This document shows positions 1 through 54,182 of a DNA stretch of 54,182 nt, one piece after another; position 1 is the stretch's first letter; the number at the start of each line of letters is the position of its first letter. Source of the DNA: a virus. A program made the translations under genes and the position numbers. The notes beneath the pieces are model-generated. The model made no database searches. It was not told where the DNA came from and saw nothing but the letters and a program-made list of their open reading frames with translations. The DNA is taken from positions 1 through 54,182 of IMG/VR virus record IMGVR_UViG_3300018421_000035; one strand, given 5' to 3'.

Positions 1-400
1 AAGACATCACTGTGTCGTTGGTGTCTGTATCATACCATATATCACCGTCTCTGTCATCATGTGGGTGTTCAAGTCCTAACGCATGACCCCACTCATGCAA
101 ATACACATACTTCTTATCATCAGAACGTTTTTTGACTAGGATAGTATATCCTTTCTCTGTTGGTATGCACAGACCAGAAGCATAACCATATGGTTCTGGC
201 ATAGCATTTTGCTCATAGAATGCAACCTCAGCATGTTTTGGTTTCTTCAACACCTTGATGTCAAATGATACTATCTCATCTGTGGTTGCAATCATGTTAC
301 GAGTGAACCTCGTTGGACTATCAACATACACCTTGAGGATATTATCATCCAAGAATTGAGAGGTGTGTTCATAGTTACGAGGATAGATTAGTTCTTCCAT
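1..400 (-). CDS. Matrixin-like zinc metalloprotease (3' end beyond window)
   Basis: The 133 visible residues contain the metzincin zinc site HEWGHALGLEH at residues 102-112, with His102, His106 and His112 as expected zinc ligands and Glu103 as the catalytic base. Val131-Met132-Ser133 at the window edge fits the downstream Met-turn that metzincins require. The acidic loop after the third His (HDDRDGD) may bind calcium. No signal peptide is visible. The ATG at 398-400 overlaps the TGA of the preceding gene by one base, so translation is probably coupled. The family hydrolyses peptide bonds. The substrate is unknown; processing of a virion protein or attack on a host surface protein are both possible. 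The zinc-site call is firm, the biological role is not. Confidence 0.85.
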   Translation of the reverse strand, partial: MEELIYPRNYEHTSQFLDDNILKVYVDSPTRFTRNMIATTDEIVSFDIKVLKKPKHAEVAFYEQNAMPEPYGYASGLCIPTEKGYTILVKKRSDDKKYVYLHEWGHALGLEHPHDDRDGDIWYDTDTNDTVMS

Positions 401-585
401 CAGCACTCATCATGCGGGAGATAATCTGGTGCTTCTACCTCTTCTTTCTTCACGTAACGGATATTGTAAGGAGAATTGAAGAAACGACGGAAAGCGACCA
501 CAGTAATAAGCAGCGCCGAAGAGACGCCAACAAGACCAAGGAAGGTAACAGCATCGCCAGTGAAAGAGTAAGTGTCAGGAGTCAT
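400..585 (-). CDS. Small single-span membrane protein, 61 aa
   Basis: The short protein has one hydrophobic segment at about residues 12-32, followed by a basic stretch (RRFFNSPYNIRYVKK) and an acidic tail. This suggests an N-out, C-in inner-membrane protein by the positive-inside rule. The start overlaps the stop of the 28-aa gene upstream as ATGA, and its own stop overlaps the protease start, so the three are one translational unit. I do not recognise a family. A photosystem-subunit mimic is conceivable, but I see no match to PsbN or another known small subunit. Confidence 0.65.
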   Translation of the reverse strand: MTPDTYSFTGDAVTFLGLVGVSSALLITVVAFRRFFNSPYNIRYVKKEEVEAPDYLPHDEC

Positions 586-668
586 CGGTAAATTGCTTTA
601 AAGAACAGAATGATACCAGCAACAGTCATGATGCCAGTAAGGAGGAGAGAAGTGTTAGTTACGTCCAT
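582..668 (-). CDS. Tiny membrane peptide, 28 aa
   Basis: This frame starts MDVTNTSLLLTGIMTVAG and continues with a hydrophobic stretch ending FFKAIYR and TGA. It is one predicted transmembrane span with a basic C-terminus. The ATG lies two bases after the TGA of the upstream 145-aa gene, and its TGA overlaps the next ATG (ATGA), which is the tight packing typical of real phage genes. It resembles low-molecular-weight membrane peptides in size, but no family can be named. Confidence 0.55.
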   Translation of the reverse strand: MDVTNTSLLLTGIMTVAGIILFFKAIYR

Positions 669-670
669 GA

Positions 671-1108
671 TCAGCGAATGTAGAGGTAACCACCAGACCA
701 ATCAGCGTTGCCAAGCAACCAGTTCAGGTCTTCGTCCTGCAGCAGAGAGTAACGAGCAATCTTTGCAGGTGCCTTGATGCTAGCAGGTTTGAACACGTCA
801 CCCGTCTCACGATCAATGAAGGCGTGGACGCTGGAGGAACCACCGCTGTCCTTCATCATGACCTTGAGGTAACGGCGACCACGCTTGATGTAGAACTCAA
901 TAGGAGCACCATTCTCGATGATCTCAGCGATCTTGGACTGGTGGTAGTCCATGTTGATCTCATTGTCGATGCTACGCTGGTGAGCACGGATCTGGTAGTC
1001 CTTGAAGTTCATGTACAGGGCATCGCAGAGCATCACGGTGTAGTCCTCGATCTTCTCTGCTGCCAGGGTGGTGTTGATCATTGGGTGTGTCCCCTTGAGT
1101 ACCTTCAT
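671..1108 (-). CDS. Conserved phage protein of unknown function, 145 aa
   Basis: The protein begins MKVLKGTHPMINTT and has a basic central section (YIKRGRRYLKVMM) followed by a block around DRETGDVFKPASIKAPAKIA. From memory, this style of block occurs in uncharacterised proteins of several tailed phages. There is no signal peptide or membrane span. I chose the ATG at 1108 over the GTG at 1120 because a GAGGTG ribosome-binding site lies 9-15 bases upstream of the ATG and would touch the GTG. It heads the small operon running to the metalloprotease. No function can be assigned. Confidence 0.75.
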   Translation of the reverse strand: MKVLKGTHPMINTTLAAEKIEDYTVMLCDALYMNFKDYQIRAHQRSIDNEINMDYHQSKIAEIIENGAPIEFYIKRGRRYLKVMMKDSGGSSSVHAFIDRETGDVFKPASIKAPAKIARYSLLQDEDLNWLLGNADWSGGYLYIR

Positions 1109-1162
1109 ATTGTAGGGCACACCTCGTCCTTGGCGACCTGCTGTGTGGCGGTCTGTAGAGTG

Positions 1163-1381
1163 TCACTGTGACATCTCTTCGACTGTCTGCATGATCTCCT
1201 GTCTGGTAGGTGCAGCAGGTTTAGGATTATCAGATTGAATTTGCTTGACAACCTCAATGCCACCTTTGATACGAGCACGAAAATCTTTGAGTTTATCCAG
1301 TTCTTCTTGCTTCTCAGAGATATCCGAGTTAACTGCTCTCAATTGATTTTCAAGGTTTTCTAGATACTGTTGGAATTCCAT
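1163..1381 (-). CDS. Small coiled-coil protein, 72 aa
   Basis: Residues 1-50 are a highly charged amphipathic helix rich in Glu, Lys, Gln and Leu (for example LENLENQLRAVNSDISEKQEEL), typical of a coiled coil. A short Pro/Ala linker and a Glu-rich helix follow. There are no cysteines or membrane spans. The ATG at 1379-1381 has no clear Shine-Dalgarno sequence. The gene is divergent from the 1478-aa structural gene, and the 63-bp gap holds plus-strand late-promoter octamers. Function unknown; oligomerisation or virion assembly are possibilities. Confidence 0.6.
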   Translation of the reverse strand: MEFQQYLENLENQLRAVNSDISEKQEELDKLKDFRARIKGGIEVVKQIQSDNPKPAAPTRQEIMQTVEEMSQ

Positions 1382-1388
1382 ATAAATA
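1381..1388 (+). promoter_or_regulatory. T4-type late promoter octamer TATAAATA
   Basis: This is an exact match to the T4 late-promoter -10 octamer, 57 bases before the ATG of the plus-strand structural gene. In T4 such sites are read by gp55-RNA polymerase with gp33 and the clamp. A gp33 gene is present in this window. Confidence 0.55.
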
Positions 1389-1411
1389 ACGGATTGACTA
1401 AACTACTATAC

Positions 1412-1419
1412 CATAAATA
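1412..1419 (+). promoter_or_regulatory. Second late promoter octamer CATAAATA
   Basis: A seven-of-eight match to TATAAATA, 26 bases upstream of the 1478-aa gene and in the same orientation as the octamer at 1381-1388. Tandem late promoters would suit a heavily expressed single-gene plus-strand unit. Which of the two fires cannot be told from sequence. Confidence 0.5.
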
Positions 1420-1444
1420 AAGAGAAAAGGCAACCCTAATACTC

Positions 1445-4400
1445 ATGGCAGTAAAACTATTTAATAGGATTGGATTAAGACGTGACTTAGACCTTGGCGA
1501 CTTACTGAATCCTGAAGTAGCATTAAATAATGTATTGGGTACAATGGTGGACGAGGGAACGTTCACTGTTGAAGATATCGAACCAATCAAAAATATTTAC
1601 GTTACTGATATTACATCATCAACATTCTTAACTCTTGTAGGAATCACTGTAGAGTTCACTCCTATCGTTATTGATGAAGAAACTGGTTTACCTGCTGTGG
1701 GTAATGCAGATAACCCTGTAGCATACAGACCCTTTGTTAAGATTAAGAATAGATTAGATACAGCATACTTTACAACAGGTGAACCATTCTTCTATGGTGG
1801 TGATGGTCCTGTCGCAACATATTATGATGCAAATAAGATTATTAGATTGCCAGATTCACTGGTACTTGGTAAGGTATATCAAATTGGTGATGTCGTATTA
1901 TCAAATAATAATATTTACAGAGTAGTTTTACCTAACTCTAGCACATCCGTTCAACTGTCTCACATTAGTGGTTCTCAGGATGGTTTCTTATATCAAAGAG
2001 CATATGATGCTAAAGAGGTGTATTTTAATGGGCAGTATGACCCAATTACTGGTGAGGACAGGACAGAAAGCGATAACTTCTGGGAACGTGGATTCTTCTT
2101 ATATGGAGATAAGATCAGGGATTCCTATCTATCATCATATGGTGGTGTGAAATGGAATGGATACTTTAAACCAACTGTATCTGGTTCACACAGATTCTTT
2201 ATTAGATCTACTGGCAATGTTCAGTTCAAGTTCCAAGATCCATCAGTATTATCATCCTCACCCGCAAAGTATGGTCAACCAAATCCATCGTATGTTGCAG
2301 GAATAAGTGGTGGAACTACTAATCAACAGACCTGGAGAGCAACACTATATTCCAATTTGACTGATACTACAAGAAAATTTGTAGAACTTTGGTTTGAGAC
2401 AGCGTTAACTCTTGCAACTGATGACTTAGTATATGTTGAATCACTACAAGGTCAATTAGTAAGTAAGCAATATAGAATTTCCACATTAAATCCATCTGGT
2501 GAACTTTCTTCAGTAGATAGAATATGGATCGAAGTAACTGAAGATTTCAACCGTAAGAATGTCGAACTAAATCAACTCCCAACAGTTAATACAACTGGTA
2601 ATTGGGATGCTAGTACTGGCAACAAGTCAAGTATTAGATACTATCCATATGAAAGAAGAGCATTAAAGACATATCTAAATTCAATTTATAAAAATTTAGA
2701 GTTACCCTCGTCTGCATATACTATTTCCAACAACACAATTACATTTACTGGAGCAACTGCAGATTATTATTATATGCAGTTCATGATTAATGATTACATT
2801 TATGATTATAGACAAAGAGGCACAGAAACTCACGGTGCTAGAAGATTTATTGTTACCAGTTTAAACGATAATACAAAAACAGTAACAGTTGCAATTGATG
2901 CTGGATATACTGGAGTTAATACTTCATCAAATAATGATCAACTAGCAAGGTGGGATCCACCAAATTTATTTGTTTGGGACGCCACATTTGGTGAACTTGT
3001 TGATCAGACATATAATACTGGTGCAATAAACGATATCATTTCTGGTACAACACGCACAAACAATTTGCACTTTGTTGCTAGATTTGGTAAAAATGGAGAT
3101 GATGGCATTAGAACCAAATATATTACCATTAATCAGTTCATTCCACAGTATGAAGAACATGCTTTTGAGTTGTCATTCTTTATGAAGGATGAGGATATCC
3201 CATTTGATTTAGATGTAGAAAACAAAGGAATTATTTTCTATTATGCTGATGAAAATAGTGGATATGACCCTATCAATTATAAACACTTATATGATCCAGA
3301 TTATGAATTCTATCAAATTGGCGACTTTAAAACATTCTTAGACAACACTATTCCTCTTGGTGGTACTAGTAGAGAACAAGGTATCAGTCAAAGAACTTTT
3401 GGTGGTGAACAGTTACTTACTGCTGGTGATCAATACTCTACTTTCTACACAACGTTACCACTTCAATCAATTTATGAACCTCCAGTAAGATGGAATGACG
3501 TTGCTACATTTGAAGGCACTGGAGTTACTGCTGGTGTGAGAAGAGTTAGTATTAGTGATGTTGTAAACATTGAAGTTGGTAACTTTGTAGTCCAGAATAA
3601 TGCTGCTGACTTCTATGAAGAAAATCCAATCTTACCAGCAGGAACAAGAGTAGTAGAAGTTCTGAATAGTGCAAATGCTATTAGTGGAGATGCTATCATC
3701 AGTAGAGTTCCCAGTTCTACTAATAGTAGCACTGCATTATGGTTCTTTAATCATCGTGGATTTGTAACCACAGCATATGTTTTTGCAAAGGGAGATGAAG
3801 GCACTCTTGCTCTTGGTGCTAACAGAATATACTGTCATCCAGATTTCCCAGTCAATACTGTTGTATACCCATTAAATAGTGGTTCTGATACTTCATTTGC
3901 TTTCTATGATACAAAATCAAGGACTACATTATTCAATACTGTAATCACAGCAAGTACAGCAGTTGGTACTAGTAATAACTTTACATCTAATGGTGTTACA
4001 GTTACATATACAAAAACAAGTGCTACTACCTTAGAAGTTACTGGTGAAGGATTTGGTTATGTATTGAGATATAAAGCAGGGGATTTTAGTGAAGTTAAGA
4101 AAGGAATGGTATTTGTATCTAATAGAGATTCATCTACTCAAACATTCTATAGAAGAATTGAAGGAATTGAAGATTTTAATAATGACAATGCTGGATATAT
4201 TTACTTCAACAATCCATATACAAATTTAACTAGTGGCAACATGTTTGCTGCAGTATATTATGATAAAGGAATTGATATTGTAAAACCATTAGAGTCATAT
4301 TGTAATGGCATTACATGTTCACAAAACAACTATCAGAATGAAACTGTCACCAATGAGGATGGGGAACAGGAAGTTGTAACTTATCCAAAGACAGATTATA

Positions 4401-5881
4401 TTTTACCAACAGTTTATGAATCTCTTCAAGCGTGGGAATCTGGTCCTGAATTTAGTGTCACCAATACATATACAGAGAGTGGCGTTGGTTCTGTATGGTT
4501 TGGCACTAATTGGAAGTGGTGGTTTGATAGAGCAGCAGATTCAAGTGCAAATCGTGATTATGTAGCAACTCCTGGCAATGTAGCAGATTATGCAAATGCA
4601 GGAAGAACTTTCAAAGATGATATTGTACACGTTCAATTAACTCAAGATCTTATCAATCCAGCAAATACTGATGCATTAGTTAGTGGTTTAGAATCTGCTG
4701 GATATCCTGGAACATCAGCATTAACTGGTCCTAATGATTTTATTCCTATTGGAAGAGTCATTGGTTATCTTAGATTGGGTCCTGTTAATGGTGTATATGA
4801 CTACAAATTTGTCGTCAAACTATTCAAAAATTCTGTAACGTGGGCAGACACATATACTAATGATATTGGTACTGTAATTAACAAAAAGATTGATTGGACA
4901 AAATTTAGTTCTTCACAATTCAGCATTAGAAAGTGGGCAAACCATGACGCTAATAGAGGTACAACTCTTGTTAGGGTATCTGATGTAACATCATCTTTAA
5001 ACTTGGAAGCAAAATTATTAGCATGGACCACATCCACCAGCACTACTTCAACATATTATCAGTACACTGGAAACACTACAGCATATAGTGCTAGTTTTGG
5101 TTTAGATGCATATTTCCACAATATAGAAAGTATTCCAACACTAGAGAATACACTAGATTCTAGAGTAATTACCAATGGGTGCTGGTTGCGTGAAGAAATT
5201 ATTGATGGTGTTAGAAAAACAATTTACTTTGAGTCATTTGATCAAACACAGGGACCTTACTCAGTATATGGTAAGCATTATACTGGTACTAATCCAAGTA
5301 CTGGAATGGCAGTCACTTTTACTTTAACTGGTGGAACTGAGATTAATAATGCGGTTAACTTAAAAGAAGAGAGTATCAGTGATATTAAAGTTGGCACTAG
5401 TTTACCTCAAGATCAGTACAGATACTTACAGTTTAGAAATGAAGTATATCAATTAGTTCCAACAACTCCTACAGTTGAAGGAATCATACCATATGTAAGA
5501 GTTATTGATAGATTTACCACTCAACCTAACACTACTGGGTATCTTCAAAACTCCACCAACCAACTCTCGGTATATACTCTTGCAAATACTACTACAAATA
5601 GAGAACTGTGCTGCCCTCCATTAGACACATCACCACCATTTGATAGTTCACCAATTGGTCTTGCGACTACAATTAATGAACCAGATATGGCAGTTGCTGG
5701 TGGGTTGAATGTTAGAATTCTGTCAGCAAAACATCCTGTTGCTAACATTCTTGAATTGCCAAGTGGAGTTACTACATCACAACTAGATGTAGACAAGAAA
5801 CTTAGAATTGAATTCAGTGGTCAGCAATATGATCTCCTGATTGGAGATGACGTACCTCAAGCAGTTAAAGACGCCAATTAA
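1445..5881 (+). CDS. Giant virion structural protein with PA14-like segment, 1478 aa
   Basis: The protein is rich in Thr, Ser, Asn and Tyr with short alternating hydrophobic strands, as in beta-rich phage appendage proteins. Around residues 227-260 the stretch VKWNGYFKPTVSGSHRFFI resembles a PA14 domain core (W-G-x-x-x-P-x-x-G-x-H-x-F), a carbohydrate-binding beta-barrel fold. The N-terminus (MAVKLFNRIGLRRD) lacks a signal peptide, as expected for a cytoplasmically assembled virion part. It is the only plus-strand gene of this structural block. Two late-promoter octamers lie upstream. Its stop overlaps the stop of the convergent minus gene. It is likely a tail fibre, baseplate appendage or whisker component. 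The structural class is well supported; the exact position in the particle is not. Confidence 0.8.
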   Translation: MAVKLFNRIGLRRDLDLGDLLNPEVALNNVLGTMVDEGTFTVEDIEPIKNIYVTDITSSTFLTLVGITVEFTPIVIDEETGLPAVGNADNPVAYRPFVKIKNRLDTAYFTTGEPFFYGGDGPVATYYDANKIIRLPDSLVLGKVYQIGDVVLSNNNIYRVVLPNSSTSVQLSHISGSQDGFLYQRAYDAKEVYFNGQYDPITGEDRTESDNFWERGFFLYGDKIRDSYLSSYGGVKWNGYFKPTVSGSHRFFIRSTGNVQFKFQDPSVLSSSPAKYGQPNPSYVAGISGGTTNQQTWRATLYSNLTDTTRKFVELWFETALTLATDDLVYVESLQGQLVSKQYRISTLNPSGELSSVDRIWIEVTEDFNRKNVELNQLPTVNTTGNWDASTGNKSSIRYYPYERRALKTYLNSIYKNLELPSSAYTISNNTITFTGATADYYYMQFMINDYIYDYRQRGTETHGARRFIVTSLNDNTKTVTVAIDAGYTGVNTSSNNDQLARWDPPNLFVWDATFGELVDQTYNTGAINDIISGTTRTNNLHFVARFGKNGDDGIRTKYITINQFIPQYEEHAFELSFFMKDEDIPFDLDVENKGIIFYYADENSGYDPINYKHLYDPDYEFYQIGDFKTFLDNTIPLGGTSREQGISQRTFGGEQLLTAGDQYSTFYTTLPLQSIYEPPVRWNDVATFEGTGVTAGVRRVSISDVVNIEVGNFVVQNNAADFYEENPILPAGTRVVEVLNSANAISGDAIISRVPSSTNSSTALWFFNHRGFVTTAYVFAKGDEGTLALGANRIYCHPDFPVNTVVYPLNSGSDTSFAFYDTKSRTTLFNTVITASTAVGTSNNFTSNGVTVTYTKTSATTLEVTGEGFGYVLRYKAGDFSEVKKGMVFVSNRDSSTQTFYRRIEGIEDFNNDNAGYIYFNNPYTNLTSGNMFAAVYYDKGIDIVKPLESYCNGITCSQNNYQNETVTNEDGEQEVVTYPKTDYILPTVYESLQAWESGPEFSVTNTYTESGVGSVWFGTNWKWWFDRAADSSANRDYVATPGNVADYANAGRTFKDDIVHVQLTQDLINPANTDALVSGLESAGYPGTSALTGPNDFIPIGRVIGYLRLGPVNGVYDYKFVVKLFKNSVTWADTYTNDIGTVINKKIDWTKFSSSQFSIRKWANHDANRGTTLVRVSDVTSSLNLEAKLLAWTTSTSTTSTYYQYTGNTTAYSASFGLDAYFHNIESIPTLENTLDSRVITNGCWLREEIIDGVRKTIYFESFDQTQGPYSVYGKHYTGTNPSTGMAVTFTLTGGTEINNAVNLKEESISDIKVGTSLPQDQYRYLQFRNEVYQLVPTTPTVEGIIPYVRVIDRFTTQPNTTGYLQNSTNQLSVYTLANTTTNRELCCPPLDTSPPFDSSPIGLATTINEPDMAVAGGLNVRILSAKHPVANILELPSGVTTSQLDVDKKLRIEFSGQQYDLLIGDDVPQAVKDAN

Positions 5882-8454
5882 ACCTTCTTCATAATGAGGA
5901 AAAAGTCCTCATTATTGATTGAAATCTTTAACTTATATGCTGTTGGGTTAGTTCCTGAGACAGAGAAATTGTCTGCCAGGGACTCACCCAATGCACCGTC
6001 ACCATTAACAAATTTACTATTGTCTGTTGTAAGTCCATCTCGACGCAGATCAATATCAATGCTAGTTGTAAATACTAAGTCATTGATATTAACTCTAAAT
6101 GATGTGGTTTTAATTTCCCCATCACCAATTGACCAAGGGTTATAATCACTTGAGAAAGAACGTGTCTTGTTAGCAAAGTCAGACCTTAAATCATTAGTAA
6201 TTTGAGATCCAGCATCACTAATGAAAATGCCAGGAGATGCATCTTCTGCAAGTTGATTATCATTACTGTTAAACCCATCTGGATCATATGCAGTAAGAAG
6301 TCCATCAACAAAAATATCTCTCGCATAATATAATTTACGATCTACTCTATACTTTTGGTCTTTAAGATATGAAGTTTGATCGACATTATCAATAACGTTA
6401 TTAAGTTCTACAGAATATCCATCATCAACATTATAACTGAACTGACCATCTCTACCATATTCATCAGAAATCTCTGCAGTTTCAAAAATTTCAGGTGCTT
6501 CTAAGTTTAAAACATTTTCAATGGTGAGAGTATCATCTCTTTTAAAAATTACGTCTGGAAATAGTGTTGTAGTTGGTACTGACACTCCAGAGTAAGTTGT
6601 ACTTTCACTAGATGGTATTGTATATTCCTCAGCGACTAAGATGATTTCTTTGTCTGCTTGGATATTAGATCTTGGACTAGTTTTTAAGAAATAACTATCT
6701 CTACCATTAGCATCAAAGACACCATATTCTACACCACTATCATTTGAAGCGACGACAGGGGAAGAATTGACAACAAATAATTGAAAGGTGTTACCAAATG
6801 TAGATCCAGCACTAAATCCGTTTCCAGATGCAACTACCACAACATAATATACTGTTTGGTTGTTAACAATAGATGTATATTTGTCAGCAATTCTATAATC
6901 AATACCACTCTGAGTATATTTGCTACCAATTGAAATACCGATCCATGAAGTTTGAGATGTAGTGCATAACATCTTTCTACCAAATTTATTAAAGGTATCA
7001 AAGATGTTTAATTTAGATCCTCCTGAGTTATTATAAATGGTGAAGAATGGTTTAACATAACCTTCGGTGTCTAAAGTATAATTTGGATACTCTCTTACTC
7101 TAACACTAGTTGCAATAACATGTCCCAATCCAGAGGCATTAACTTCTGATGCAGATAATGATGTTGTTGCTGTAACTGGCACATACAAGTATCCAGGTGC
7201 GGCAGCAGTTGCATAATTAGGTGTCGGTGCATTTTGAATATAAGTTCTCATTAAACCAATGTCAGTAGCACTTGGTTCATCTCCAACATTGTCAATATTA
7301 ATAATACTTTCAGGAAGACCTTCCATGTATGCAACTAATGACACTGGATTTGTCCTAGTTGCTCCAGTTTCCAATCCATTTACAGTAATATAATTAGTAA
7401 CCCAGTTTTTGACATCATCAAGGAAATCTGCAAGAACAGTTTGATCAAAGTTCTGACTATTTGTGAAAAATGCTGCAAGCAGATCAATATCAAATGTACT
7501 CAATCTACCATCACCATCTACATCATATAAAGACAGATTTGAGGTCAATTGTTCCTGTGCATATATCTTTCTATTAATATCATATGCCTTATCAGAAGAA
7601 TTATTAGGAAGTACAAAGGTATTTAAAGATGATGTTAGATTTTTAAATATAGTATATTCACCATCAAGTTTAGAACTAGTGTTTGTAATTTCTACGGTAA
7701 GATCCTTATTGCTCAACGTGCTAGGATCCCATGCATAGTTACCAACTAATATAACTCTCCAGGGGAATCCAATCAAAGTTACAGTGAATCCCTCTCCATT
7801 AATTCCTACAAACTCTCCTGGAATGTCACCATTAATGTAAGTTGAACTTCCTTGAACTCTATACTTTGATACAGATAATACATTTCCTTGAGAAAATCCA
7901 ATGATAGCATCACCACTCTGCTGTACAGTTCCACTGTTAGTGATTTCTACTGATTGAATTTGCCCTCTAAACCCAGTTGACCCAGCACCACCATCAGATA
8001 CAACCACTGTTGCTGCAGCAGATTCAAATGTTCCACCACCACCTTTAAATAATACTTCATATGTACCTGGATTATAATTCTGACCTCTATCAAATGTAAT
8101 ATCCCTTCCTGCTAAGGGATTTGTCAGGACTCCATCATCTTCAAAACCAAAATAATCGTAATCATAATCTTCAATTAAATTAATTGGTTGAATCTCTATA
8201 ATATCATTGTCTGTGTAATTATACACAGTGTCTTTAAAGGTAAACTTTGTTCCAAGTTCAAGTGATTTACCAGATTCCTCGGTTGATGCTAAATCTCTAA
8301 ACCTGTTAAAAAACAGTTGAGATTTCTCCGATGCCAATCCTTGAAATACTAATAAATCCGCTGCAGCAGTACCACCTGCCAAGTTATTGATGATTTCTTT
8401 ACCATCAGTAACTTCTTGAAGATTTAACTCTTGTACAAAACCTTGATTTGCCAT
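5878..8454 (-). CDS. Virion structural protein with dockerin/EF-hand-like motif, 858 aa
   Basis: This is a beta-rich, Asn/Ser/Thr/Asp-rich protein without a signal peptide. At about residues 308-330 it carries DVDGDGRLSTFDIDLLAAFF. This fits the calcium-binding dockerin type I half-repeat: Asp at loop positions 1, 3 and 5, then a short F-helix. A glycine-rich stretch at residues 130-160 (FKGGGGTFESAAATVVVSDGG) matches a linker type common in cyanophage appendage proteins. The C-terminal region has paired Asp/Asn turns that may also bind calcium. It is the 3'-most of five minus-strand giant genes separated by only 3-28 bp. Its stop overlaps that of the plus-strand gene. Probable tail fibre or appendage subunit. 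Confidence 0.78.
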   Translation of the reverse strand: MANQGFVQELNLQEVTDGKEIINNLAGGTAAADLLVFQGLASEKSQLFFNRFRDLASTEESGKSLELGTKFTFKDTVYNYTDNDIIEIQPINLIEDYDYDYFGFEDDGVLTNPLAGRDITFDRGQNYNPGTYEVLFKGGGGTFESAAATVVVSDGGAGSTGFRGQIQSVEITNSGTVQQSGDAIIGFSQGNVLSVSKYRVQGSSTYINGDIPGEFVGINGEGFTVTLIGFPWRVILVGNYAWDPSTLSNKDLTVEITNTSSKLDGEYTIFKNLTSSLNTFVLPNNSSDKAYDINRKIYAQEQLTSNLSLYDVDGDGRLSTFDIDLLAAFFTNSQNFDQTVLADFLDDVKNWVTNYITVNGLETGATRTNPVSLVAYMEGLPESIINIDNVGDEPSATDIGLMRTYIQNAPTPNYATAAAPGYLYVPVTATTSLSASEVNASGLGHVIATSVRVREYPNYTLDTEGYVKPFFTIYNNSGGSKLNIFDTFNKFGRKMLCTTSQTSWIGISIGSKYTQSGIDYRIADKYTSIVNNQTVYYVVVVASGNGFSAGSTFGNTFQLFVVNSSPVVASNDSGVEYGVFDANGRDSYFLKTSPRSNIQADKEIILVAEEYTIPSSESTTYSGVSVPTTTLFPDVIFKRDDTLTIENVLNLEAPEIFETAEISDEYGRDGQFSYNVDDGYSVELNNVIDNVDQTSYLKDQKYRVDRKLYYARDIFVDGLLTAYDPDGFNSNDNQLAEDASPGIFISDAGSQITNDLRSDFANKTRSFSSDYNPWSIGDGEIKTTSFRVNINDLVFTTSIDIDLRRDGLTTDNSKFVNGDGALGESLADNFSVSGTNPTAYKLKISINNEDFFLIMKKV
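5891..5915. terminator. Perfect 10-bp hairpin at convergent gene ends
   Basis: ATAATGAGGA, a 5-base loop AAAAG and TCCTCATTAT form a perfect stem ten bases after the plus-strand stop. The hairpin lies inside the last codons of the minus-strand 858-aa gene. There is no U-tract on either side, so it may act as a pause, an RNA-end stabiliser or a weak bidirectional terminator. Confidence 0.45.
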
Positions 8455-8459
8455 GTTTA

Positions 8460-11400
8460 TTAATTAGTTTGAACAGTCCAACCTTTTGAATTTAATTCTT
8501 GCTTAATAACAGCAGCTCCAGTTTGAGTGGTTATCGTGCCATTAACAGTTCTGTACACTTCTACTTTTAATGATGTTCCTGTAGTGGGTGCATACCCAGG
8601 TTGGAATTCAATTTCATCGTTAGCATAATCTAATTGAACTGCAGCATTAGGAAGAAGAACTTCCGATCCATCAATAAACAATTTCGTATTATATATGGTT
8701 TCATTGGGTGCAGTACCCAATGTATCATTTCTAATATCTGCCGTTGCTAATGGGAATACCAACTGAGGATTTAATGGATCTAATTGATTAACTGCAATAA
8801 GTTCCTCAGCAACTAAACTTGTGCTAGTTGTAGGGGTAACTACAGTATTGGAAGTTGGTGCTCCCATATTAGGACCAGTCAAGTTAATTAATACCCCACG
8901 TCTTGGAGCAAGATTATAATTTGCCAATAAATCTTCCAAGATAAGGTCAACGTTTTGTTGATTGAGATAATTGTTGGACAAATCGAGTGATCTTATCCTA
9001 GTAAGCGTTGTCAAACTTCCAGTATTATATGCATTGATGTTATTACTATTTAATCCGATATATTGAATATTTGGTGCTGCAGCAGAGAAATCTGGAACTG
9101 CTCCAATAATTTGATTACTACCAGCATAAAAATAATTCAGTGCTGGTAAGTTAACAAGATTACCAATACCAGTAATAATATTACTGCTTGCATAGAAGAA
9201 TCTCAATCTATTCAAATTGACTAATTGAATAGTTCCTTTAAATTTATTGTTACGAAGGTCTACACGATATAAATTGGTGTTGCCAGAGAATGAAGGGAAT
9301 GGTGTACCATCAGCAAATGCATTGCCCCAACCAACTCCATTAGAATGCAATTCTTGCAAATTGGGAGCACCGCTGGTTGCAAAGAAAGCACCATTTAGAT
9401 AATTACCATTAGTATCAATAAGAAGATAATTTAGATTAGGGAGATTAAATGTGCCATCTTGGAATTCTGCCCCATTGTATGTTTGAGTTGCTGCATCCCA
9501 AGTGCCAATATTTCTACCAAGAACATTACTAAAGATTCTAATTTGTGTTACCTTTTGGGCATCTTGGAAGGTATCATCCCACATAATATATCTTCTTCCA
9601 TGTTCACCACCATTAAATGCAGCACCTTGACCACCAGGACGACCACCTTCAATAGAAGTGTATCTAAAGTCAACTGTTCTAAGTTCAGTGTTACCAATAA
9701 ACTTAGGAATCATTCCATCTAATCTTGAAGCATAAAAATTCAAACTTCTAAGATTGGAGCAGTTTGCTAAAGCATAGTCACTTAAACTTGATGGTGTGGT
9801 ATTTTCCCATAGATGATTATTCTGTGCAATTGGTTGACCACCTGGAGCTAAATGATTAACAGTAGCACCTCTTGTTGGGAATCTAGTGTAATTGCAGTTT
9901 AAACTTTGAAGTCCAGTTTTATTTTGCAATCCACTTGGAATTGGCAATGAGGTATCATAAATTGAAATACTTTGAATAGAATTCATTAACGAAAAATCAA
10001 TTCCAGTTGAAGTAAGTGCTTCATTTTCACCAACTTGGAAGTTTGTAAGAGGTGACGGATCACTTCCCAATCCACCAGTTGTTGATGGATTTTCCCAAAT
10101 TGGATTCAATTTAGTAAAGTAACAATCATAGATGTTAATTGATCTCAATTCCTTCAAGTTAACTCTTGGAGTAATCTCTTGATTGACTACGTAATTGTAG
10201 AAATCATTATTATATACATCAACATACTTTGAAGCAGTAGTTCTATAAATTCTTCTGTTTCCCAAGTTCTGCATGTTTAAATCTCTCAATCTTGGGCATC
10301 TTGTATATAAGTCCAACACCTCAACTTGGTTCTGATGATTAGCAATAGATGAAATGGGAGTAGTAGAACCCGCACCAACTCTTTGAGGTTCTTTAATGTA
10401 AATATAACGAACGGTGGTATTGTTCTTTGTGTATGTCTCCTTATCAAAGTAAATTCCTTTGATATCTACAGATACTGCAGGAGAACCAATGTCAAAGGTA
10501 AATGTTTGCTTCTCTTCTGTATCAAGTAAAACCGCATTATATTCGTTTAAAGTTACTTTAAGGACAAGATACTCATCAGCGTTCAAGAATGTGCTGTGCT
10601 GTGTGTAACACCCACGAATGTTTAAATTATACAATGACGTGGGAAATTTAGTCATTGCATAACTACCAAAGAATCTTTCGTCTTCTACTGAGTTTTGGTA
10701 GATTAAATTATTTTGTACGTTTACAGTCCTCAATGTAGAATTGAAATCTGTGATCGCTGTCTTATCATTATTATAAGATGGTGTATATGTAATATCACAC
10801 CAATTTGGCATCTCAGTCAAGATATTATTAATTAACTGAAACTGAGTTACATTAGGATACTTGACATTAGGAAATACTGCGAGGTTTGCATTATTTGCAA
10901 CAAGTGTTGTAATATTTTTGGGTGGGAAGTATACCCTTAACTGCCTCTCTTTAAATGTAGATGAGTTAAATCTAATTCTTGAAAGATTACTGCCGATGAT
11001 ACTTGGTCTACTAACAATCTCTGCTCCTGTGTCAGTATCTGTAAAAGTATAAATTGGAGTTTTGTTAACACCGTCAACATTGTATGCATTATGGTAGAAA
11101 TCCATCTGCAAACTTTTGAACGCCATTGTAAAGATCTGTGGGATTCCACGCATTGCATACACATATGCGTCTTGTCCGTTTAAATTAATTTTGATAGTTT
11201 CAGTTGGAACTTCGGTGTCAAATCTTACTGGTTCTGGAGTATCTAATACCTTCAAAATAGTTTCATTACTTCCAACAGTATAAGTACTGCTCGTTCCCAA
11301 TCTAAGGGCACCCTTCAATTGTACAGATGCACCATAAGAAATTGCTTCGGTTGGATTTGCTTCAGAACCTCCACTCCATGCACTAACGCGAGATGTTGAA

Positions 11401-11783
11401 ATATCACCATACTTAAGATCAGTTTTTGCAACATTTGTACCTTTATCATTTGGTACAAATTTAAACCTTACAGCACCGCCAGAAACAGCACCATATGCTT
11501 CAAGATTACCCCTCATGGGTTGTGCATAACCAGAGGAGAGTCCAATTAAATTAGAGTATTGTCCAACGTCTGCCTTCAAACGATCAATGTATCTGGTCAG
11601 ATTGACATCTAAACCAGATACTTGCTGCAAATCAATCCTATCCAAATTACCACCGATACCTTGAATAACTTCAAGATCTCTGATGTCTAATCCTAAATTA
11701 TTTAACGCAGTATTTCTTGATTGAATATCAGAGAAATTGAATGCTACTTTTAGACCAAAAAGTACTGGATTGGTAATTGCCAT
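8460..11783 (-). CDS. Leucine-rich-repeat virion protein, 1107 aa
   Basis: Residues about 480-950 contain many irregular leucine-rich repeats of roughly 22-30 residues. Examples of the L-x-x-L-x-L-x-x-N core are IRSLDLSNNYLNQQNV, LYRVDLRNNKFKGTIQL and IQYIGLNSNNINAYN. A glycine/proline-containing variant (GMIPKFIG, GAVPDFS) recalls the extended LRR class that forms open solenoids for protein or glycan recognition. The N-terminal 470 residues are beta-rich with no recognised fold. The C-terminus (about 1035-1090) has a FIDGSEVLL...VQLDY...EIEFQPG pattern like small adaptor modules in tail-fibre proteins. The gene lies between two other giant structural genes with 3-5 bp gaps. Host-surface recognition is the natural inference. 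Confidence 0.8.
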   Translation of the reverse strand: MAITNPVLFGLKVAFNFSDIQSRNTALNNLGLDIRDLEVIQGIGGNLDRIDLQQVSGLDVNLTRYIDRLKADVGQYSNLIGLSSGYAQPMRGNLEAYGAVSGGAVRFKFVPNDKGTNVAKTDLKYGDISTSRVSAWSGGSEANPTEAISYGASVQLKGALRLGTSSTYTVGSNETILKVLDTPEPVRFDTEVPTETIKINLNGQDAYVYAMRGIPQIFTMAFKSLQMDFYHNAYNVDGVNKTPIYTFTDTDTGAEIVSRPSIIGSNLSRIRFNSSTFKERQLRVYFPPKNITTLVANNANLAVFPNVKYPNVTQFQLINNILTEMPNWCDITYTPSYNNDKTAITDFNSTLRTVNVQNNLIYQNSVEDERFFGSYAMTKFPTSLYNLNIRGCYTQHSTFLNADEYLVLKVTLNEYNAVLLDTEEKQTFTFDIGSPAVSVDIKGIYFDKETYTKNNTTVRYIYIKEPQRVGAGSTTPISSIANHQNQVEVLDLYTRCPRLRDLNMQNLGNRRIYRTTASKYVDVYNNDFYNYVVNQEITPRVNLKELRSINIYDCYFTKLNPIWENPSTTGGLGSDPSPLTNFQVGENEALTSTGIDFSLMNSIQSISIYDTSLPIPSGLQNKTGLQSLNCNYTRFPTRGATVNHLAPGGQPIAQNNHLWENTTPSSLSDYALANCSNLRSLNFYASRLDGMIPKFIGNTELRTVDFRYTSIEGGRPGGQGAAFNGGEHGRRYIMWDDTFQDAQKVTQIRIFSNVLGRNIGTWDAATQTYNGAEFQDGTFNLPNLNYLLIDTNGNYLNGAFFATSGAPNLQELHSNGVGWGNAFADGTPFPSFSGNTNLYRVDLRNNKFKGTIQLVNLNRLRFFYASSNIITGIGNLVNLPALNYFYAGSNQIIGAVPDFSAAAPNIQYIGLNSNNINAYNTGSLTTLTRIRSLDLSNNYLNQQNVDLILEDLLANYNLAPRRGVLINLTGPNMGAPTSNTVVTPTTSTSLVAEELIAVNQLDPLNPQLVFPLATADIRNDTLGTAPNETIYNTKLFIDGSEVLLPNAAVQLDYANDEIEFQPGYAPTTGTSLKVEVYRTVNGTITTQTGAAVIKQELNSKGWTVQTN

Positions 11784-11786
11784 TTG

Positions 11787-14700
11787 TTATAATTGCTCTA
11801 CATACGTAATGTTGATTTCGATATCTACCGCAGTGTTTCCAATTGCTCTTCCAACAATAAACACTGCTTCGGTATTTACTACGTCAGGAGTGAGAACCTT
11901 TCGATCAAAACCAAAGACATCTTCTAAATCAAAATATTTTGTCTCGTTATTAATATATAGTGTCGTAAGTCGATCGCCTGGTCTCAATATACCTTCACCT
12001 TGGGTATCAATTGTAGCAGAAGACAATCTACTGACCTGTTGGAATGCAGCAGGTACAACATCATCATTTGGAATGATAGAACTTTGAACGGTGTCTCCGA
12101 CACCATTTACATCAATTTGTCCCGTTCTTAAATTATCTTCAAGTCCATAAGTTGTCCTGTCTACACCCTCAAATAAACCACTTTGAGGGTTAATAACCTG
12201 ATTGAAGTTTCTCTTCCACTGAGGATTCTGTGTTGAGAGGTTTCCAAGTTCATCAATATCGTGTAATTCAGCACTTCGTATTCTTGCATTATCTCTCATT
12301 TTAACAAATGCATACAGAGGGAAAGCATCAAAGTCAAACACTGCTTGGTTATTTCCACCACCACTGTATGATCCAGGAGTATTATATTTGTCCTGTTCGC
12401 TATTGCCACCGTCATCAGTTCCACTGAACCATGCCTTCATTTCAACTCCATTATATGCAATATTAAATCCACCTGCAGGAATTAAAGAATTTCCATTTTC
12501 ATCTACTGACCCTGCAACATCAACATCAGTTGTAAGATCATTATCTTTAATAGGAATAATATTATATCTTACAGTTTCTTGGTTGATAGTGACTTCATAT
12601 GTCTTTTCTTCCCCAGCAAATCTAGCAATTTTAGGAGTAGTGCTTACAATTCCACCCTGACCATCACTTTCATAGAAGAATTTAATATAAGACAGTGTAT
12701 TTGGTGGATTATAAGCAATCTGACCACCAAATGGACTTCCACTAGCACCATAAATCTTGACATTACCAGTTTTTCTCAAGAAATATTGAGCAGAGTTTTT
12801 ATATGCATTCATGGCAGCAACTCTTTCTTGTTGAGTATCTCCCTCAAAAGATCCCTCTAAGAAGTCACCAATACCAATAGAAGTCAACTGACTTGCATCA
12901 ATCTGTTCTACAAAAGTGGTGGTAGTTTCTTGCTTCTCTAATCTTGTAGTTGCACACCTACCACTAGAACTTCCTCTTGGAGTATTGATTCTGAAATCTT
13001 CCGTAAATGGAGCAATTCTTCCATACCAATCTTCCCCATCTTCAAATCCAGTGTAACTATATGAAGTTCCATATGGATGTAGCTCTAGAGATACACTTTT
13101 ATCAGCAGGGATAAACTTAACTAACTTCTGATATGAATTGAAAGCACCAGTATCAGTGTTAAGTTCATAAGAAACCTCAGTTAAATCTTGATCGGATTGA
13201 GTTTTCCAACTCAACAATTCACCTGTTGCTTGATCAAAAATTGGTCTATATGGAGTAAATCCAATCTCCCATTCAGAAACACTTCCAGTAGAATTGCGTG
13301 TATAATTTTCTAACCATTTAAGAACCCCAGTTGGTCCAGACAATGGCGTTGGACTTACTACCATTGTTGACTTTTGATCAAATAGTGCATCAAATGTTTC
13401 AGTATTGGGATCACCAAAGAAATCTGCAGGAACTGCAGGGTCATCTCCAATTGGATTTGTGTTAAGAACAATTCTAGCAGGATCTAATTGTCTCTCCTCA
13501 TCAAGATCCCACCTTTTGCCAATAACATATCCTAAAAGATTTGCTGTTGTTGGCATTACTCCAACAAAATCAGCGCCAACATCTCCAATATAAGTATTCC
13601 ACAATCTGGTAGTACTGACCTTAGTATAAACATCAGTAAGATCCAAATCAAATAATTTTCTCTTCTCTTCAGTAAGTACAAAACAAGGTTGAACTGTAAT
13701 AGTTTCACCAGACAATCTAATGTCTGCAACTATAGAAAATTCAGAAACATCAATAAGACCAAAAGAATATGCACCAACAGCAGTTAAAGTGTATTGGAAA
13801 TTAGATCCTCCACCACTACCTAAATCAGAGTCAGCAGCAGTAAGTTGATCACCAACAGTATAATTAGATCCTTTCAAAGTTGTAGTAACTTCGGTCACTA
13901 CTCCATTTTGAGCAACAATATTAATTACTGCAGCGGTGGTGCCAGCATTGGAAGCAACGTTCATTGTGACATCACCTGTAGAATTTCCACTTCCACCCCT
14001 CAAAATAGTGTAAGTCAAGATTCCACCAGTACCATCTACACTATCAACTCTAATCTGAATTCCTCCAGAAGCACTAAATACAAGTTCATTCACAACATAA
14101 GCATCACCAGCAGTTGTTACGGGTGTTACACCTTGAGATGTTGCAACACCATCTTCTACTACAATGTCTGCTGTCAAGTAATCACCAGTTCCTCCGCTGA
14201 GAGCAACATCCTGATATGTTCCTGCAGCGTATCCAGTGCCTTTATTTGTAATGTCGCCAACATTTCCCCTGTATTTCTTATTAACAATGTGTCCAGAATT
14301 TAGTAATGGATTGCCATTAGCATCATCAAATGCATTAACATAATCTCCATTCCTAATATAAGTATGATTCGTGGAGGGAATAACTATTGTATATCCATTG
14401 TCCTCCACATCAAGAACATCGATATCAATTGGAGCAAGAGTTAAAGTTGTTGAAATTTCATCAAGTGGTAACTTTTTAAATTTCCTATTTACATTATGAT
14501 TGCCATTGTAAACATCTGGCATATAAATGTAAGCAGATCCTTTACATGCAACGCATTTTGTAAAGTTAATCTCTGCCATTGCATTTGTTTCACCTGGAGT
14601 TACTCCAGTTGCAGTAATCGATAATGCTTTGGGAATAATAATCTTCTTGTTAGGAATTGATACATTGTTACCCTGGGCATCAGTGCCACCACTAACAATA

Positions 14701-17036
14701 TTTGTTTTAGGATAAAGACCAAAAATAGAAACATAGTTTCCTCCACCCGCTTGGAATGGAAGATTCTTTGGTTCAGAAGTTTGAGAATAAACACTAACTG
14801 TTCCTTCATCACCACCATCAATGTACATTGAAGTACCATACTTATAAAGAACTTGTGGTTCCACAATACGTGGTGCCTGTGCAGCACCAATTCTCATCTC
14901 ATACTTAAACCTGTAGAAAGGATCACCCATCGAGGGTTCCTGTAGTTTGTTCTCAATAACAAATGTATGAACAACTACCCAACGTGCTTTTCCATTTTCG
15001 ACAGGAATATATGCATACAATCTTAAACCAATAGCACCATACCAACCAAATTCAATCTTGTACATGGTGATTTCATCTGTGGTTAACAGATACCCACTCG
15101 GACCATTACCATTTAAACTATCTCCATTAAACTTCTCTTTTGGAAGAGAAATTTCCTGAACAGAATAAACCTTATCAGCAATGGTTTTATCATAGTATTT
15201 TACTAATGAGATATCTTCGTTACCATCTTGATCAGCAACACCGAGTTCTTGTAGTGAAGACAATGGAAGATGTACGGTAGATCTCCTGACAATATAAAAA
15301 TTGGCACCATCTCTTCTAAATACATACTCATCAAAGTCATTAAAAATACCCCATTCTGCAAAGTTACCAGCAGTATCCTTTGCCATGGTTGCTCTAGTGC
15401 CAAAGGTATATCCACTAATACGCCCTGGTTGATACCTAAATGCTTGTCTGGACTGCAGTAAAGCATACTGACCACCAACTGGACTGTATCCTGGGACAAA
15501 ATCACTCGCTACAGGAACTCCACCAGCGTTAGCAGAAATAAAAGGTTTGTTTAACCACTCTTCTCTGTAAGGGTTTAAATACGTTTCTGGACTTGATGCA
15601 CCTTCGTTTGGAGTACCTGTAGCAATAGCACCCGCATCTATTGTAGTATCCGTTCCAGTTCCCCTTAACGTCAGTGCTAAATCAAATATAAATCCAAATC
15701 CAATTCTCTCATTTGTGACTGGTTCATAGATTTCTCCTTCACCAGAGTTAATTAATCTCCAGGTATCTGTCCAGATTGAGATCTGACGATAGTACTGAGT
15801 TGTACTACCACCAAAGTATTGATTGCTGTAGAATGTAGCATCATCCCAAATATTAATTGCTGGTAAGAACCTTGTAATGAAATAATTATATTTCTGATAA
15901 GCAATTGGACTATTAATTGAAAGATCTCTTAAGTTTCTAAAATACTCATAGAGTGCTTTACCCAACTTCAACCAATTCTGCCACCTAATCCACCTTTCCT
16001 CACTAAACAGACCATTAACATTATTACCATCTGCATCTAATACTTGAGACAGTGGTGGATATGGGAAAGTATATGGTACAGGGAAGGAACTAATTCTCAA
16101 TGCACCTTCATTACCAACTTCTTCAATTCGAGATTGATAATGTGGTCCTTCCCTCTCAGTTTCTCTCTGAGTCCAAACGATAGGACCAATGTTGTTGTTA
16201 TCAGTATAATATACAAATTCATCTGGATTAAGACCGTAAGTAGATACGTTAGAGAACAGTCCTAATTGTGTCTCAGCACGATCGATGCCCAGCAGTGTAG
16301 AACTAACTTCAGATGTTGATGGAAATACTTCTTCAATTTTAACTACTCCACTTCTAGTCAAAGTCAGTTTCTTTCTAATCAAAGAAACTGGTGGAGTGTC
16401 AGTTTTTAAAATTGTATTTAATGGATCCTTATTTAAAATGAATTTTAAAAGTAGATTACCATTAGCGTCAATACTTTCTTGAATCTCATTAATCGTAAAA
16501 GTTTCATACTCTCTACCATCAAATGCATTTGATTGAATAAGAGTACGTGGGTCTCCGTCATCATAAAGATCTCGGAAAATAGAAGCGCCAGTTGCCATTT
16601 CAATGGTATCTTTAGGCGCAATATACTTGTATCCCCCTTGAGGATTAGTGATCTCAACATAAGGAGGAATGTCACCTCCAGTTTCGGGATCTGCTCCTGG
16701 TTGGCGGCGTCTTACTTCAAATTCATCCCCAAATAAAACAAAGTCAAGAACTTGCTTTTCTTCTGGAATAGTTGGGAGGACAACTCCTAACGCTTTGTCT
16801 GAAGTTAATTCACTAGTAACAAATCCATCAATCAAAGACACTAAGGGATCACCAGAGGAATCTGTCAACGGAGTTCCTTCAATATCTTGAAGGATCACAT
16901 ACAGATCTCTGGTTGCCGCTGCTCTAAATTGATACCCGATCTTGGTATCGAAAGAACTACCACTCAGGGTGGTGATGTCGTTAGGATCGGGTGGATAATA
17001 AAATGAAGAAAACGACGGTGTTGATGTGACTGCCAT
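11787..17036 (-). CDS. Giant virion structural protein, 1749 aa (paralogue of the upstream 1532-aa protein)
   Basis: Several blocks are shared with the next gene upstream. Here LLGIDRAETQLGLFSNV (about residues 242-258) matches LLGIPRSEVALGIFADV there. MYKIEFGWYGAIG (about 657) matches MYKIEFSWYGAVG. YIDGGDEGTVSVY (about 737) matches YIDGGDRGTVRLF. The final 60 residues end in VFIVGRAIGNTAVDIEINITY, against LFIVGSVN...EINAAITW. The protein has an extra N-terminal portion of about 190 residues before the shared part and a Gly/Thr-rich insert near residues 950-1110. No signal peptide or membrane span is seen. A GGAGG element lies 12 bases before the ATG. It is probably a tail fibre or baseplate-appendage protein that arose by duplication. 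Confidence 0.8.
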   Translation of the reverse strand: MAVTSTPSFSSFYYPPDPNDITTLSGSSFDTKIGYQFRAAATRDLYVILQDIEGTPLTDSSGDPLVSLIDGFVTSELTSDKALGVVLPTIPEEKQVLDFVLFGDEFEVRRRQPGADPETGGDIPPYVEITNPQGGYKYIAPKDTIEMATGASIFRDLYDDGDPRTLIQSNAFDGREYETFTINEIQESIDANGNLLLKFILNKDPLNTILKTDTPPVSLIRKKLTLTRSGVVKIEEVFPSTSEVSSTLLGIDRAETQLGLFSNVSTYGLNPDEFVYYTDNNNIGPIVWTQRETEREGPHYQSRIEEVGNEGALRISSFPVPYTFPYPPLSQVLDADGNNVNGLFSEERWIRWQNWLKLGKALYEYFRNLRDLSINSPIAYQKYNYFITRFLPAINIWDDATFYSNQYFGGSTTQYYRQISIWTDTWRLINSGEGEIYEPVTNERIGFGFIFDLALTLRGTGTDTTIDAGAIATGTPNEGASSPETYLNPYREEWLNKPFISANAGGVPVASDFVPGYSPVGGQYALLQSRQAFRYQPGRISGYTFGTRATMAKDTAGNFAEWGIFNDFDEYVFRRDGANFYIVRRSTVHLPLSSLQELGVADQDGNEDISLVKYYDKTIADKVYSVQEISLPKEKFNGDSLNGNGPSGYLLTTDEITMYKIEFGWYGAIGLRLYAYIPVENGKARWVVVHTFVIENKLQEPSMGDPFYRFKYEMRIGAAQAPRIVEPQVLYKYGTSMYIDGGDEGTVSVYSQTSEPKNLPFQAGGGNYVSIFGLYPKTNIVSGGTDAQGNNVSIPNKKIIIPKALSITATGVTPGETNAMAEINFTKCVACKGSAYIYMPDVYNGNHNVNRKFKKLPLDEISTTLTLAPIDIDVLDVEDNGYTIVIPSTNHTYIRNGDYVNAFDDANGNPLLNSGHIVNKKYRGNVGDITNKGTGYAAGTYQDVALSGGTGDYLTADIVVEDGVATSQGVTPVTTAGDAYVVNELVFSASGGIQIRVDSVDGTGGILTYTILRGGSGNSTGDVTMNVASNAGTTAAVINIVAQNGVVTEVTTTLKGSNYTVGDQLTAADSDLGSGGGSNFQYTLTAVGAYSFGLIDVSEFSIVADIRLSGETITVQPCFVLTEEKRKLFDLDLTDVYTKVSTTRLWNTYIGDVGADFVGVMPTTANLLGYVIGKRWDLDEERQLDPARIVLNTNPIGDDPAVPADFFGDPNTETFDALFDQKSTMVVSPTPLSGPTGVLKWLENYTRNSTGSVSEWEIGFTPYRPIFDQATGELLSWKTQSDQDLTEVSYELNTDTGAFNSYQKLVKFIPADKSVSLELHPYGTSYSYTGFEDGEDWYGRIAPFTEDFRINTPRGSSSGRCATTRLEKQETTTTFVEQIDASQLTSIGIGDFLEGSFEGDTQQERVAAMNAYKNSAQYFLRKTGNVKIYGASGSPFGGQIAYNPPNTLSYIKFFYESDGQGGIVSTTPKIARFAGEEKTYEVTINQETVRYNIIPIKDNDLTTDVDVAGSVDENGNSLIPAGGFNIAYNGVEMKAWFSGTDDGGNSEQDKYNTPGSYSGGGNNQAVFDFDAFPLYAFVKMRDNARIRSAELHDIDELGNLSTQNPQWKRNFNQVINPQSGLFEGVDRTTYGLEDNLRTGQIDVNGVGDTVQSSIIPNDDVVPAAFQQVSRLSSATIDTQGEGILRPGDRLTTLYINNETKYFDLEDVFGFDRKVLTPDVVNTEAVFIVGRAIGNTAVDIEINITYVEQL

Positions 17037-17039
17037 TTA

Positions 17040-20000
17040 TTATTGTTCCTCCCACGTAATAGCGGCGTTAATTTCCGTTTCAGCAGCACTGCTGTCATAT
17101 AATCTATTTACACTACCAACAATAAAGAGATTTTCGATCTCATCCGTGAGTGGGAATGAGAGATAATCTTTGTTGTAGTCGAAGAACTGCTGTAATGGGA
17201 ACTGTTCGCCACTATTAGATGGAGTGAACAATGTCGTAATGACTTGACCTGTGCCTGGAATTGGTGTTCTCTGCTCATCAGAGACCGCAATAGCGGACAA
17301 TGAAGTGAGAGGATCTGATGTTGGATTAACTGCCGATCCATCCAGACCATTTGCTGCAGGGTTTGGTTCTCTGAACTCACCTGCTCTCAGGAAATCACCA
17401 AAGATAACGATGTTTGAACTATACTTCTGATATGAACTAAAGAGGTAAGTACCACTTGCATTTCTTTGAAGAAGACCAAAAATAGTAAATACGTTACCAT
17501 TATCACCTTCATAGTATCCTCTGAAATATCCATAGGTAGAGGTAAGGTTCTCTAAGTATGGTTTTGATGTTCCAGGGATTCTAGCACCTTCAAGAGCAGT
17601 TGGTCTACCAATTGAACCAATGGTTAACCCATCACCATTAGTGTAATCCGTTCTCATGTTACCCTTATTTCCACCAACAGTTGCAGTGGAATCTGCCTGA
17701 GTACCATCCTTAGTTTGGAATACAGGTGTCTTAATCAGTTTAATAGTAGCAGGTTGGTTAGAGTTACCAATAGACAATCTTGTGGGATATACCTGAATTC
17801 TATTTCTAACACCATTAACCTTATCTCTACAATTTAAACCAACTAAGATATTTGGACGATCCAGAACTAAGAAGAAATCACCAGATTGAGCACCACTAAT
17901 TGGTTTGCTCAGATAAATTTTAGTACCACTGACCCAAGATACCTTTACATTTGGTTCTCTATTAGGTGTAACTAAAGTTGCACCAATGTAGAATGTAGGA
18001 TCTGTTACCGTAGGACCATTAGTATTAGTTGCTCCAGCAAGGTCAAGATATGGATATGGATCAGAATTATCGGAAATATCTCCATAGTTATTTCCAGCAG
18101 TAATGTTAAATCTCAATCTTGAACCATATACCTCAGAGGATACTGGCGTTGCATAGTTAAACAAACGAACTGTACCACGGTCACCACCATCAATGTAGTA
18201 TGAAGCACCATACTTAACAAGGAATTCAGAGTAAGAGTTAGAGTAACCAACTGTGTTGTCAGTTCTTCTATCGTTCTTATAACCATATGAGAACTCAGTA
18301 CCACCACCATAGACGTAATAAGTAATTGGAAGAGTTGGATTACCCAGAGATGCAACCTTCAACTGGTTCGATGCTCTGAGGTGGTGTACACGTACCCAGC
18401 GTGCCTCTCCAGAGTCCAGAGGGACGTATGCAAGGAAGAGAGCACCAACAGCGCCGTACCATGAGAATTCAATCTTATACATGGTAACGTTCTCAGGATT
18501 CAAGTTCCAACTGGATGCTCTTGTTAAGTCGGCACCTGTTGTCTCATCTCTAACAGTTTGTCCTGGGAAGTTTTGAGAACCTTGTGAGTATACAACGTCA
18601 GAGTAAAGAACATCAGTACCAAGTGCTTCAGTACCCTCGGCAAGACCATGGACTTTCTCTCCAGAGAATCTTGAGCGAGGAACTCTATACTCATAGACAC
18701 CCCAGTGTGCTGGTTTTACATGATTATATACCCACTCTTTAAGAAGTTTCTTATTAACATCATCAATATCATTTTTAATTGATGTTGCGTTTGCTGCAGT
18801 ATTTAAGGATATGTCTGTTGTAACAAATCCAACCTTGTCATCAATAGCAGTACCATAACTGTACCTGTATGGGAAACAACCGTAGGGATTGAGACCTGTT
18901 ACTGCTTGAGGATCTGCATTTTCTACAGTACCTCTGTATGCAAAGTTAGTGGTATTTGGTAATACAAATGGTGCAGGAGTTACAACATAAGGAGTATTCT
19001 TTTTAAATGCAATACAGTTACTATCAGATCTTACAAATCTGTGAGTGCTAGTATCAGTAGAAGGAACTGTTGCCAAAACTTGAACTGTAAAAGATGTAGC
19101 ATCAACTACAGTAATTGGAACCCACTTGCCACTGATTGGGTCAGGTGCTCTTGTGTTTGCAGTATTGTTTCCATTGGGGTCAGGAGTACCATCAAGATTC
19201 TCATTAAATGATCTTGGATACCTGTGCTCTGTAGCATGAGAATCTTGATTACAAGTAAAGATTAATGAATAATCATCAATCTTGATAAGATCACCAGTTT
19301 CCAAATTATGGGCACTATCAAAATTGATAGTCATCAAACCTGTGGTTGGATTATAAACAATACCACCATCAGTACCATCACCAGTGCCAGCAGTTTGATT
19401 TGGGGTTAGTTTATAATTAATCTCTGCATCAGTATTAATAACAATTGGAGTGATTTGGTTAGTGTCGTAGATTTGAGCACTACCGAGAGAAAATACGTTA
19501 GAATCACCCGCTGCTGCCCTTGTTAGTTCAACACGTGAACCACGAATTCCATCAACATAATAAATACCACCATCAACAATAGAATCTTGAATTGTACTAC
19601 CAACTCCCAAATCATTGAATACAGTTCCATCATTTTGCTTCTTATTCTTGTAAATGTATACTCCAGACCCCTTTCTAAGACCTAAACTTACACATCTACC
19701 AGTAAATTGAGTATGAGTATGAAGAATTGTAGATGTCTTCAGCGTAAACTGGAAAGTATTGCTGGTAACGTTTTCAATTGGGAAAGTATCTTCATCATCT
19801 TTAGCAGGGTAAATCTTTGGTTGAGGATTGTATGAACAATTAGTTTCAATACCCTCAAGATGAATCATATCGCCTGCAACAATATTGTTGGATGCAGTTG
19901 TTTCAATAAAGGCATAACCAAAGTCAGCACTAGCTTGATCTACAATATAGTTAAAATCGGTGATGGTATATGAATCTCCAGATGAGGTTGCTGGGATCGT

Positions 20001-21638
20001 CTGAGACCATTTTCCGAGGGTTCCACCACTGACATAAGTATTAGTTGCGGGATCAATTCCAGAAACTGCTTGCTTACCAATTTGCAGTTCAAAAGTTCTA
20101 GAATCAACTCTTCTACGAATGTAGAATACGATTGGATCAAATGATTCTGGGAACGAAGTTTTACCAGTGCCTGCAAGAGTTACTGAACTACCAAACTTAA
20201 CTCTATCACCCTCATACCATGTGTCATTGTCACTTCCAACAGTTACCGTAGCAACACCAGTAACTCCATTATAAGACCAACCAGTGATGGCAACACTTTG
20301 TGTAGTTGCTTGAGAAACTTCTGCTACTCTACCTGTATTTGGATTATATGCTTGTGCAACACTGAAACCATCAAATCCATTGTATCCACCAGCACCAGGA
20401 CTATCGTAAAAAGATTTACCAACAAATACTTTTAGTGTATTTCCTGCCTTGGATTCAACTCTAAACAGGGTTTGTGCATACTTGTTGGGATATAACTTAG
20501 CACCAGTATTACAAGTAAGCAGAATATCTTTCAGGGTAACACTATCACCCTCTTTGAATCCATGGTCACTAGTTGTAGTAACCTGACAAACACCTGTAGT
20601 ATTATTGTAGGAGAAATCTCTAATGTGCTTCTCATAAGGATCAAGAAGCAATTCAGTAGATTCTGTTCCTTTAACAGATGCAGAAGTATCTGCACCAACT
20701 TGAGCAACATAAATCTCTCTCTTATCCTTCAGTAATGATTGGTCAAACAAACCACCATGGATGTTTAACAAACCATCACGCAAGATTACTGCATCTCCAT
20801 GATAATCATAGTAATCCCCAGGGATTTCCATGTTACCATAATCATCATATTGAGCAACACCAAATTGACGTGGATTAGTAGTGTTATCAGGATCGTAGAA
20901 ATACTTTTCGTTCTTCTGTCTGATTAATGACTGGGTTCTTCTTACACAACAGAAGTTATCACCACGACCTTCATGAATACTCTCATAATAATAACCATCA
21001 AATTTATCAAATACACCATACTTCTTAACCGATGGATTAAGTACTTGACGATCTTGTCCTGCAAGTAAGTACGTTTTGCCATTATCAGCAATGGCACCAT
21101 TAGGATAAAATGCTGAACTGATTGCAGAAGCAGTAGTATATGGAGCACGACCAAACTTAACACCAAATGTACCAGCAGAAACACGACCTGGCTGGTATCT
21201 AAAGAATCTCTTAGATGTTAAGATTGAGTGTTCATTTGCGGGTGCCTCAACAAGAGCACCTGCCTCTGCGGGAACGTGCCCAAGACCCCAATCCTGAACA
21301 CCTGGGATTCCAGTATATTCATTCTGTGTAGCACCAGTGCCACCTGCTGGAATAGTTAGTGCCTGTTCAGGAACTGCTGTCCATTCTGATGGGTTAACAT
21401 CGTAAGTATTAACATCGGCAAAGATACCTAATGCAACTTCAGATCTGGGAATGCCCAGCAAAGAAAGAGCAACTTCCGATTGTTGCTTATTTTGTTCTTC
21501 AACAGGAATTGCTTCCTGGTCACTAGCGATAACAACAGGAATTGACTTCTCTGCAGGTTGTTGTCCAGTAGGAACTGGAGCAGTTCTGCCGACAACTACG
21601 ACGGCAGAGTTATTGTTTACATTAGTATTAGTTGCCAT
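17040..21638 (-). CDS. Giant virion structural protein, 1532 aa
   Basis: The N-terminus is low complexity (MATNTNVNNNSAVVVVGRTA), followed at residues 56-83 by the block shared with the 1749-aa paralogue. Mid-protein repeats of a TGDLIKIDDY / EGDRVKFGS / EGDSVTLKDI pattern occur about every 100-130 residues. They look like repeated small beta modules that begin with a Gly-Asp turn. Shared blocks MYKIEF (about 1051) and YIDGGD (about 1148) follow, and the C-terminal 60 residues are again paralogous. Translation start: ATG with GGAG about 13 bases upstream. It is part of the compact giant-gene block and probably a virion fibre or appendage component. No enzymatic motif is visible. Confidence 0.8.
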   Translation of the reverse strand: MATNTNVNNNSAVVVVGRTAPVPTGQQPAEKSIPVVIASDQEAIPVEEQNKQQSEVALSLLGIPRSEVALGIFADVNTYDVNPSEWTAVPEQALTIPAGGTGATQNEYTGIPGVQDWGLGHVPAEAGALVEAPANEHSILTSKRFFRYQPGRVSAGTFGVKFGRAPYTTASAISSAFYPNGAIADNGKTYLLAGQDRQVLNPSVKKYGVFDKFDGYYYESIHEGRGDNFCCVRRTQSLIRQKNEKYFYDPDNTTNPRQFGVAQYDDYGNMEIPGDYYDYHGDAVILRDGLLNIHGGLFDQSLLKDKREIYVAQVGADTSASVKGTESTELLLDPYEKHIRDFSYNNTTGVCQVTTTSDHGFKEGDSVTLKDILLTCNTGAKLYPNKYAQTLFRVESKAGNTLKVFVGKSFYDSPGAGGYNGFDGFSVAQAYNPNTGRVAEVSQATTQSVAITGWSYNGVTGVATVTVGSDNDTWYEGDRVKFGSSVTLAGTGKTSFPESFDPIVFYIRRRVDSRTFELQIGKQAVSGIDPATNTYVSGGTLGKWSQTIPATSSGDSYTITDFNYIVDQASADFGYAFIETTASNNIVAGDMIHLEGIETNCSYNPQPKIYPAKDDEDTFPIENVTSNTFQFTLKTSTILHTHTQFTGRCVSLGLRKGSGVYIYKNKKQNDGTVFNDLGVGSTIQDSIVDGGIYYVDGIRGSRVELTRAAAGDSNVFSLGSAQIYDTNQITPIVINTDAEINYKLTPNQTAGTGDGTDGGIVYNPTTGLMTINFDSAHNLETGDLIKIDDYSLIFTCNQDSHATEHRYPRSFNENLDGTPDPNGNNTANTRAPDPISGKWVPITVVDATSFTVQVLATVPSTDTSTHRFVRSDSNCIAFKKNTPYVVTPAPFVLPNTTNFAYRGTVENADPQAVTGLNPYGCFPYRYSYGTAIDDKVGFVTTDISLNTAANATSIKNDIDDVNKKLLKEWVYNHVKPAHWGVYEYRVPRSRFSGEKVHGLAEGTEALGTDVLYSDVVYSQGSQNFPGQTVRDETTGADLTRASSWNLNPENVTMYKIEFSWYGAVGALFLAYVPLDSGEARWVRVHHLRASNQLKVASLGNPTLPITYYVYGGGTEFSYGYKNDRRTDNTVGYSNSYSEFLVKYGASYYIDGGDRGTVRLFNYATPVSSEVYGSRLRFNITAGNNYGDISDNSDPYPYLDLAGATNTNGPTVTDPTFYIGATLVTPNREPNVKVSWVSGTKIYLSKPISGAQSGDFFLVLDRPNILVGLNCRDKVNGVRNRIQVYPTRLSIGNSNQPATIKLIKTPVFQTKDGTQADSTATVGGNKGNMRTDYTNGDGLTIGSIGRPTALEGARIPGTSKPYLENLTSTYGYFRGYYEGDNGNVFTIFGLLQRNASGTYLFSSYQKYSSNIVIFGDFLRAGEFREPNPAANGLDGSAVNPTSDPLTSLSAIAVSDEQRTPIPGTGQVITTLFTPSNSGEQFPLQQFFDYNKDYLSFPLTDEIENLFIVGSVNRLYDSSAAETEINAAITWEEQ

Positions 21639-21641
21639 GTC

Positions 21642-24600
21642 TTACTTTACTCCGATGATTCCCTTGGCGATGGTAAATGTACGTTGCTTCTTTATATATC
21701 CTCTGGCGGCAGGGTCTGCTGTAATACTGCCTCCATTGTTATTAGCATTGAATGTGTTGAAATCTGCTTTATACAGAACCATATTCCATGCTTGATTGAC
21801 GAAATTCAGTCCACGAACTTCAAGTTCAGAAGGTAAACTATACCCAGTAACTGGGTTGTGCTCCTGTAATGTTACAATATCCCCAATGGTGAATTCACCA
21901 ACGGTTTCAGCGGTAATTTTAATTGTATATTGCTGAGAATTTTGATCATAATCAACTACACCAGTAATGTTATAATTATCGGCGTCACCAATATTTATTT
22001 CCTCAGTAGCATTTACATAATATACGATGTAGTTATAATTAATTCCAACTACACCTTGAATTGTTCTGTAAGGAATGCTACTCAAAGCAGCAGGAGGAAT
22101 TTGAACTTGAACCCCACCATTAGCAGCATCATATACTTGAGTTTCAAGGACAGATCTGTTAACTCCACCAACGTTATAAGTCAGTGGGTTTGCACCAAGG
22201 GTTTCATTTCCATTATTATCAACATTAACTGTATATACAAATGTATTAAAGATTGCACTGGTGAAGTTCTTGGCAACATTCTCTTCAACATAAGTAAATC
22301 TAACTGGACCATTGGTTCCAGTCCCTGCCGTCTTGTAGCAGTTAAGGTTAATATTATTAAAGTCAGAATCATAAAGATCTGTTGTTGGAATCCACTCATC
22401 ATCTGGTCCAAGAACAAGATTATTCTCAGTGTTAGAACTTCTAGCACCGTAAGTTCTGATCCCTGTTCCAGAGTTTCTAATAATACAAGAGTTAAATGCT
22501 ACAACCTCAGTGGTTGTAATATCTGCAGGTCCAGGGTTGTTAATAAATGCACTATCAGAAACTTTAAGAACGCTACAGTTAGTTGCTTGAAGTGGATTAT
22601 CAAAGGAAGTGTAAGTTGTTGAATTATCACTAATAAAGCAGTTTTGAACAGATACTCTTGATCCTTCAGCAATCCAAAGACCATCGCCTACAGAGTTAGT
22701 AATATCACATCCAGAAATTGAGAAGTTATCAATCCCCCCAGCATAAACTAAAGCATTTGATTCTGGAGATGCACTAACACCCAATCTGATGTTATTGTCA
22801 TAATTTCCATCAATGACAATATTATTGACTGTAATGTTTTTATTTGGTTGAGAAGTAGTGTTTGATGGTGTTCCAGTTGCATCCTCTGGTGTTCTCAAAT
22901 ATAAAGCACAATACGTTCTACTGATTTCACCATTTGAATTCCTGTTCCATGAAGTGTCAAAGTATTGCTTTTTAATGATGCAGGACTTACCCGCTCCAGC
23001 AAGAGAGAAGTTTGAAGGAATGTCTAATCTCTTAACCAAATATGTACCACCAGTTAAGTATAATGAATCCAGTCCCTTATCAATAACATCATCAATTACA
23101 GCATGTATTGCTTCAGTGTCATCATGAACTACTTGCACTCCGCCAGCAGCAATATTGATGTTTGTAGTATTTGAAGTATCAACCGTATCATATGCAGTAT
23201 CTGGTGAATTACTTAAAGTAATTGTTTTGGTAGCATAATCTACTGACTCAACAGTTCTCTCAACATATCCAGCAATTGCTCTAGCGGTTGGAACTGTATT
23301 TGGAAGTACCGTGGTTGGGAACCCATACATCTTAGTATGATTCGCATGAATAGTTCCATCAGTATTTTTATTTCCCCAAGTCACTCTATCAAATGCACCA
23401 TAATCCTTAAAGTCAATTGGACCCAAGTTAATGTCAGAACCAATATCTCTTTGACCAACAATTGCAATGAGATTTAAGTTCGCATTATGTACCGAAGGAG
23501 CAATTGCATTTCCTTCAGCAGTACTTACAACTGCACTAATATCATTATGATAACGATAGACAAGAATTGCATGATTAGCATCTGGTCTGAACAGTTTCAA
23601 GTTGTTATATCTTTGCTCATTAAACTGAGTGAGGGGATAGTTTGCAACAACATTAGTATTTGCTCCTGATCCTGCGTGTTTTAGTTGATGGAATGAAGAT
23701 ACAACGCCAGTATCTACATTTAACAATCTTACATAATATGTGTAGTTTACTCCGCCACCACTTCCACCAACAGCAGCAGTAACTTGGGCACTTTGATCAA
23801 TACTTGTTGTCCACTGATTATACACACTAGAACTGTCTGAGTTAGTGTAATCATATTGACTAATATTCTTTGTATTGACACCAAAGACCTTTACAGTTTG
23901 TCCAATTCTCCAAGTACCAACATTTTGTGATACAGTATCACCATTACCATCAAGATAATCTCCAATACTTACAACAAGTTTATTGTTAGCATCAACACCC
24001 AGAGCAGTCGCTCTGTAAATAGTGCCATCTCCAGAAACTCCAAAGGATGACAGGTTGTTAACATCACCAGTATTTAAAGAGAAGTACTCAAATGCCGTTC
24101 CCTGCTCATTAACTCTCAGCAACTGTTCAGGAAGTCCACCAACAGTAATTCCAGTACCACCACCAGAGATAGGAATAACAGGGAGATCTGTTGTTTGAAT
24201 ATTTTGATAACTCGTAGCACGAATAGAACCAGTTACATCCAGTGTTGCTTGTGGATCATCATTATTAATACCAATACGGTTTTCATCATTAGTGTATGCT
24301 TGATTAGATCCATTGACAGATCTAACATTAATTACGTTATCATTACCACTCTTAATCCTAAGGATATTATTAACACCACCGACTTCAATTGCACTAGTAG
24401 CAGTATCATATCCAAGTACTTTAGTATAGGAGGTTCCAGATGTTAAGATCTTAACTGTGGTGCTACCAAGGGAAATACCATCGGTAGGAACAAGAGATAA
24501 AAGAGAACTCCCGCCAACTGATAAAACTAATGCTTCAGGTGATGATACTCTAGAAATACCTGTTGTAGTACTATCACCAAAAATTAATGACGGATTAGAA

Positions 24601-24929
24601 CTAGTTCCGTTATTAAGTTTTAGTTTTGGTGAATTAATTTGCGTGTTATTATCTGCTAAAGTTAAGTTACCAGCAGATACCGTAAGTCCACCAACAGCAA
24701 GTTCCAGAGCAGAGTCGGTTGCTGCTGGAGCAGTCAAAGTTAGTTTATTAGAACCAGCAGTAAAATAAGTCGCCCCTTGCCCAACTCTAATATTTAAAGT
24801 CGATTCTAATGTAATTGGTTGTGTTCCAATGTCTGCTGATCCAGTTGCATTCAAATATTGGGTATCAAATTTACCCTCTGTGATAGTTTGATCCTTAATT
24901 ACACTGGACGTAATTCTAGTTAGTGCCAT
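21642..24929 (-). CDS. Beta-helix tail fibre/spike protein, 1095 aa
   Basis: The N-terminal 150 residues (MALTRITSSVIKDQTITEGKF...) are the short repeated strand pattern used by cyanophage fibre proteins to attach to the particle. Residues about 620-835 show the signature of a right-handed parallel beta-helix. A LDIPSNFSLAGAGKSCII lead-in is followed by successive NNIVIDGN, NFSISGCDITNSVGDG, VSVQNCFISDNS and VVAFNSCIIRNSG rungs, as in pectate-lyase-like and phage tail-spike folds. Such domains often bind or cleave host polysaccharide. I cannot identify a catalytic pair, so binding only is the safer call. The gene has a possible late-promoter octamer just upstream at 24952-24959. Confidence 0.8.
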   Translation of the reverse strand: MALTRITSSVIKDQTITEGKFDTQYLNATGSADIGTQPITLESTLNIRVGQGATYFTAGSNKLTLTAPAATDSALELAVGGLTVSAGNLTLADNNTQINSPKLKLNNGTSSNPSLIFGDSTTTGISRVSSPEALVLSVGGSSLLSLVPTDGISLGSTTVKILTSGTSYTKVLGYDTATSAIEVGGVNNILRIKSGNDNVINVRSVNGSNQAYTNDENRIGINNDDPQATLDVTGSIRATSYQNIQTTDLPVIPISGGGTGITVGGLPEQLLRVNEQGTAFEYFSLNTGDVNNLSSFGVSGDGTIYRATALGVDANNKLVVSIGDYLDGNGDTVSQNVGTWRIGQTVKVFGVNTKNISQYDYTNSDSSSVYNQWTTSIDQSAQVTAAVGGSGGGVNYTYYVRLLNVDTGVVSSFHQLKHAGSGANTNVVANYPLTQFNEQRYNNLKLFRPDANHAILVYRYHNDISAVVSTAEGNAIAPSVHNANLNLIAIVGQRDIGSDINLGPIDFKDYGAFDRVTWGNKNTDGTIHANHTKMYGFPTTVLPNTVPTARAIAGYVERTVESVDYATKTITLSNSPDTAYDTVDTSNTTNINIAAGGVQVVHDDTEAIHAVIDDVIDKGLDSLYLTGGTYLVKRLDIPSNFSLAGAGKSCIIKKQYFDTSWNRNSNGEISRTYCALYLRTPEDATGTPSNTTSQPNKNITVNNIVIDGNYDNNIRLGVSASPESNALVYAGGIDNFSISGCDITNSVGDGLWIAEGSRVSVQNCFISDNSTTYTSFDNPLQATNCSVLKVSDSAFINNPGPADITTTEVVAFNSCIIRNSGTGIRTYGARSSNTENNLVLGPDDEWIPTTDLYDSDFNNINLNCYKTAGTGTNGPVRFTYVEENVAKNFTSAIFNTFVYTVNVDNNGNETLGANPLTYNVGGVNRSVLETQVYDAANGGVQVQIPPAALSSIPYRTIQGVVGINYNYIVYYVNATEEINIGDADNYNITGVVDYDQNSQQYTIKITAETVGEFTIGDIVTLQEHNPVTGYSLPSELEVRGLNFVNQAWNMVLYKADFNTFNANNNGGSITADPAARGYIKKQRTFTIAKGIIGVK

Positions 24930-24951
24930 TCTGTGCTTTTACCCTATGTTT

Positions 24952-24959
24952 TATTTATT
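24952..24959 (-). promoter_or_regulatory. Possible late promoter octamer AATAAATA
   Basis: A seven-of-eight match to TATAAATA on the minus strand, 22 bases before the ATG of the 1095-aa beta-helix gene and overlapping the stop of the 1872-aa gene. AT-rich context makes chance matches likely, so this is tentative. Confidence 0.3.
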
Positions 24960-27900
24960 AATTGGCAAGACAACGAATGTCAATTCTAGTACCTACGGGT
25001 AGTTCCCCGTCGAAATAGAGATAAGTTCCATCAAAGTGATAGTCAACGTATGGTTGTTGAATAACCCCATCAATGAATACAATCATACTTCTTGTATTGA
25101 AATCAGCAACATTACCAATACCTCCCACATCGGCATCTCTTGGAGCACCACTAACGTGAGGAGTCGCAGCAGATGATCCATAATAGATAAACGATGACAA
25201 GGCATTTGTCATTCTTGCACCGAATGTTCTAGTAATAGAAGTTAAGGTTGAAGAACCTTGATATCTAACAACATCAATTGTTAATGGTGGGTTACTCTGA
25301 GTATTGTCAAGTTTAAAGATGGTATCTAAGTTTGTATTAGTATTTGCTGCATTTGCAATTGTAATTGTAGCAAAGAATGCTTTCTTAGTAAGTCCAAACG
25401 ATGCTGTATCTGGAGTTGTAACATTACCAAGGGAGTCAATATTAAATACACTGTTACCACCAACTTTTGCATCAAAGATTCTAGAAGATACTGCTCCAGT
25501 TGGAGATCCAGCAACATTAATCTCAATTGGTTTATACTCAACGCTAGAACTTGACCAAGTTTGATTTAAAGAAATACGAGTTTCTTTTGTTGATGTGTTT
25601 GAAGTAATGGAGTCACCGACTGCGTTACCAATGTCAAGATGTGTGCCAATTCGTTGACTGGTTGTTACATCAAGATCATAGTTAGTATTTGCATTAGCAA
25701 TACCTAAATCAGCACCTACATTGAGAGAATAGTTCCCATTAGTGTCTTTATAAGAATGAATTTTCTCCGTTCCTACAAGTCCAGATTCTCTCCACTCTTG
25801 AGTAGAATTTACCTGATCATCAACATAAGTCCAACCACGAGAATCTCCATTAACAGGAGTTGTCTTCAGAACATAATCTCCAACGATTTCTCCAGTTAAT
25901 GCACTAACAGTATCTCTATTGAGAATCTTAGTTACAATACCATCAGGATTTCTAAGTTTGATGCCACTGAAGAAATTATTTTCAGTGTCAAAATTAGTAT
26001 CCTTCAGGAATGTTACTGGTCCTTGGAATGTAGATGTAATTGTGTTTCCAGAACCACCAATAACGGTTAGGTTATCCTTAAGAGTAAGGGTATTGAGTTC
26101 TGTAATTTGGTTTTCAGTTGTCTTACCAGTAACAGCATTGATAACTGTATTACCAATATAAAGATCCCCTTGAGAGTTAAGACCAGAATAGAATGCGATA
26201 CCACCCTGCTCTTTCAGTGATTGGGAATACTTAACTTGATCATTAGTAAGTACTTTATTCTGCTTGATTGGGAAACCAGTTGAATAGTTACCAGGACCAA
26301 AACCAACATATTCAAATGTATGGTTACCAGATCTAATAGTAGATGGTCTACGAAGTTCTACTTTGATGGTATCAGTTGGTCTTCTTGGATTAATGGGAAC
26401 TTTTCTAACTTCACCATTACCAATACCAGATTCTAAGATAGTCGTTTCAATAGAGTGTGCTTCTGCCGCTCCATTTGAAATCCACTTATGACTTACTTCA
26501 CTATTCGCTGCAAGTTTATCACTCCATCTCCACTCAAGTTCATTGTTGAGGTATTCATCCAACCAATAAGAGATTGATTCTTTAGTAACGCTGAAAGAGG
26601 TATCTCTAGTAGTAACGTTAGCATCAATACCACTCGTAGTATTAACGACACCAATGACCAGAGGATCAGCAATAGAATCTGCAATAATTGGATCATTAAC
26701 AACATTATCAAGATCAATTACTGGATAAATGTTAGTTGTATCTTGACTAAACTTAAATGAATTTCCTGGAAGGACAGATTGACTTACAGGAATAGAACCC
26801 TTAAGCACTGTTAAGTAGTATACTCCAGGAACTTCTGCTTCAGTTGCAGTTGCAGATTTAAATGGAGTTACTTCTTCAACTTCATAGACATAGTATACAT
26901 CATTATAATCATGTCCACTGATCCTATTGTATGTCTCTCCAGCATCAGTAGGAGTTACCGAAGTTGGAACCGTTCCTGCACCACCCGCATCCGTTCCTAA
27001 TGCAGTGATGATAATATCAGTGAGTGTAAGTGCAGCATCTCTAACATTAGTACAACCACCAAAAGTGTCAATTAACTGTTCTTCACCAGTAATTGCAGTG
27101 AATGTTACAATGTTTGAAAGACCATATGAAGTTGTATTATCTCCACTTGTATTGTTATTAACCAAAGCACCAATCGATGGTGTATTTACTGGTGATCCAG
27201 TTTTTCCATTGTTAATAACATATGTCATTAATGGTTTGAGATATGTATCAAGAATTTCTACAGTTTCATCTCTCTCTCCTTGGATTCCATTGGCACCTGC
27301 TCCTGCACCATTAATATAAAGATCTGCTGCAGCAACAACTTGATCATTGCCACCATAACGCAAGTTGTAAGCAATTGCTTCAATAATATTGATTAAGTCA
27401 TCGATACATGATTTTCTTTCACCAGCAGTATCCAATTCTGTATTTCCTGGGTTTGCTGCAATCCATCTAGCAACTGCTTCATGTGCCAGGAAGTACTTGT
27501 TAAGAAGCAAAAGGTTTGCACCATCAGTAAATCTGTCACCTCTACCTAAGATTGAATTACCTCTCTTAACCTGAAGGACATAACCTCTTTGAGGGAATGA
27601 AGGTGCTGGATCAGTGGCAAGACCACTTACAGATTTAGTCACATAACGCAATCTGTAAATCTTGTCATCATCGACTCTCTCATCAACAATTCTCTTAATA
27701 TAGGAAGTTGGAGTTGTCGTAATTGTGGTAAGTCCATACTTAGTATTACCATCAATCGAACTAAAGATAGTATTAGTATTATTGGTAGGAGTTGCTGGTG
27801 CAGAAACGTTTACGTACCAACCACCAGTAGTATTGGAAAGTGCAGTAAAATCATAATCAAAGGCATTACCATTTACTGGAGAGATGTTTGCATACTGCTC

Positions 27901-30576
27901 ACTAGTTGCGGATGCAGTTGTATTTGCATAAAGAGGAACATAAATTTTATCAGAGATAGTGCTTCCATCTTTATCAAGAGTTCTTGCACCAACAACAAAT
28001 TTACCAATTTGCTTATCAAGACCATCTCCAATTGTCAATACACAATCAAGACCAACACCATCAGCAGCATTTGTTGGAATAGTAATGGTGTCTCCTGGTT
28101 GGAACGCACCATAATCATTAGATACAAACGATGCTCCAGTAACAGAACCATTATTTACTGTTAAGGTGATTGTTTTGTTGTTATCATTAGGATCAACTAC
28201 AATAACATTACCAGCAGTAAAATTAGAACCTCCACTAGTAATTCCTAAGAAGTTGTCTCTACCTGAGAGATAAACTCTCGTATTAGTCAATGCTGTTTTT
28301 ACTGCATTGATTGATTCATAATAACTATTGGTTAAACCAGATTCTACATTTCTTGGTGGAATAATGTGAGTAATTTCACCAAGAGAATCTTTATTAAATG
28401 CCTGATCACTAAATCCAATAGAACGCATGGCGTTCATACCAAAGTTGGAGTTGGAGTTAGTAATTGACATGTCACCACCATCTTCAGCAATGAAGTGGTC
28501 AGCATAACCAACAGCAAAGACCGAAACTGCCTGAATTACTGCACGGTTAGATGCTTTAACGTGATAACTTCTTTGAAGTGGGTTGTAAATTGCGTCTGGA
28601 TCAGTATGTAACGAACCTGATGCTGTAGTGTAAGTATTAGATCCAGAGGAATACTTCAAGAATGCAGTATCATCTTTCTGCAGTGAGATGCCCGTATATT
28701 GTGCAACCACCATGGATCTAAAACCAGTCGCTCTAGAACCATCAGCGTGCATACCACAGATACCATAAGTGGATCTGAGAGATACGTTAAAGATATATGG
28801 TGATGCAGATTCTACTGTATCAATTTCTACTTGAGCGGTTGCAGAAAGTCCAGTATTTCCGTCATATGTAACCTGATAACCAGAAATGCCCAGGTCAGCA
28901 TCAGTTTCAACAAGATCTAATTGAGCTTCAGCAGTAGCACTAATTTGGAAAGTAAATTCACTTCTACTATTAACACCAGCAACTTTTCTTTGACCAACAT
29001 AATAACTATTAATAGTTCCGTCTGTACTTACAGTTCCTGCAATTGCAACGAAGTTTCCAGCAGTAAGTTCAAGGTCTTCTTCTAATGTTACGGTTACAAT
29101 ATCATTATTTCTAGTTACTCGTTCAATATTAACAGAATCAGCAAGGGCACCAACGATTCTATTCTCCTGAATTTTTGCCTCAATTTTATCAGCAGAAATT
29201 ACAGGAATTACATCAGAAACTTTTCTATAGAATCCTACAAGATCGTGAAGTGATGCATACTCAAATACAGTTAACTTAGTGTGAGTGTATTCAGTATTAG
29301 TAGTCAAAGACCAGGAAGATTCTGGTTTTACAACGGAAGTTCTATAAACTCCTAATGGATCACCATCAAAAATAGAAAATTGCCAGAAGTAACATCCACC
29401 AGTGATTCTAAAGAGAGCAGTTCTACTGTTATCATCCTCATATGGCAAATCAACTACGATTCCAGTTCCAACATTAGTGCCATTGGCAACATCAGATGCC
29501 AGATAACCATGTGGTTTAGAAATACCAACGGTGATTGAAGAAGCTCCAGTAGCACCAATACTTGTAATTGAAGTACCTTCATCAATTTTTAAACCAGTAT
29601 CTACTGCAGTAATGTTATTTGAACCTGAGGATCCAGGAACAAAAGTATGTGTTGATGTTTCACTCGATGTTCCAACATTGACAGTAATTGTTGTGGCACT
29701 TACTTCACGAATGTCAAGAGTAGTATCATATGCAGGGTCCGTTGTTCTAGGATATAATACTTCTCCTGGTCCAGATGCACAAGTAAACGCAAGTGACTCA
29801 ACTGCAATGCGAATACTGTTATCTGTAGTAAGGGTATGTGATCCAATCTCAAGGGTCAAATCACCAGTGATTGGATTATATGAAGTTCCTGATGCTGCAG
29901 TAAACTGACTAATAATAGAGTATCCAGCAACACCTTTCTTAAAGACAGAACCAATGATAACATCATTAATATTATCAACACCATCTGGTCCATTAGTAAC
30001 ACCAGTGATAGTTAATTCATTTGGATTGGCATTAGATGCTGTATAACTAATTTGGGTTGTTCCAGCAATAGTATTTGAACCACCAGAAGGAACATACTTT
30101 GGTCTAATCTTGGTCTTTCTAAGGTCCATACCGACCAAAGAAACACCTCTAGGAATAATCAAACCACCTCTAGTTGAGTTAGTGATCTTATAAAGATCTG
30201 CATACTGCTTTGTCGTATCCGACCAACCATATTGCCCCGCAACAGGACCAGCGGAGAATGGAACAGTTAATTCTGCAAGGTAGTTTCCTGTTACACCATC
30301 AACCTGAAAGGAATATGAACCAGGGCGGTTATCAACAATATGATCACCAGGATACAACATAATTGTAAACTGGTCAAATTTATCGTCAGCATTGCCTGCA
30401 CTGACGTATGAATATCTCGCTACTTCAAGAACTGCACGTGCAATCGTCTTGAAAGGTCTAAGTGGCGAATTGCCTTTATTATCAATTGCGTCTGTCGAAT
30501 CAAAGTCATCTGGATTGACGTACAGGATTCTTCCCTCAACGGAAGAAATGATGTTTTGAAGTCGTGTTAATGCCAT
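24958..30576 (-). CDS. Giant virion structural protein, 1872 aa
   Basis: The largest protein in the window. The N-terminus (VNPDDFDSTDAIDNKGNSPLRPFKTIARAV) has the GNSPLRPFKTI lead-in that typically opens beta-helix/DUF1565-like proteins. Beta-rich modules follow, including a Val-Asp-Pro-Asn-Asp turn region near residues 790-830. The last 45 residues (MIVFIDGVIQQPYVDYHF...LPVGTRIDIR) match the short xVFIDGVxQxPxxDY module found at ends of phage fibres and adaptors. No signal peptide or enzyme motif is seen. A TATAAATA late octamer is 39 bases upstream. Large cyanophage proteins of this type have sometimes been labelled VrlC-like, which I cannot verify. Probably a tail fibre or baseplate appendage. 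Confidence 0.78.
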   Translation of the reverse strand: MALTRLQNIISSVEGRILYVNPDDFDSTDAIDNKGNSPLRPFKTIARAVLEVARYSYVSAGNADDKFDQFTIMLYPGDHIVDNRPGSYSFQVDGVTGNYLAELTVPFSAGPVAGQYGWSDTTKQYADLYKITNSTRGGLIIPRGVSLVGMDLRKTKIRPKYVPSGGSNTIAGTTQISYTASNANPNELTITGVTNGPDGVDNINDVIIGSVFKKGVAGYSIISQFTAASGTSYNPITGDLTLEIGSHTLTTDNSIRIAVESLAFTCASGPGEVLYPRTTDPAYDTTLDIREVSATTITVNVGTSSETSTHTFVPGSSGSNNITAVDTGLKIDEGTSITSIGATGASSITVGISKPHGYLASDVANGTNVGTGIVVDLPYEDDNSRTALFRITGGCYFWQFSIFDGDPLGVYRTSVVKPESSWSLTTNTEYTHTKLTVFEYASLHDLVGFYRKVSDVIPVISADKIEAKIQENRIVGALADSVNIERVTRNNDIVTVTLEEDLELTAGNFVAIAGTVSTDGTINSYYVGQRKVAGVNSRSEFTFQISATAEAQLDLVETDADLGISGYQVTYDGNTGLSATAQVEIDTVESASPYIFNVSLRSTYGICGMHADGSRATGFRSMVVAQYTGISLQKDDTAFLKYSSGSNTYTTASGSLHTDPDAIYNPLQRSYHVKASNRAVIQAVSVFAVGYADHFIAEDGGDMSITNSNSNFGMNAMRSIGFSDQAFNKDSLGEITHIIPPRNVESGLTNSYYESINAVKTALTNTRVYLSGRDNFLGITSGGSNFTAGNVIVVDPNDNNKTITLTVNNGSVTGASFVSNDYGAFQPGDTITIPTNAADGVGLDCVLTIGDGLDKQIGKFVVGARTLDKDGSTISDKIYVPLYANTTASATSEQYANISPVNGNAFDYDFTALSNTTGGWYVNVSAPATPTNNTNTIFSSIDGNTKYGLTTITTTPTSYIKRIVDERVDDDKIYRLRYVTKSVSGLATDPAPSFPQRGYVLQVKRGNSILGRGDRFTDGANLLLLNKYFLAHEAVARWIAANPGNTELDTAGERKSCIDDLINIIEAIAYNLRYGGNDQVVAAADLYINGAGAGANGIQGERDETVEILDTYLKPLMTYVINNGKTGSPVNTPSIGALVNNNTSGDNTTSYGLSNIVTFTAITGEEQLIDTFGGCTNVRDAALTLTDIIITALGTDAGGAGTVPTSVTPTDAGETYNRISGHDYNDVYYVYEVEEVTPFKSATATEAEVPGVYYLTVLKGSIPVSQSVLPGNSFKFSQDTTNIYPVIDLDNVVNDPIIADSIADPLVIGVVNTTSGIDANVTTRDTSFSVTKESISYWLDEYLNNELEWRWSDKLAANSEVSHKWISNGAAEAHSIETTILESGIGNGEVRKVPINPRRPTDTIKVELRRPSTIRSGNHTFEYVGFGPGNYSTGFPIKQNKVLTNDQVKYSQSLKEQGGIAFYSGLNSQGDLYIGNTVINAVTGKTTENQITELNTLTLKDNLTVIGGSGNTITSTFQGPVTFLKDTNFDTENNFFSGIKLRNPDGIVTKILNRDTVSALTGEIVGDYVLKTTPVNGDSRGWTYVDDQVNSTQEWRESGLVGTEKIHSYKDTNGNYSLNVGADLGIANANTNYDLDVTTSQRIGTHLDIGNAVGDSITSNTSTKETRISLNQTWSSSSVEYKPIEINVAGSPTGAVSSRIFDAKVGGNSVFNIDSLGNVTTPDTASFGLTKKAFFATITIANAANTNTNLDTIFKLDNTQSNPPLTIDVVRYQGSSTLTSITRTFGARMTNALSSFIYYGSSAATPHVSGAPRDADVGGIGNVADFNTRSMIVFIDGVIQQPYVDYHFDGTYLYFDGELPVGTRIDIRCLAN

Positions 30577-30614
30577 TAAATTGCCCTAATATGACACAGA
30601 TCTAGTTCTTCAGT

Positions 30615-30622
30615 TATTTATA
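30615..30622 (-). promoter_or_regulatory. Late promoter octamer TATAAATA for giant structural block
   Basis: An exact minus-strand T4-type late octamer 39 bases before the ATG of the 1872-aa gene, immediately after the stop of the 56-aa gene. It is placed to start late transcription of the five minus-strand giant genes. Confidence 0.6.
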
Positions 30623-30623
30623 A

Positions 30624-30794
30624 CTACTCCTTGTTCTCCTTCCTCACTTTCTTCAATGATTTCAATTCCATCTTGATATTCTGATATGCAGTTTCAGCAT
30701 CAATCTTCTTTGCTAGTTCCATGGCACAGATAACTTCTACACGAGTGCCAAAGTGCTTGAGTGCTTCTTCAAATGAATTCAGTTCTTCGTACAT
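30624..30794 (-). CDS. Small helical protein next to the antitoxin, 56 aa
   Basis: The frame starts MYEELNSFEEALKHFGTRVE and ends in a basic tail (KSLKKVRKENKE). It looks all-helical. The start overlaps the 3' end of the Phd-like gene by 16 bp in another frame, so the two are translationally coupled in the order antitoxin then this gene. Its length and composition do not fit RelE/ParE or Doc toxins, so I do not call it a toxin. It may be a partner of the antitoxin-like protein or an independent conserved cyanophage protein. Confidence 0.6.
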   Translation of the reverse strand: MYEELNSFEEALKHFGTRVEVICAMELAKKIDAETAYQNIKMELKSLKKVRKENKE

Positions 30795-30949
30795 TTTTTT
30801 ACTTCATCTATGATATCTAGGTACTCTTGATAGGGAACCATTATGGCAGTATCCGTTCCATTGGTTATTCCAATGGTTTCTCCATTCTCAACACGAGCAA
30901 TGAGAGAGTCCCAATTCTGTTGCCAGTGTTCTATAGTGTAAATTTCCAT
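30779..30949 (-). CDS. Phd/YefM-like antitoxin, 56 aa
   Basis: The protein runs MEIYTIEHWQQNWDSLIARV, then ENGETIGITNGTDTAIMVPY, then QEYLDII. This is the compact N-terminal fold of type II antitoxins of the Phd/YefM family: a strand, a helix ending VENGE, two strands (IGITN and TAIMVP), then YxEY. The long C-terminal toxin-binding tail of classic antitoxins is missing, since only about ten residues follow. Phd-family proteins bind DNA as dimers and neutralise toxins. No toxin gene is adjacent, so counteracting a host toxin-antitoxin system or autoregulation are both possible. It lies 16 bases after the 3' end of tRNA-Asn. Confidence 0.68.
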   Translation of the reverse strand: MEIYTIEHWQQNWDSLIARVENGETIGITNGTDTAIMVPYQEYLDIIDEVKKCTKN

Positions 30950-30965
30950 GGTAATAAATTATAAA

Positions 30966-31037
30966 CTCCTCCGCCTGGATTCGAACCAGGGACCAATCGA
31001 TTAACAGTCGATAGCTCTACCGCTGAGCTACAGAGGA
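30966..31037 (-). tRNA. tRNA-Asn (GTT)
   Basis: A full cloverleaf reads from TCCTCTG at 31037 to CGGAGGA plus discriminator G at 30966. The anticodon stem ATCGA/TCGAT flanks loop CTGTTAA with anticodon GTT. The T-arm contains GGTTCGAATCC. The 3' CCA is not encoded. Confidence 0.93.
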
Positions 31038-31041
31038 ATGT

Positions 31042-31169
31042 GGGTGGTGAGATTCTATCATACTCACAACTAGGAGGTCGCACTGATAGTAACGTTTCCC
31101 AGCACTTTCGGATTCCTTGGTATTGGATTCTGCAACTCTGGTCTCCCAGTATTACAGCGGGCACCACCC
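31042..31169 (-). ncRNA. Candidate structured RNA between tRNA-Ala and tRNA-Asn
   Basis: The 128-nt stretch is closed by an 8-bp inverted repeat: GGGTGGTG at its 5' side and CACCACCC at its 3' side, read on the minus strand. Inside, CTGG-GAGA-CCAG forms a short hairpin with a GNRA-type loop, and GTGAG/CTCAC forms a second hairpin beside the 3' closing strand. No convincing open reading frame covers it, and it is not a canonical tRNA. It would be cut free by processing of the flanking tRNAs. Existence and function are inference only. Confidence 0.3.
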
Positions 31170-31248
31170 CTATCCTAGTATACATTATCCCGTGCATGAC
31201 CGCATAGGATTATTCTGTCACACCCTTTGAGAGACCGTCGCCTCTCAA

Positions 31249-31321
31249 TGGAGAATAGCGGACTCGAACCGCTGACATCCTGCTTGCAAAGCAGGCGCTC
31301 TACCAACTGAGCTAATTCCCC
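31249..31321 (-). tRNA. tRNA-Ala (TGC)
   Basis: A complete cloverleaf from GGGGAAT at 31321 to ATTCTCC plus discriminator A at 31249. The anticodon stem CCTGC/GCAGG encloses TTTGCAA with anticodon TGC, and the T-arm contains GGTTCGAGTCC. It looks close to what I remember of cyanobacterial tRNA-Ala, which suggests a host origin. CCA is not encoded. Confidence 0.94.
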
Positions 31322-31426
31322 TGGCGACCCTTTTGTTGACGAGGTAGAGCCGAACCCCGTGGAGAAAATGAGATGTGGACTCCCATATTCTTTTTCACTA
31401 TGAAGAATGAAACATCATAGCGCCAG

Positions 31427-31500
31427 AGCCACAAGTCGGACTTGAACCGACGACCTACGGTTTACAAAACCGTTGCTCTATCCAGCTGAGCTATAGTGGC
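31427..31500 (-). tRNA. tRNA-Thr (TGT)
   Basis: Reads from GCCACTA at 31500 to TTGTGGC plus discriminator T at 31427. The stem ACGGT/ACCGT encloses TTTGTAA with anticodon TGT. The acceptor stem has one T-T mismatch at its sixth pair. The first ten bases of the tRNA gene overlap the end of the 65-aa reading frame. CCA is not encoded. Confidence 0.92.
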
Positions 31501-31688
31501 GATTGTTTTTCTTCTTTGGCGAGTTTGAAGTAGAGTTTGTAATACCTCTTCTTCATCTCATCAATGGCATCCATGTCTTCTTGGAAACCCATGTACTTGA
31601 AGAGTTGATAAGACCCTTCAAGTTCACTGAGCAATCTTAGCACGTTAATCGAAGTTCTGTCAAGTCCTCCGAAGGTGTATTTACTCAT
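31491..31688 (-). CDS. Small protein of unknown function, 65 aa
   Basis: A helical, charged protein beginning MSKYTFGGLDRTSINVLRLL and ending with a Lys-rich helix. Its ATG overlaps the TGA of the 86-aa gene upstream as ATGA. Its stop falls inside tRNA-Thr, so processing of the tRNA 5' end would remove the last codons from this message. That could limit expression once tRNA maturation begins. No family recognised. Confidence 0.6.
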   Translation of the reverse strand: MSKYTFGGLDRTSINVLRLLSELEGSYQLFKYMGFQEDMDAIDEMKKRYYKLYFKLAKEEKQSPL

Positions 31689-31945
31689 GGGGGTAAAACA
31701 GAAACTTCATCAAGTTCAACTGGGAAGAGGAGTGGGTGCATCTCCTCTACCATAAGGTATTCACTGTTTTTAGTCAACTGTTCAATGTCCAAAGGTGGTT
31801 CAGAATCAGCAAGTGCCGTAACATAAGGATCACCCCTTTCTTCATCAGTAATGTCGTCGTAAACGAACGGCATTCCATTCATGAAATAGACAAGGGCAAT
31901 CCCTATTGTATTAATGTAACGGTAATCGCATCTGACTTGGTACAT
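31685..31945 (-). CDS. Protein of unknown function, 86 aa
   Basis: An acidic protein with aromatic N-terminal strands (MYQVRCDYRYINTIG), then an acidic middle (DDITDEERGDP) and C-terminus (PVELDEVSVLPP). There is no membrane span or enzyme motif. The ATG lies 11 bases past the 3' end of tRNA-Leu with AAGAGA just upstream as a weak ribosome-binding site. It is coupled to the 65-aa gene and part of the tRNA cassette probably read from the promoter at 32255-32283. Confidence 0.62.
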   Translation of the reverse strand: MYQVRCDYRYINTIGIALVYFMNGMPFVYDDITDEERGDPYVTALADSEPPLDIEQLTKNSEYLMVEEMHPLLFPVELDEVSVLPP

Positions 31946-31955
31946 TTCTCTTAGG

Positions 31956-32040
31956 TAGGAGCGGGGGGACTTGAACCCCCACGGGCGCTATGCCCAGCGG
32001 ATTTTAAGTCCGATACGTCTACCTATTCCGTCACGCTCCC
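31956..32040 (-). tRNA. tRNA-Leu (TAA)
   Basis: A class II tRNA of 85 nt from GGGAGCG at 32040 to CGCTCCT plus discriminator A at 31956. Loop CTTAAAA carries anticodon TAA, a long variable arm follows (GGGCATAGCGCCC), and the T-arm has GGTTCAAGTCC. CCA is not encoded. Confidence 0.93.
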
Positions 32041-32050
32041 AAAAAGAGAG

Positions 32051-32230
32051 TCAATAATCGTAAGTGATTTCAACTCTTTCAGAGTTAGAACGTACCAGTT
32101 TCAAAACTTGCTGGAACTGATCGGGTGTTTCACAAGTAACTGTCCTTTCGTTGCCTGCATCAGAATAAAGAGTGAACGTCCTGGAAGGGATACTCACGGT
32201 CACAAGTGCAACGGTTTCGTCAGTGAACAT
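32051..32230 (-). CDS. Small protein of unknown function, 59 aa
   Basis: The frame starts MFTDETVALVTVSIPSRTFT and ends VEITYDY. It alternates short beta strands with one helix (DQFQQVLKLVRSN), consistent with a small alpha/beta fold. It is the first gene downstream of the host-type promoter at 32255-32283, with a leader of about 20 bases. The ribosome-binding site is weak. The stop lies ten bases before tRNA-Leu. No family recognised. Confidence 0.55.
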   Translation of the reverse strand: MFTDETVALVTVSIPSRTFTLYSDAGNERTVTCETPDQFQQVLKLVRSNSERVEITYDY

Positions 32231-32254
32231 AATGTGTTTGTTTGGAACATAGTA

Positions 32255-32283
32255 ATAATACCACAGGTGTCTGGGTTTGTCAA
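32255..32283 (-). promoter_or_regulatory. Host-type (sigma70) promoter with -35 in a hairpin
   Basis: On the minus strand a perfect TTGACA (32283-32278) is followed after exactly 17 bp by TATTAT (32260-32255). The -35 element lies in the stem-loop GGGTT-GACA-AACCC (32273-32286). It would drive the 59-aa gene, the tRNAs and the antitoxin cassette in early infection, independently of the late structural genes around it. Confidence 0.65.
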
Positions 32284-32290
32284 CCCCCCA

Positions 32291-33256
32291 TCAGTTGAGG
32301 TAGACACCTGTCAAACAGTCCACATCAAGGTATGGACCACCAGCAAACAAATTCAGGGTTCCCAATGCAGCAACCGTGCTGATGTTACCAAGAGCGGCAG
32401 TATGATTAATACCACCAGCAGCACAAGTAACTGCAAACGATGGTTCTGTTGGTGCTAGGGGTCCTGTGGGCACGCCCGTAGGTGATCCTATCACACGAAG
32501 ACCTGAGATCTTGTAATCAACCTTTCCATTGACAACATACTCAAGATTACTAAGAGTAGTACAACGAATATGCCCTAAGGCATACATTTCAATATCTCCA
32601 AGTGATTTTAATTCTAAAACACCACCAGGGTTTGTCTGCTCAATAATATAAGTACCAGCAAAAGAATCTCTCATGATGCCACCTTTTTTCAAATCTCTTT
32701 GAATATTCATGGCAGTTGTAACACTTTTACCACTATCTACTGTATGAGTTCCAGTAATATTTTGACCAAGATCTGAGTAGTTATGAACTGCATTTCCTTT
32801 GACAGTTAGATTATCCTCACCATTGATAGTTGTGTATCGGTTACCTTTTACAACAGTGTGCATATCACCTTCTACATCAAGGTGAATGTTACCAGTTACA
32901 TTTAAAACAAATCTGTCATTTTTACTTGGGTCTTCATTATCAAGAGTATGTCCACACTTGACATTAATATGTCTAGCGGCAATTACATTAACATCTCTAA
33001 CTGGGGTGTGAATTTGAACATCCCCATTTTGAAACATCTTGATATATGCACCAGTAGTTCCATGGCGAAAGTTAATGTATTCATTATCTTCAGTTTCATT
33101 GAATTCCCATTTATGTCCACATAAAAATGTTTTTGCTTTATTATAAGGATACTCAACCTTTTCACTCTTATCATTTTCAATGATAGATTTGGTTGCCGCA
33201 ATTGCGGCATCCGACATTCCATTCTTTTTTGCTTCTGCTTCGTCAAATGTATGCAT
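32291..33256 (-). CDS. Beta-helix needle / tail spike protein (gp5 C-terminal-like), 321 aa
   Basis: Residues about 80-200 contain regular strand repeats of the type NVTGNIHLDVEGDMHTVV and TINGEDNLTVKGNAVHNY. These resemble the VxG-type triple-stranded beta-helix at the C-terminus of T4 gp5 and VgrG spikes. The N-terminus (MHTFDEAEAKKNG) is a short charged helix. The start is the ATG at 33256: it overlaps the gp5-like stop (TAATG) and has AGGAG about ten bases upstream. The protein is likely the membrane-piercing needle under the hub, encoded apart from the OB-fold protein. The C-terminal 60 residues are Gly/Ala/Thr-rich and could cap the helix. Confidence 0.72.
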   Translation of the reverse strand: MHTFDEAEAKKNGMSDAAIAATKSIIENDKSEKVEYPYNKAKTFLCGHKWEFNETEDNEYINFRHGTTGAYIKMFQNGDVQIHTPVRDVNVIAARHINVKCGHTLDNEDPSKNDRFVLNVTGNIHLDVEGDMHTVVKGNRYTTINGEDNLTVKGNAVHNYSDLGQNITGTHTVDSGKSVTTAMNIQRDLKKGGIMRDSFAGTYIIEQTNPGGVLELKSLGDIEMYALGHIRCTTLSNLEYVVNGKVDYKISGLRVIGSPTGVPTGPLAPTEPSFAVTCAAGGINHTAALGNISTVAALGTLNLFAGGPYLDVDCLTGVYLN

Positions 33257-35454
33257 TAATAATCTCCTGGGTATCCTACACAATCAATAATGTCACGATA
33301 ATCATCGAACAGATTTAGATACTGCTTAGCATCCTTCCTAGGTATGTATCTCAAAACTGGTTTAATGATAGCTCTCCTTTGATCACCAGTACTAATGTTT
33401 GGATTGGTACATCCAATATACATCTTAGGTAAATCAGTAAAACCAAATCCCTCCTTCACAACTTTGACTGAAATTAATCTTCCATTAACAATAACAGGTT
33501 CCAGTTCTGGTAAAACAACATTAGTATCTTCATCATCTCCAACTTCTACAATAATACCACAAGTTCCATCAAGATTTTCTCCCGCATTTAAAACTTGAGG
33601 GGGATTGTTAGGAGTAATGATTCCCAACCAGTAAGAGTTGTCTGCGTGAACTCCGTAAATTCTTTCATAATCTGGATTCCCATCAGCATCTGTTGGGACA
33701 GTTGGATTCAAATTAGAACCATCAAAATATGGATATCCACCTCCAGATTTTCTAACCAGAATGTCCGTGACTTGACCATCTTTAATAATTGGTTCTAATT
33801 CTGCATTACCACCCCAATTCCTATATGGTTTAACTGATATCTTAGCACCTGAATCAGATAATCCATTTCCAGGATTTGTAATAACACCACCAACAACTCT
33901 GCCTTTACTAGTTACAACTGGAATTGCTCTTGGGTAATCAGTTCCTTTAGAGTAACTACTTGGGAATGGACCTGGGAAACCAGCAAGTGCAGCATCATAC
34001 TTATACTTGAGTCCAGTGAAAATCAACTCTGGAATTGCAGGGAATACAAATTTATTTGCTTTAGAGCAATTGAGCGTACCCTTTGCAACCTTACCATCAC
34101 TTCCAATGATCTGAGTATTTTCGAAAGTGGATAAGAAAGAGTCGCTACCAAATAATCCAATTTCTGCCTCATTGGGAAGATTACCAAAGGTTTCAATTCT
34201 ATTCATGAAACCACCGATTGAATTATCGTTACTCTCACCTTCCTTAGTGGTATACTCACCGATACCAAGAATGCAAGAGAGTTGCCCATCACAGAAAAGA
34301 GCAACCAATTCTCCAATCTTTTTCAACCAACTTCCACCCCAATCACCATACTGAGCAATGATAGAAGTTACACTACTCAATGCACCAAGAGCTTGACCAA
34401 CCAATTCACTAATCTTTGAGGTAACCGCCTCAATAATATCCTGTACCATACAGAATGCAGCATTAACAGCATCTTCAATAATTCCAGTGACAATATCCAA
34501 AAGAAGATTGAGTAGTTCTTCTAAGATAGTTTTAAAGATACATTTAAGGATTTCGATGAATACATCACCTGCTTCATTTGCTGCCCAAATTGACAACGAT
34601 TTCTTTTGCGGACTTAGCGATAATGCCGTAGTAAGAGGAGTAACAATGAATTCCTTAAAATACTTCTTAAACTCATTAAGAATTAATTGTTTAATATCTC
34701 CAAGAATGCTTGCAGATGCTGCTGCTAATCTACTTGTATATGTTTGAATGAGTCCAGCAGTTTTTGTGATATTGCCTGTGAGTTTGTTTACAAAAACACT
34801 GCCAATTTTTTCATTCTTACCAACAAATTGAAACAGATCGTTTAAAATTTTAGCAAAGTCACTCTCTGGTCTTGGACCACATTTTCCATTCGATACTGTA
34901 AAAGTTTGCCTTTCATTTTCTGCCTGTTCTTTATCGTTGGCACTTGCTGTTCCAGTTTTACTTCCACGATTTGACTGCCCATGCCCACCAGAACCTTCTT
35001 TGTTATTCTGGACAAGTTTTTCTGCCCTTGTCGAATGGTCGTTTGAGAGTCCTTCATTATTGACTCTATCAGTATAAGTGTCTTGCCTCTTATCTACAAT
35101 CCCAATGGATCCCATTACAAGAGGTTGTTGAGCACTCTCACCATCCATAAAAGTTCCAAGCACCCACATCCCATTCTCAAGACCATGCACAGTGCCAGAA
35201 GAGTGTCTGGTAATTGTCTCTGTGGTGGGCATGAGAACGGATGCCCAAGGTAAATCTTGTGGTTTGAGTTGGTTTCTACTTCTAGTATGATATCCCATGA
35301 TTCTAACCTTTACACGGTTAGATTCTTGATAATCTTCACACTTATCACCAGTGATGGTTACTGCACCATCACCTTCAATCTGTCCCACCCAAAGGCGATT
35401 ACCTTGTGCTCCAAACCAATAGTTAGATTCTAATGTTGGTGATGCTCCTAGCAT
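33256..35454 (-). CDS. gp5: gp5-like baseplate hub protein with OB fold, 732 aa
   Basis: Residues about 20-125 (LWVGQIEGDGAVTITGD..., WASVLMPT..., GLENGMWVLGTFMDG) match the OB-fold domain of T4 gp5, which binds the gp27 torus and centres the needle. The tail that follows is long. It has a Gly/Gln/Asn-rich linker near residues 135-180 and an amphipathic, Ile/Leu/Ala-rich helical section around 215-375. A beta-rich section with G-x-x-x-x-P-x-G-N-G-L repeats (about 500-700) ends the protein. The T4 lysozyme domain (with its Glu-Asp-Thr triad) is not seen. The gene is coupled to the needle gene and lies between it and CP12. Hub identity is inferred from the OB fold and gene order. Confidence 0.75.
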   Translation of the reverse strand: MLGASPTLESNYWFGAQGNRLWVGQIEGDGAVTITGDKCEDYQESNRVKVRIMGYHTRSRNQLKPQDLPWASVLMPTTETITRHSSGTVHGLENGMWVLGTFMDGESAQQPLVMGSIGIVDKRQDTYTDRVNNEGLSNDHSTRAEKLVQNNKEGSGGHGQSNRGSKTGTASANDKEQAENERQTFTVSNGKCGPRPESDFAKILNDLFQFVGKNEKIGSVFVNKLTGNITKTAGLIQTYTSRLAAASASILGDIKQLILNEFKKYFKEFIVTPLTTALSLSPQKKSLSIWAANEAGDVFIEILKCIFKTILEELLNLLLDIVTGIIEDAVNAAFCMVQDIIEAVTSKISELVGQALGALSSVTSIIAQYGDWGGSWLKKIGELVALFCDGQLSCILGIGEYTTKEGESNDNSIGGFMNRIETFGNLPNEAEIGLFGSDSFLSTFENTQIIGSDGKVAKGTLNCSKANKFVFPAIPELIFTGLKYKYDAALAGFPGPFPSSYSKGTDYPRAIPVVTSKGRVVGGVITNPGNGLSDSGAKISVKPYRNWGGNAELEPIIKDGQVTDILVRKSGGGYPYFDGSNLNPTVPTDADGNPDYERIYGVHADNSYWLGIITPNNPPQVLNAGENLDGTCGIIVEVGDDEDTNVVLPELEPVIVNGRLISVKVVKEGFGFTDLPKMYIGCTNPNISTGDQRRAIIKPVLRYIPRKDAKQYLNLFDDYRDIIDCVGYPGDY

Positions 35455-35460
35455 TTATAA

Positions 35461-35673
35461 TCAATCCTCGTAAATTCTACATTCAGATGCGTCAGGATGA
35501 GTATCACAATACAATTCCAATGGTGTTGGATCATGATGATCTTCAGGATGCTTTTCAGCATATGCCTGAAGTTCTTCCAACTCTCCTTCAATGTGACGGC
35601 GACGTTGTGGAGAAAGTTGCGGATTTGCAAGTTCTTCCTTATCTGCAGCAATATGTTGTTCGATGTTTTCCAT
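35461..35673 (-). CDS. cp12: CP12-like Calvin-cycle inhibitor, 70 aa
   Basis: The C-terminus LELYCDTHPDASECRIYED is the CP12 signature: Cys56 and Cys65 eight residues apart, then the ECRxYED end. The centre has the conserved helix ELEELQAYAEKH. The N-terminal cysteine pair of many plant and cyanobacterial forms is absent, as in some phage versions. CP12 bridges phosphoribulokinase and GAPDH and shuts the Calvin cycle. Phage CP12 is thought to divert NADPH and pentose phosphates to nucleotide synthesis. The ATG at 35671-35673 follows the gp27-like stop by one base; an in-frame TTG lies 12 bases earlier. Its placement inside the hub operon is unusual. Confidence 0.88.
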   Translation of the reverse strand: MENIEQHIAADKEELANPQLSPQRRRHIEGELEELQAYAEKHPEDHHDPTPLELYCDTHPDASECRIYED

Positions 35674-35674
35674 G

Positions 35675-36976
35675 TTACACTCCAAATGAATCTCGTACTA
35701 AAACTAAATCTGTATTGAGTTTGTCCTCGTGCTTTGAAAATAAGTGAGTCAAACTAAAGATAATATAGCGTCCACTGTAAGTTTTGTCAATAGACCCATC
35801 TTGTGCGGTGAACTCAACTTCCAAAACATTACCAGCATTGATTGCCATGTTACCATCAACTCTTGCGGTCATAATAGTGTTCGAGAATACTCCCATTCTT
35901 TGAATAGATTGAGAGATAGTTTCTTTAAACAGCATTTTACTTTCAGTATTTTTCTCAGATCCAGGTTCTAAGAAAAGGTCATCATTATAAGAAACCGCCA
36001 TAGTGCGGGTTGGACGATCATCTAGCACTTCACTATATAGTTGAGGTAAGGAACTGCTTTCGCCAATCTTAGTCCATTTTGCATAGTTTTCCTTCAAAGT
36101 ATACTTTTGAGTAACTACTTCACAATTGACCGTATCAAAAAATTCTACTGTACCAGAAAAGAATCCTCGATCAAAATCGTTAAACATATCAACTGCTTTA
36201 GGGAATTGGGGATTGTTAAGTCGATAAACTTCATCCACACCTCCAAGTCCAGTGCCTGTTGAATATGTAAACACGACATCTTTCTGTGCAGCAATTGCAT
36301 CAATTGATTTAAAGTAATAAGATCGATACGTTTCCCAAAACAAATATCCAGCACTAACAAATTTACCTCCAGAGGAAGAGGTTTTCTGATCCTTTCCAAT
36401 AAATTTGTTTCTTGCCCAAATTAAAACATCATATGGTCTAGACATTGGTGGGATGAAAGTGAGTTTATTGACACTTTCTGAGACATTTTGACTGTATGGT
36501 TTTTTAGTTTGTAAGGTATTACCTAAAATATCTTGTACCAAATCTGTTGCGGCAACAGAAGTATACTTCTTACACACACGCTCTTGAGCAGACAAGATAG
36601 CATCCTTTCTACACAATTCAACTACAATGATCTTACCTGTGTCAATTACTTGCTTATCATGAATATGGTAAGCATACAATGGTCCATTTGAAGAATCCTC
36701 GGTAAATTCATACTTTAAATTGTGGGTATTTTCTGTTACAATAATTTCAAATTTCTCCATCCCAACAAGAACGTCAGTAAGTTGTGATGTAGTATCAGCA
36801 ATTTGAAGAGTTACCGATAAGAATTGATTTAACAATCCCTCTCTATATTCAAACTGGAGGATAGATCCCTTATCAATGAATACTTTTGTTTTGTTTTCAG
36901 GTGAATCGGTTTTGGCATAAGTAACCGCTACTGATTCAATTCTAAAATTTTTAAGAATGAGTGGTGCTACTGCCAT
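35675..36976 (-). CDS. gp27: gp27-like baseplate hub protein, 433 aa
   Basis: Strand patterns such as FRIESVAVTYAKTDSPENKT, the IWARNKFIG region and the final DKTYSGRYIIFSLTHLFSKH are what one expects for the two tube-like domains of the T4 gp27 hub ring. The gp5-like gene is next but one downstream. gp27 trimers link the tube to the gp5 OB domain and let DNA pass. I chose the ATG at 36976 because GGAGG lies nine bases upstream; the TTG at 36982 is too close to it. T4 gp27 is 391 aa, so the size fits. Similarity is judged by pattern and gene order only. Confidence 0.65.
   Translation of the reverse strand: MAVAPLILKNFRIESVAVTYAKTDSPENKTKVFIDKGSILQFEYREGLLNQFLSVTLQIADTTSQLTDVLVGMEKFEIIVTENTHNLKYEFTEDSSNGPLYAYHIHDKQVIDTGKIIVVELCRKDAILSAQERVCKKYTSVAATDLVQDILGNTLQTKKPYSQNVSESVNKLTFIPPMSRPYDVLIWARNKFIGKDQKTSSSGGKFVSAGYLFWETYRSYYFKSIDAIAAQKDVVFTYSTGTGLGGVDEVYRLNNPQFPKAVDMFNDFDRGFFSGTVEFFDTVNCEVVTQKYTLKENYAKWTKIGESSSLPQLYSEVLDDRPTRTMAVSYNDDLFLEPGSEKNTESKMLFKETISQSIQRMGVFSNTIMTARVDGNMAINAGNVLEVEFTAQDGSIDKTYSGRYIIFSLTHLFSKHEDKLNTDLVLVRDSFGV
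35762..35790 (-). promoter_or_regulatory. Possible host-type promoter upstream of cp12
   Basis: On the minus strand TTGACA (35790-35785) and TATATT (35767-35762) are separated by exactly 17 bp. They lie inside the 3' end of the gp27-like gene and about 90 bases before the cp12 ATG. Unlike the other three promoters there is no GGG-CCC hairpin. The coding context lowers confidence, because chance matches in AT-rich DNA are common. Confidence 0.35.
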
Positions 36977-36978
36977 TG

Positions 36979-39765
36979 TCAAAATCCTCCAGGTTGTAAT
37001 TTAGGTCCACTACTTACAGAATCAGTTCTCTTAGGTGATTTGGGTGGTTGTGATTGATTTGGTTTTGGTTTTCCTCTCATGCCAATTGCACTGAGGAATC
37101 TTTCCTGCCAATTAATTTCCCTCTTTGGGTTTTGTGCTGGTGGTGTTTTCGCAGGAGGTGGTTTGACCATTGGAATTGTTGGTCCTTGATGCTTCGAAGA
37201 TTCTAATTGAGTAGATCTTGCTATTTCCTGAGGAGTTGCAGTTTTCTTTTGCATCGCCTTCAATTGTTCTGGAGACATTCTTCTTACTTTCTCCAGCATT
37301 GCCTTTTCAGATGCACTCGCTTTATCCGTAGGACCAACCCACTGGGTATATCCAGATTGCTTTAACAGTTGTAGTGCTAATTGATCTTGAATTTGAGTAC
37401 TAAACTTCTGACTCTTATCTATTCCCATCGAGTTGACAAGATTTTTAAGAGTGCTTCCAATGAATTGGTATCTACCAACAGCATGTAATTTTCCCTGTTC
37501 CTTCCACTGCTCATTGCTAAGAGTTCCATCATCTGCTTGCAGTGCCATAATATCAGCGATAGTCATATCAGTCAATGACTTACCTCCATGCTGCTTCATG
37601 TTACGAATATCACCAGCAAATCCCTCAGTTCCTCTGCCACCTGCAGTGCCAATCTGGTTGACAGCATTATAACCACCAACAGAATCAGATTCATACTTAC
37701 CAATAATATCAAGTGCTTTTTTAGCATCACCTGTATAACCTCCTTCTGGAGCAGGACCAACATTTCCCCCTACAGTATTCCCGCTAGTTCCACTTGGAGT
37801 GTATCCAGTCGTATTTGGTGCTGCATTTGCAGTTCCACCAATTAATCCATTTAAAATATCATTACCAAGTTTTTTAAGTTTGTCAAACAAATTATCTTGG
37901 GACTTATTAAGTTGAAAACTACTCAAACCAGTACTCTTCAATACTCCTGAGAATAATTGATCAATCTCCTTCATTGCCTCTTTAGGCATCAATCCAGACA
38001 AAGGTTGCAGAATACTATTAGCAAAGTTAACTAACGTTAATGCTGAAATTTTTTGTGGAAGTAAAATACCAGATTGAAGTGGTTTATTGAGTTTTGAAAT
38101 TCTATCATCTTTACTCAAAAAATTGCTTACTGGAGTAAGTTTTTTATGCTTACCATCAGTAAAATGTCCACCCTTTGCTGCTTTTCTTGGTGGCACTTTG
38201 CCACTCATTTGATCATTAATATCAACAGGTTTTGAACCTGGGACAGGAACTGCTTCGCCCCTCGCTCCAGGTTTTGTCACATCCCCCATTGGATTTTTAT
38301 CACCATCTACATAACGTTTTCCAGTTTCATCCCTGCTGTCAACGTGTCCCTGCCATCTAAAATAATCTCCAAAACTTTGGGGACCTGCCCTCTCTCCAGT
38401 TCTTACAGTTGGTTCTGCTGAAAACTGACTGCTTGGATTTAAAGTTTCCCCAAGTTGATCAAATGCATTCCAATTCTCAGGTGTCCTATTATTTGGATCT
38501 GGATCTGGAATAATACCAAGTGGATCCCACCATTGATTATTTTCACCCTTTAATGGTTTGGTAAAAAATGGTTCTAAAACATCAATAAGTTGAGGAAGTA
38601 AGAATGCACCGAGAGCACCGACTAAACCACCAATTCCTGCTTTTTTCAATGGACCCAATAATGGACCCAAAAGATCTAATAAGAAATTGCTTTTTGCCTC
38701 TGCAGATGAATCCTTTGTAGGATCTAGTGAATCTTCCGCTTCTAATTCTCTTTCTCTCTTCCTTGCTGCTAATCTTTGCGTTAAGGTTTTATCAATCTTC
38801 TTTTTAAACTCAAATCTTTTCTTTTCAAGTTTATAAAGATTAAATAATGCGATTCTTGTGTCAACGACATTATCATGAATTTCTTTGATAGTCGAACTTA
38901 ATCCCATGCCGTCCGTAGACAGCATCTTCCTATCAAGTTTCTTCTTTCCTCTTGTTTTCCTTCTCTTGGTTTTCCCAGGTTGAGGAAGAGGTTCAGGTTC
39001 GTTCCTTACTTGCTCAAGTAGTTCATCTAACTTAGTGCCAAGTTGATCTGGTACTTCAGATTCCCATTCCTCCTCAAGTTCATCTTGCCCTGGAGGTAGT
39101 TGCCTATCTCTAGAAATAATAGTATCTTCTCTTCCTGGTGGAAGTTGCCTATCTTTAGGAATAATTGGATCAGGACCAATTGGATCACTATACTGGGTTT
39201 TACCCTTATTCCTTTTCCTCTGCTTAGGACCAATTGGTTCAGAATACTGATCTGGATCTGTATTCTCTCTGGTCTTTCGTCTTGACTCTAACTGCTCTTG
39301 CTGTTTTCTCTTAAACTCTTCAAAATCTCGCTTCTGTTGTGCAATCAACTCATCGATTGCATCCATAATTTTATCAGAAGTTTCTTCTAACTTCTTGTCG
39401 AGTTTCTCCTCAACATCATCAACTAATTTATCCTGTGGTTTATATACTCTAGTGTTTCCAGTATTGAGGTTTAGTTTGCCACCCTTTGCTTCTTCAAGTC
39501 CATAGAATTCTTTCAAAATCATCCTAATATTAATGATGCCAGCAGTTTCCCTGCCTGTCATCAAATCACTTTCAATATTGTCATAGTAATTTGGAAGATC
39601 TGAAGGTGCTAACCAAGTTTCTCTACCTGCAATAAGTCGCTGTGCTTTATCAATCCCATCTTGAGTACGTGGGAAAAGACCATACGCAATAAGAATCCCA
39701 GCAGCAATTTCTCTATGTGCTGGTTTTGTGAATTTCTTTATCGCTTTCTTTGGAATATTTGCCAT
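36979..39765 (-). CDS. Large tail protein with lysozyme-like domain, 928 aa
   Basis: Residues about 110-290 are charged and repetitive: KRKQQEQLESRRKTRE, and two DPIGP-type and RQLPPGxE(D) repeats. A hydrophobic Gly-rich segment lies at about 358-400 (GPLLGPLKKAGIGGLVGALG). Residues about 675-825 look like a lysozyme/transglycosylase domain: KYESDSVGGYNAVNQ, then AVGRYQFIGSTL. The Glu and the G-R-Y-Q-F element recall the lambda-endolysin superfamily. This would supply murein cleavage that the gp5-like hub lacks. The C-terminus is Pro/Lys-rich. The gene sits between the 847-aa gene and gp27, in the T4 28/29 position, so a hub or tape-measure role is plausible. Confidence 0.6.
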   Translation of the reverse strand: MANIPKKAIKKFTKPAHREIAAGILIAYGLFPRTQDGIDKAQRLIAGRETWLAPSDLPNYYDNIESDLMTGRETAGIINIRMILKEFYGLEEAKGGKLNLNTGNTRVYKPQDKLVDDVEEKLDKKLEETSDKIMDAIDELIAQQKRDFEEFKRKQQEQLESRRKTRENTDPDQYSEPIGPKQRKRNKGKTQYSDPIGPDPIIPKDRQLPPGREDTIISRDRQLPPGQDELEEEWESEVPDQLGTKLDELLEQVRNEPEPLPQPGKTKRRKTRGKKKLDRKMLSTDGMGLSSTIKEIHDNVVDTRIALFNLYKLEKKRFEFKKKIDKTLTQRLAARKRERELEAEDSLDPTKDSSAEAKSNFLLDLLGPLLGPLKKAGIGGLVGALGAFLLPQLIDVLEPFFTKPLKGENNQWWDPLGIIPDPDPNNRTPENWNAFDQLGETLNPSSQFSAEPTVRTGERAGPQSFGDYFRWQGHVDSRDETGKRYVDGDKNPMGDVTKPGARGEAVPVPGSKPVDINDQMSGKVPPRKAAKGGHFTDGKHKKLTPVSNFLSKDDRISKLNKPLQSGILLPQKISALTLVNFANSILQPLSGLMPKEAMKEIDQLFSGVLKSTGLSSFQLNKSQDNLFDKLKKLGNDILNGLIGGTANAAPNTTGYTPSGTSGNTVGGNVGPAPEGGYTGDAKKALDIIGKYESDSVGGYNAVNQIGTAGGRGTEGFAGDIRNMKQHGGKSLTDMTIADIMALQADDGTLSNEQWKEQGKLHAVGRYQFIGSTLKNLVNSMGIDKSQKFSTQIQDQLALQLLKQSGYTQWVGPTDKASASEKAMLEKVRRMSPEQLKAMQKKTATPQEIARSTQLESSKHQGPTIPMVKPPPAKTPPAQNPKREINWQERFLSAIGMRGKPKPNQSQPPKSPKRTDSVSSGPKLQPGGF

Positions 39766-39768
39766 TTA

Positions 39769-42312
39769 TCAACCTCCCACAATAGAGGGATTGCCCCATG
39801 CAGGAGTATTTGATGCAGATGCTTGGTTATTCCTCAGCATAGGTATTGGCATTGGGATATACTTAACCACTTCTTGTACCATGGATGGAAGATTGAACGG
39901 TTTTGCCTCTGGTTGAATATTGTCCTCCAAAGGATCAGGTTCTACTGCGGTATCTTTATTTATTGATGGTTTAGGGGCATTAATACTTACTGATCCTGAC
40001 TTTGCACCTCTAACATCACCATGACCAGTTTTTACAAGAACATTACCCTTTTCGTCAGTAACAGTAACGTAGGCACCATATCCACCACCTTGACCATAAT
40101 TCACTTTACCTCCCTCTAAAGTGGGAACAATAATTTCTGCACCCTCAGCACTCTTACCAAATCTAGTTTCTCCTGTAGAAGGAATATAATAGTCAATACT
40201 ATCAAAATCAGAATATCTAGAGTGCCCATGTGCAGATTGTGCCTTTGCAAGTAATGCTAACTTTTCTTCCATACTAGCATCTGAGTTCCATACTTGCCCA
40301 GACACTGCAGCATTCGAAAACTCAATCTTTCTGCCTCTTGCTGCATATGATGCTGCAAGTTTATCCATCATCTTCACTCTGTCTTCCATAGACAATGATT
40401 TTGAGAATTTAGTATCAATATGATATGCACTACTACCACCAATATATTGACTTGCTCCTGTTTTCAATCCAGTTGCATAAGTTCCGCCAACAGCAGCAGC
40501 GTTCATTGTTCCAAGTCCCATGGTGTCTAAAGTAGCAGCAGCGGCAGGAGCACCAAAAACTGAACCAACAACATCAGCAGCTACTCTAATTGGATTCATA
40601 TCTTTAAGTTTTTTAAGTCCTTCCTTTAATGGATTTAAAAAGGACATCATACCTTCCTCTATCCATTTAAAAATTTTATCCACAAGATTTGGAATCTTAG
40701 GTAACCTGCCAATCCCAGGAAATGGTGTTACTGGTTCCGATGGTAATTGCTGCAAATCCCCAAGTTCTTTAATGAGAGTCAAACTAACTCCCATTTGCCT
40801 TGCAATCACAAGTGCAGCACTAGTGACTGCACCCACTCCAGAATTCATTACCCCAAGTGCTGCGGGACCACCCAAGAACCATGCTAACTTACTTACAGGA
40901 ATGATTAGTTCATTCTCTCCACCATCTCCAACAATAACAAGTTGTGGTTTATCATCACTAACTAACCCTTCAGATGCAGCAGGAATTTCAGGTTCTGGTG
41001 TGGGTTCTGGTTTTAGTTCTGGTTTTGGTGCTGGTGTGGGTTCTGGTTTTGGTGCTGGTGTGTCAGTTTTTGGTTCTGCTGGTTTTGGTGCAGTTTCTGG
41101 TCCAATTGCTGCAAGAAATCGTCTTAATTTTTTTAATATCATTTCACTTTGAGTTTCATCACCCATCTCTATTGCTTTTTGAATTGCATGACCAGGACTC
41201 TTCTGCCAATCTTCTTCTTTCTTTATTTCTGCCTTAAGACGTTCACGTACTTGCTTTTGCTTTTCAGGAGGTACAGAATCAAATTTCTTTTTAAATGCTG
41301 CATCTTGCTCTTCATCTGTACCAAAAATTCTATCGCCAATCCACTCAAGACCCACCATTAAAACTTGCTCAAGAATATAACCAATAACAAATCCCTTTAT
41401 ATTACTAATAACTGTTTTGGGATTAATTTTAGGAAGTTTAAATCCTCCCAATTTGGGAGCAGGTACACCACCAGTGCCTGTAGTAACAGTAGGTCCACCA
41501 CCTGGACCCAATCCAACTGGTCTAGGAGCACCCCCTTGAGTTACCTTTGGTGCGGTAAAAGGATTTCTAATTTTAGGCAGTCCAAGTCCACCTGCAGGAC
41601 TTTGAAGTCCCCTAGGAATGATTGGTTTAGATCGTGTGACTGTGGGAGATTTTCTAAAGATATCAAGAGGATTATTAAGACCTTTTGGTATTCTACCCCC
41701 ACCACCTCCAGTAATTTTAGGTCCTTTATCAAAAGGATTAATATTTGGAAGCTTTGGAAATTGACCAGTTACAGTTGGTCTGTTTGGTTTAAATCTATCG
41801 TACCACTTTGGTGATCTAGATTGAGTAACCTTTGGTTTGTTTACACGTGGTTTATTTTTATTCTTATTTCGATTTTGATTTCTATTTCTTTTATTTGGAT
41901 TCTTCGGTTTATTCCTATTCTTGGGTTTATTCCTATTCTTGGGTGGTTTTAGTTTTGGTTTAAACTTAGGAAATCCAGGTAAGTTAAAATTAAATCCATC
42001 CTTCTTCGTGGGATCTAATATCGTACCTTTTGTTGCAGTTCTAACTTTTGATTTGATGATATCATCATCAATAGACAATTGTCTTAATCTAGTTTGTTCA
42101 TACTTAAAGATCTTTTCCTTAAGTTTTAAATTTAAGACAGCAACATTTCTCAAGCGCAAAGTTTCATGCGCCAAAGTTGAAGAACCAACAGTATCTCGTT
42201 TTACCTCTCTGGGTATTCTTTCTTCTTCCCCAGTTTCAGGCGAATACCCTCTAGCGTCATAAATCTCTCTTATGGCGCTAGTATAATTGGTAAGTCCTAA
42301 TCGGTTCTTCAT
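39769..42312 (-). CDS. Candidate tape-measure/hub protein with M23-like domain, 847 aa
   Basis: The N-terminal 130 residues are helical. Then comes a strongly basic run with KNRNKP repeats (about residues 117-157) and a Gly/Pro/Lys-rich stretch. A hydrophobic helix follows (FVIGYILEQVLMVGLEWIG, about 305-325), then a Pro-Ala-Lys-Glu linker (about 400-440). Residues about 690-770 contain DSIDYYIP, VPTLEGGKV, GGYGAYVTV and TGHGDV, which parallel strands and the last His of LytM/M23 peptidases. The first metal His appears to be lost. The start overlaps the stop of the −1 frame (ATGA). Its position directly after the chaperone frames suggests the tape measure (T4 gp29 role). This is an inference. 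Confidence 0.55.
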   Translation of the reverse strand: MKNRLGLTNYTSAIREIYDARGYSPETGEEERIPREVKRDTVGSSTLAHETLRLRNVAVLNLKLKEKIFKYEQTRLRQLSIDDDIIKSKVRTATKGTILDPTKKDGFNFNLPGFPKFKPKLKPPKNRNKPKNRNKPKNPNKRNRNQNRNKNKNKPRVNKPKVTQSRSPKWYDRFKPNRPTVTGQFPKLPNINPFDKGPKITGGGGGRIPKGLNNPLDIFRKSPTVTRSKPIIPRGLQSPAGGLGLPKIRNPFTAPKVTQGGAPRPVGLGPGGGPTVTTGTGGVPAPKLGGFKLPKINPKTVISNIKGFVIGYILEQVLMVGLEWIGDRIFGTDEEQDAAFKKKFDSVPPEKQKQVRERLKAEIKKEEDWQKSPGHAIQKAIEMGDETQSEMILKKLRRFLAAIGPETAPKPAEPKTDTPAPKPEPTPAPKPELKPEPTPEPEIPAASEGLVSDDKPQLVIVGDGGENELIIPVSKLAWFLGGPAALGVMNSGVGAVTSAALVIARQMGVSLTLIKELGDLQQLPSEPVTPFPGIGRLPKIPNLVDKIFKWIEEGMMSFLNPLKEGLKKLKDMNPIRVAADVVGSVFGAPAAAATLDTMGLGTMNAAAVGGTYATGLKTGASQYIGGSSAYHIDTKFSKSLSMEDRVKMMDKLAASYAARGRKIEFSNAAVSGQVWNSDASMEEKLALLAKAQSAHGHSRYSDFDSIDYYIPSTGETRFGKSAEGAEIIVPTLEGGKVNYGQGGGYGAYVTVTDEKGNVLVKTGHGDVRGAKSGSVSINAPKPSINKDTAVEPDPLEDNIQPEAKPFNLPSMVQEVVKYIPMPIPMLRNNQASASNTPAWGNPSIVGG

Positions 42313-42518
42313 GCGTTTCTACGTTGCTGCTCTATGCGTTGTTTTTCCTCTTCCAAGTATTGCTTCAATAATGCAACATAGATGTCATATTCCCAAGGAA
42401 TTAAAGATTCAATTTCAGTTAAACTATAGTTATGATGTTGCATTAATGCAAAAGTAGTTCTATAGTAATTCTCTAGGGAATTGTGGAAGAGGGCTATGCG
42501 AAAAAATTGGACAATCCT
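42309..42518 (-). CDS. T-type tail chaperone frame, probably reached by −1 frameshift (gp51 position)
   Basis: This frame is open for 69 codons from just after a stop at 42519-42521 to TGA at 42309. It encodes FFRIALFHNSLENYYRTTFA and later ESLIPWEYDIYVALLKQYL. The WEY-x-IYV-x-LL helix and Glu/Lys/Gln-rich tail are typical of the C-terminal half of lambda GT-like tape-measure chaperones. There is no good start: the only ATG (42443) falls mid-domain. The upstream frame ends at 42494, within the overlap and close to a T TTT TTC slippery site. I therefore read it as the extension of gp26 made by −1 frameshifting. It lies in the order of T4 gene 51. Confidence 0.6.
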   Translation of the reverse strand, partial: RIVQFFRIALFHNSLENYYRTTFALMQHHNYSLTEIESLIPWEYDIYVALLKQYLEEEKQRIEQQRRNA

Positions 42519-42991
42519 TCAATTACATAATCAAACTCAACACCTGTCTTTGGATTGCTTGCCTTAATTTTATGTCGAAGAGATGGCATCGTCTCAAAAA
42601 ACTTTTGAATGTTGGCAAATTGCTTAGAACTCAATTGCTCAAGGAAATGAACAAATTCATCAATTGTTGTGGTATTGGAATCCCAAACATCTTCATCATT
42701 ATAAAGGCGGGAGATTGATTTTGCCATAAACACAAAAGTGTCGTCAATATCTTCTTGTGGATCAGAAAAACTATCAAGGTTTGGATACTTCATCTCAATC
42801 CAAAGATCATCCGAAACTTTAATCTTATTAGTGTGACCGTATGCAAATTCTACATTTACATCTTCGACATCAATAGACACTTTAACCTCAGTTACTCCAT
42901 CATCTGGGCAAGTCAGAAGAAGTTCAATAACCTCACCTACAGATTTGCCCCTAATGTTTAGGAACATGTATTCAATATCAAAAGTTGCCAA
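42494..42991 (-). CDS. gp26: gp26 C-terminal part (frame after apparent indel), 165 aa
   Basis: From the TTG at 42991 the protein reads MATFDIEYMFLNIRGKSVGEVI, the core of the T4 gp26 baseplate-assembly family (PF12322 type). An IEYxFLxxRxKSxGE block is followed by a tail-chaperone-like all-helical end. In-frame codons extend upstream to 43060 and encode ALRDIISACVLTKGFDVDS, which clearly belongs to the same domain. The TTG is therefore not the true start: the N-terminus is in the fragment 43042-43194, in another frame. gp26 acts in assembly of the tube/hub, and in T4 the gene lies beside gene 51. The end of the gene holds a slippery site. Confidence 0.72.
   Translation of the reverse strand: MATFDIEYMFLNIRGKSVGEVIELLLTCPDDGVTEVKVSIDVEDVNVEFAYGHTNKIKVSDDLWIEMKYPNLDSFSDPQEDIDDTFVFMAKSISRLYNDEDVWDSNTTTIDEFVHFLEQLSSKQFANIQKFFETMPSLRHKIKASNPKTGVEFDYVIEGLSNFFA
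42500..42506 (-). promoter_or_regulatory. Slippery heptamer T TTT TTC for −1 frameshift
   Basis: On the minus strand the zero frame of gp26 reads AAT TTT TTC GCA TAG. The heptamer T TTT TTC fits X XXY YYZ, so both tRNAs can slip back one base and re-pair with TTT codons. The −1 frame then stays open to 42309. The zero-frame stop (42494-42496) is four bases beyond the heptamer. Confidence 0.6.
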
Positions 42992-43041
42992 TGAATCAAC
43001 ATCGAATCCTTTTGTTAAGACACAAGCAGAAATAATGTCTC

Positions 43042-43194
43042 TCAGAGCATTAGCAATTTGTTATCATCTTCAGATTCTAACGCCATCAAGAGAACTTTTT
43101 CCTCTTTGACCATGAATGGTCTATATTTGATCTTCTTCTTTGTAGAAGGGACTACCAATTCATATGTTGGTGAAGTCAAGGTGGGTAAAGACAT
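43042..43194 (-). pseudogene. gp26: gp26 N-terminal fragment in shifted frame, 50 aa
   Basis: Starts ATG at 43194, eight bases after GGAG. It encodes MSLPTLTSPTYELVVPSTKK and ends DDNKLLML with TGA at 43042. This is the expected gp26 N-terminus (a leading strand block, then KKIKYRPFMVKEEKVLLMALES). Continuity with the next part requires a −1 change inside 43042-43060: LLM would then be followed by ALRDIIS. No slippery heptamer is present there. A missing base in the assembly or a true inactivating deletion are both possible, so the whole gp26 gene (42494-43194) is reported as frame-broken. Confidence 0.7.
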
Positions 43195-43222
43195 AAATTA
43201 ATCTCCAAAAATTATGCAAGTA

Positions 43223-43873
43223 TTAGGCGTTTTTCAACCGTTTAGTGTATCTAGAATATTCATAATAGAATGATGCTTGTAATCTTAATGGTTGATTAGG
43301 ACCATTAGATACGGTTAAATCATTTATTAAGTATGGGAATACATTATATAATTGGATGGTCGATTTAGAAGGAACCTTATTACTTCTATTAGAGTATTCT
43401 GGTTCTGTCTTTTCAATCGTCATGTCACAAACGTAATCTTTGTAATAACGAGTTAACATCCAATCTCTGGCAGTAATGTCTGGTATTCCAGTTTGAAAGG
43501 GGAACATATATTCTGCCCACTTATGTAGCATGTTCATAGGAAGGTGTTCATGATCCATCAAAAATGTGATGGTAAAATCCCTAAAAGTTTTAGTGTGTGC
43601 ATACTTTTGATTCATTCCAGGCATGTGCCCTTCAAAATCTCCAGTGCTGATACTAAATCCTGGGATATTAACTTCATCCGCAAGATAACTCAGTTTAGCA
43701 CCATTAGACGTGAGATCATTTCTCTCATACGTCTCTGGATTAATAACACCTTCCACCCCAAGATACACTGAAAGTGCAGCATTTGCACTAAAGTTAAATG
43801 ATATTTGGTATCGGTTAGACGCAGAAAGTCCATAAGGACCAACTATATTCGTCATAACATCGTTAATCTTCAT
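43223..43873 (-). CDS. gp54: gp54-like tail tube initiator protein, 216 aa
   Basis: The protein has tube-protein-like strands (ANAALSVYLGVEG, FEGHMPGMNQKYAHTKTFRDFTITFLMD, TGIPDITARDWMLTRYYKDYVCDMTIEK) with the helix MNMLHKWAEYMFPF between them. This resembles the tail-tube fold family (gp19/gp48/gp54). gp48 is separately coded on the plus strand, so gp54 is the better guess; T4 gp54 is longer (320 aa). A TATAAATA late octamer is 22 bases upstream. It is the first gene of the minus-strand hub operon. gp54 would be the platform on which the tail tube starts polymerising. Confidence 0.6.
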   Translation of the reverse strand: MKINDVMTNIVGPYGLSASNRYQISFNFSANAALSVYLGVEGVINPETYERNDLTSNGAKLSYLADEVNIPGFSISTGDFEGHMPGMNQKYAHTKTFRDFTITFLMDHEHLPMNMLHKWAEYMFPFQTGIPDITARDWMLTRYYKDYVCDMTIEKTEPEYSNRSNKVPSKSTIQLYNVFPYLINDLTVSNGPNQPLRLQASFYYEYSRYTKRLKNA

Positions 43874-43894
43874 CTAAATAGAGTTGGAAGAGTA

Positions 43895-43902
43895 TATTTA
43901 TA
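43895..43902 (-). promoter_or_regulatory. Late promoter octamer TATAAATA for hub operon
   Basis: An exact minus-strand match 22 bases before the gp54-like ATG, in the 45-bp gap between divergent gp54-like and gp4 genes. It would start late transcription of the hub/tape-measure operon down to the needle gene. Confidence 0.58.
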
Positions 43903-43918
43903 TTTAGCGACAATATTT

Positions 43919-44353
43919 ATGGCGTACTGTGGTAAATACAGACCATCTTATCCAAAAAAGTATAAGGGGGATCCAACAAATGTTATATACCGTTCCTTGT
44001 GGGAAAGAAAATTTATGGTTTGGTGCGATAACAACGAAAATGTTCTTGAGTGGGGAAGTGAAGAGATCATTATCCCTTATATCTCTCCTCTTGATAATCG
44101 GGTCCATCGCTACTTCCCAGATTTCTATGTCAGAGCAAGAACTAAAACTGGGGGGACTCAGAAATTTATTATCGAGATCAAACCGCTTAAGCAAACAACA
44201 CCTCCCGAAAAACAACGCCGTCGTACAAAGAGGTATATAACCGAAGTTACCACATATGCAGTTAATGAAGCAAAATGGCACGCAGCAAGAGAGTACTGTA
44301 AAGACAGAAGATGGGAATTTAAAATACTAACAGAAAAGGAGTTAAAGATATGA
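43919..44353 (+). CDS. gp4: gp4 head completion protein, 144 aa
   Basis: The protein starts MAYCGKYRPSYPKKYKGDPT and contains YRSLWERKFMVWCD, then YFPDFYV and FIIEIKP. This is the conserved layout of T4 gp4/gp50 head-completion proteins, with a TnsA-like endonuclease core: Glu in the helix, then PDF and EIKP, giving acidic residues and a lysine like E-D-ExK nucleases. A longer in-frame extension to 43805 overlaps the divergent gene and is rejected. The gene overlaps the next by ATGA. In T4 the family closes the packaged head before tail attachment. Confidence 0.87.
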   Translation: MAYCGKYRPSYPKKYKGDPTNVIYRSLWERKFMVWCDNNENVLEWGSEEIIIPYISPLDNRVHRYFPDFYVRARTKTGGTQKFIIEIKPLKQTTPPEKQRRRTKRYITEVTTYAVNEAKWHAAREYCKDRRWEFKILTEKELKI

Positions 44354-44811
44354 CAGTCATAGACGCAATAAAGAAAGAAGGGGCGAAAACCGTCTCGGCA
44401 CAAAGAAGTATTGCGTTCAATTACCTTTTCGATCATGCAAAGGATGATGTGATGGTAGGTAAATTCTACCTATTTGAATATGACCCCAAAACCAAAGTGC
44501 AATTAAGACATTGGGACAAATATCCTCTAGTTTTAATAACCACAATTTATGATGATGGGTTTATGGGGGCAAATTTCCATTATACTACACAAAAACAAAG
44601 AATGATCCTTGCTAAAAAGTTTCTAAATAGCAAGGTAACCATTCCAATGAAATTGCTACATAGATATATTATAAAGAGAGCAGATAACTTATTCTTTGAA
44701 GTTCCAGATAAAGAATTAGTAGAATTTGCTGCTTTGCCTATAGAGGAATTTCGTGATAGCAAAAATAGATTTGTTAGTGCAAACAAAGTCCAATCAGGAA
44801 ACCGCAGATAA
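44350..44811 (+). CDS. Conserved T4-like protein of unknown function, 153 aa
   Basis: The protein starts MTVIDAIKKEGAKTVSAQRS. Its centre is KFYLFEYDPKTKVQLRHWDK, then YPLVLITTIYDD, then GANFHYTTQKQRMILAKKFL. The pattern (Tyr/Phe-rich strand, D-x-x-P-L-V, then N-x-H-Y-T) looks like a small virion or head/tail-joining protein of T4-like phages, but I cannot name it. It is coupled at both ends (ATGA with gp4; TAATG with gp48). By T4 gene order (3-2-4-53) a neck or DNA-end role is conceivable. Confidence 0.72.
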   Translation: MTVIDAIKKEGAKTVSAQRSIAFNYLFDHAKDDVMVGKFYLFEYDPKTKVQLRHWDKYPLVLITTIYDDGFMGANFHYTTQKQRMILAKKFLNSKVTIPMKLLHRYIIKRADNLFFEVPDKELVEFAALPIEEFRDSKNRFVSANKVQSGNRR

Positions 44812-45860
44812 TGGCAGAAGCAAGATACAGATACCCAAGAAGCACAATATCTCAAACGGGATTTTATATTTCGTTTGTGGCATATGATTATAGTGCCGCA
44901 CCACAAATTGGACAAGGAAATATACGATCTGCAATCTCTCGCCAAGGTGGTTCTGCTTTGGCAGGAACAACTTTAGATAATTTTGAACAAAGCACTTTTA
45001 CAGAAACAATCAAAACGAATTACGGCAACAAATCAACTGGAGAAGGTGATGCCTCTGGAAAAGGTTCTGTCTCTCTTTATGTTCCTCAGTCATTAGAATA
45101 CAGTTACGGTGCTAACTGGAAATCAGTTCAATTTGGTGCATTGGGTTCTGCCTTTGGAAGTAGCAGTATGGCAGATTTGGCAACACAAGCAGCAAAAGTT
45201 GGGGGAATTACAGCAGCAACGGTTCTTGGAGATGTAGTCGGTGGTCTTTTAGAAACAATCCCCAAAACAAGCGGTGTTGACACTGATAGTTTTCTAGGAG
45301 CAGCGTTTGGTGTTACCTTTAACGATAACACACTGCAAACCTTTGATAAGATGGAAACCAGAAACTTTGAATTTAGGTATATTCTGGTAGCAAGAGATGC
45401 AGAGGAAGAAGTAGAGATTAAGAAGATCATCAAATTCTTCAAAATTGCAATGCACCCAAGTTCTAAGTCAAATAAGAAGAATAATACTATATTCTTAGGA
45501 TATCCTTATATTTTCAGAATTATCCCAAGTGGATACAAGAGTTCACTTTCTACAAAAAGTGGTGGGCAGATCAAGGCAGGTTCAGAAACTCCAGATTTGG
45601 CATCATTCTTGCCAAATACTAGATATTGTGCCCTAAAATCAATGAATGTAAATTACACTCCCAATAATGTAATTTCATTGACTCCTGGTAGTTTTGTAAC
45701 CGCAGTGACACTTTCACTTTCATTCACAGAACTCACCAACCTCGTAAGAGAAGATATTGAAGATTTTGAAGACACTCAAGATATGGACGGCATCTCGTTC
45801 AGTGCTAGATCTGAACAGTCCCAACGTGAATCTGATGGTTATTACGGTCCTGCATTCTAA
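44811..45860 (+). CDS. gp48: gp48 baseplate tail tube cap, 349 aa
   Basis: The size (T4 364 aa) and context fit, and so do the blocks ISRQGGSALAGTTLDNFEQS, GVTFNDNTLQTFDKMETRNF and FKIAMHPSSKSNKKNNTIFLGYP. These are typical of the gp48 tube-cap family, which caps the baseplate and seeds the tail tube. A Ser/Gly-rich stretch and a short hydrophobic segment (residues about 107-150) separate the halves. The protein ends in acidic residues (DLVREDIEDFEDTQDMDG). It lies between the 153-aa protein and gp53 on the plus strand, whereas the gp54-like partner is on the opposite strand. Confidence 0.8.
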   Translation: MAEARYRYPRSTISQTGFYISFVAYDYSAAPQIGQGNIRSAISRQGGSALAGTTLDNFEQSTFTETIKTNYGNKSTGEGDASGKGSVSLYVPQSLEYSYGANWKSVQFGALGSAFGSSSMADLATQAAKVGGITAATVLGDVVGGLLETIPKTSGVDTDSFLGAAFGVTFNDNTLQTFDKMETRNFEFRYILVARDAEEEVEIKKIIKFFKIAMHPSSKSNKKNNTIFLGYPYIFRIIPSGYKSSLSTKSGGQIKAGSETPDLASFLPNTRYCALKSMNVNYTPNNVISLTPGSFVTAVTLSLSFTELTNLVREDIEDFEDTQDMDGISFSARSEQSQRESDGYYGPAF

Positions 45861-45865
45861 AACAA

Positions 45866-46489
45866 ATGTCATACTTTAACAGAATCCCAGACATTCTTTA
45901 CTTAAAATACGACAAAAATCCATATGATGGAACTTATATTCGTATCAAAAACATTTTTGGTCGAATTAAGGTTGTCGATGACGTTTTAGCGGGATCAACC
46001 GTTTTTAACGACTATTTTGTCTCTGATGAGGAGCGACCAGATACCATTTCTTTTGATTATTATGGAGATCCTGGTTATGATTGGGTCATTATGCTGATAA
46101 ACAATATCAGAAACTTGTACGAGGATTGGCCAAGGAATACACTTTCTCTAAATGAGTACATCAATAAAAAATACGTAGATCCTGACGCTATCCACCATTA
46201 CGAAACCGTAGAACAGTTATTTAAAGGAAGAACCATTTTAAATGGTGGTATTGAAGTTGGAGAATCCTTCAGATTCATCGATCCACTTGGAAATCAAAGA
46301 ACTGCAGCAGAATCCAGGATTGGGGTAACCAACTATTTGTACGAAACCCGCAGAAATGACGAAAAAAAGCAAATCTACATTTTGAAACCAGAATTGCTAG
46401 AGGACTTTTTAAACATCTTTGAGAAAGAGATGAAATTTACCCCTAGCACTGAATTCGTCACAGAATCTTTAAAACTGTCAAATAATTAA
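45866..46489 (+). CDS. gp53: gp53 baseplate wedge protein, 207 aa
   Basis: The start MSYFNRIPDILYLKYDKNPY and the block RPDTISFDYYGDPGYDWVIMLINN are diagnostic of the gp53/LysM-like wedge family. YFNRIPD opens the protein, and PDxISxxxYGDPxxWW-like strands follow. In T4 gp53 wraps around the wedge dome and holds wedges together. The gene is the last of the plus-strand block. Its stop overlaps the convergent minus-strand gene by four bases. Confidence 0.92.
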   Translation: MSYFNRIPDILYLKYDKNPYDGTYIRIKNIFGRIKVVDDVLAGSTVFNDYFVSDEERPDTISFDYYGDPGYDWVIMLINNIRNLYEDWPRNTLSLNEYINKKYVDPDAIHHYETVEQLFKGRTILNGGIEVGESFRFIDPLGNQRTAAESRIGVTNYLYETRRNDEKKQIYILKPELLEDFLNIFEKEMKFTPSTEFVTESLKLSNN

Positions 46490-46800
46490 TCACGTTGTCT
46501 CCAATCATCAGGTTTGTCTTGTTTGAACCACTCTACAATTTCATCTGCACTTTCAAATTTGCTTTTGTGGTTTGATGGGTCTGGGTCTCCTAGACCCATT
46601 TTGTTCATGAAATCGTCCAGAGAACCTTCTTCTGCTGGATTTGCCGCAATGCGTCTTGCCCTTGTGAGCATTTCTCTAGCAGACCCATTCGCCTTTGCTA
46701 ACTTGTCTGCCCAAATCATGTCCTCAAGTTGAACCTCTTCTCCATTTACAATTCTAGAACAAATAAACTCCAGACGGAGGCGATACTGCGTCGATAACAT
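46486..46800 (-). CDS. Conserved protein of unknown function, 104 aa
   Basis: A helical, acidic protein (MLSTQYRLRLEFICSRIVNG, then DDFMNKMGLGDPDP and DEIVEWFKQDKPDDW). The ATG at 46800 is preferred over the one at 46815, because the late octamer at 46824-46831 would leave no leader for the latter and GGTGGG lies upstream of the former. There is no membrane span or metal site. It is placed between gp53 and gp32 and transcribed late. No family recognised. Confidence 0.65.
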   Translation of the reverse strand: MLSTQYRLRLEFICSRIVNGEEVQLEDMIWADKLAKANGSAREMLTRARRIAANPAEEGSLDDFMNKMGLGDPDPSNHKSKFESADEIVEWFKQDKPDDWRQRD

Positions 46801-46823
46801 AAAAATGCCCACCATTACTGGAT

Positions 46824-46831
46824 TATTTATG
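46824..46831 (-). promoter_or_regulatory. Late promoter octamer CATAAATA
   Basis: A seven-of-eight minus-strand match to TATAAATA, 24 bases before the chosen ATG of the 104-aa gene. Confidence 0.45.
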
Positions 46832-46857
46832 ATCGACCCTTTTGACCAAATTTTTGG

Positions 46858-46881
46858 CGGGATTTTTTTCCCGACTTTTTT
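46858..46881 (+). terminator. Possible plus-strand terminator after gp53
   Basis: CGGGA, a T-rich loop and TCCCG are followed by six T residues on the plus strand. It lies 370 bases beyond gp53, across the minus-strand 104-aa gene, and could stop plus-strand transcripts before gp32. The stem is only five pairs. Confidence 0.35.
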
Positions 46882-46911
46882 GTAACTAAAAAGTGATTTT
46901 CGTTTTGGGAC

Positions 46912-46940
46912 AAAAAAAAGGGATCCTTTTCAGGACCCCC
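46912..46940 (-). terminator. Rho-independent terminator after gp32
   Basis: On the minus strand GGGGTCCT and AGGATCCC form an 8-bp stem (one G-U) closed by a GAAA loop, followed by eight U residues. It lies nine bases past the gp32 stop and is a strong intrinsic terminator. Confidence 0.85.
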
Positions 46941-46947
46941 TTCTCTA

Positions 46948-47850
46948 TCAGAACTCTTCGTTGGCGAGAGAGTCGAAGTAACTGTAGGTGTCGTCACTAG
47001 CGTTGGCAGCAACAGCAGTCAACTCTTGCTTCAACTCTTGAGGCACAGGAGGTGCTTCATAGCGAGGAGTAGGAGCACCGAAGTCCATCTCTTCATCACG
47101 AACTTCAGCAGCAACAGGACGACCACTCAGCACAGCATTGAGTCGTGCCTGAAGTTCAGCATACGTTTTGAAACTCTTTGCGTCGGTGAACTCACGAAGG
47201 TCGTGGAGTTGATCATAGATCTGCTTCAGTTCAGCATCACCAAATCCACCAAGGACAGAGGGACGAGCAAAGGAAGAAGAATCGTAGTTCCAGAAACCAG
47301 CAACCTTCTTGATACGCAGGTTGAAATCAGCACCTTGCCAGAAGTCAAATGGATCAATTGATTCTTGATCACCAAACTCAGGTTGCATTGCTTCGTTGAT
47401 CTTATCAAAGATCTTCTTGCCAAACTTGTAAAGCATAACCTTGCCTTCGTTCTGAGGATTGGCAGGATCCTTGAGAACATAGATGTTTGCATAGTAAGAC
47501 AGTTTACGCTTCTGCTTACGAGCAACTTCTTTATCGCTATCAAGTCCACTATTCCAGAGTTGACGATTCAGTTCTGCAATAGGATCTTGCTGTCCAATGG
47601 TGGTGAGAGAGTTCTCAATGTACCAACCACCAGGACCCTGGAAGGCATGGGACCAGACCTTTGCCCATGGCAGTTCATTGCCCTCTGCCACAGGGAGGAA
47701 GCGAATTACAGCACTACCGACGTTATCTTTGCCCATGGCAGGTTTCCAGATGCGATCGTCGATATAACCTGATTTACCTTCAGTTTTGTTCAGTTCTGCG
47801 GTCAACTTGCTGAGCAGGGAACCTTTGGACTTCAGGGATTCGAAAGACAT
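46948..47850 (-). CDS. gp32: gp32 single-stranded DNA-binding protein, 300 aa
   Basis: The N-terminal MSFESLKSKGSLLSKLTAEL resembles the T4 gp32 B-domain (LAST-like KRKST motif region). Residues 40-190 are the OB-fold core (AVIRFLPVAEGNELPWAKV, YYANIYVLKDPANPQNEG, FDFWQGADFNLRI). The C-terminus is acidic (DDTYSYFDSLANEEF), as in the A-domain that binds partners. The protein has no cysteine at all, so the zinc finger of T4 gp32 (His and three Cys) is missing. The start has GGAG eight bases upstream. A host-type promoter upstream and a terminator downstream make it an independent early/middle unit. Confidence 0.92.
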   Translation of the reverse strand: MSFESLKSKGSLLSKLTAELNKTEGKSGYIDDRIWKPAMGKDNVGSAVIRFLPVAEGNELPWAKVWSHAFQGPGGWYIENSLTTIGQQDPIAELNRQLWNSGLDSDKEVARKQKRKLSYYANIYVLKDPANPQNEGKVMLYKFGKKIFDKINEAMQPEFGDQESIDPFDFWQGADFNLRIKKVAGFWNYDSSSFARPSVLGGFGDAELKQIYDQLHDLREFTDAKSFKTYAELQARLNAVLSGRPVAAEVRDEEMDFGAPTPRYEAPPVPQELKQELTAVAANASDDTYSYFDSLANEEF

Positions 47851-47903
47851 TTGTATTCTCCGTATTAGTTGGATTGGTTGGATTGTGTCGTATTGACTGG
47901 ATT

Positions 47904-47932
47904 ATCATAGCAAGGGGGGAGGGTCTTGTCAA
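47904..47932 (-). promoter_or_regulatory. Host-type promoter for gp32, -35 in hairpin at gp33 stop
   Basis: Minus strand TTGACA (47932-47927), 17 bp, TATGAT (47909-47904). The -35 spans the loop of GAGGGT-N7-ACCCTC (47919-47937). The TGA stop codon of gp33 (47929-47931) is part of the TTGACA. The transcript would start about 50 bases before the gp32 ATG. Confidence 0.72.
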
Positions 47933-48276
47933 CCCTCTTCTGCTTCAAGAGTTTCTCTGAGGGAATCGACCGCTTGCTTGGCAAGACGAAACACCTCTGG
48001 TCCTACTTGACTGGTAGGTATTCCCATTTGCTTGGCAGCAATTCGGAAATTCTCCTTCACCATTTCACTGTCATCATCATCTGAAAGCATGACCCTAGTA
48101 TATAGTATCTGTTGTTTTTCGACAAGAGTATCCATGTCGTCAAACATTTGCAACTTCTCTTCCTTTGAAAGATCTGCAAAGCGATACATTTTTTGAGTCA
48201 CATCTCGATACAATCGATACATGACTTCTGCTTCTCTTTTAACTATCTCCGAAGAGAATAAATTCTTATCATTCAT
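47929..48276 (-). CDS. gp33: gp33 late-transcription accessory protein, 115 aa
   Basis: Matches T4 gp33 in size (112 aa) and position beside gp59 and gp32. It is a short, strongly charged helical protein with a Met-rich helix around residues 15-40 (REAEVMYRLYRDVTQKMYRF). In T4, gp33 bridges host RNA polymerase (beta flap) and the sliding clamp to activate late promoters. The late octamers seen in this window fit that. The ATG overlaps the gp59 stop (ATGA). The TGA lies within the promoter of gp32. Confidence 0.85.
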   Translation of the reverse strand: MNDKNLFSSEIVKREAEVMYRLYRDVTQKMYRFADLSKEEKLQMFDDMDTLVEKQQILYTRVMLSDDDDSEMVKENFRIAAKQMGIPTSQVGPEVFRLAKQAVDSLRETLEAEEG

Positions 48277-48854
48277 AAGTGTTCTGCTACAATTTGTTTT
48301 GCTTTTGAAGTTTCATAGTTGACGAAGGGATCATACTTCTTTATCATTTTTGACATGCGTTTCCAAATCACATCATCACCAATAATTGTATCATACCTAC
48401 TGGCAAAATTGGTAATCCTATTTAAAAGAACCAATGTCTCTAGCATAATATGACCACCAAGGTACATCCTCAATGCCTTTGAATGAGTGCCCCTCTCACA
48501 TTGAAGCGACTTATTAAGGGACTCACATTCATTCATAATATTTTCCAAATCCGTCTTGAACAAATAAGTTATACTCTGCTGCCTTCTTTTCCACTCAACT
48601 AAATTTGAGGGATTCATATTTTTAATATAGAAGTTAGAGTTAACTACAAAATTTGATACAAAAAATTCTACGACATCATTTTCATTGTACTGTCCACCAA
48701 GACGTTCAAAGAAATAGATGTCGTTTCTTTTTTGAAAAGATTCTTTTGAAACTCTGTTGAGTTTAGTTTTTTCATACCGAAAATAATCGTACCTGTCCGT
48801 TGTAAAATGTGTTTTAATTGCAACGTAGGTAAGATACACTTCAAAAGCAGACAT
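48273..48854 (-). CDS. gp59: gp59 helicase loader, 193 aa
   Basis: The sequence begins MSAFEVYLTYVAIKTHFTTD and continues RYDYFRYEKTKLNRVSKESF. This is the gp59 helicase-assembly family pattern: LYLAlKxHFtxxxYDyfKYn. The C-terminal half is helical with Tyr/Phe residues. gp59 binds forked DNA and gp32 and loads the gp41 helicase, so its position next to gp32 is functionally coherent. T4 gp59 is 217 aa. It is coupled to gp33. Confidence 0.9.
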   Translation of the reverse strand: MSAFEVYLTYVAIKTHFTTDRYDYFRYEKTKLNRVSKESFQKRNDIYFFERLGGQYNENDVVEFFVSNFVVNSNFYIKNMNPSNLVEWKRRQQSITYLFKTDLENIMNECESLNKSLQCERGTHSKALRMYLGGHIMLETLVLLNRITNFASRYDTIIGDDVIWKRMSKMIKKYDPFVNYETSKAKQIVAEHL

Positions 48855-48856
48855 AA

Positions 48857-49129
48857 TTAAATAGGAAGTACACCTCTGGTTGTTTTCTTGATGTAGTTGA
48901 GGCGGGTTGCCTCTGCTTTAATTTTTTCTTTCAATGACGGTGCGATCAACTTAACAACGGACTCAACTTCAAGGTCTTTTGCCTCACAGAAATCTACGAT
49001 AGCATCAATATAGTTGAGTGTTTTATTGCTGTCTTTCACAATGTTTTCAATTGTCATTGAAAACTTATTCTTATCCATAAAGTTGTCATCAATTAACTGA
49101 TCAATGTTTTTGTTTGGTTTAATGGGCAT
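48857..49129 (-). CDS. Small helical protein, possible late-transcription coactivator type, 90 aa
   Basis: The core (FSMTIENIVKDSNKTLNYIDAI, then DLEVESVVKLIAPSLKEKIKAEATRL) is the small helical pattern found in many T4-like marine phages, sometimes annotated as a late-transcription coactivator. I rely on memory for that label. The ATG at 49129 is chosen over the TTG at 49144. It overlaps the nuclease gene by 11 bp. gp33 is separately identified, so a second coactivator role is uncertain. No enzyme motif. Confidence 0.55.
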   Translation of the reverse strand: MPIKPNKNIDQLIDDNFMDKNKFSMTIENIVKDSNKTLNYIDAIVDFCEAKDLEVESVVKLIAPSLKEKIKAEATRLNYIKKTTRGVLPI

Positions 49130-49778
49130 CTCTGTACTCTGCAATGTAATCTTTTAGCAGAGGCACATAATCGTCAGGATTTTTGATGAACACTTGGGTC
49201 TCCCCGTTTTGGCATGTAATTAGGGTGACAATTTGCTCGACCCTAATGCCAGACCTTTCTTCATACATCTTAGCATACCCTGTCTCTTGAACAAAGTAGT
49301 TCTCAATCCAGGATTCTTGCTTCTCTTTTGATGATGTCTTAAAGTCAATGATAGACAAGACATCATCAAATTCAGCAATGCAATCTACTCGTCCAGCAAT
49401 ACCAAACTCGTGACTGTATAAAGGTGCCTCTTGAAAGTGAATGTTGTTAATACGATTAAACATGGACTTTGCCTGTTTAAACAGTAACAACGCAAGATAC
49501 TTATCTTTGTACCTTTCTAAGTCAAGATTATTGTTTAGATAATCTTCCACAATACTATGTAGCGAGGTTCCAACTAACGCTGCACGAGTTGAGATCTTGT
49601 TTGCTTCTTCTGCACCTACTCTACTCCTCCACTCTGCAATTGATTTGCGTTTGCGGAAGGAGCAGATGGTGGAGATTGAAGGATAATTCTCTTCACCTAC
49701 GGCATACACCCTTTTCCCTTCGACAGTAGTTGCTTTAATGTCTTCAAGGATGACGCCCATATCAACGTGATTAAACAT
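49119..49778 (-). CDS. PD-(D/E)XK family nuclease, 219 aa
   Basis: Signature residues fit the RecB/Cas4-like exonuclease core (PDDEXK_1 type): GTSLHSIVEDY at 70-80, GIAGRVDCIAEF at 126-137 with Asp132, VLSIIDFKTS at 140-149 with Asp145 and Lys147, then QETGYAKMYEE with Gln165 and Tyr168. No iron-sulfur cysteine set is seen, and no helicase is attached. It would degrade or trim DNA with divalent metal. It lies in a replication/repair neighbourhood with gp59 and PhoH. A role in host DNA breakdown or recombination is plausible. Confidence 0.85.
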   Translation of the reverse strand: MFNHVDMGVILEDIKATTVEGKRVYAVGEENYPSISTICSFRKRKSIAEWRSRVGAEEANKISTRAALVGTSLHSIVEDYLNNNLDLERYKDKYLALLLFKQAKSMFNRINNIHFQEAPLYSHEFGIAGRVDCIAEFDDVLSIIDFKTSSKEKQESWIENYFVQETGYAKMYEERSGIRVEQIVTLITCQNGETQVFIKNPDDYVPLLKDYIAEYRDAH

Positions 49779-50533
49779 TAAGCAAACCCCAAATGCATTT
49801 TACTAAGAATGTAACTCTTGATGAGACCACTTCTCACAATATCATTGACATCAAATTCAATGCTTGCAAACTCATCCATAACCTCAAGAATCTTCATGAA
49901 ATCAAGGATGCCATTCTTTTCGTTGGTCTTAACCAAGTCAGTTTGAAGTGCATCACCTGCAAAAATAATCTTACAATCAGTACCCACACGAGTGATGATT
50001 GAATCTAATTCATGGAAGTTTAGATTCTGTGCTTCGTCCACAATGACAATAGCATTGTCTAAAGTTGTGCCACGAAGGAATGAAGTGCTCCAGAATGAGA
50101 CAGTTTCCTGTGCCTTTAGATTATCATACAGCATATTGTACGCTGGATCATCAGGCATCTTGAACATGTGTTCAACCATGTTCTTGTAAGGAATTTGATA
50201 CAAGTTTGACTTGTCATCATGATCTCCTGGAAGGAAACCAATCTCTCTAGTAGGAACCAAAGAGCGGACAATGTACAGTTTTTCATAAGGAGAAGTTCCT
50301 GAGAGAATCTCCTTCAATGCAAGGTACATAGCAATAAAGGTTTTACCAGTACCAGCACAACCATACAGGAACAAATGCTTGCCTGCTTCATATGCTTCAT
50401 ATGCCTTTTCCTGATTCTCAGTAAGAGGTGGTAGATCCTTAAGTTGATCAATGTTGATGGGTTTCTTACGTCTCATTTGCTTAGGAGTACTATTAACAAA
50501 ATCGAACTGGTTGTCCTTTCTTCTTCTGGGCAT
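49778..50533 (-). CDS. phoH: PhoH-like ATPase, 251 aa
   Basis: Walker A GCAGTGKT at residues 58-65 and Walker B IVIVDEAQN at 162-170 sit in a PhoH-type P-loop core (LTENQEKAYEAYEAGKHLFL, then YIVRSLVPTREIGFLPGD). The N-terminus is basic (MPRRRKDNQF). PhoH genes are widespread in marine phages and are historically linked to phosphate starvation. The biochemical role, possibly RNA metabolism, is unresolved. The gene overlaps the nuclease stop by one base (TAATG). No Pho box was looked for systematically. Confidence 0.92.
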   Translation of the reverse strand: MPRRRKDNQFDFVNSTPKQMRRKKPINIDQLKDLPPLTENQEKAYEAYEAGKHLFLYGCAGTGKTFIAMYLALKEILSGTSPYEKLYIVRSLVPTREIGFLPGDHDDKSNLYQIPYKNMVEHMFKMPDDPAYNMLYDNLKAQETVSFWSTSFLRGTTLDNAIVIVDEAQNLNFHELDSIITRVGTDCKIIFAGDALQTDLVKTNEKNGILDFMKILEVMDEFASIEFDVNDIVRSGLIKSYILSKMHLGFA

Positions 50534-50539
50534 ACGTGT

Positions 50540-50773
50540 TTAAGGAGGAGTAATAGTAGAACCGTAGTTTGCTTTCTTGATTGACTTCAGAACATCTCTG
50601 AAACCATCAGGAACTTTGTTTCGGATACCTGCATCAGCAACAACTCCAGGGAAGTTTCCATGATACTGTTCCAGATGAGGATTATCTTGCTTGTATTTAT
50701 CGAGCTCAGTGAAACTCATGCGAACTTCAATGATCTCTCCTGTTTCCTTGTTCCTAAAATCATACAGGGGCAT
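50540..50773 (-). CDS. Small protein with FmdB-like opening, 77 aa
   Basis: Starts MPLYDFRNKETGEIIEVRMS, which mimics the MPLYxYxC start of FmdB-type zinc-ribbon proteins but lacks all cysteines, so no zinc site is left. The remainder (LDKYKQDNPHLEQYHG, FPGVVADAGIRN) is unremarkable. Start at 50773 (ATG) is inside the ThyX stop region by 14 bp. Function unknown. Confidence 0.7.
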   Translation of the reverse strand: MPLYDFRNKETGEIIEVRMSFTELDKYKQDNPHLEQYHGNFPGVVADAGIRNKVPDGFRDVLKSIKKANYGSTITPP

Positions 50774-51422
50774 TGTTTTCTCCGTGTGTTGTCCACCCCA
50801 TTGCCTCAGCAACAATAGGGAATTGACCTGCAAAGATGCACTTACATTCGTTTGCAATGTCCATATGTTCTTTCTGTGTACCGTGAGCAGAACGCAACTC
50901 GATATAATGGATCCATGAACGCACAGATCCCGTCATGTAAATACGAGTTGGCGTTGCCAAAGGCAATACAAAACGGGCACACTCTTTTGCAATTCCTTTG
51001 TCAAGCATGTTCTTGTAGAGATCCATAGCAGAAGCAAAGTGCTTCTGGATCTCAATCTGAAACTGCTGCTTTGTAAAGTCGTCGATGTCGTCAATAGAAT
51101 TCTGACGGTTCTTTGTATCCTGACGACGAAGATCAAAGAGAGGAATCTCTTCAGCAAGCAGAGAAGAATCTGCGTAGCGTTGTGAGAATTCTTGATATGT
51201 AAATGAGCGATGTCGGAGTATCTGAGCTGCCAGTCCCCTGGTGGTCTCGATCTCAAGCGTCATATGCGCCTGCTCAAAGACGCTCCAATGCCCGTGTTTA
51301 ATGCAGTAGGACAAAAGACCCGCAACCTTTGGATTATCCTGGTTGTTGGGGTTGCTAACACGTGCTACATACCCCATCGTCTTTTCAGCATCAGGGGTAA
51401 CTGAAATCAATTTAACTTGCAT
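50760..51422 (-). CDS. thyX: ThyX flavin-dependent thymidylate synthase, 220 aa
   Basis: The signature RHRSFTYQEFSQRY (residues 70-83) gives the RHR-(X7)-S motif that binds FAD and dUMP. The flanking strands (FEQAHMTLEIETTRGLAAQILR) and the C-terminal SWIHYIELRSAHGTQKEH helix fit the ThyX fold. The enzyme methylates dUMP to dTMP with methylenetetrahydrofolate and NADPH. Phage ThyX helps supply dTTP during replication and could work alongside CP12 diverting carbon. The gene overlaps the 89-aa gene by 11 bp. Confidence 0.95.
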   Translation of the reverse strand: MQVKLISVTPDAEKTMGYVARVSNPNNQDNPKVAGLLSYCIKHGHWSVFEQAHMTLEIETTRGLAAQILRHRSFTYQEFSQRYADSSLLAEEIPLFDLRRQDTKNRQNSIDDIDDFTKQQFQIEIQKHFASAMDLYKNMLDKGIAKECARFVLPLATPTRIYMTGSVRSWIHYIELRSAHGTQKEHMDIANECKCIFAGQFPIVAEAMGWTTHGENNAPV

Positions 51423-51681
51423 AATACGTTTGATAATACTTTACAATACCATTAGGAAGTGCATGTCCTTGGGAAACCCAATCATTACAGCATTCAGTAA
51501 TTGACTGCATACTGTAACGGGGTTCACCGTTTTCATCGGTCAACCCACCAAATCGATTGAGAAGGATGTTGTAAACTTCTTGGCGTAATTCCATACGCTC
51601 ATCGTTGTAGCGCCAATCTTCATTCATTTTTTCTTGGGTTTGGAGTTGTTCCATAACTTCGGGTTTATCATACCATACCAT
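51412..51681 (-). CDS. Unknown protein upstream of thyX, 89 aa
   Basis: A charged protein (MVWYDKPEVMEQLQTQEKMN, then NILLNRFGGLTDENGEPRYS and NDWVSQGHALPN). A later ATG at 51654 (MEQLQTQEK) or MNEDW is possible; the overlap of 58 bp with the upstream gene argues for one of these. No motif or family recognised. It is part of the operon leading into thyX. Confidence 0.6.
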   Translation of the reverse strand: MVWYDKPEVMEQLQTQEKMNEDWRYNDERMELRQEVYNILLNRFGGLTDENGEPRYSMQSITECCNDWVSQGHALPNGIVKYYQTYYAS

Positions 51682-52007
51682 GGATCCATATGCAAGATCT
51701 TTCCACCAATAGGATTTAGCATATCATAGTAGGCATCAAAAACAATGACCATCTTAGGTCCCCTTACGTGGTCATGGATAACTCTACCATCCAGTTCATA
51801 CGTAATAAGAATAGCGTCTGATGGCCATTGTTTTTTATTAATATCTGACGGAACGCATTGATGATTGAAAATTTCCACGCCATACCTAGAGCGTAGAAAT
51901 TTCTTATCAGATTCAGTCAGTCCTTGTTGCATTGATGAGTTCTCTAATTCTGTTTTCACAGAATCCTGGGTTTGATAGTCGGACTCTGTGGAAAGTTTCT
52001 TGGACAT
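51624..52007 (-). CDS. Unknown protein, 127 aa
   Basis: The start is the ATG at 52007 with CAGGAGGAG about seven bases upstream, a strong ribosome-binding site. It encodes MSKKLSTESDYQTQDSVKTE, later VEIFNHQCVPSDINKKQWPS and ILHMDPWYGMIN. The second half is beta-rich with several Trp/Tyr. The end is Lys-rich. No family recognised. Its first 95 bp are also covered by another open frame (51913-52074). Confidence 0.68.
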   Translation of the reverse strand: MSKKLSTESDYQTQDSVKTELENSSMQQGLTESDKKFLRSRYGVEIFNHQCVPSDINKKQWPSDAILITYELDGRVIHDHVRGPKMVIVFDAYYDMLNPIGGKILHMDPWYGMINPKLWNNSKPKKK

Positions 52008-52074
52008 TGTGCTCCTCCTGAATGCACTTTTCAATCATATAAATCACTCTGTCTTCATTGACAATACTAACCAT
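51913..52074 (-). CDS. Overlapping small frame, 53 aa
   Basis: Starts with ATG overlapping the TAA of the 141-aa gene (TAATG) and reads MVSIVNEDRVIYMIEKCIQE, then FHRVRLSNPGFCENRIRELI and TGA. It would share 95 bp with the N-terminus of the 127-aa gene in another frame. Both frames look protein-like, and the good start coupling argues for this one as well. No family recognised. Confidence 0.45.
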   Translation of the reverse strand: MVSIVNEDRVIYMIEKCIQEEHNVQETFHRVRLSNPGFCENRIRELINATRTD

Positions 52075-52499
52075 TATTCACTCCATTTGATTTCAGGAAA
52101 TGCTTCTTTAACTACGGCATGAGTAATTCTAAATTTTGTCTGAAGGCAACCGTCCTTAGCAAGACATACAATGTCTGCTTCTGACTCATGAAGTCCTTCC
52201 AGGAGTTGAATGAACAGTTGCTCTCTCTTCATGCGAGAAAGGGTATTTGCTCCTTTAATGAATCGCCATAGATTACGTGCTTCCCTTTCAAGAACAGTAT
52301 GTTCTGTACCAATAGGAGCATCGTTTCTATTAAATGGCACTTCACCTTCAGGAAGATCAGAACTAATGTTAGGATCAAAATTCCATTTCAAAATGGAGCG
52401 AAGTGCTTGTGAATTATTATCCCTAAGGATTTTAATCTTTTCTTGTTTGGTCTTGGCATTAGATGCCTTTTTAATAACTTCAGAAATCAAGAGTTTCAT
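52074..52499 (-). CDS. Conserved cyanophage protein of unknown function (possibly DUF6433-like), 141 aa
   Basis: The protein is largely helical: MKLLISEVIKKASNAKTKQE, then KILRDNNSQALRSILKWNFD, LEREARNLWRFIKGANTLSR and REQLFIQLLEGLHESEADIV. I recall this layout from cyanophage proteins annotated as DUF6433, but cannot check. A block DGCLQTKFRITHAVVKEAFP ends it. No catalytic motif. A CTAAATA element lies about 26 bases upstream, a weak late-promoter match. Confidence 0.75.
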   Translation of the reverse strand: MKLLISEVIKKASNAKTKQEKIKILRDNNSQALRSILKWNFDPNISSDLPEGEVPFNRNDAPIGTEHTVLEREARNLWRFIKGANTLSRMKREQLFIQLLEGLHESEADIVCLAKDGCLQTKFRITHAVVKEAFPEIKWSE

Positions 52500-52527
52500 A
52501 AGTAATACAAAGTGTCGTGTGTTTTAT

Positions 52528-52800
52528 TTAGTCGTCAGGGAATGGATCAGAATCAAAGGCGTCTGTAGGATCAAACTCTACGCTAATTAATTTAGCAACT
52601 TGGAATGGAATAGTATTGCCATCTTCATCCATCATCTCTGGATGTGGTGTAAAGGTGACTTCCTCTTCCTCCTCCTGATTTGCTAAGGTCTCCATAAACG
52701 TAGTGAAATATGCATGACCAAACCATCCAAATAAAAATCCAATTAGTGCGCTTCCAACCGTAAATAACGTGGAAAATACTAGGATAACTGCTGTCGTCAT
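52528..52800 (-). CDS. Single-span membrane protein, 90 aa
   Basis: The frame extends to 52956 but I take the ATG at 52800 because AAGGAG lies eight bases upstream. It reads MTTAVILVFSTLFTVGSALI, then GFLFGWFGHAYFTTFMETLA, giving a transmembrane hairpin or long span over residues 3-32. An acidic tail (EEEEEV, DPTDAFDSDPFPDD) follows. The upstream 52 codons overlap another gene and contain a CATAAATA octamer at 52881-52888, which suggests they are not translated from the late transcript. Family unknown; holin-like action is not supported by anything specific. Confidence 0.65.
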   Translation of the reverse strand: MTTAVILVFSTLFTVGSALIGFLFGWFGHAYFTTFMETLANQEEEEEVTFTPHPEMMDEDGNTIPFQVAKLISVEFDPTDAFDSDPFPDD

Positions 52801-52879
52801 CTTCTTGTCTCCTTCCTGGGATTTATCCTCTATGGGTAAGTTAGGTTTCTTCCTCCTAAGACGCATGAACTCATCACCT

Positions 52880-53254
52880 TTATTTATGGGCAATTCCTGA
52901 CTTTCGCTTTTTGATTGTGGTTCCAGGTTTTCTTCCTGGTCTTCGTTCTTTTTCATACTTCCATGCGTCTGTGAGAATTTTGTAAAGATAGTCCTTAATC
53001 TTTCTTGCTTGTGGTTTTGAAAGATGACCGTATGCTTCCTTTGCGATTTTATCTTTACCCTTAATGTAAAGTTCTAACTCCAGTACGATGTTAGAAATAC
53101 TGACAGCAGTAGGACTTTCAATAAATGCGGTCACTTCTCTACGAGTGAACTTAGATGATTTCACATATGTGTAGAGATTAAATAGAAACTTTCCGTCAAA
53201 GGCAGCATCGATTGACTTTTCGACGAGGACGTAAATTTCTTCGGTGGGTTCCAT
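52880..53254 (-). CDS. Conserved protein of unknown function, 124 aa
   Basis: A helical protein (MEPTEEIYVLVEKSIDAAFD, then KFLFNLYTYVKSSKFTRREV) with a basic C-terminus (KYEKERRPGRKPGTTIKKRK) that could bind nucleic acid. The ATG overlaps the glutaredoxin TAA as TAATG, so both genes are coupled. No family recognised. Confidence 0.7.
   Translation of the reverse strand: MEPTEEIYVLVEKSIDAAFDGKFLFNLYTYVKSSKFTRREVTAFIESPTAVSISNIVLELELYIKGKDKIAKEAYGHLSKPQARKIKDYLYKILTDAWKYEKERRPGRKPGTTIKKRKSGIAHK
52881..52888 (-). promoter_or_regulatory. Late promoter octamer CATAAATA
   Basis: A seven-of-eight minus-strand match to TATAAATA, 81 bases before the chosen ATG of the membrane protein gene, at the 3' end of the 124-aa gene. 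It suggests that late transcripts of the membrane protein start here. Confidence 0.45.
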
Positions 53255-53490
53255 TAGATAAGTTCGTTTTCTTGAAGGTAATGCAGTGTGTCTTTGAATC
53301 CTCCGATGTGTTTGGTGTTAATAGAAATCTGAGGGAACGTAGCACCCTCACCAAACTCAGCGTAAAACTCTTTCTTAGTAAAGTGTTTTTCGTACTTATA
53401 CTCAGTGTATTTAACAGATAAATTATCAAATAACATCTTGGCACGGTCGCACCACTGACAATTATCTTTTGAATAAAGAATGACTTCCAT
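53254..53490 (-). CDS. nrdC: Glutaredoxin, 78 aa
   Basis: The start MEVILYSKDNCQWCDRAKML has the CxxC active site at Cys11 and Cys14, followed by the thioredoxin-fold helix. The block EGATFPQISI supplies the cis-proline, and KHIGGFKDTLHYL the C-terminal helix. Length is typical of glutaredoxins. It would supply electrons to ribonucleotide reductase, in line with ThyX. I chose the ATG at 53490 because GGAGG is just upstream. It is served by the promoter at 53515-53543. Confidence 0.92.
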   Translation of the reverse strand: MEVILYSKDNCQWCDRAKMLFDNLSVKYTEYKYEKHFTKKEFYAEFGEGATFPQISINTKHIGGFKDTLHYLQENELI

Positions 53491-53514
53491 GACCTCCAGG
53501 GGTAACTTCAAACA

Positions 53515-53543
53515 AGTATACCAATAAAAAAGGGGGGTGTCAA
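53515..53543 (-). promoter_or_regulatory. Host-type promoter for the glutaredoxin operon, -35 in terminator hairpin
   Basis: Minus strand TTGACA (53543-53538), 17 bp, TATACT (53520-53515). The -35 is in the loop of a GGGGGG-CCCCCC hairpin that is itself followed by a U-tract. The transcript would start roughly 18 bases before the glutaredoxin ATG. Confidence 0.75.
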
Positions 53544-53549
53544 CCCCCC
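53526..53549 (-). terminator. Terminator overlapping promoter and stop codon
   Basis: Minus strand GGGGGGT and ACCCCCC form a strong stem with a short TGAC loop followed by six U residues. The TGA stop of the 68-aa gene lies in the loop region. It should stop transcripts from the barrel-protein side, while the same DNA carries the next promoter. Confidence 0.82.
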
Positions 53550-53746
53550 AGATCATTGACGATGCGTTTACATTCGTCTATGTTCTTTTTGCAAAAATTG
53601 CGAACATAAGAATCAGTATCTACTTCCATACTATGGTGAGCATGTGTGTGTATCAATTGAATAAAACAAAGAGACCCAAAAGTTATCAATACTAAATGAC
53701 AAACTGGACTGCTTACACAACAGAATAGATTCTTTTTAAAGTTCAT
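53540..53746 (-). CDS. Small Cys-rich protein with N-terminal hydrophobic segment, 68 aa
   Basis: Reads MNFKKNLFCCVSSPVCHLVL, then ITFGSLCFIQLIHTHAHHSM and a charged end (MEVDTDSYVRNFCKKNIDEC). Residues 6-31 could be a signal anchor or signal peptide. The ATG directly follows the U-tract of the upstream terminator and has no ribosome-binding site. Expression may be read-through only, or start at the internal Met40 (MEVDTDS). Function unknown. Confidence 0.5.
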   Translation of the reverse strand: MNFKKNLFCCVSSPVCHLVLITFGSLCFIQLIHTHAHHSMEVDTDSYVRNFCKKNIDECKRIVNDLGG

Positions 53747-53771
53747 AAAAAAAGGGGGTCATAAGACCCCC
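53747..53771 (-). terminator. Intrinsic terminator after the barrel protein gene
   Basis: Minus strand GGGGGTC and GACCCCC, a 7-bp stem with a 4-base TTAT loop, then seven U residues. It is placed eight bases past the stop codon of the 121-aa gene. Confidence 0.85.
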
Positions 53772-53779
53772 AACAGAGA

Positions 53780-54145
53780 TCAGAAGGAGTACTTCAGACC
53801 AACCTTGGTTCCATAGTTGTTGTCACCACCGTCAACGGTAGCGAATGAGATCTCACCATAGATACCCAGGGATTCGGTAGCAGCAACGCCAACACCTGCC
53901 TTACCAGAGAAAACAGTGCTGGTTTCACCACCATCAGGAGTGGCGATAGAAGGACCTGCTTGAGCGTACCAGGAAGCGGACTCACCCAGAGCACCTTCGT
54001 AACCGACGTGAAGGTCGGTGGTGGTGCCAGAGTAGTTGCTGCCGCTGAAACCAGAATTAGCTTCAACGTTCACATAAGGACCTGCCATTGCAGCGCCAGC
54101 GAAAAGGGGAGCAGCAGCCAGAGCTGCGAATGCGGATTTAATCAT
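53780..54145 (-). CDS. Outer-membrane beta-barrel-like protein with signal peptide, 121 aa
   Basis: The N-terminus MIKSAFAALAAAPLFAGAAMA is a clear Sec signal peptide with an AxA cleavage site at about residues 19-21. Short alternating strands follow, ending in VGLKYSF: a C-terminal aromatic typical of barrel proteins recognised by BamA. The mature form is about 100 residues, enough for a small 6-8-stranded barrel. A possible role is to alter the outer membrane of the infected cyanobacterium, for example by blocking superinfection. The start has GAGGT about nine bases upstream. A terminator follows the gene. The promoter would be outside the window. Confidence 0.75.
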   Translation of the reverse strand: MIKSAFAALAAAPLFAGAAMAGPYVNVEANSGFSGSNYSGTTTDLHVGYEGALGESASWYAQAGPSIATPDGGETSTVFSGKAGVGVAATESLGIYGEISFATVDGGDNNYGTKVGLKYSF

Positions 54146-54182
54146 TTGAAAATACCTCGTAGAATTTTTACTTGTGGAATGG

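Follow-up and report, generated by a model that had tools for sequence, protein, structure and literature searches.

Does the gp26 gene of this virus end at its stop codon, or does it continue by −1 frameshifting into the overlapping reading frame that cyanophage records annotate as a separate gene 51? The window, i.e., the whole stretch of DNA analysed, is a 54-kb IMG/VR virus record (54,182 nucleotides) with gp26 and the −1 frame on its minus strand. The junction comprises the following features.

42494 to 43194, minus strand: gp26, the putative short chaperone isoform (TAC-N), with its ATG at 43194, matching PF12322 and phrog_150, broken near 43060
42500 to 42506, minus strand: slippery heptamer T_TTT_TTC, comprising two Phe codons of the zero frame and separated from the stop by one sense codon
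42494 to 42496, minus strand: zero-frame stop codon TAG, read from the sequence, the predicted end of the short isoform
42309 to 42518, minus strand: full open −1 reading frame, sharing 22 nt with the end of gp26
42309 to 42500, minus strand: predicted −1 extension, a gp51-like C-terminus for the long isoform (TAC-NC), 63 codons plus TGA, assigned by phrog_634 and homology to T4 gp51

On the minus strand, the 3′ end of gp26 reads GAA GGA TTG TCC AAT TTT TTC GCA TAG. The original prediction had placed a T TTT TTC heptamer at the end of gp26, four bases before the stop. The heptamer is present and in frame at 42506–42500, but the gap to the stop is three bases, corresponding to the single sense codon GCA. 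The −1 frame, expected to stay open for about 62 further codons, extends over 63 codons as far as 42309. Past the shift, its translation begins with RIALFHNSLENYY and ends with QQRRNA (complete extension encoded after the shift point, RIALFHNSLENYYRTTFALMQHHNYSLTEIESLIPWEYDIYVALLKQYLEEEKQRIEQQRRNA), and its TGA and the start codon of the downstream gene (ATG, 42312–42310) overlap as ATGA. We propose that gp26 and the −1 frame very probably constitute one G/GT-type tail-assembly-chaperone gene, in which a −1 programmed frameshift would give rise to a long gp26–gp51 isoform.

In the window, gp26 occurs as two pieces in two frames due to a 1-bp deletion near 43060 (43055–43065, minus strand; GATAACAAATTG in the window versus GATAAGCAAATTG in contig L001). 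This is the sole difference in 8680 bases between the window and L001, which is 99.99% identical and carries an intact gp26 frame of 233 aa. The most likely origin of the deletion is a mistake in the assembly or consensus, or else a mutation private to this contig. We rejected the break as a second recoding site because the deletion is missing from the otherwise identical L001 and from the relatives.

The main part of gp26 matched PF12322 T4_baseplate (E 8e-44) and phrog_150 (E 1.5e-54). The extension matched phrog_634, 'baseplate hub assembly catalyst' (E 2.9e-27), and had only chance matches in Pfam and NCBIfam. The short form and the extension were modelled separately with AlphaFold2. For the gp26 model (pLDDT 85.5), the best-probability solved structures included those of the HK97 TAC, 2ob9 and 3fgx (0.57 and 0.69), which are weak matches (E 1.2–1.4). 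The extension, anticipated to be a helical domain, was modelled as three helices with a pLDDT of 82, in agreement with that expectation; a fold search of BFVD with the 63-aa extension gave no significant match. A sequence search of solved structures retrieved a leucine-rich-repeat protein (E 1.5e-5) and otherwise noise.

Comparison with phage T4 relates the extension to a known protein. T4 gp26 and T4 gp51 both match PF12322 and phrog_150. On a profile of 282 positions, T4 gp26 ends at position 235 and T4 gp51 at position 280, and the latter matches phrog_634 too. The frameshift fusion aligned continuously with T4-type gp51 through the shift point (hhalign E 6.5e-20), which supports the labels 'G/GT-like' and 'gene 51' that had been given to the −1 frame. 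The alignment identifies T4 gp51 as the single-frame homologue of the fusion of gp26 with the −1 frame. Thus, the window and T4 have their protein families in common, with T4 gp26 corresponding to the short form and T4 gp51 to a homologue of the short form plus the C-terminal extension. They differ in gene arrangement, as T4 carries two divergently transcribed paralogous genes without a heptamer, whereas the window has one locus with a −1 overlap. Judged from these alignments, the window phage and most of its relatives appear to make both the short and the long form from one locus. T4 gp51 is needed for assembly and is absent from the particle (PMC3004832).

Related loci comprised 80 IMG/VR loci near the window and 80 more obtained via a profile of diverse members, complemented by a few further scans and by named GenBank phages. 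Exact-peptide scans for DLP6-, KVP40-, and Cr30-type relatives yielded few loci, and an alignment-based scan took their place. As a check on the frameshift, it had been suggested to look across cyanomyoviruses for conserved TTTTTTC and a conserved startless −1 frame. In the first locus set, the T6 run was kept in 86 of 86 loci, and the second frame was the −1 frame in all 86. In the full set, the run occupied the identical codon position in 179 of 180 loci, with 145 loci having TTTTTTC, 28 having TTTTTTT, and the remainder TTTTTTA or TTTTTTG. The T6-bearing loci span cyanophages, KVP40-like and Aeromonas phages, Stenotrophomonas phage DLP6, and rhizobial phages. The stop lies one codon after the heptamer in most loci, three codons after it in one TTTTTTT clade, and immediately after it in ME01. 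In Rhizobium phage RHph_I1_18 (L089, 3490–3525), TTTTTTA is kept and the zero frame runs nine codons further before a stop; its short isoform would therefore have a longer tail.

Among the 23 window ORFs examined, gp26 alone had a slippery T6 or A6 heptamer within five codons of its end. In-frame T6/A6 heptamers amounted to 6 per 15,441 codons in the window, and TTTTTTC was rarer than expected, with 9 occurrences observed versus 21 expected. Since the gp26 site is the only one of its kind at an ORF end, TTTTTTC is below expectation, and the T6 run is almost invariably kept among the relatives, we conclude that the heptamer at the end of gp26, combined with an open −1 frame, is not a product of chance.

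Selection on the site was assessed with 96 representatives of less than 80% identity, which were chosen among the T6-bearing loci (this excluded only one of the 180) and are related, so that per-locus probabilities overstate their independence. At the junction, the Phe-Phe codons were TTT-TTC in 67 of 96 cases, versus 6 of 102 internal Phe-Phe pairs of the same genes, which were mostly TTC-TTT (53). The X base of the heptamer was T in 96 of 96, even though the codon in front of it may encode S, D, N, A, or T. Ten T4-type genomes in which gp26 is a separate gene have a similar protein end (mostly EFF) encoded by TTC TTT or other codons, and the heptamer was absent from the end of gp26 in these ten. 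The codon usage shows that the junction is under selection at the DNA level, beyond protein conservation. From the contrast between junction and internal Phe-Phe pairs, the invariant X base, and the loss in T4-type genomes, we conclude that the heptamer is kept for its own sake and lost where it is not needed.

These data also bear on the view that the arrangement is a coincidence or a by-product of protein conservation, with Phe-Phe conserved in gp26 and the −1 frame a leftover. EFF is indeed also kept in T4 gp26, which needs no frameshift; however, internal Phe-Phe pairs and T4-type gp26 favour TTC-TTT over TTT-TTC, and the −1 frame represents a conserved family (phrog_634) under selection. 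As the codon comparison and the substitution pattern of the −1 frame contradict this explanation, we give it hardly any credence.

Transcriptional slippage on the T run could likewise generate the fusion, by ordinary translation of mRNAs that are one base longer or shorter. The poly-T run as such, with seven T in 28 loci, would be compatible with this process. However, the known bacterial cases occur on longer runs of 9 A or T (PMC5009743), and the typical locus has a run of six T, no more, with C after it. Moreover, the X_XXY_YYZ phase, the Shine-Dalgarno (SD)-like element, and the RNA stems described below fit slipping of the ribosome, and we regard transcriptional slippage as extremely unlikely.

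We now return to the proposed ribosomal frameshift and to the question whether the −1 frame could instead be a small gene of its own, as in the GenBank annotation of gp51, with translation starting independently or by reinitiation. An ATG lies 5 nt after the stop in 53 loci and overlaps the stop in 13, and in some relatives an ATG 2–8 nt after the stop could permit reinitiation. No ATG is present from −3 to +47 around the stop in 84 of the 180 loci. Close pairs of these 84 loci showed 587, 501, and 1831 differences at −1 codon positions 1, 2, and 3 of that stretch, respectively. This pattern leads us to conclude that, even before the first ATG, the −1 frame evolves like coding sequence, and thus under protein-level selection also where there is no start. 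In the window, the first ATG of the −1 frame lies 53 nt past the stop and has no SD sequence, in keeping with the earlier remark that the frame lacks a good start. Candidate gp51 starts showed a median anti-SD pairing of 0.1–0.2 kcal/mol, like random positions, compared to −3.3 for gp26 starts. The starts are not conserved across loci, and loci with a nearby ATG nevertheless retain the heptamer. Moreover, T4 gp51 carries the whole fusion. Databases do call separate gp51 genes, of 56 aa in Bellamy, 44 aa in S-RSM4, and 30 aa in P-HM2, and leave the frame unannotated in ACG-2014e and Sf-CH1b. Such inconsistent calls are to be expected if there is no true start. A separately initiated gp51 is, in our judgement, very unlikely.

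The original prediction had named two findings that would speak against a frameshift: relatives with a strong independent start, and loss of the heptamer while the frame stays intact. A few distant relatives come close to these findings. The sole locus without the run, Vibrio phage 207E48.1 (L092, Ackermannviridae, around 3525), has the −1 extension frame with CTT TTT CGG instead of the heptamer and overlapping ATGs, which counts against the frameshift proposal; the extension of this lineage is possibly made by reinitiation. Caulobacter phage Cr30 (L088/L101) and Rhizobium phage P10VF (L095) keep the T6 run and have an ATG overlapping the stop (TGATG), and therefore both frameshifting and coupled reinitiation are possible in them.

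One candidate stimulator of the frameshift is seen in the window.

42515 to 42520, minus strand: Shine-Dalgarno-like GAAGGA, candidate 5′ stimulator, 8 nt upstream of the heptamer

In the relatives, an SD-like GAGG or AAGG precedes the heptamer by about 10 nt, and it is at this element that anti-SD pairing with 16S rRNA reaches its maximum. Glu-Gly or Arg-Gly is also conserved as protein at the element, so that the synonymous component alone counts: in the 96 representatives, GAG (50 cases) outnumbered GAA (20 cases) as the Glu codon 14 nt ahead of the heptamer, whereas the counts elsewhere in these genes were 607 and 1607 (Fisher p 7e-14).

Downstream of the heptamer, the RNA was more stable than dinucleotide shuffles, with a mean z of −1.85 (80 nt) versus +0.3 upstream. 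Two clades have a common 5′ arm at nt 6–16 after the heptamer and different partners, at nt 26–36 or 55–65. As the search that yielded the stems used these very sequences, the following pairing percentages are biased towards them. In the TTTTTTT clade (L113, L115, L117–L121, L123, L131, L133–L135, L140, L156, L164, L166, L168, L177, L178, and L191), which has the long-range stem, the partner at nt 55–65 was paired in 89% of cells, compared to 25–43% when slid by 1–3 nt, and 9 cells carried double, i.e., compensatory, changes versus 2.3 in shuffles. The 38-nt loop of this stem could harbour further structure or a pseudoknot. In the clade with the ATG at +5, the partner at nt 26–36 paired at 78%; covariation was weaker there, since 9–14 of 500 shuffles reached the observed values. 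No downstream stem of at least 7 bp was found in the window's own lineage (the window with L002, L008, L010, and L012), and the downstream RNA of the window formed weak folds alone (−2.6 kcal/mol for 50 nt). As the window and its nearest relatives lack the stem, it is not essential to the frameshift proposal. We assign even chances to an evolutionary scenario in which the T4 superfamily inherited the frameshift from its ancestor and a gene duplication took its place in the lineage of T4 itself. In this scenario, the efficiency of frameshifting is tuned by stimulators that evolve independently of the slippery site, namely, an SD-like element on the 5′ side and clade-specific stems, with none of the latter in the lineage of the window.

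According to the proposed mechanism, most ribosomes would stop at TAG and release an abundant short isoform (TAC-N). A minority would be held at U_UUU_UUC, where the Phe tRNAs would slip back by one base. The SD-like GAAGGA upstream would hold the ribosome and thus aid slipping, as would a downstream hairpin in many relatives outside the lineage of the window. Slipped ribosomes would read 63 more codons and produce a minor long isoform (TAC-NC) of about 295 aa, whose helical C-terminal part would be what cyanophage annotations call 'gp51'. In analogy to lambda, the short and long isoforms would act as chaperones that coat the tape measure protein, recruit tail tube subunits, and then leave.

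The frameshift principle is already known or predicted for the tail chaperones of lambda- and P2-like and, according to recent papers, T4-like phages. The lambda heptamer is G_GGA_AAG and that of P2 is T_TTT_TTG; the one described here differs from them in being T_TTT_TTC, one codon before the stop. Vladimirov, Gautam and Davidson (Virology 566:9-15, 2022) reportedly identified the tail assembly chaperone genes of T4-like phages. PMC5009743 describes G/GT frameshifting as a widely conserved feature of long-tailed phages 'except T4'. Passages citing Vladimirov et al. state that a short gene plus a fused long one is found in some T4-like phages (PMC10274946) and that TAC-N genes of T4-like phages are known to contain poly-T slippery sequences (PMC12846349). 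According to these passages, the chaperones of that study resemble the present ones in both respects, and frameshifting is no novel idea for T4-like phages, as T4-like tail chaperones and poly-T sites are on record. Phage Adele and its kin (Vandenendeviridae/Andersonviridae) likewise have a conserved −1 frame and an invariant poly-T (GTTTTT) at the TAC-N end, as described in a section of PMC12846349; they belong to other phage families, and that section describes no stimulators. Among open papers, we found none describing the site in cyanophages. Measured against these papers, both the alternative stems and the synonymous selection acting on the SD-like element may be new. If the frameshift proposal is correct, hundreds of cyanophage records would need their annotation of a core gene corrected, since gp51 is separate and of varying length in them, or missed. 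It would also connect a pair of long-known T4 'hub assembly' genes, whose function is unclear, with an established mechanism of tail chaperones and provide a clean evolutionary comparison of frameshifting and gene duplication.

The locus resembles lambda G/GT, and also P2 E/E+E', Mu, and HK97 gp13/14, in that the extension lacks a start of its own and in the gene order, with a tube-type gene before and large tail genes after. It differs from these systems in its protein families, which are unlike theirs in sequence (PF12322/phrog_150 here), and in the prominence of an SD-like 5′ element and clade-specific 3′ stems. The neighbouring genes are as follows.

43223 to 43873, minus strand: tail tube-like protein directly upstream of gp26 (PF23849 Phage_TTP_2, E 1.2e-14; phrog_45 tail tube, E 1.4e-33)
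39769 to 42312, minus strand: next gene, 847 aa, tape-measure candidate by position only, its start overlapping the stop of the −1 frame (ATGA)

The order of tube protein, chaperone, and large tail proteins is the usual arrangement. The 847-aa gene product had no Pfam and no PHROG match, and neither it nor the following 928-aa protein showed similarity to T4 gp29 or annotated tape measures by phmmer and single-sequence hhalign. Thus, position makes the earlier suggestion of a tape measure plausible for the 847-aa gene, with no counterpart in homology. The gene directly after it (36979–39765, minus strand) encodes the 928-aa tail protein, a second tape-measure candidate, which is equipped with a cell-wall-cutting domain of endolysin/lysozyme-like type (phrog_1200, E 8e-22).
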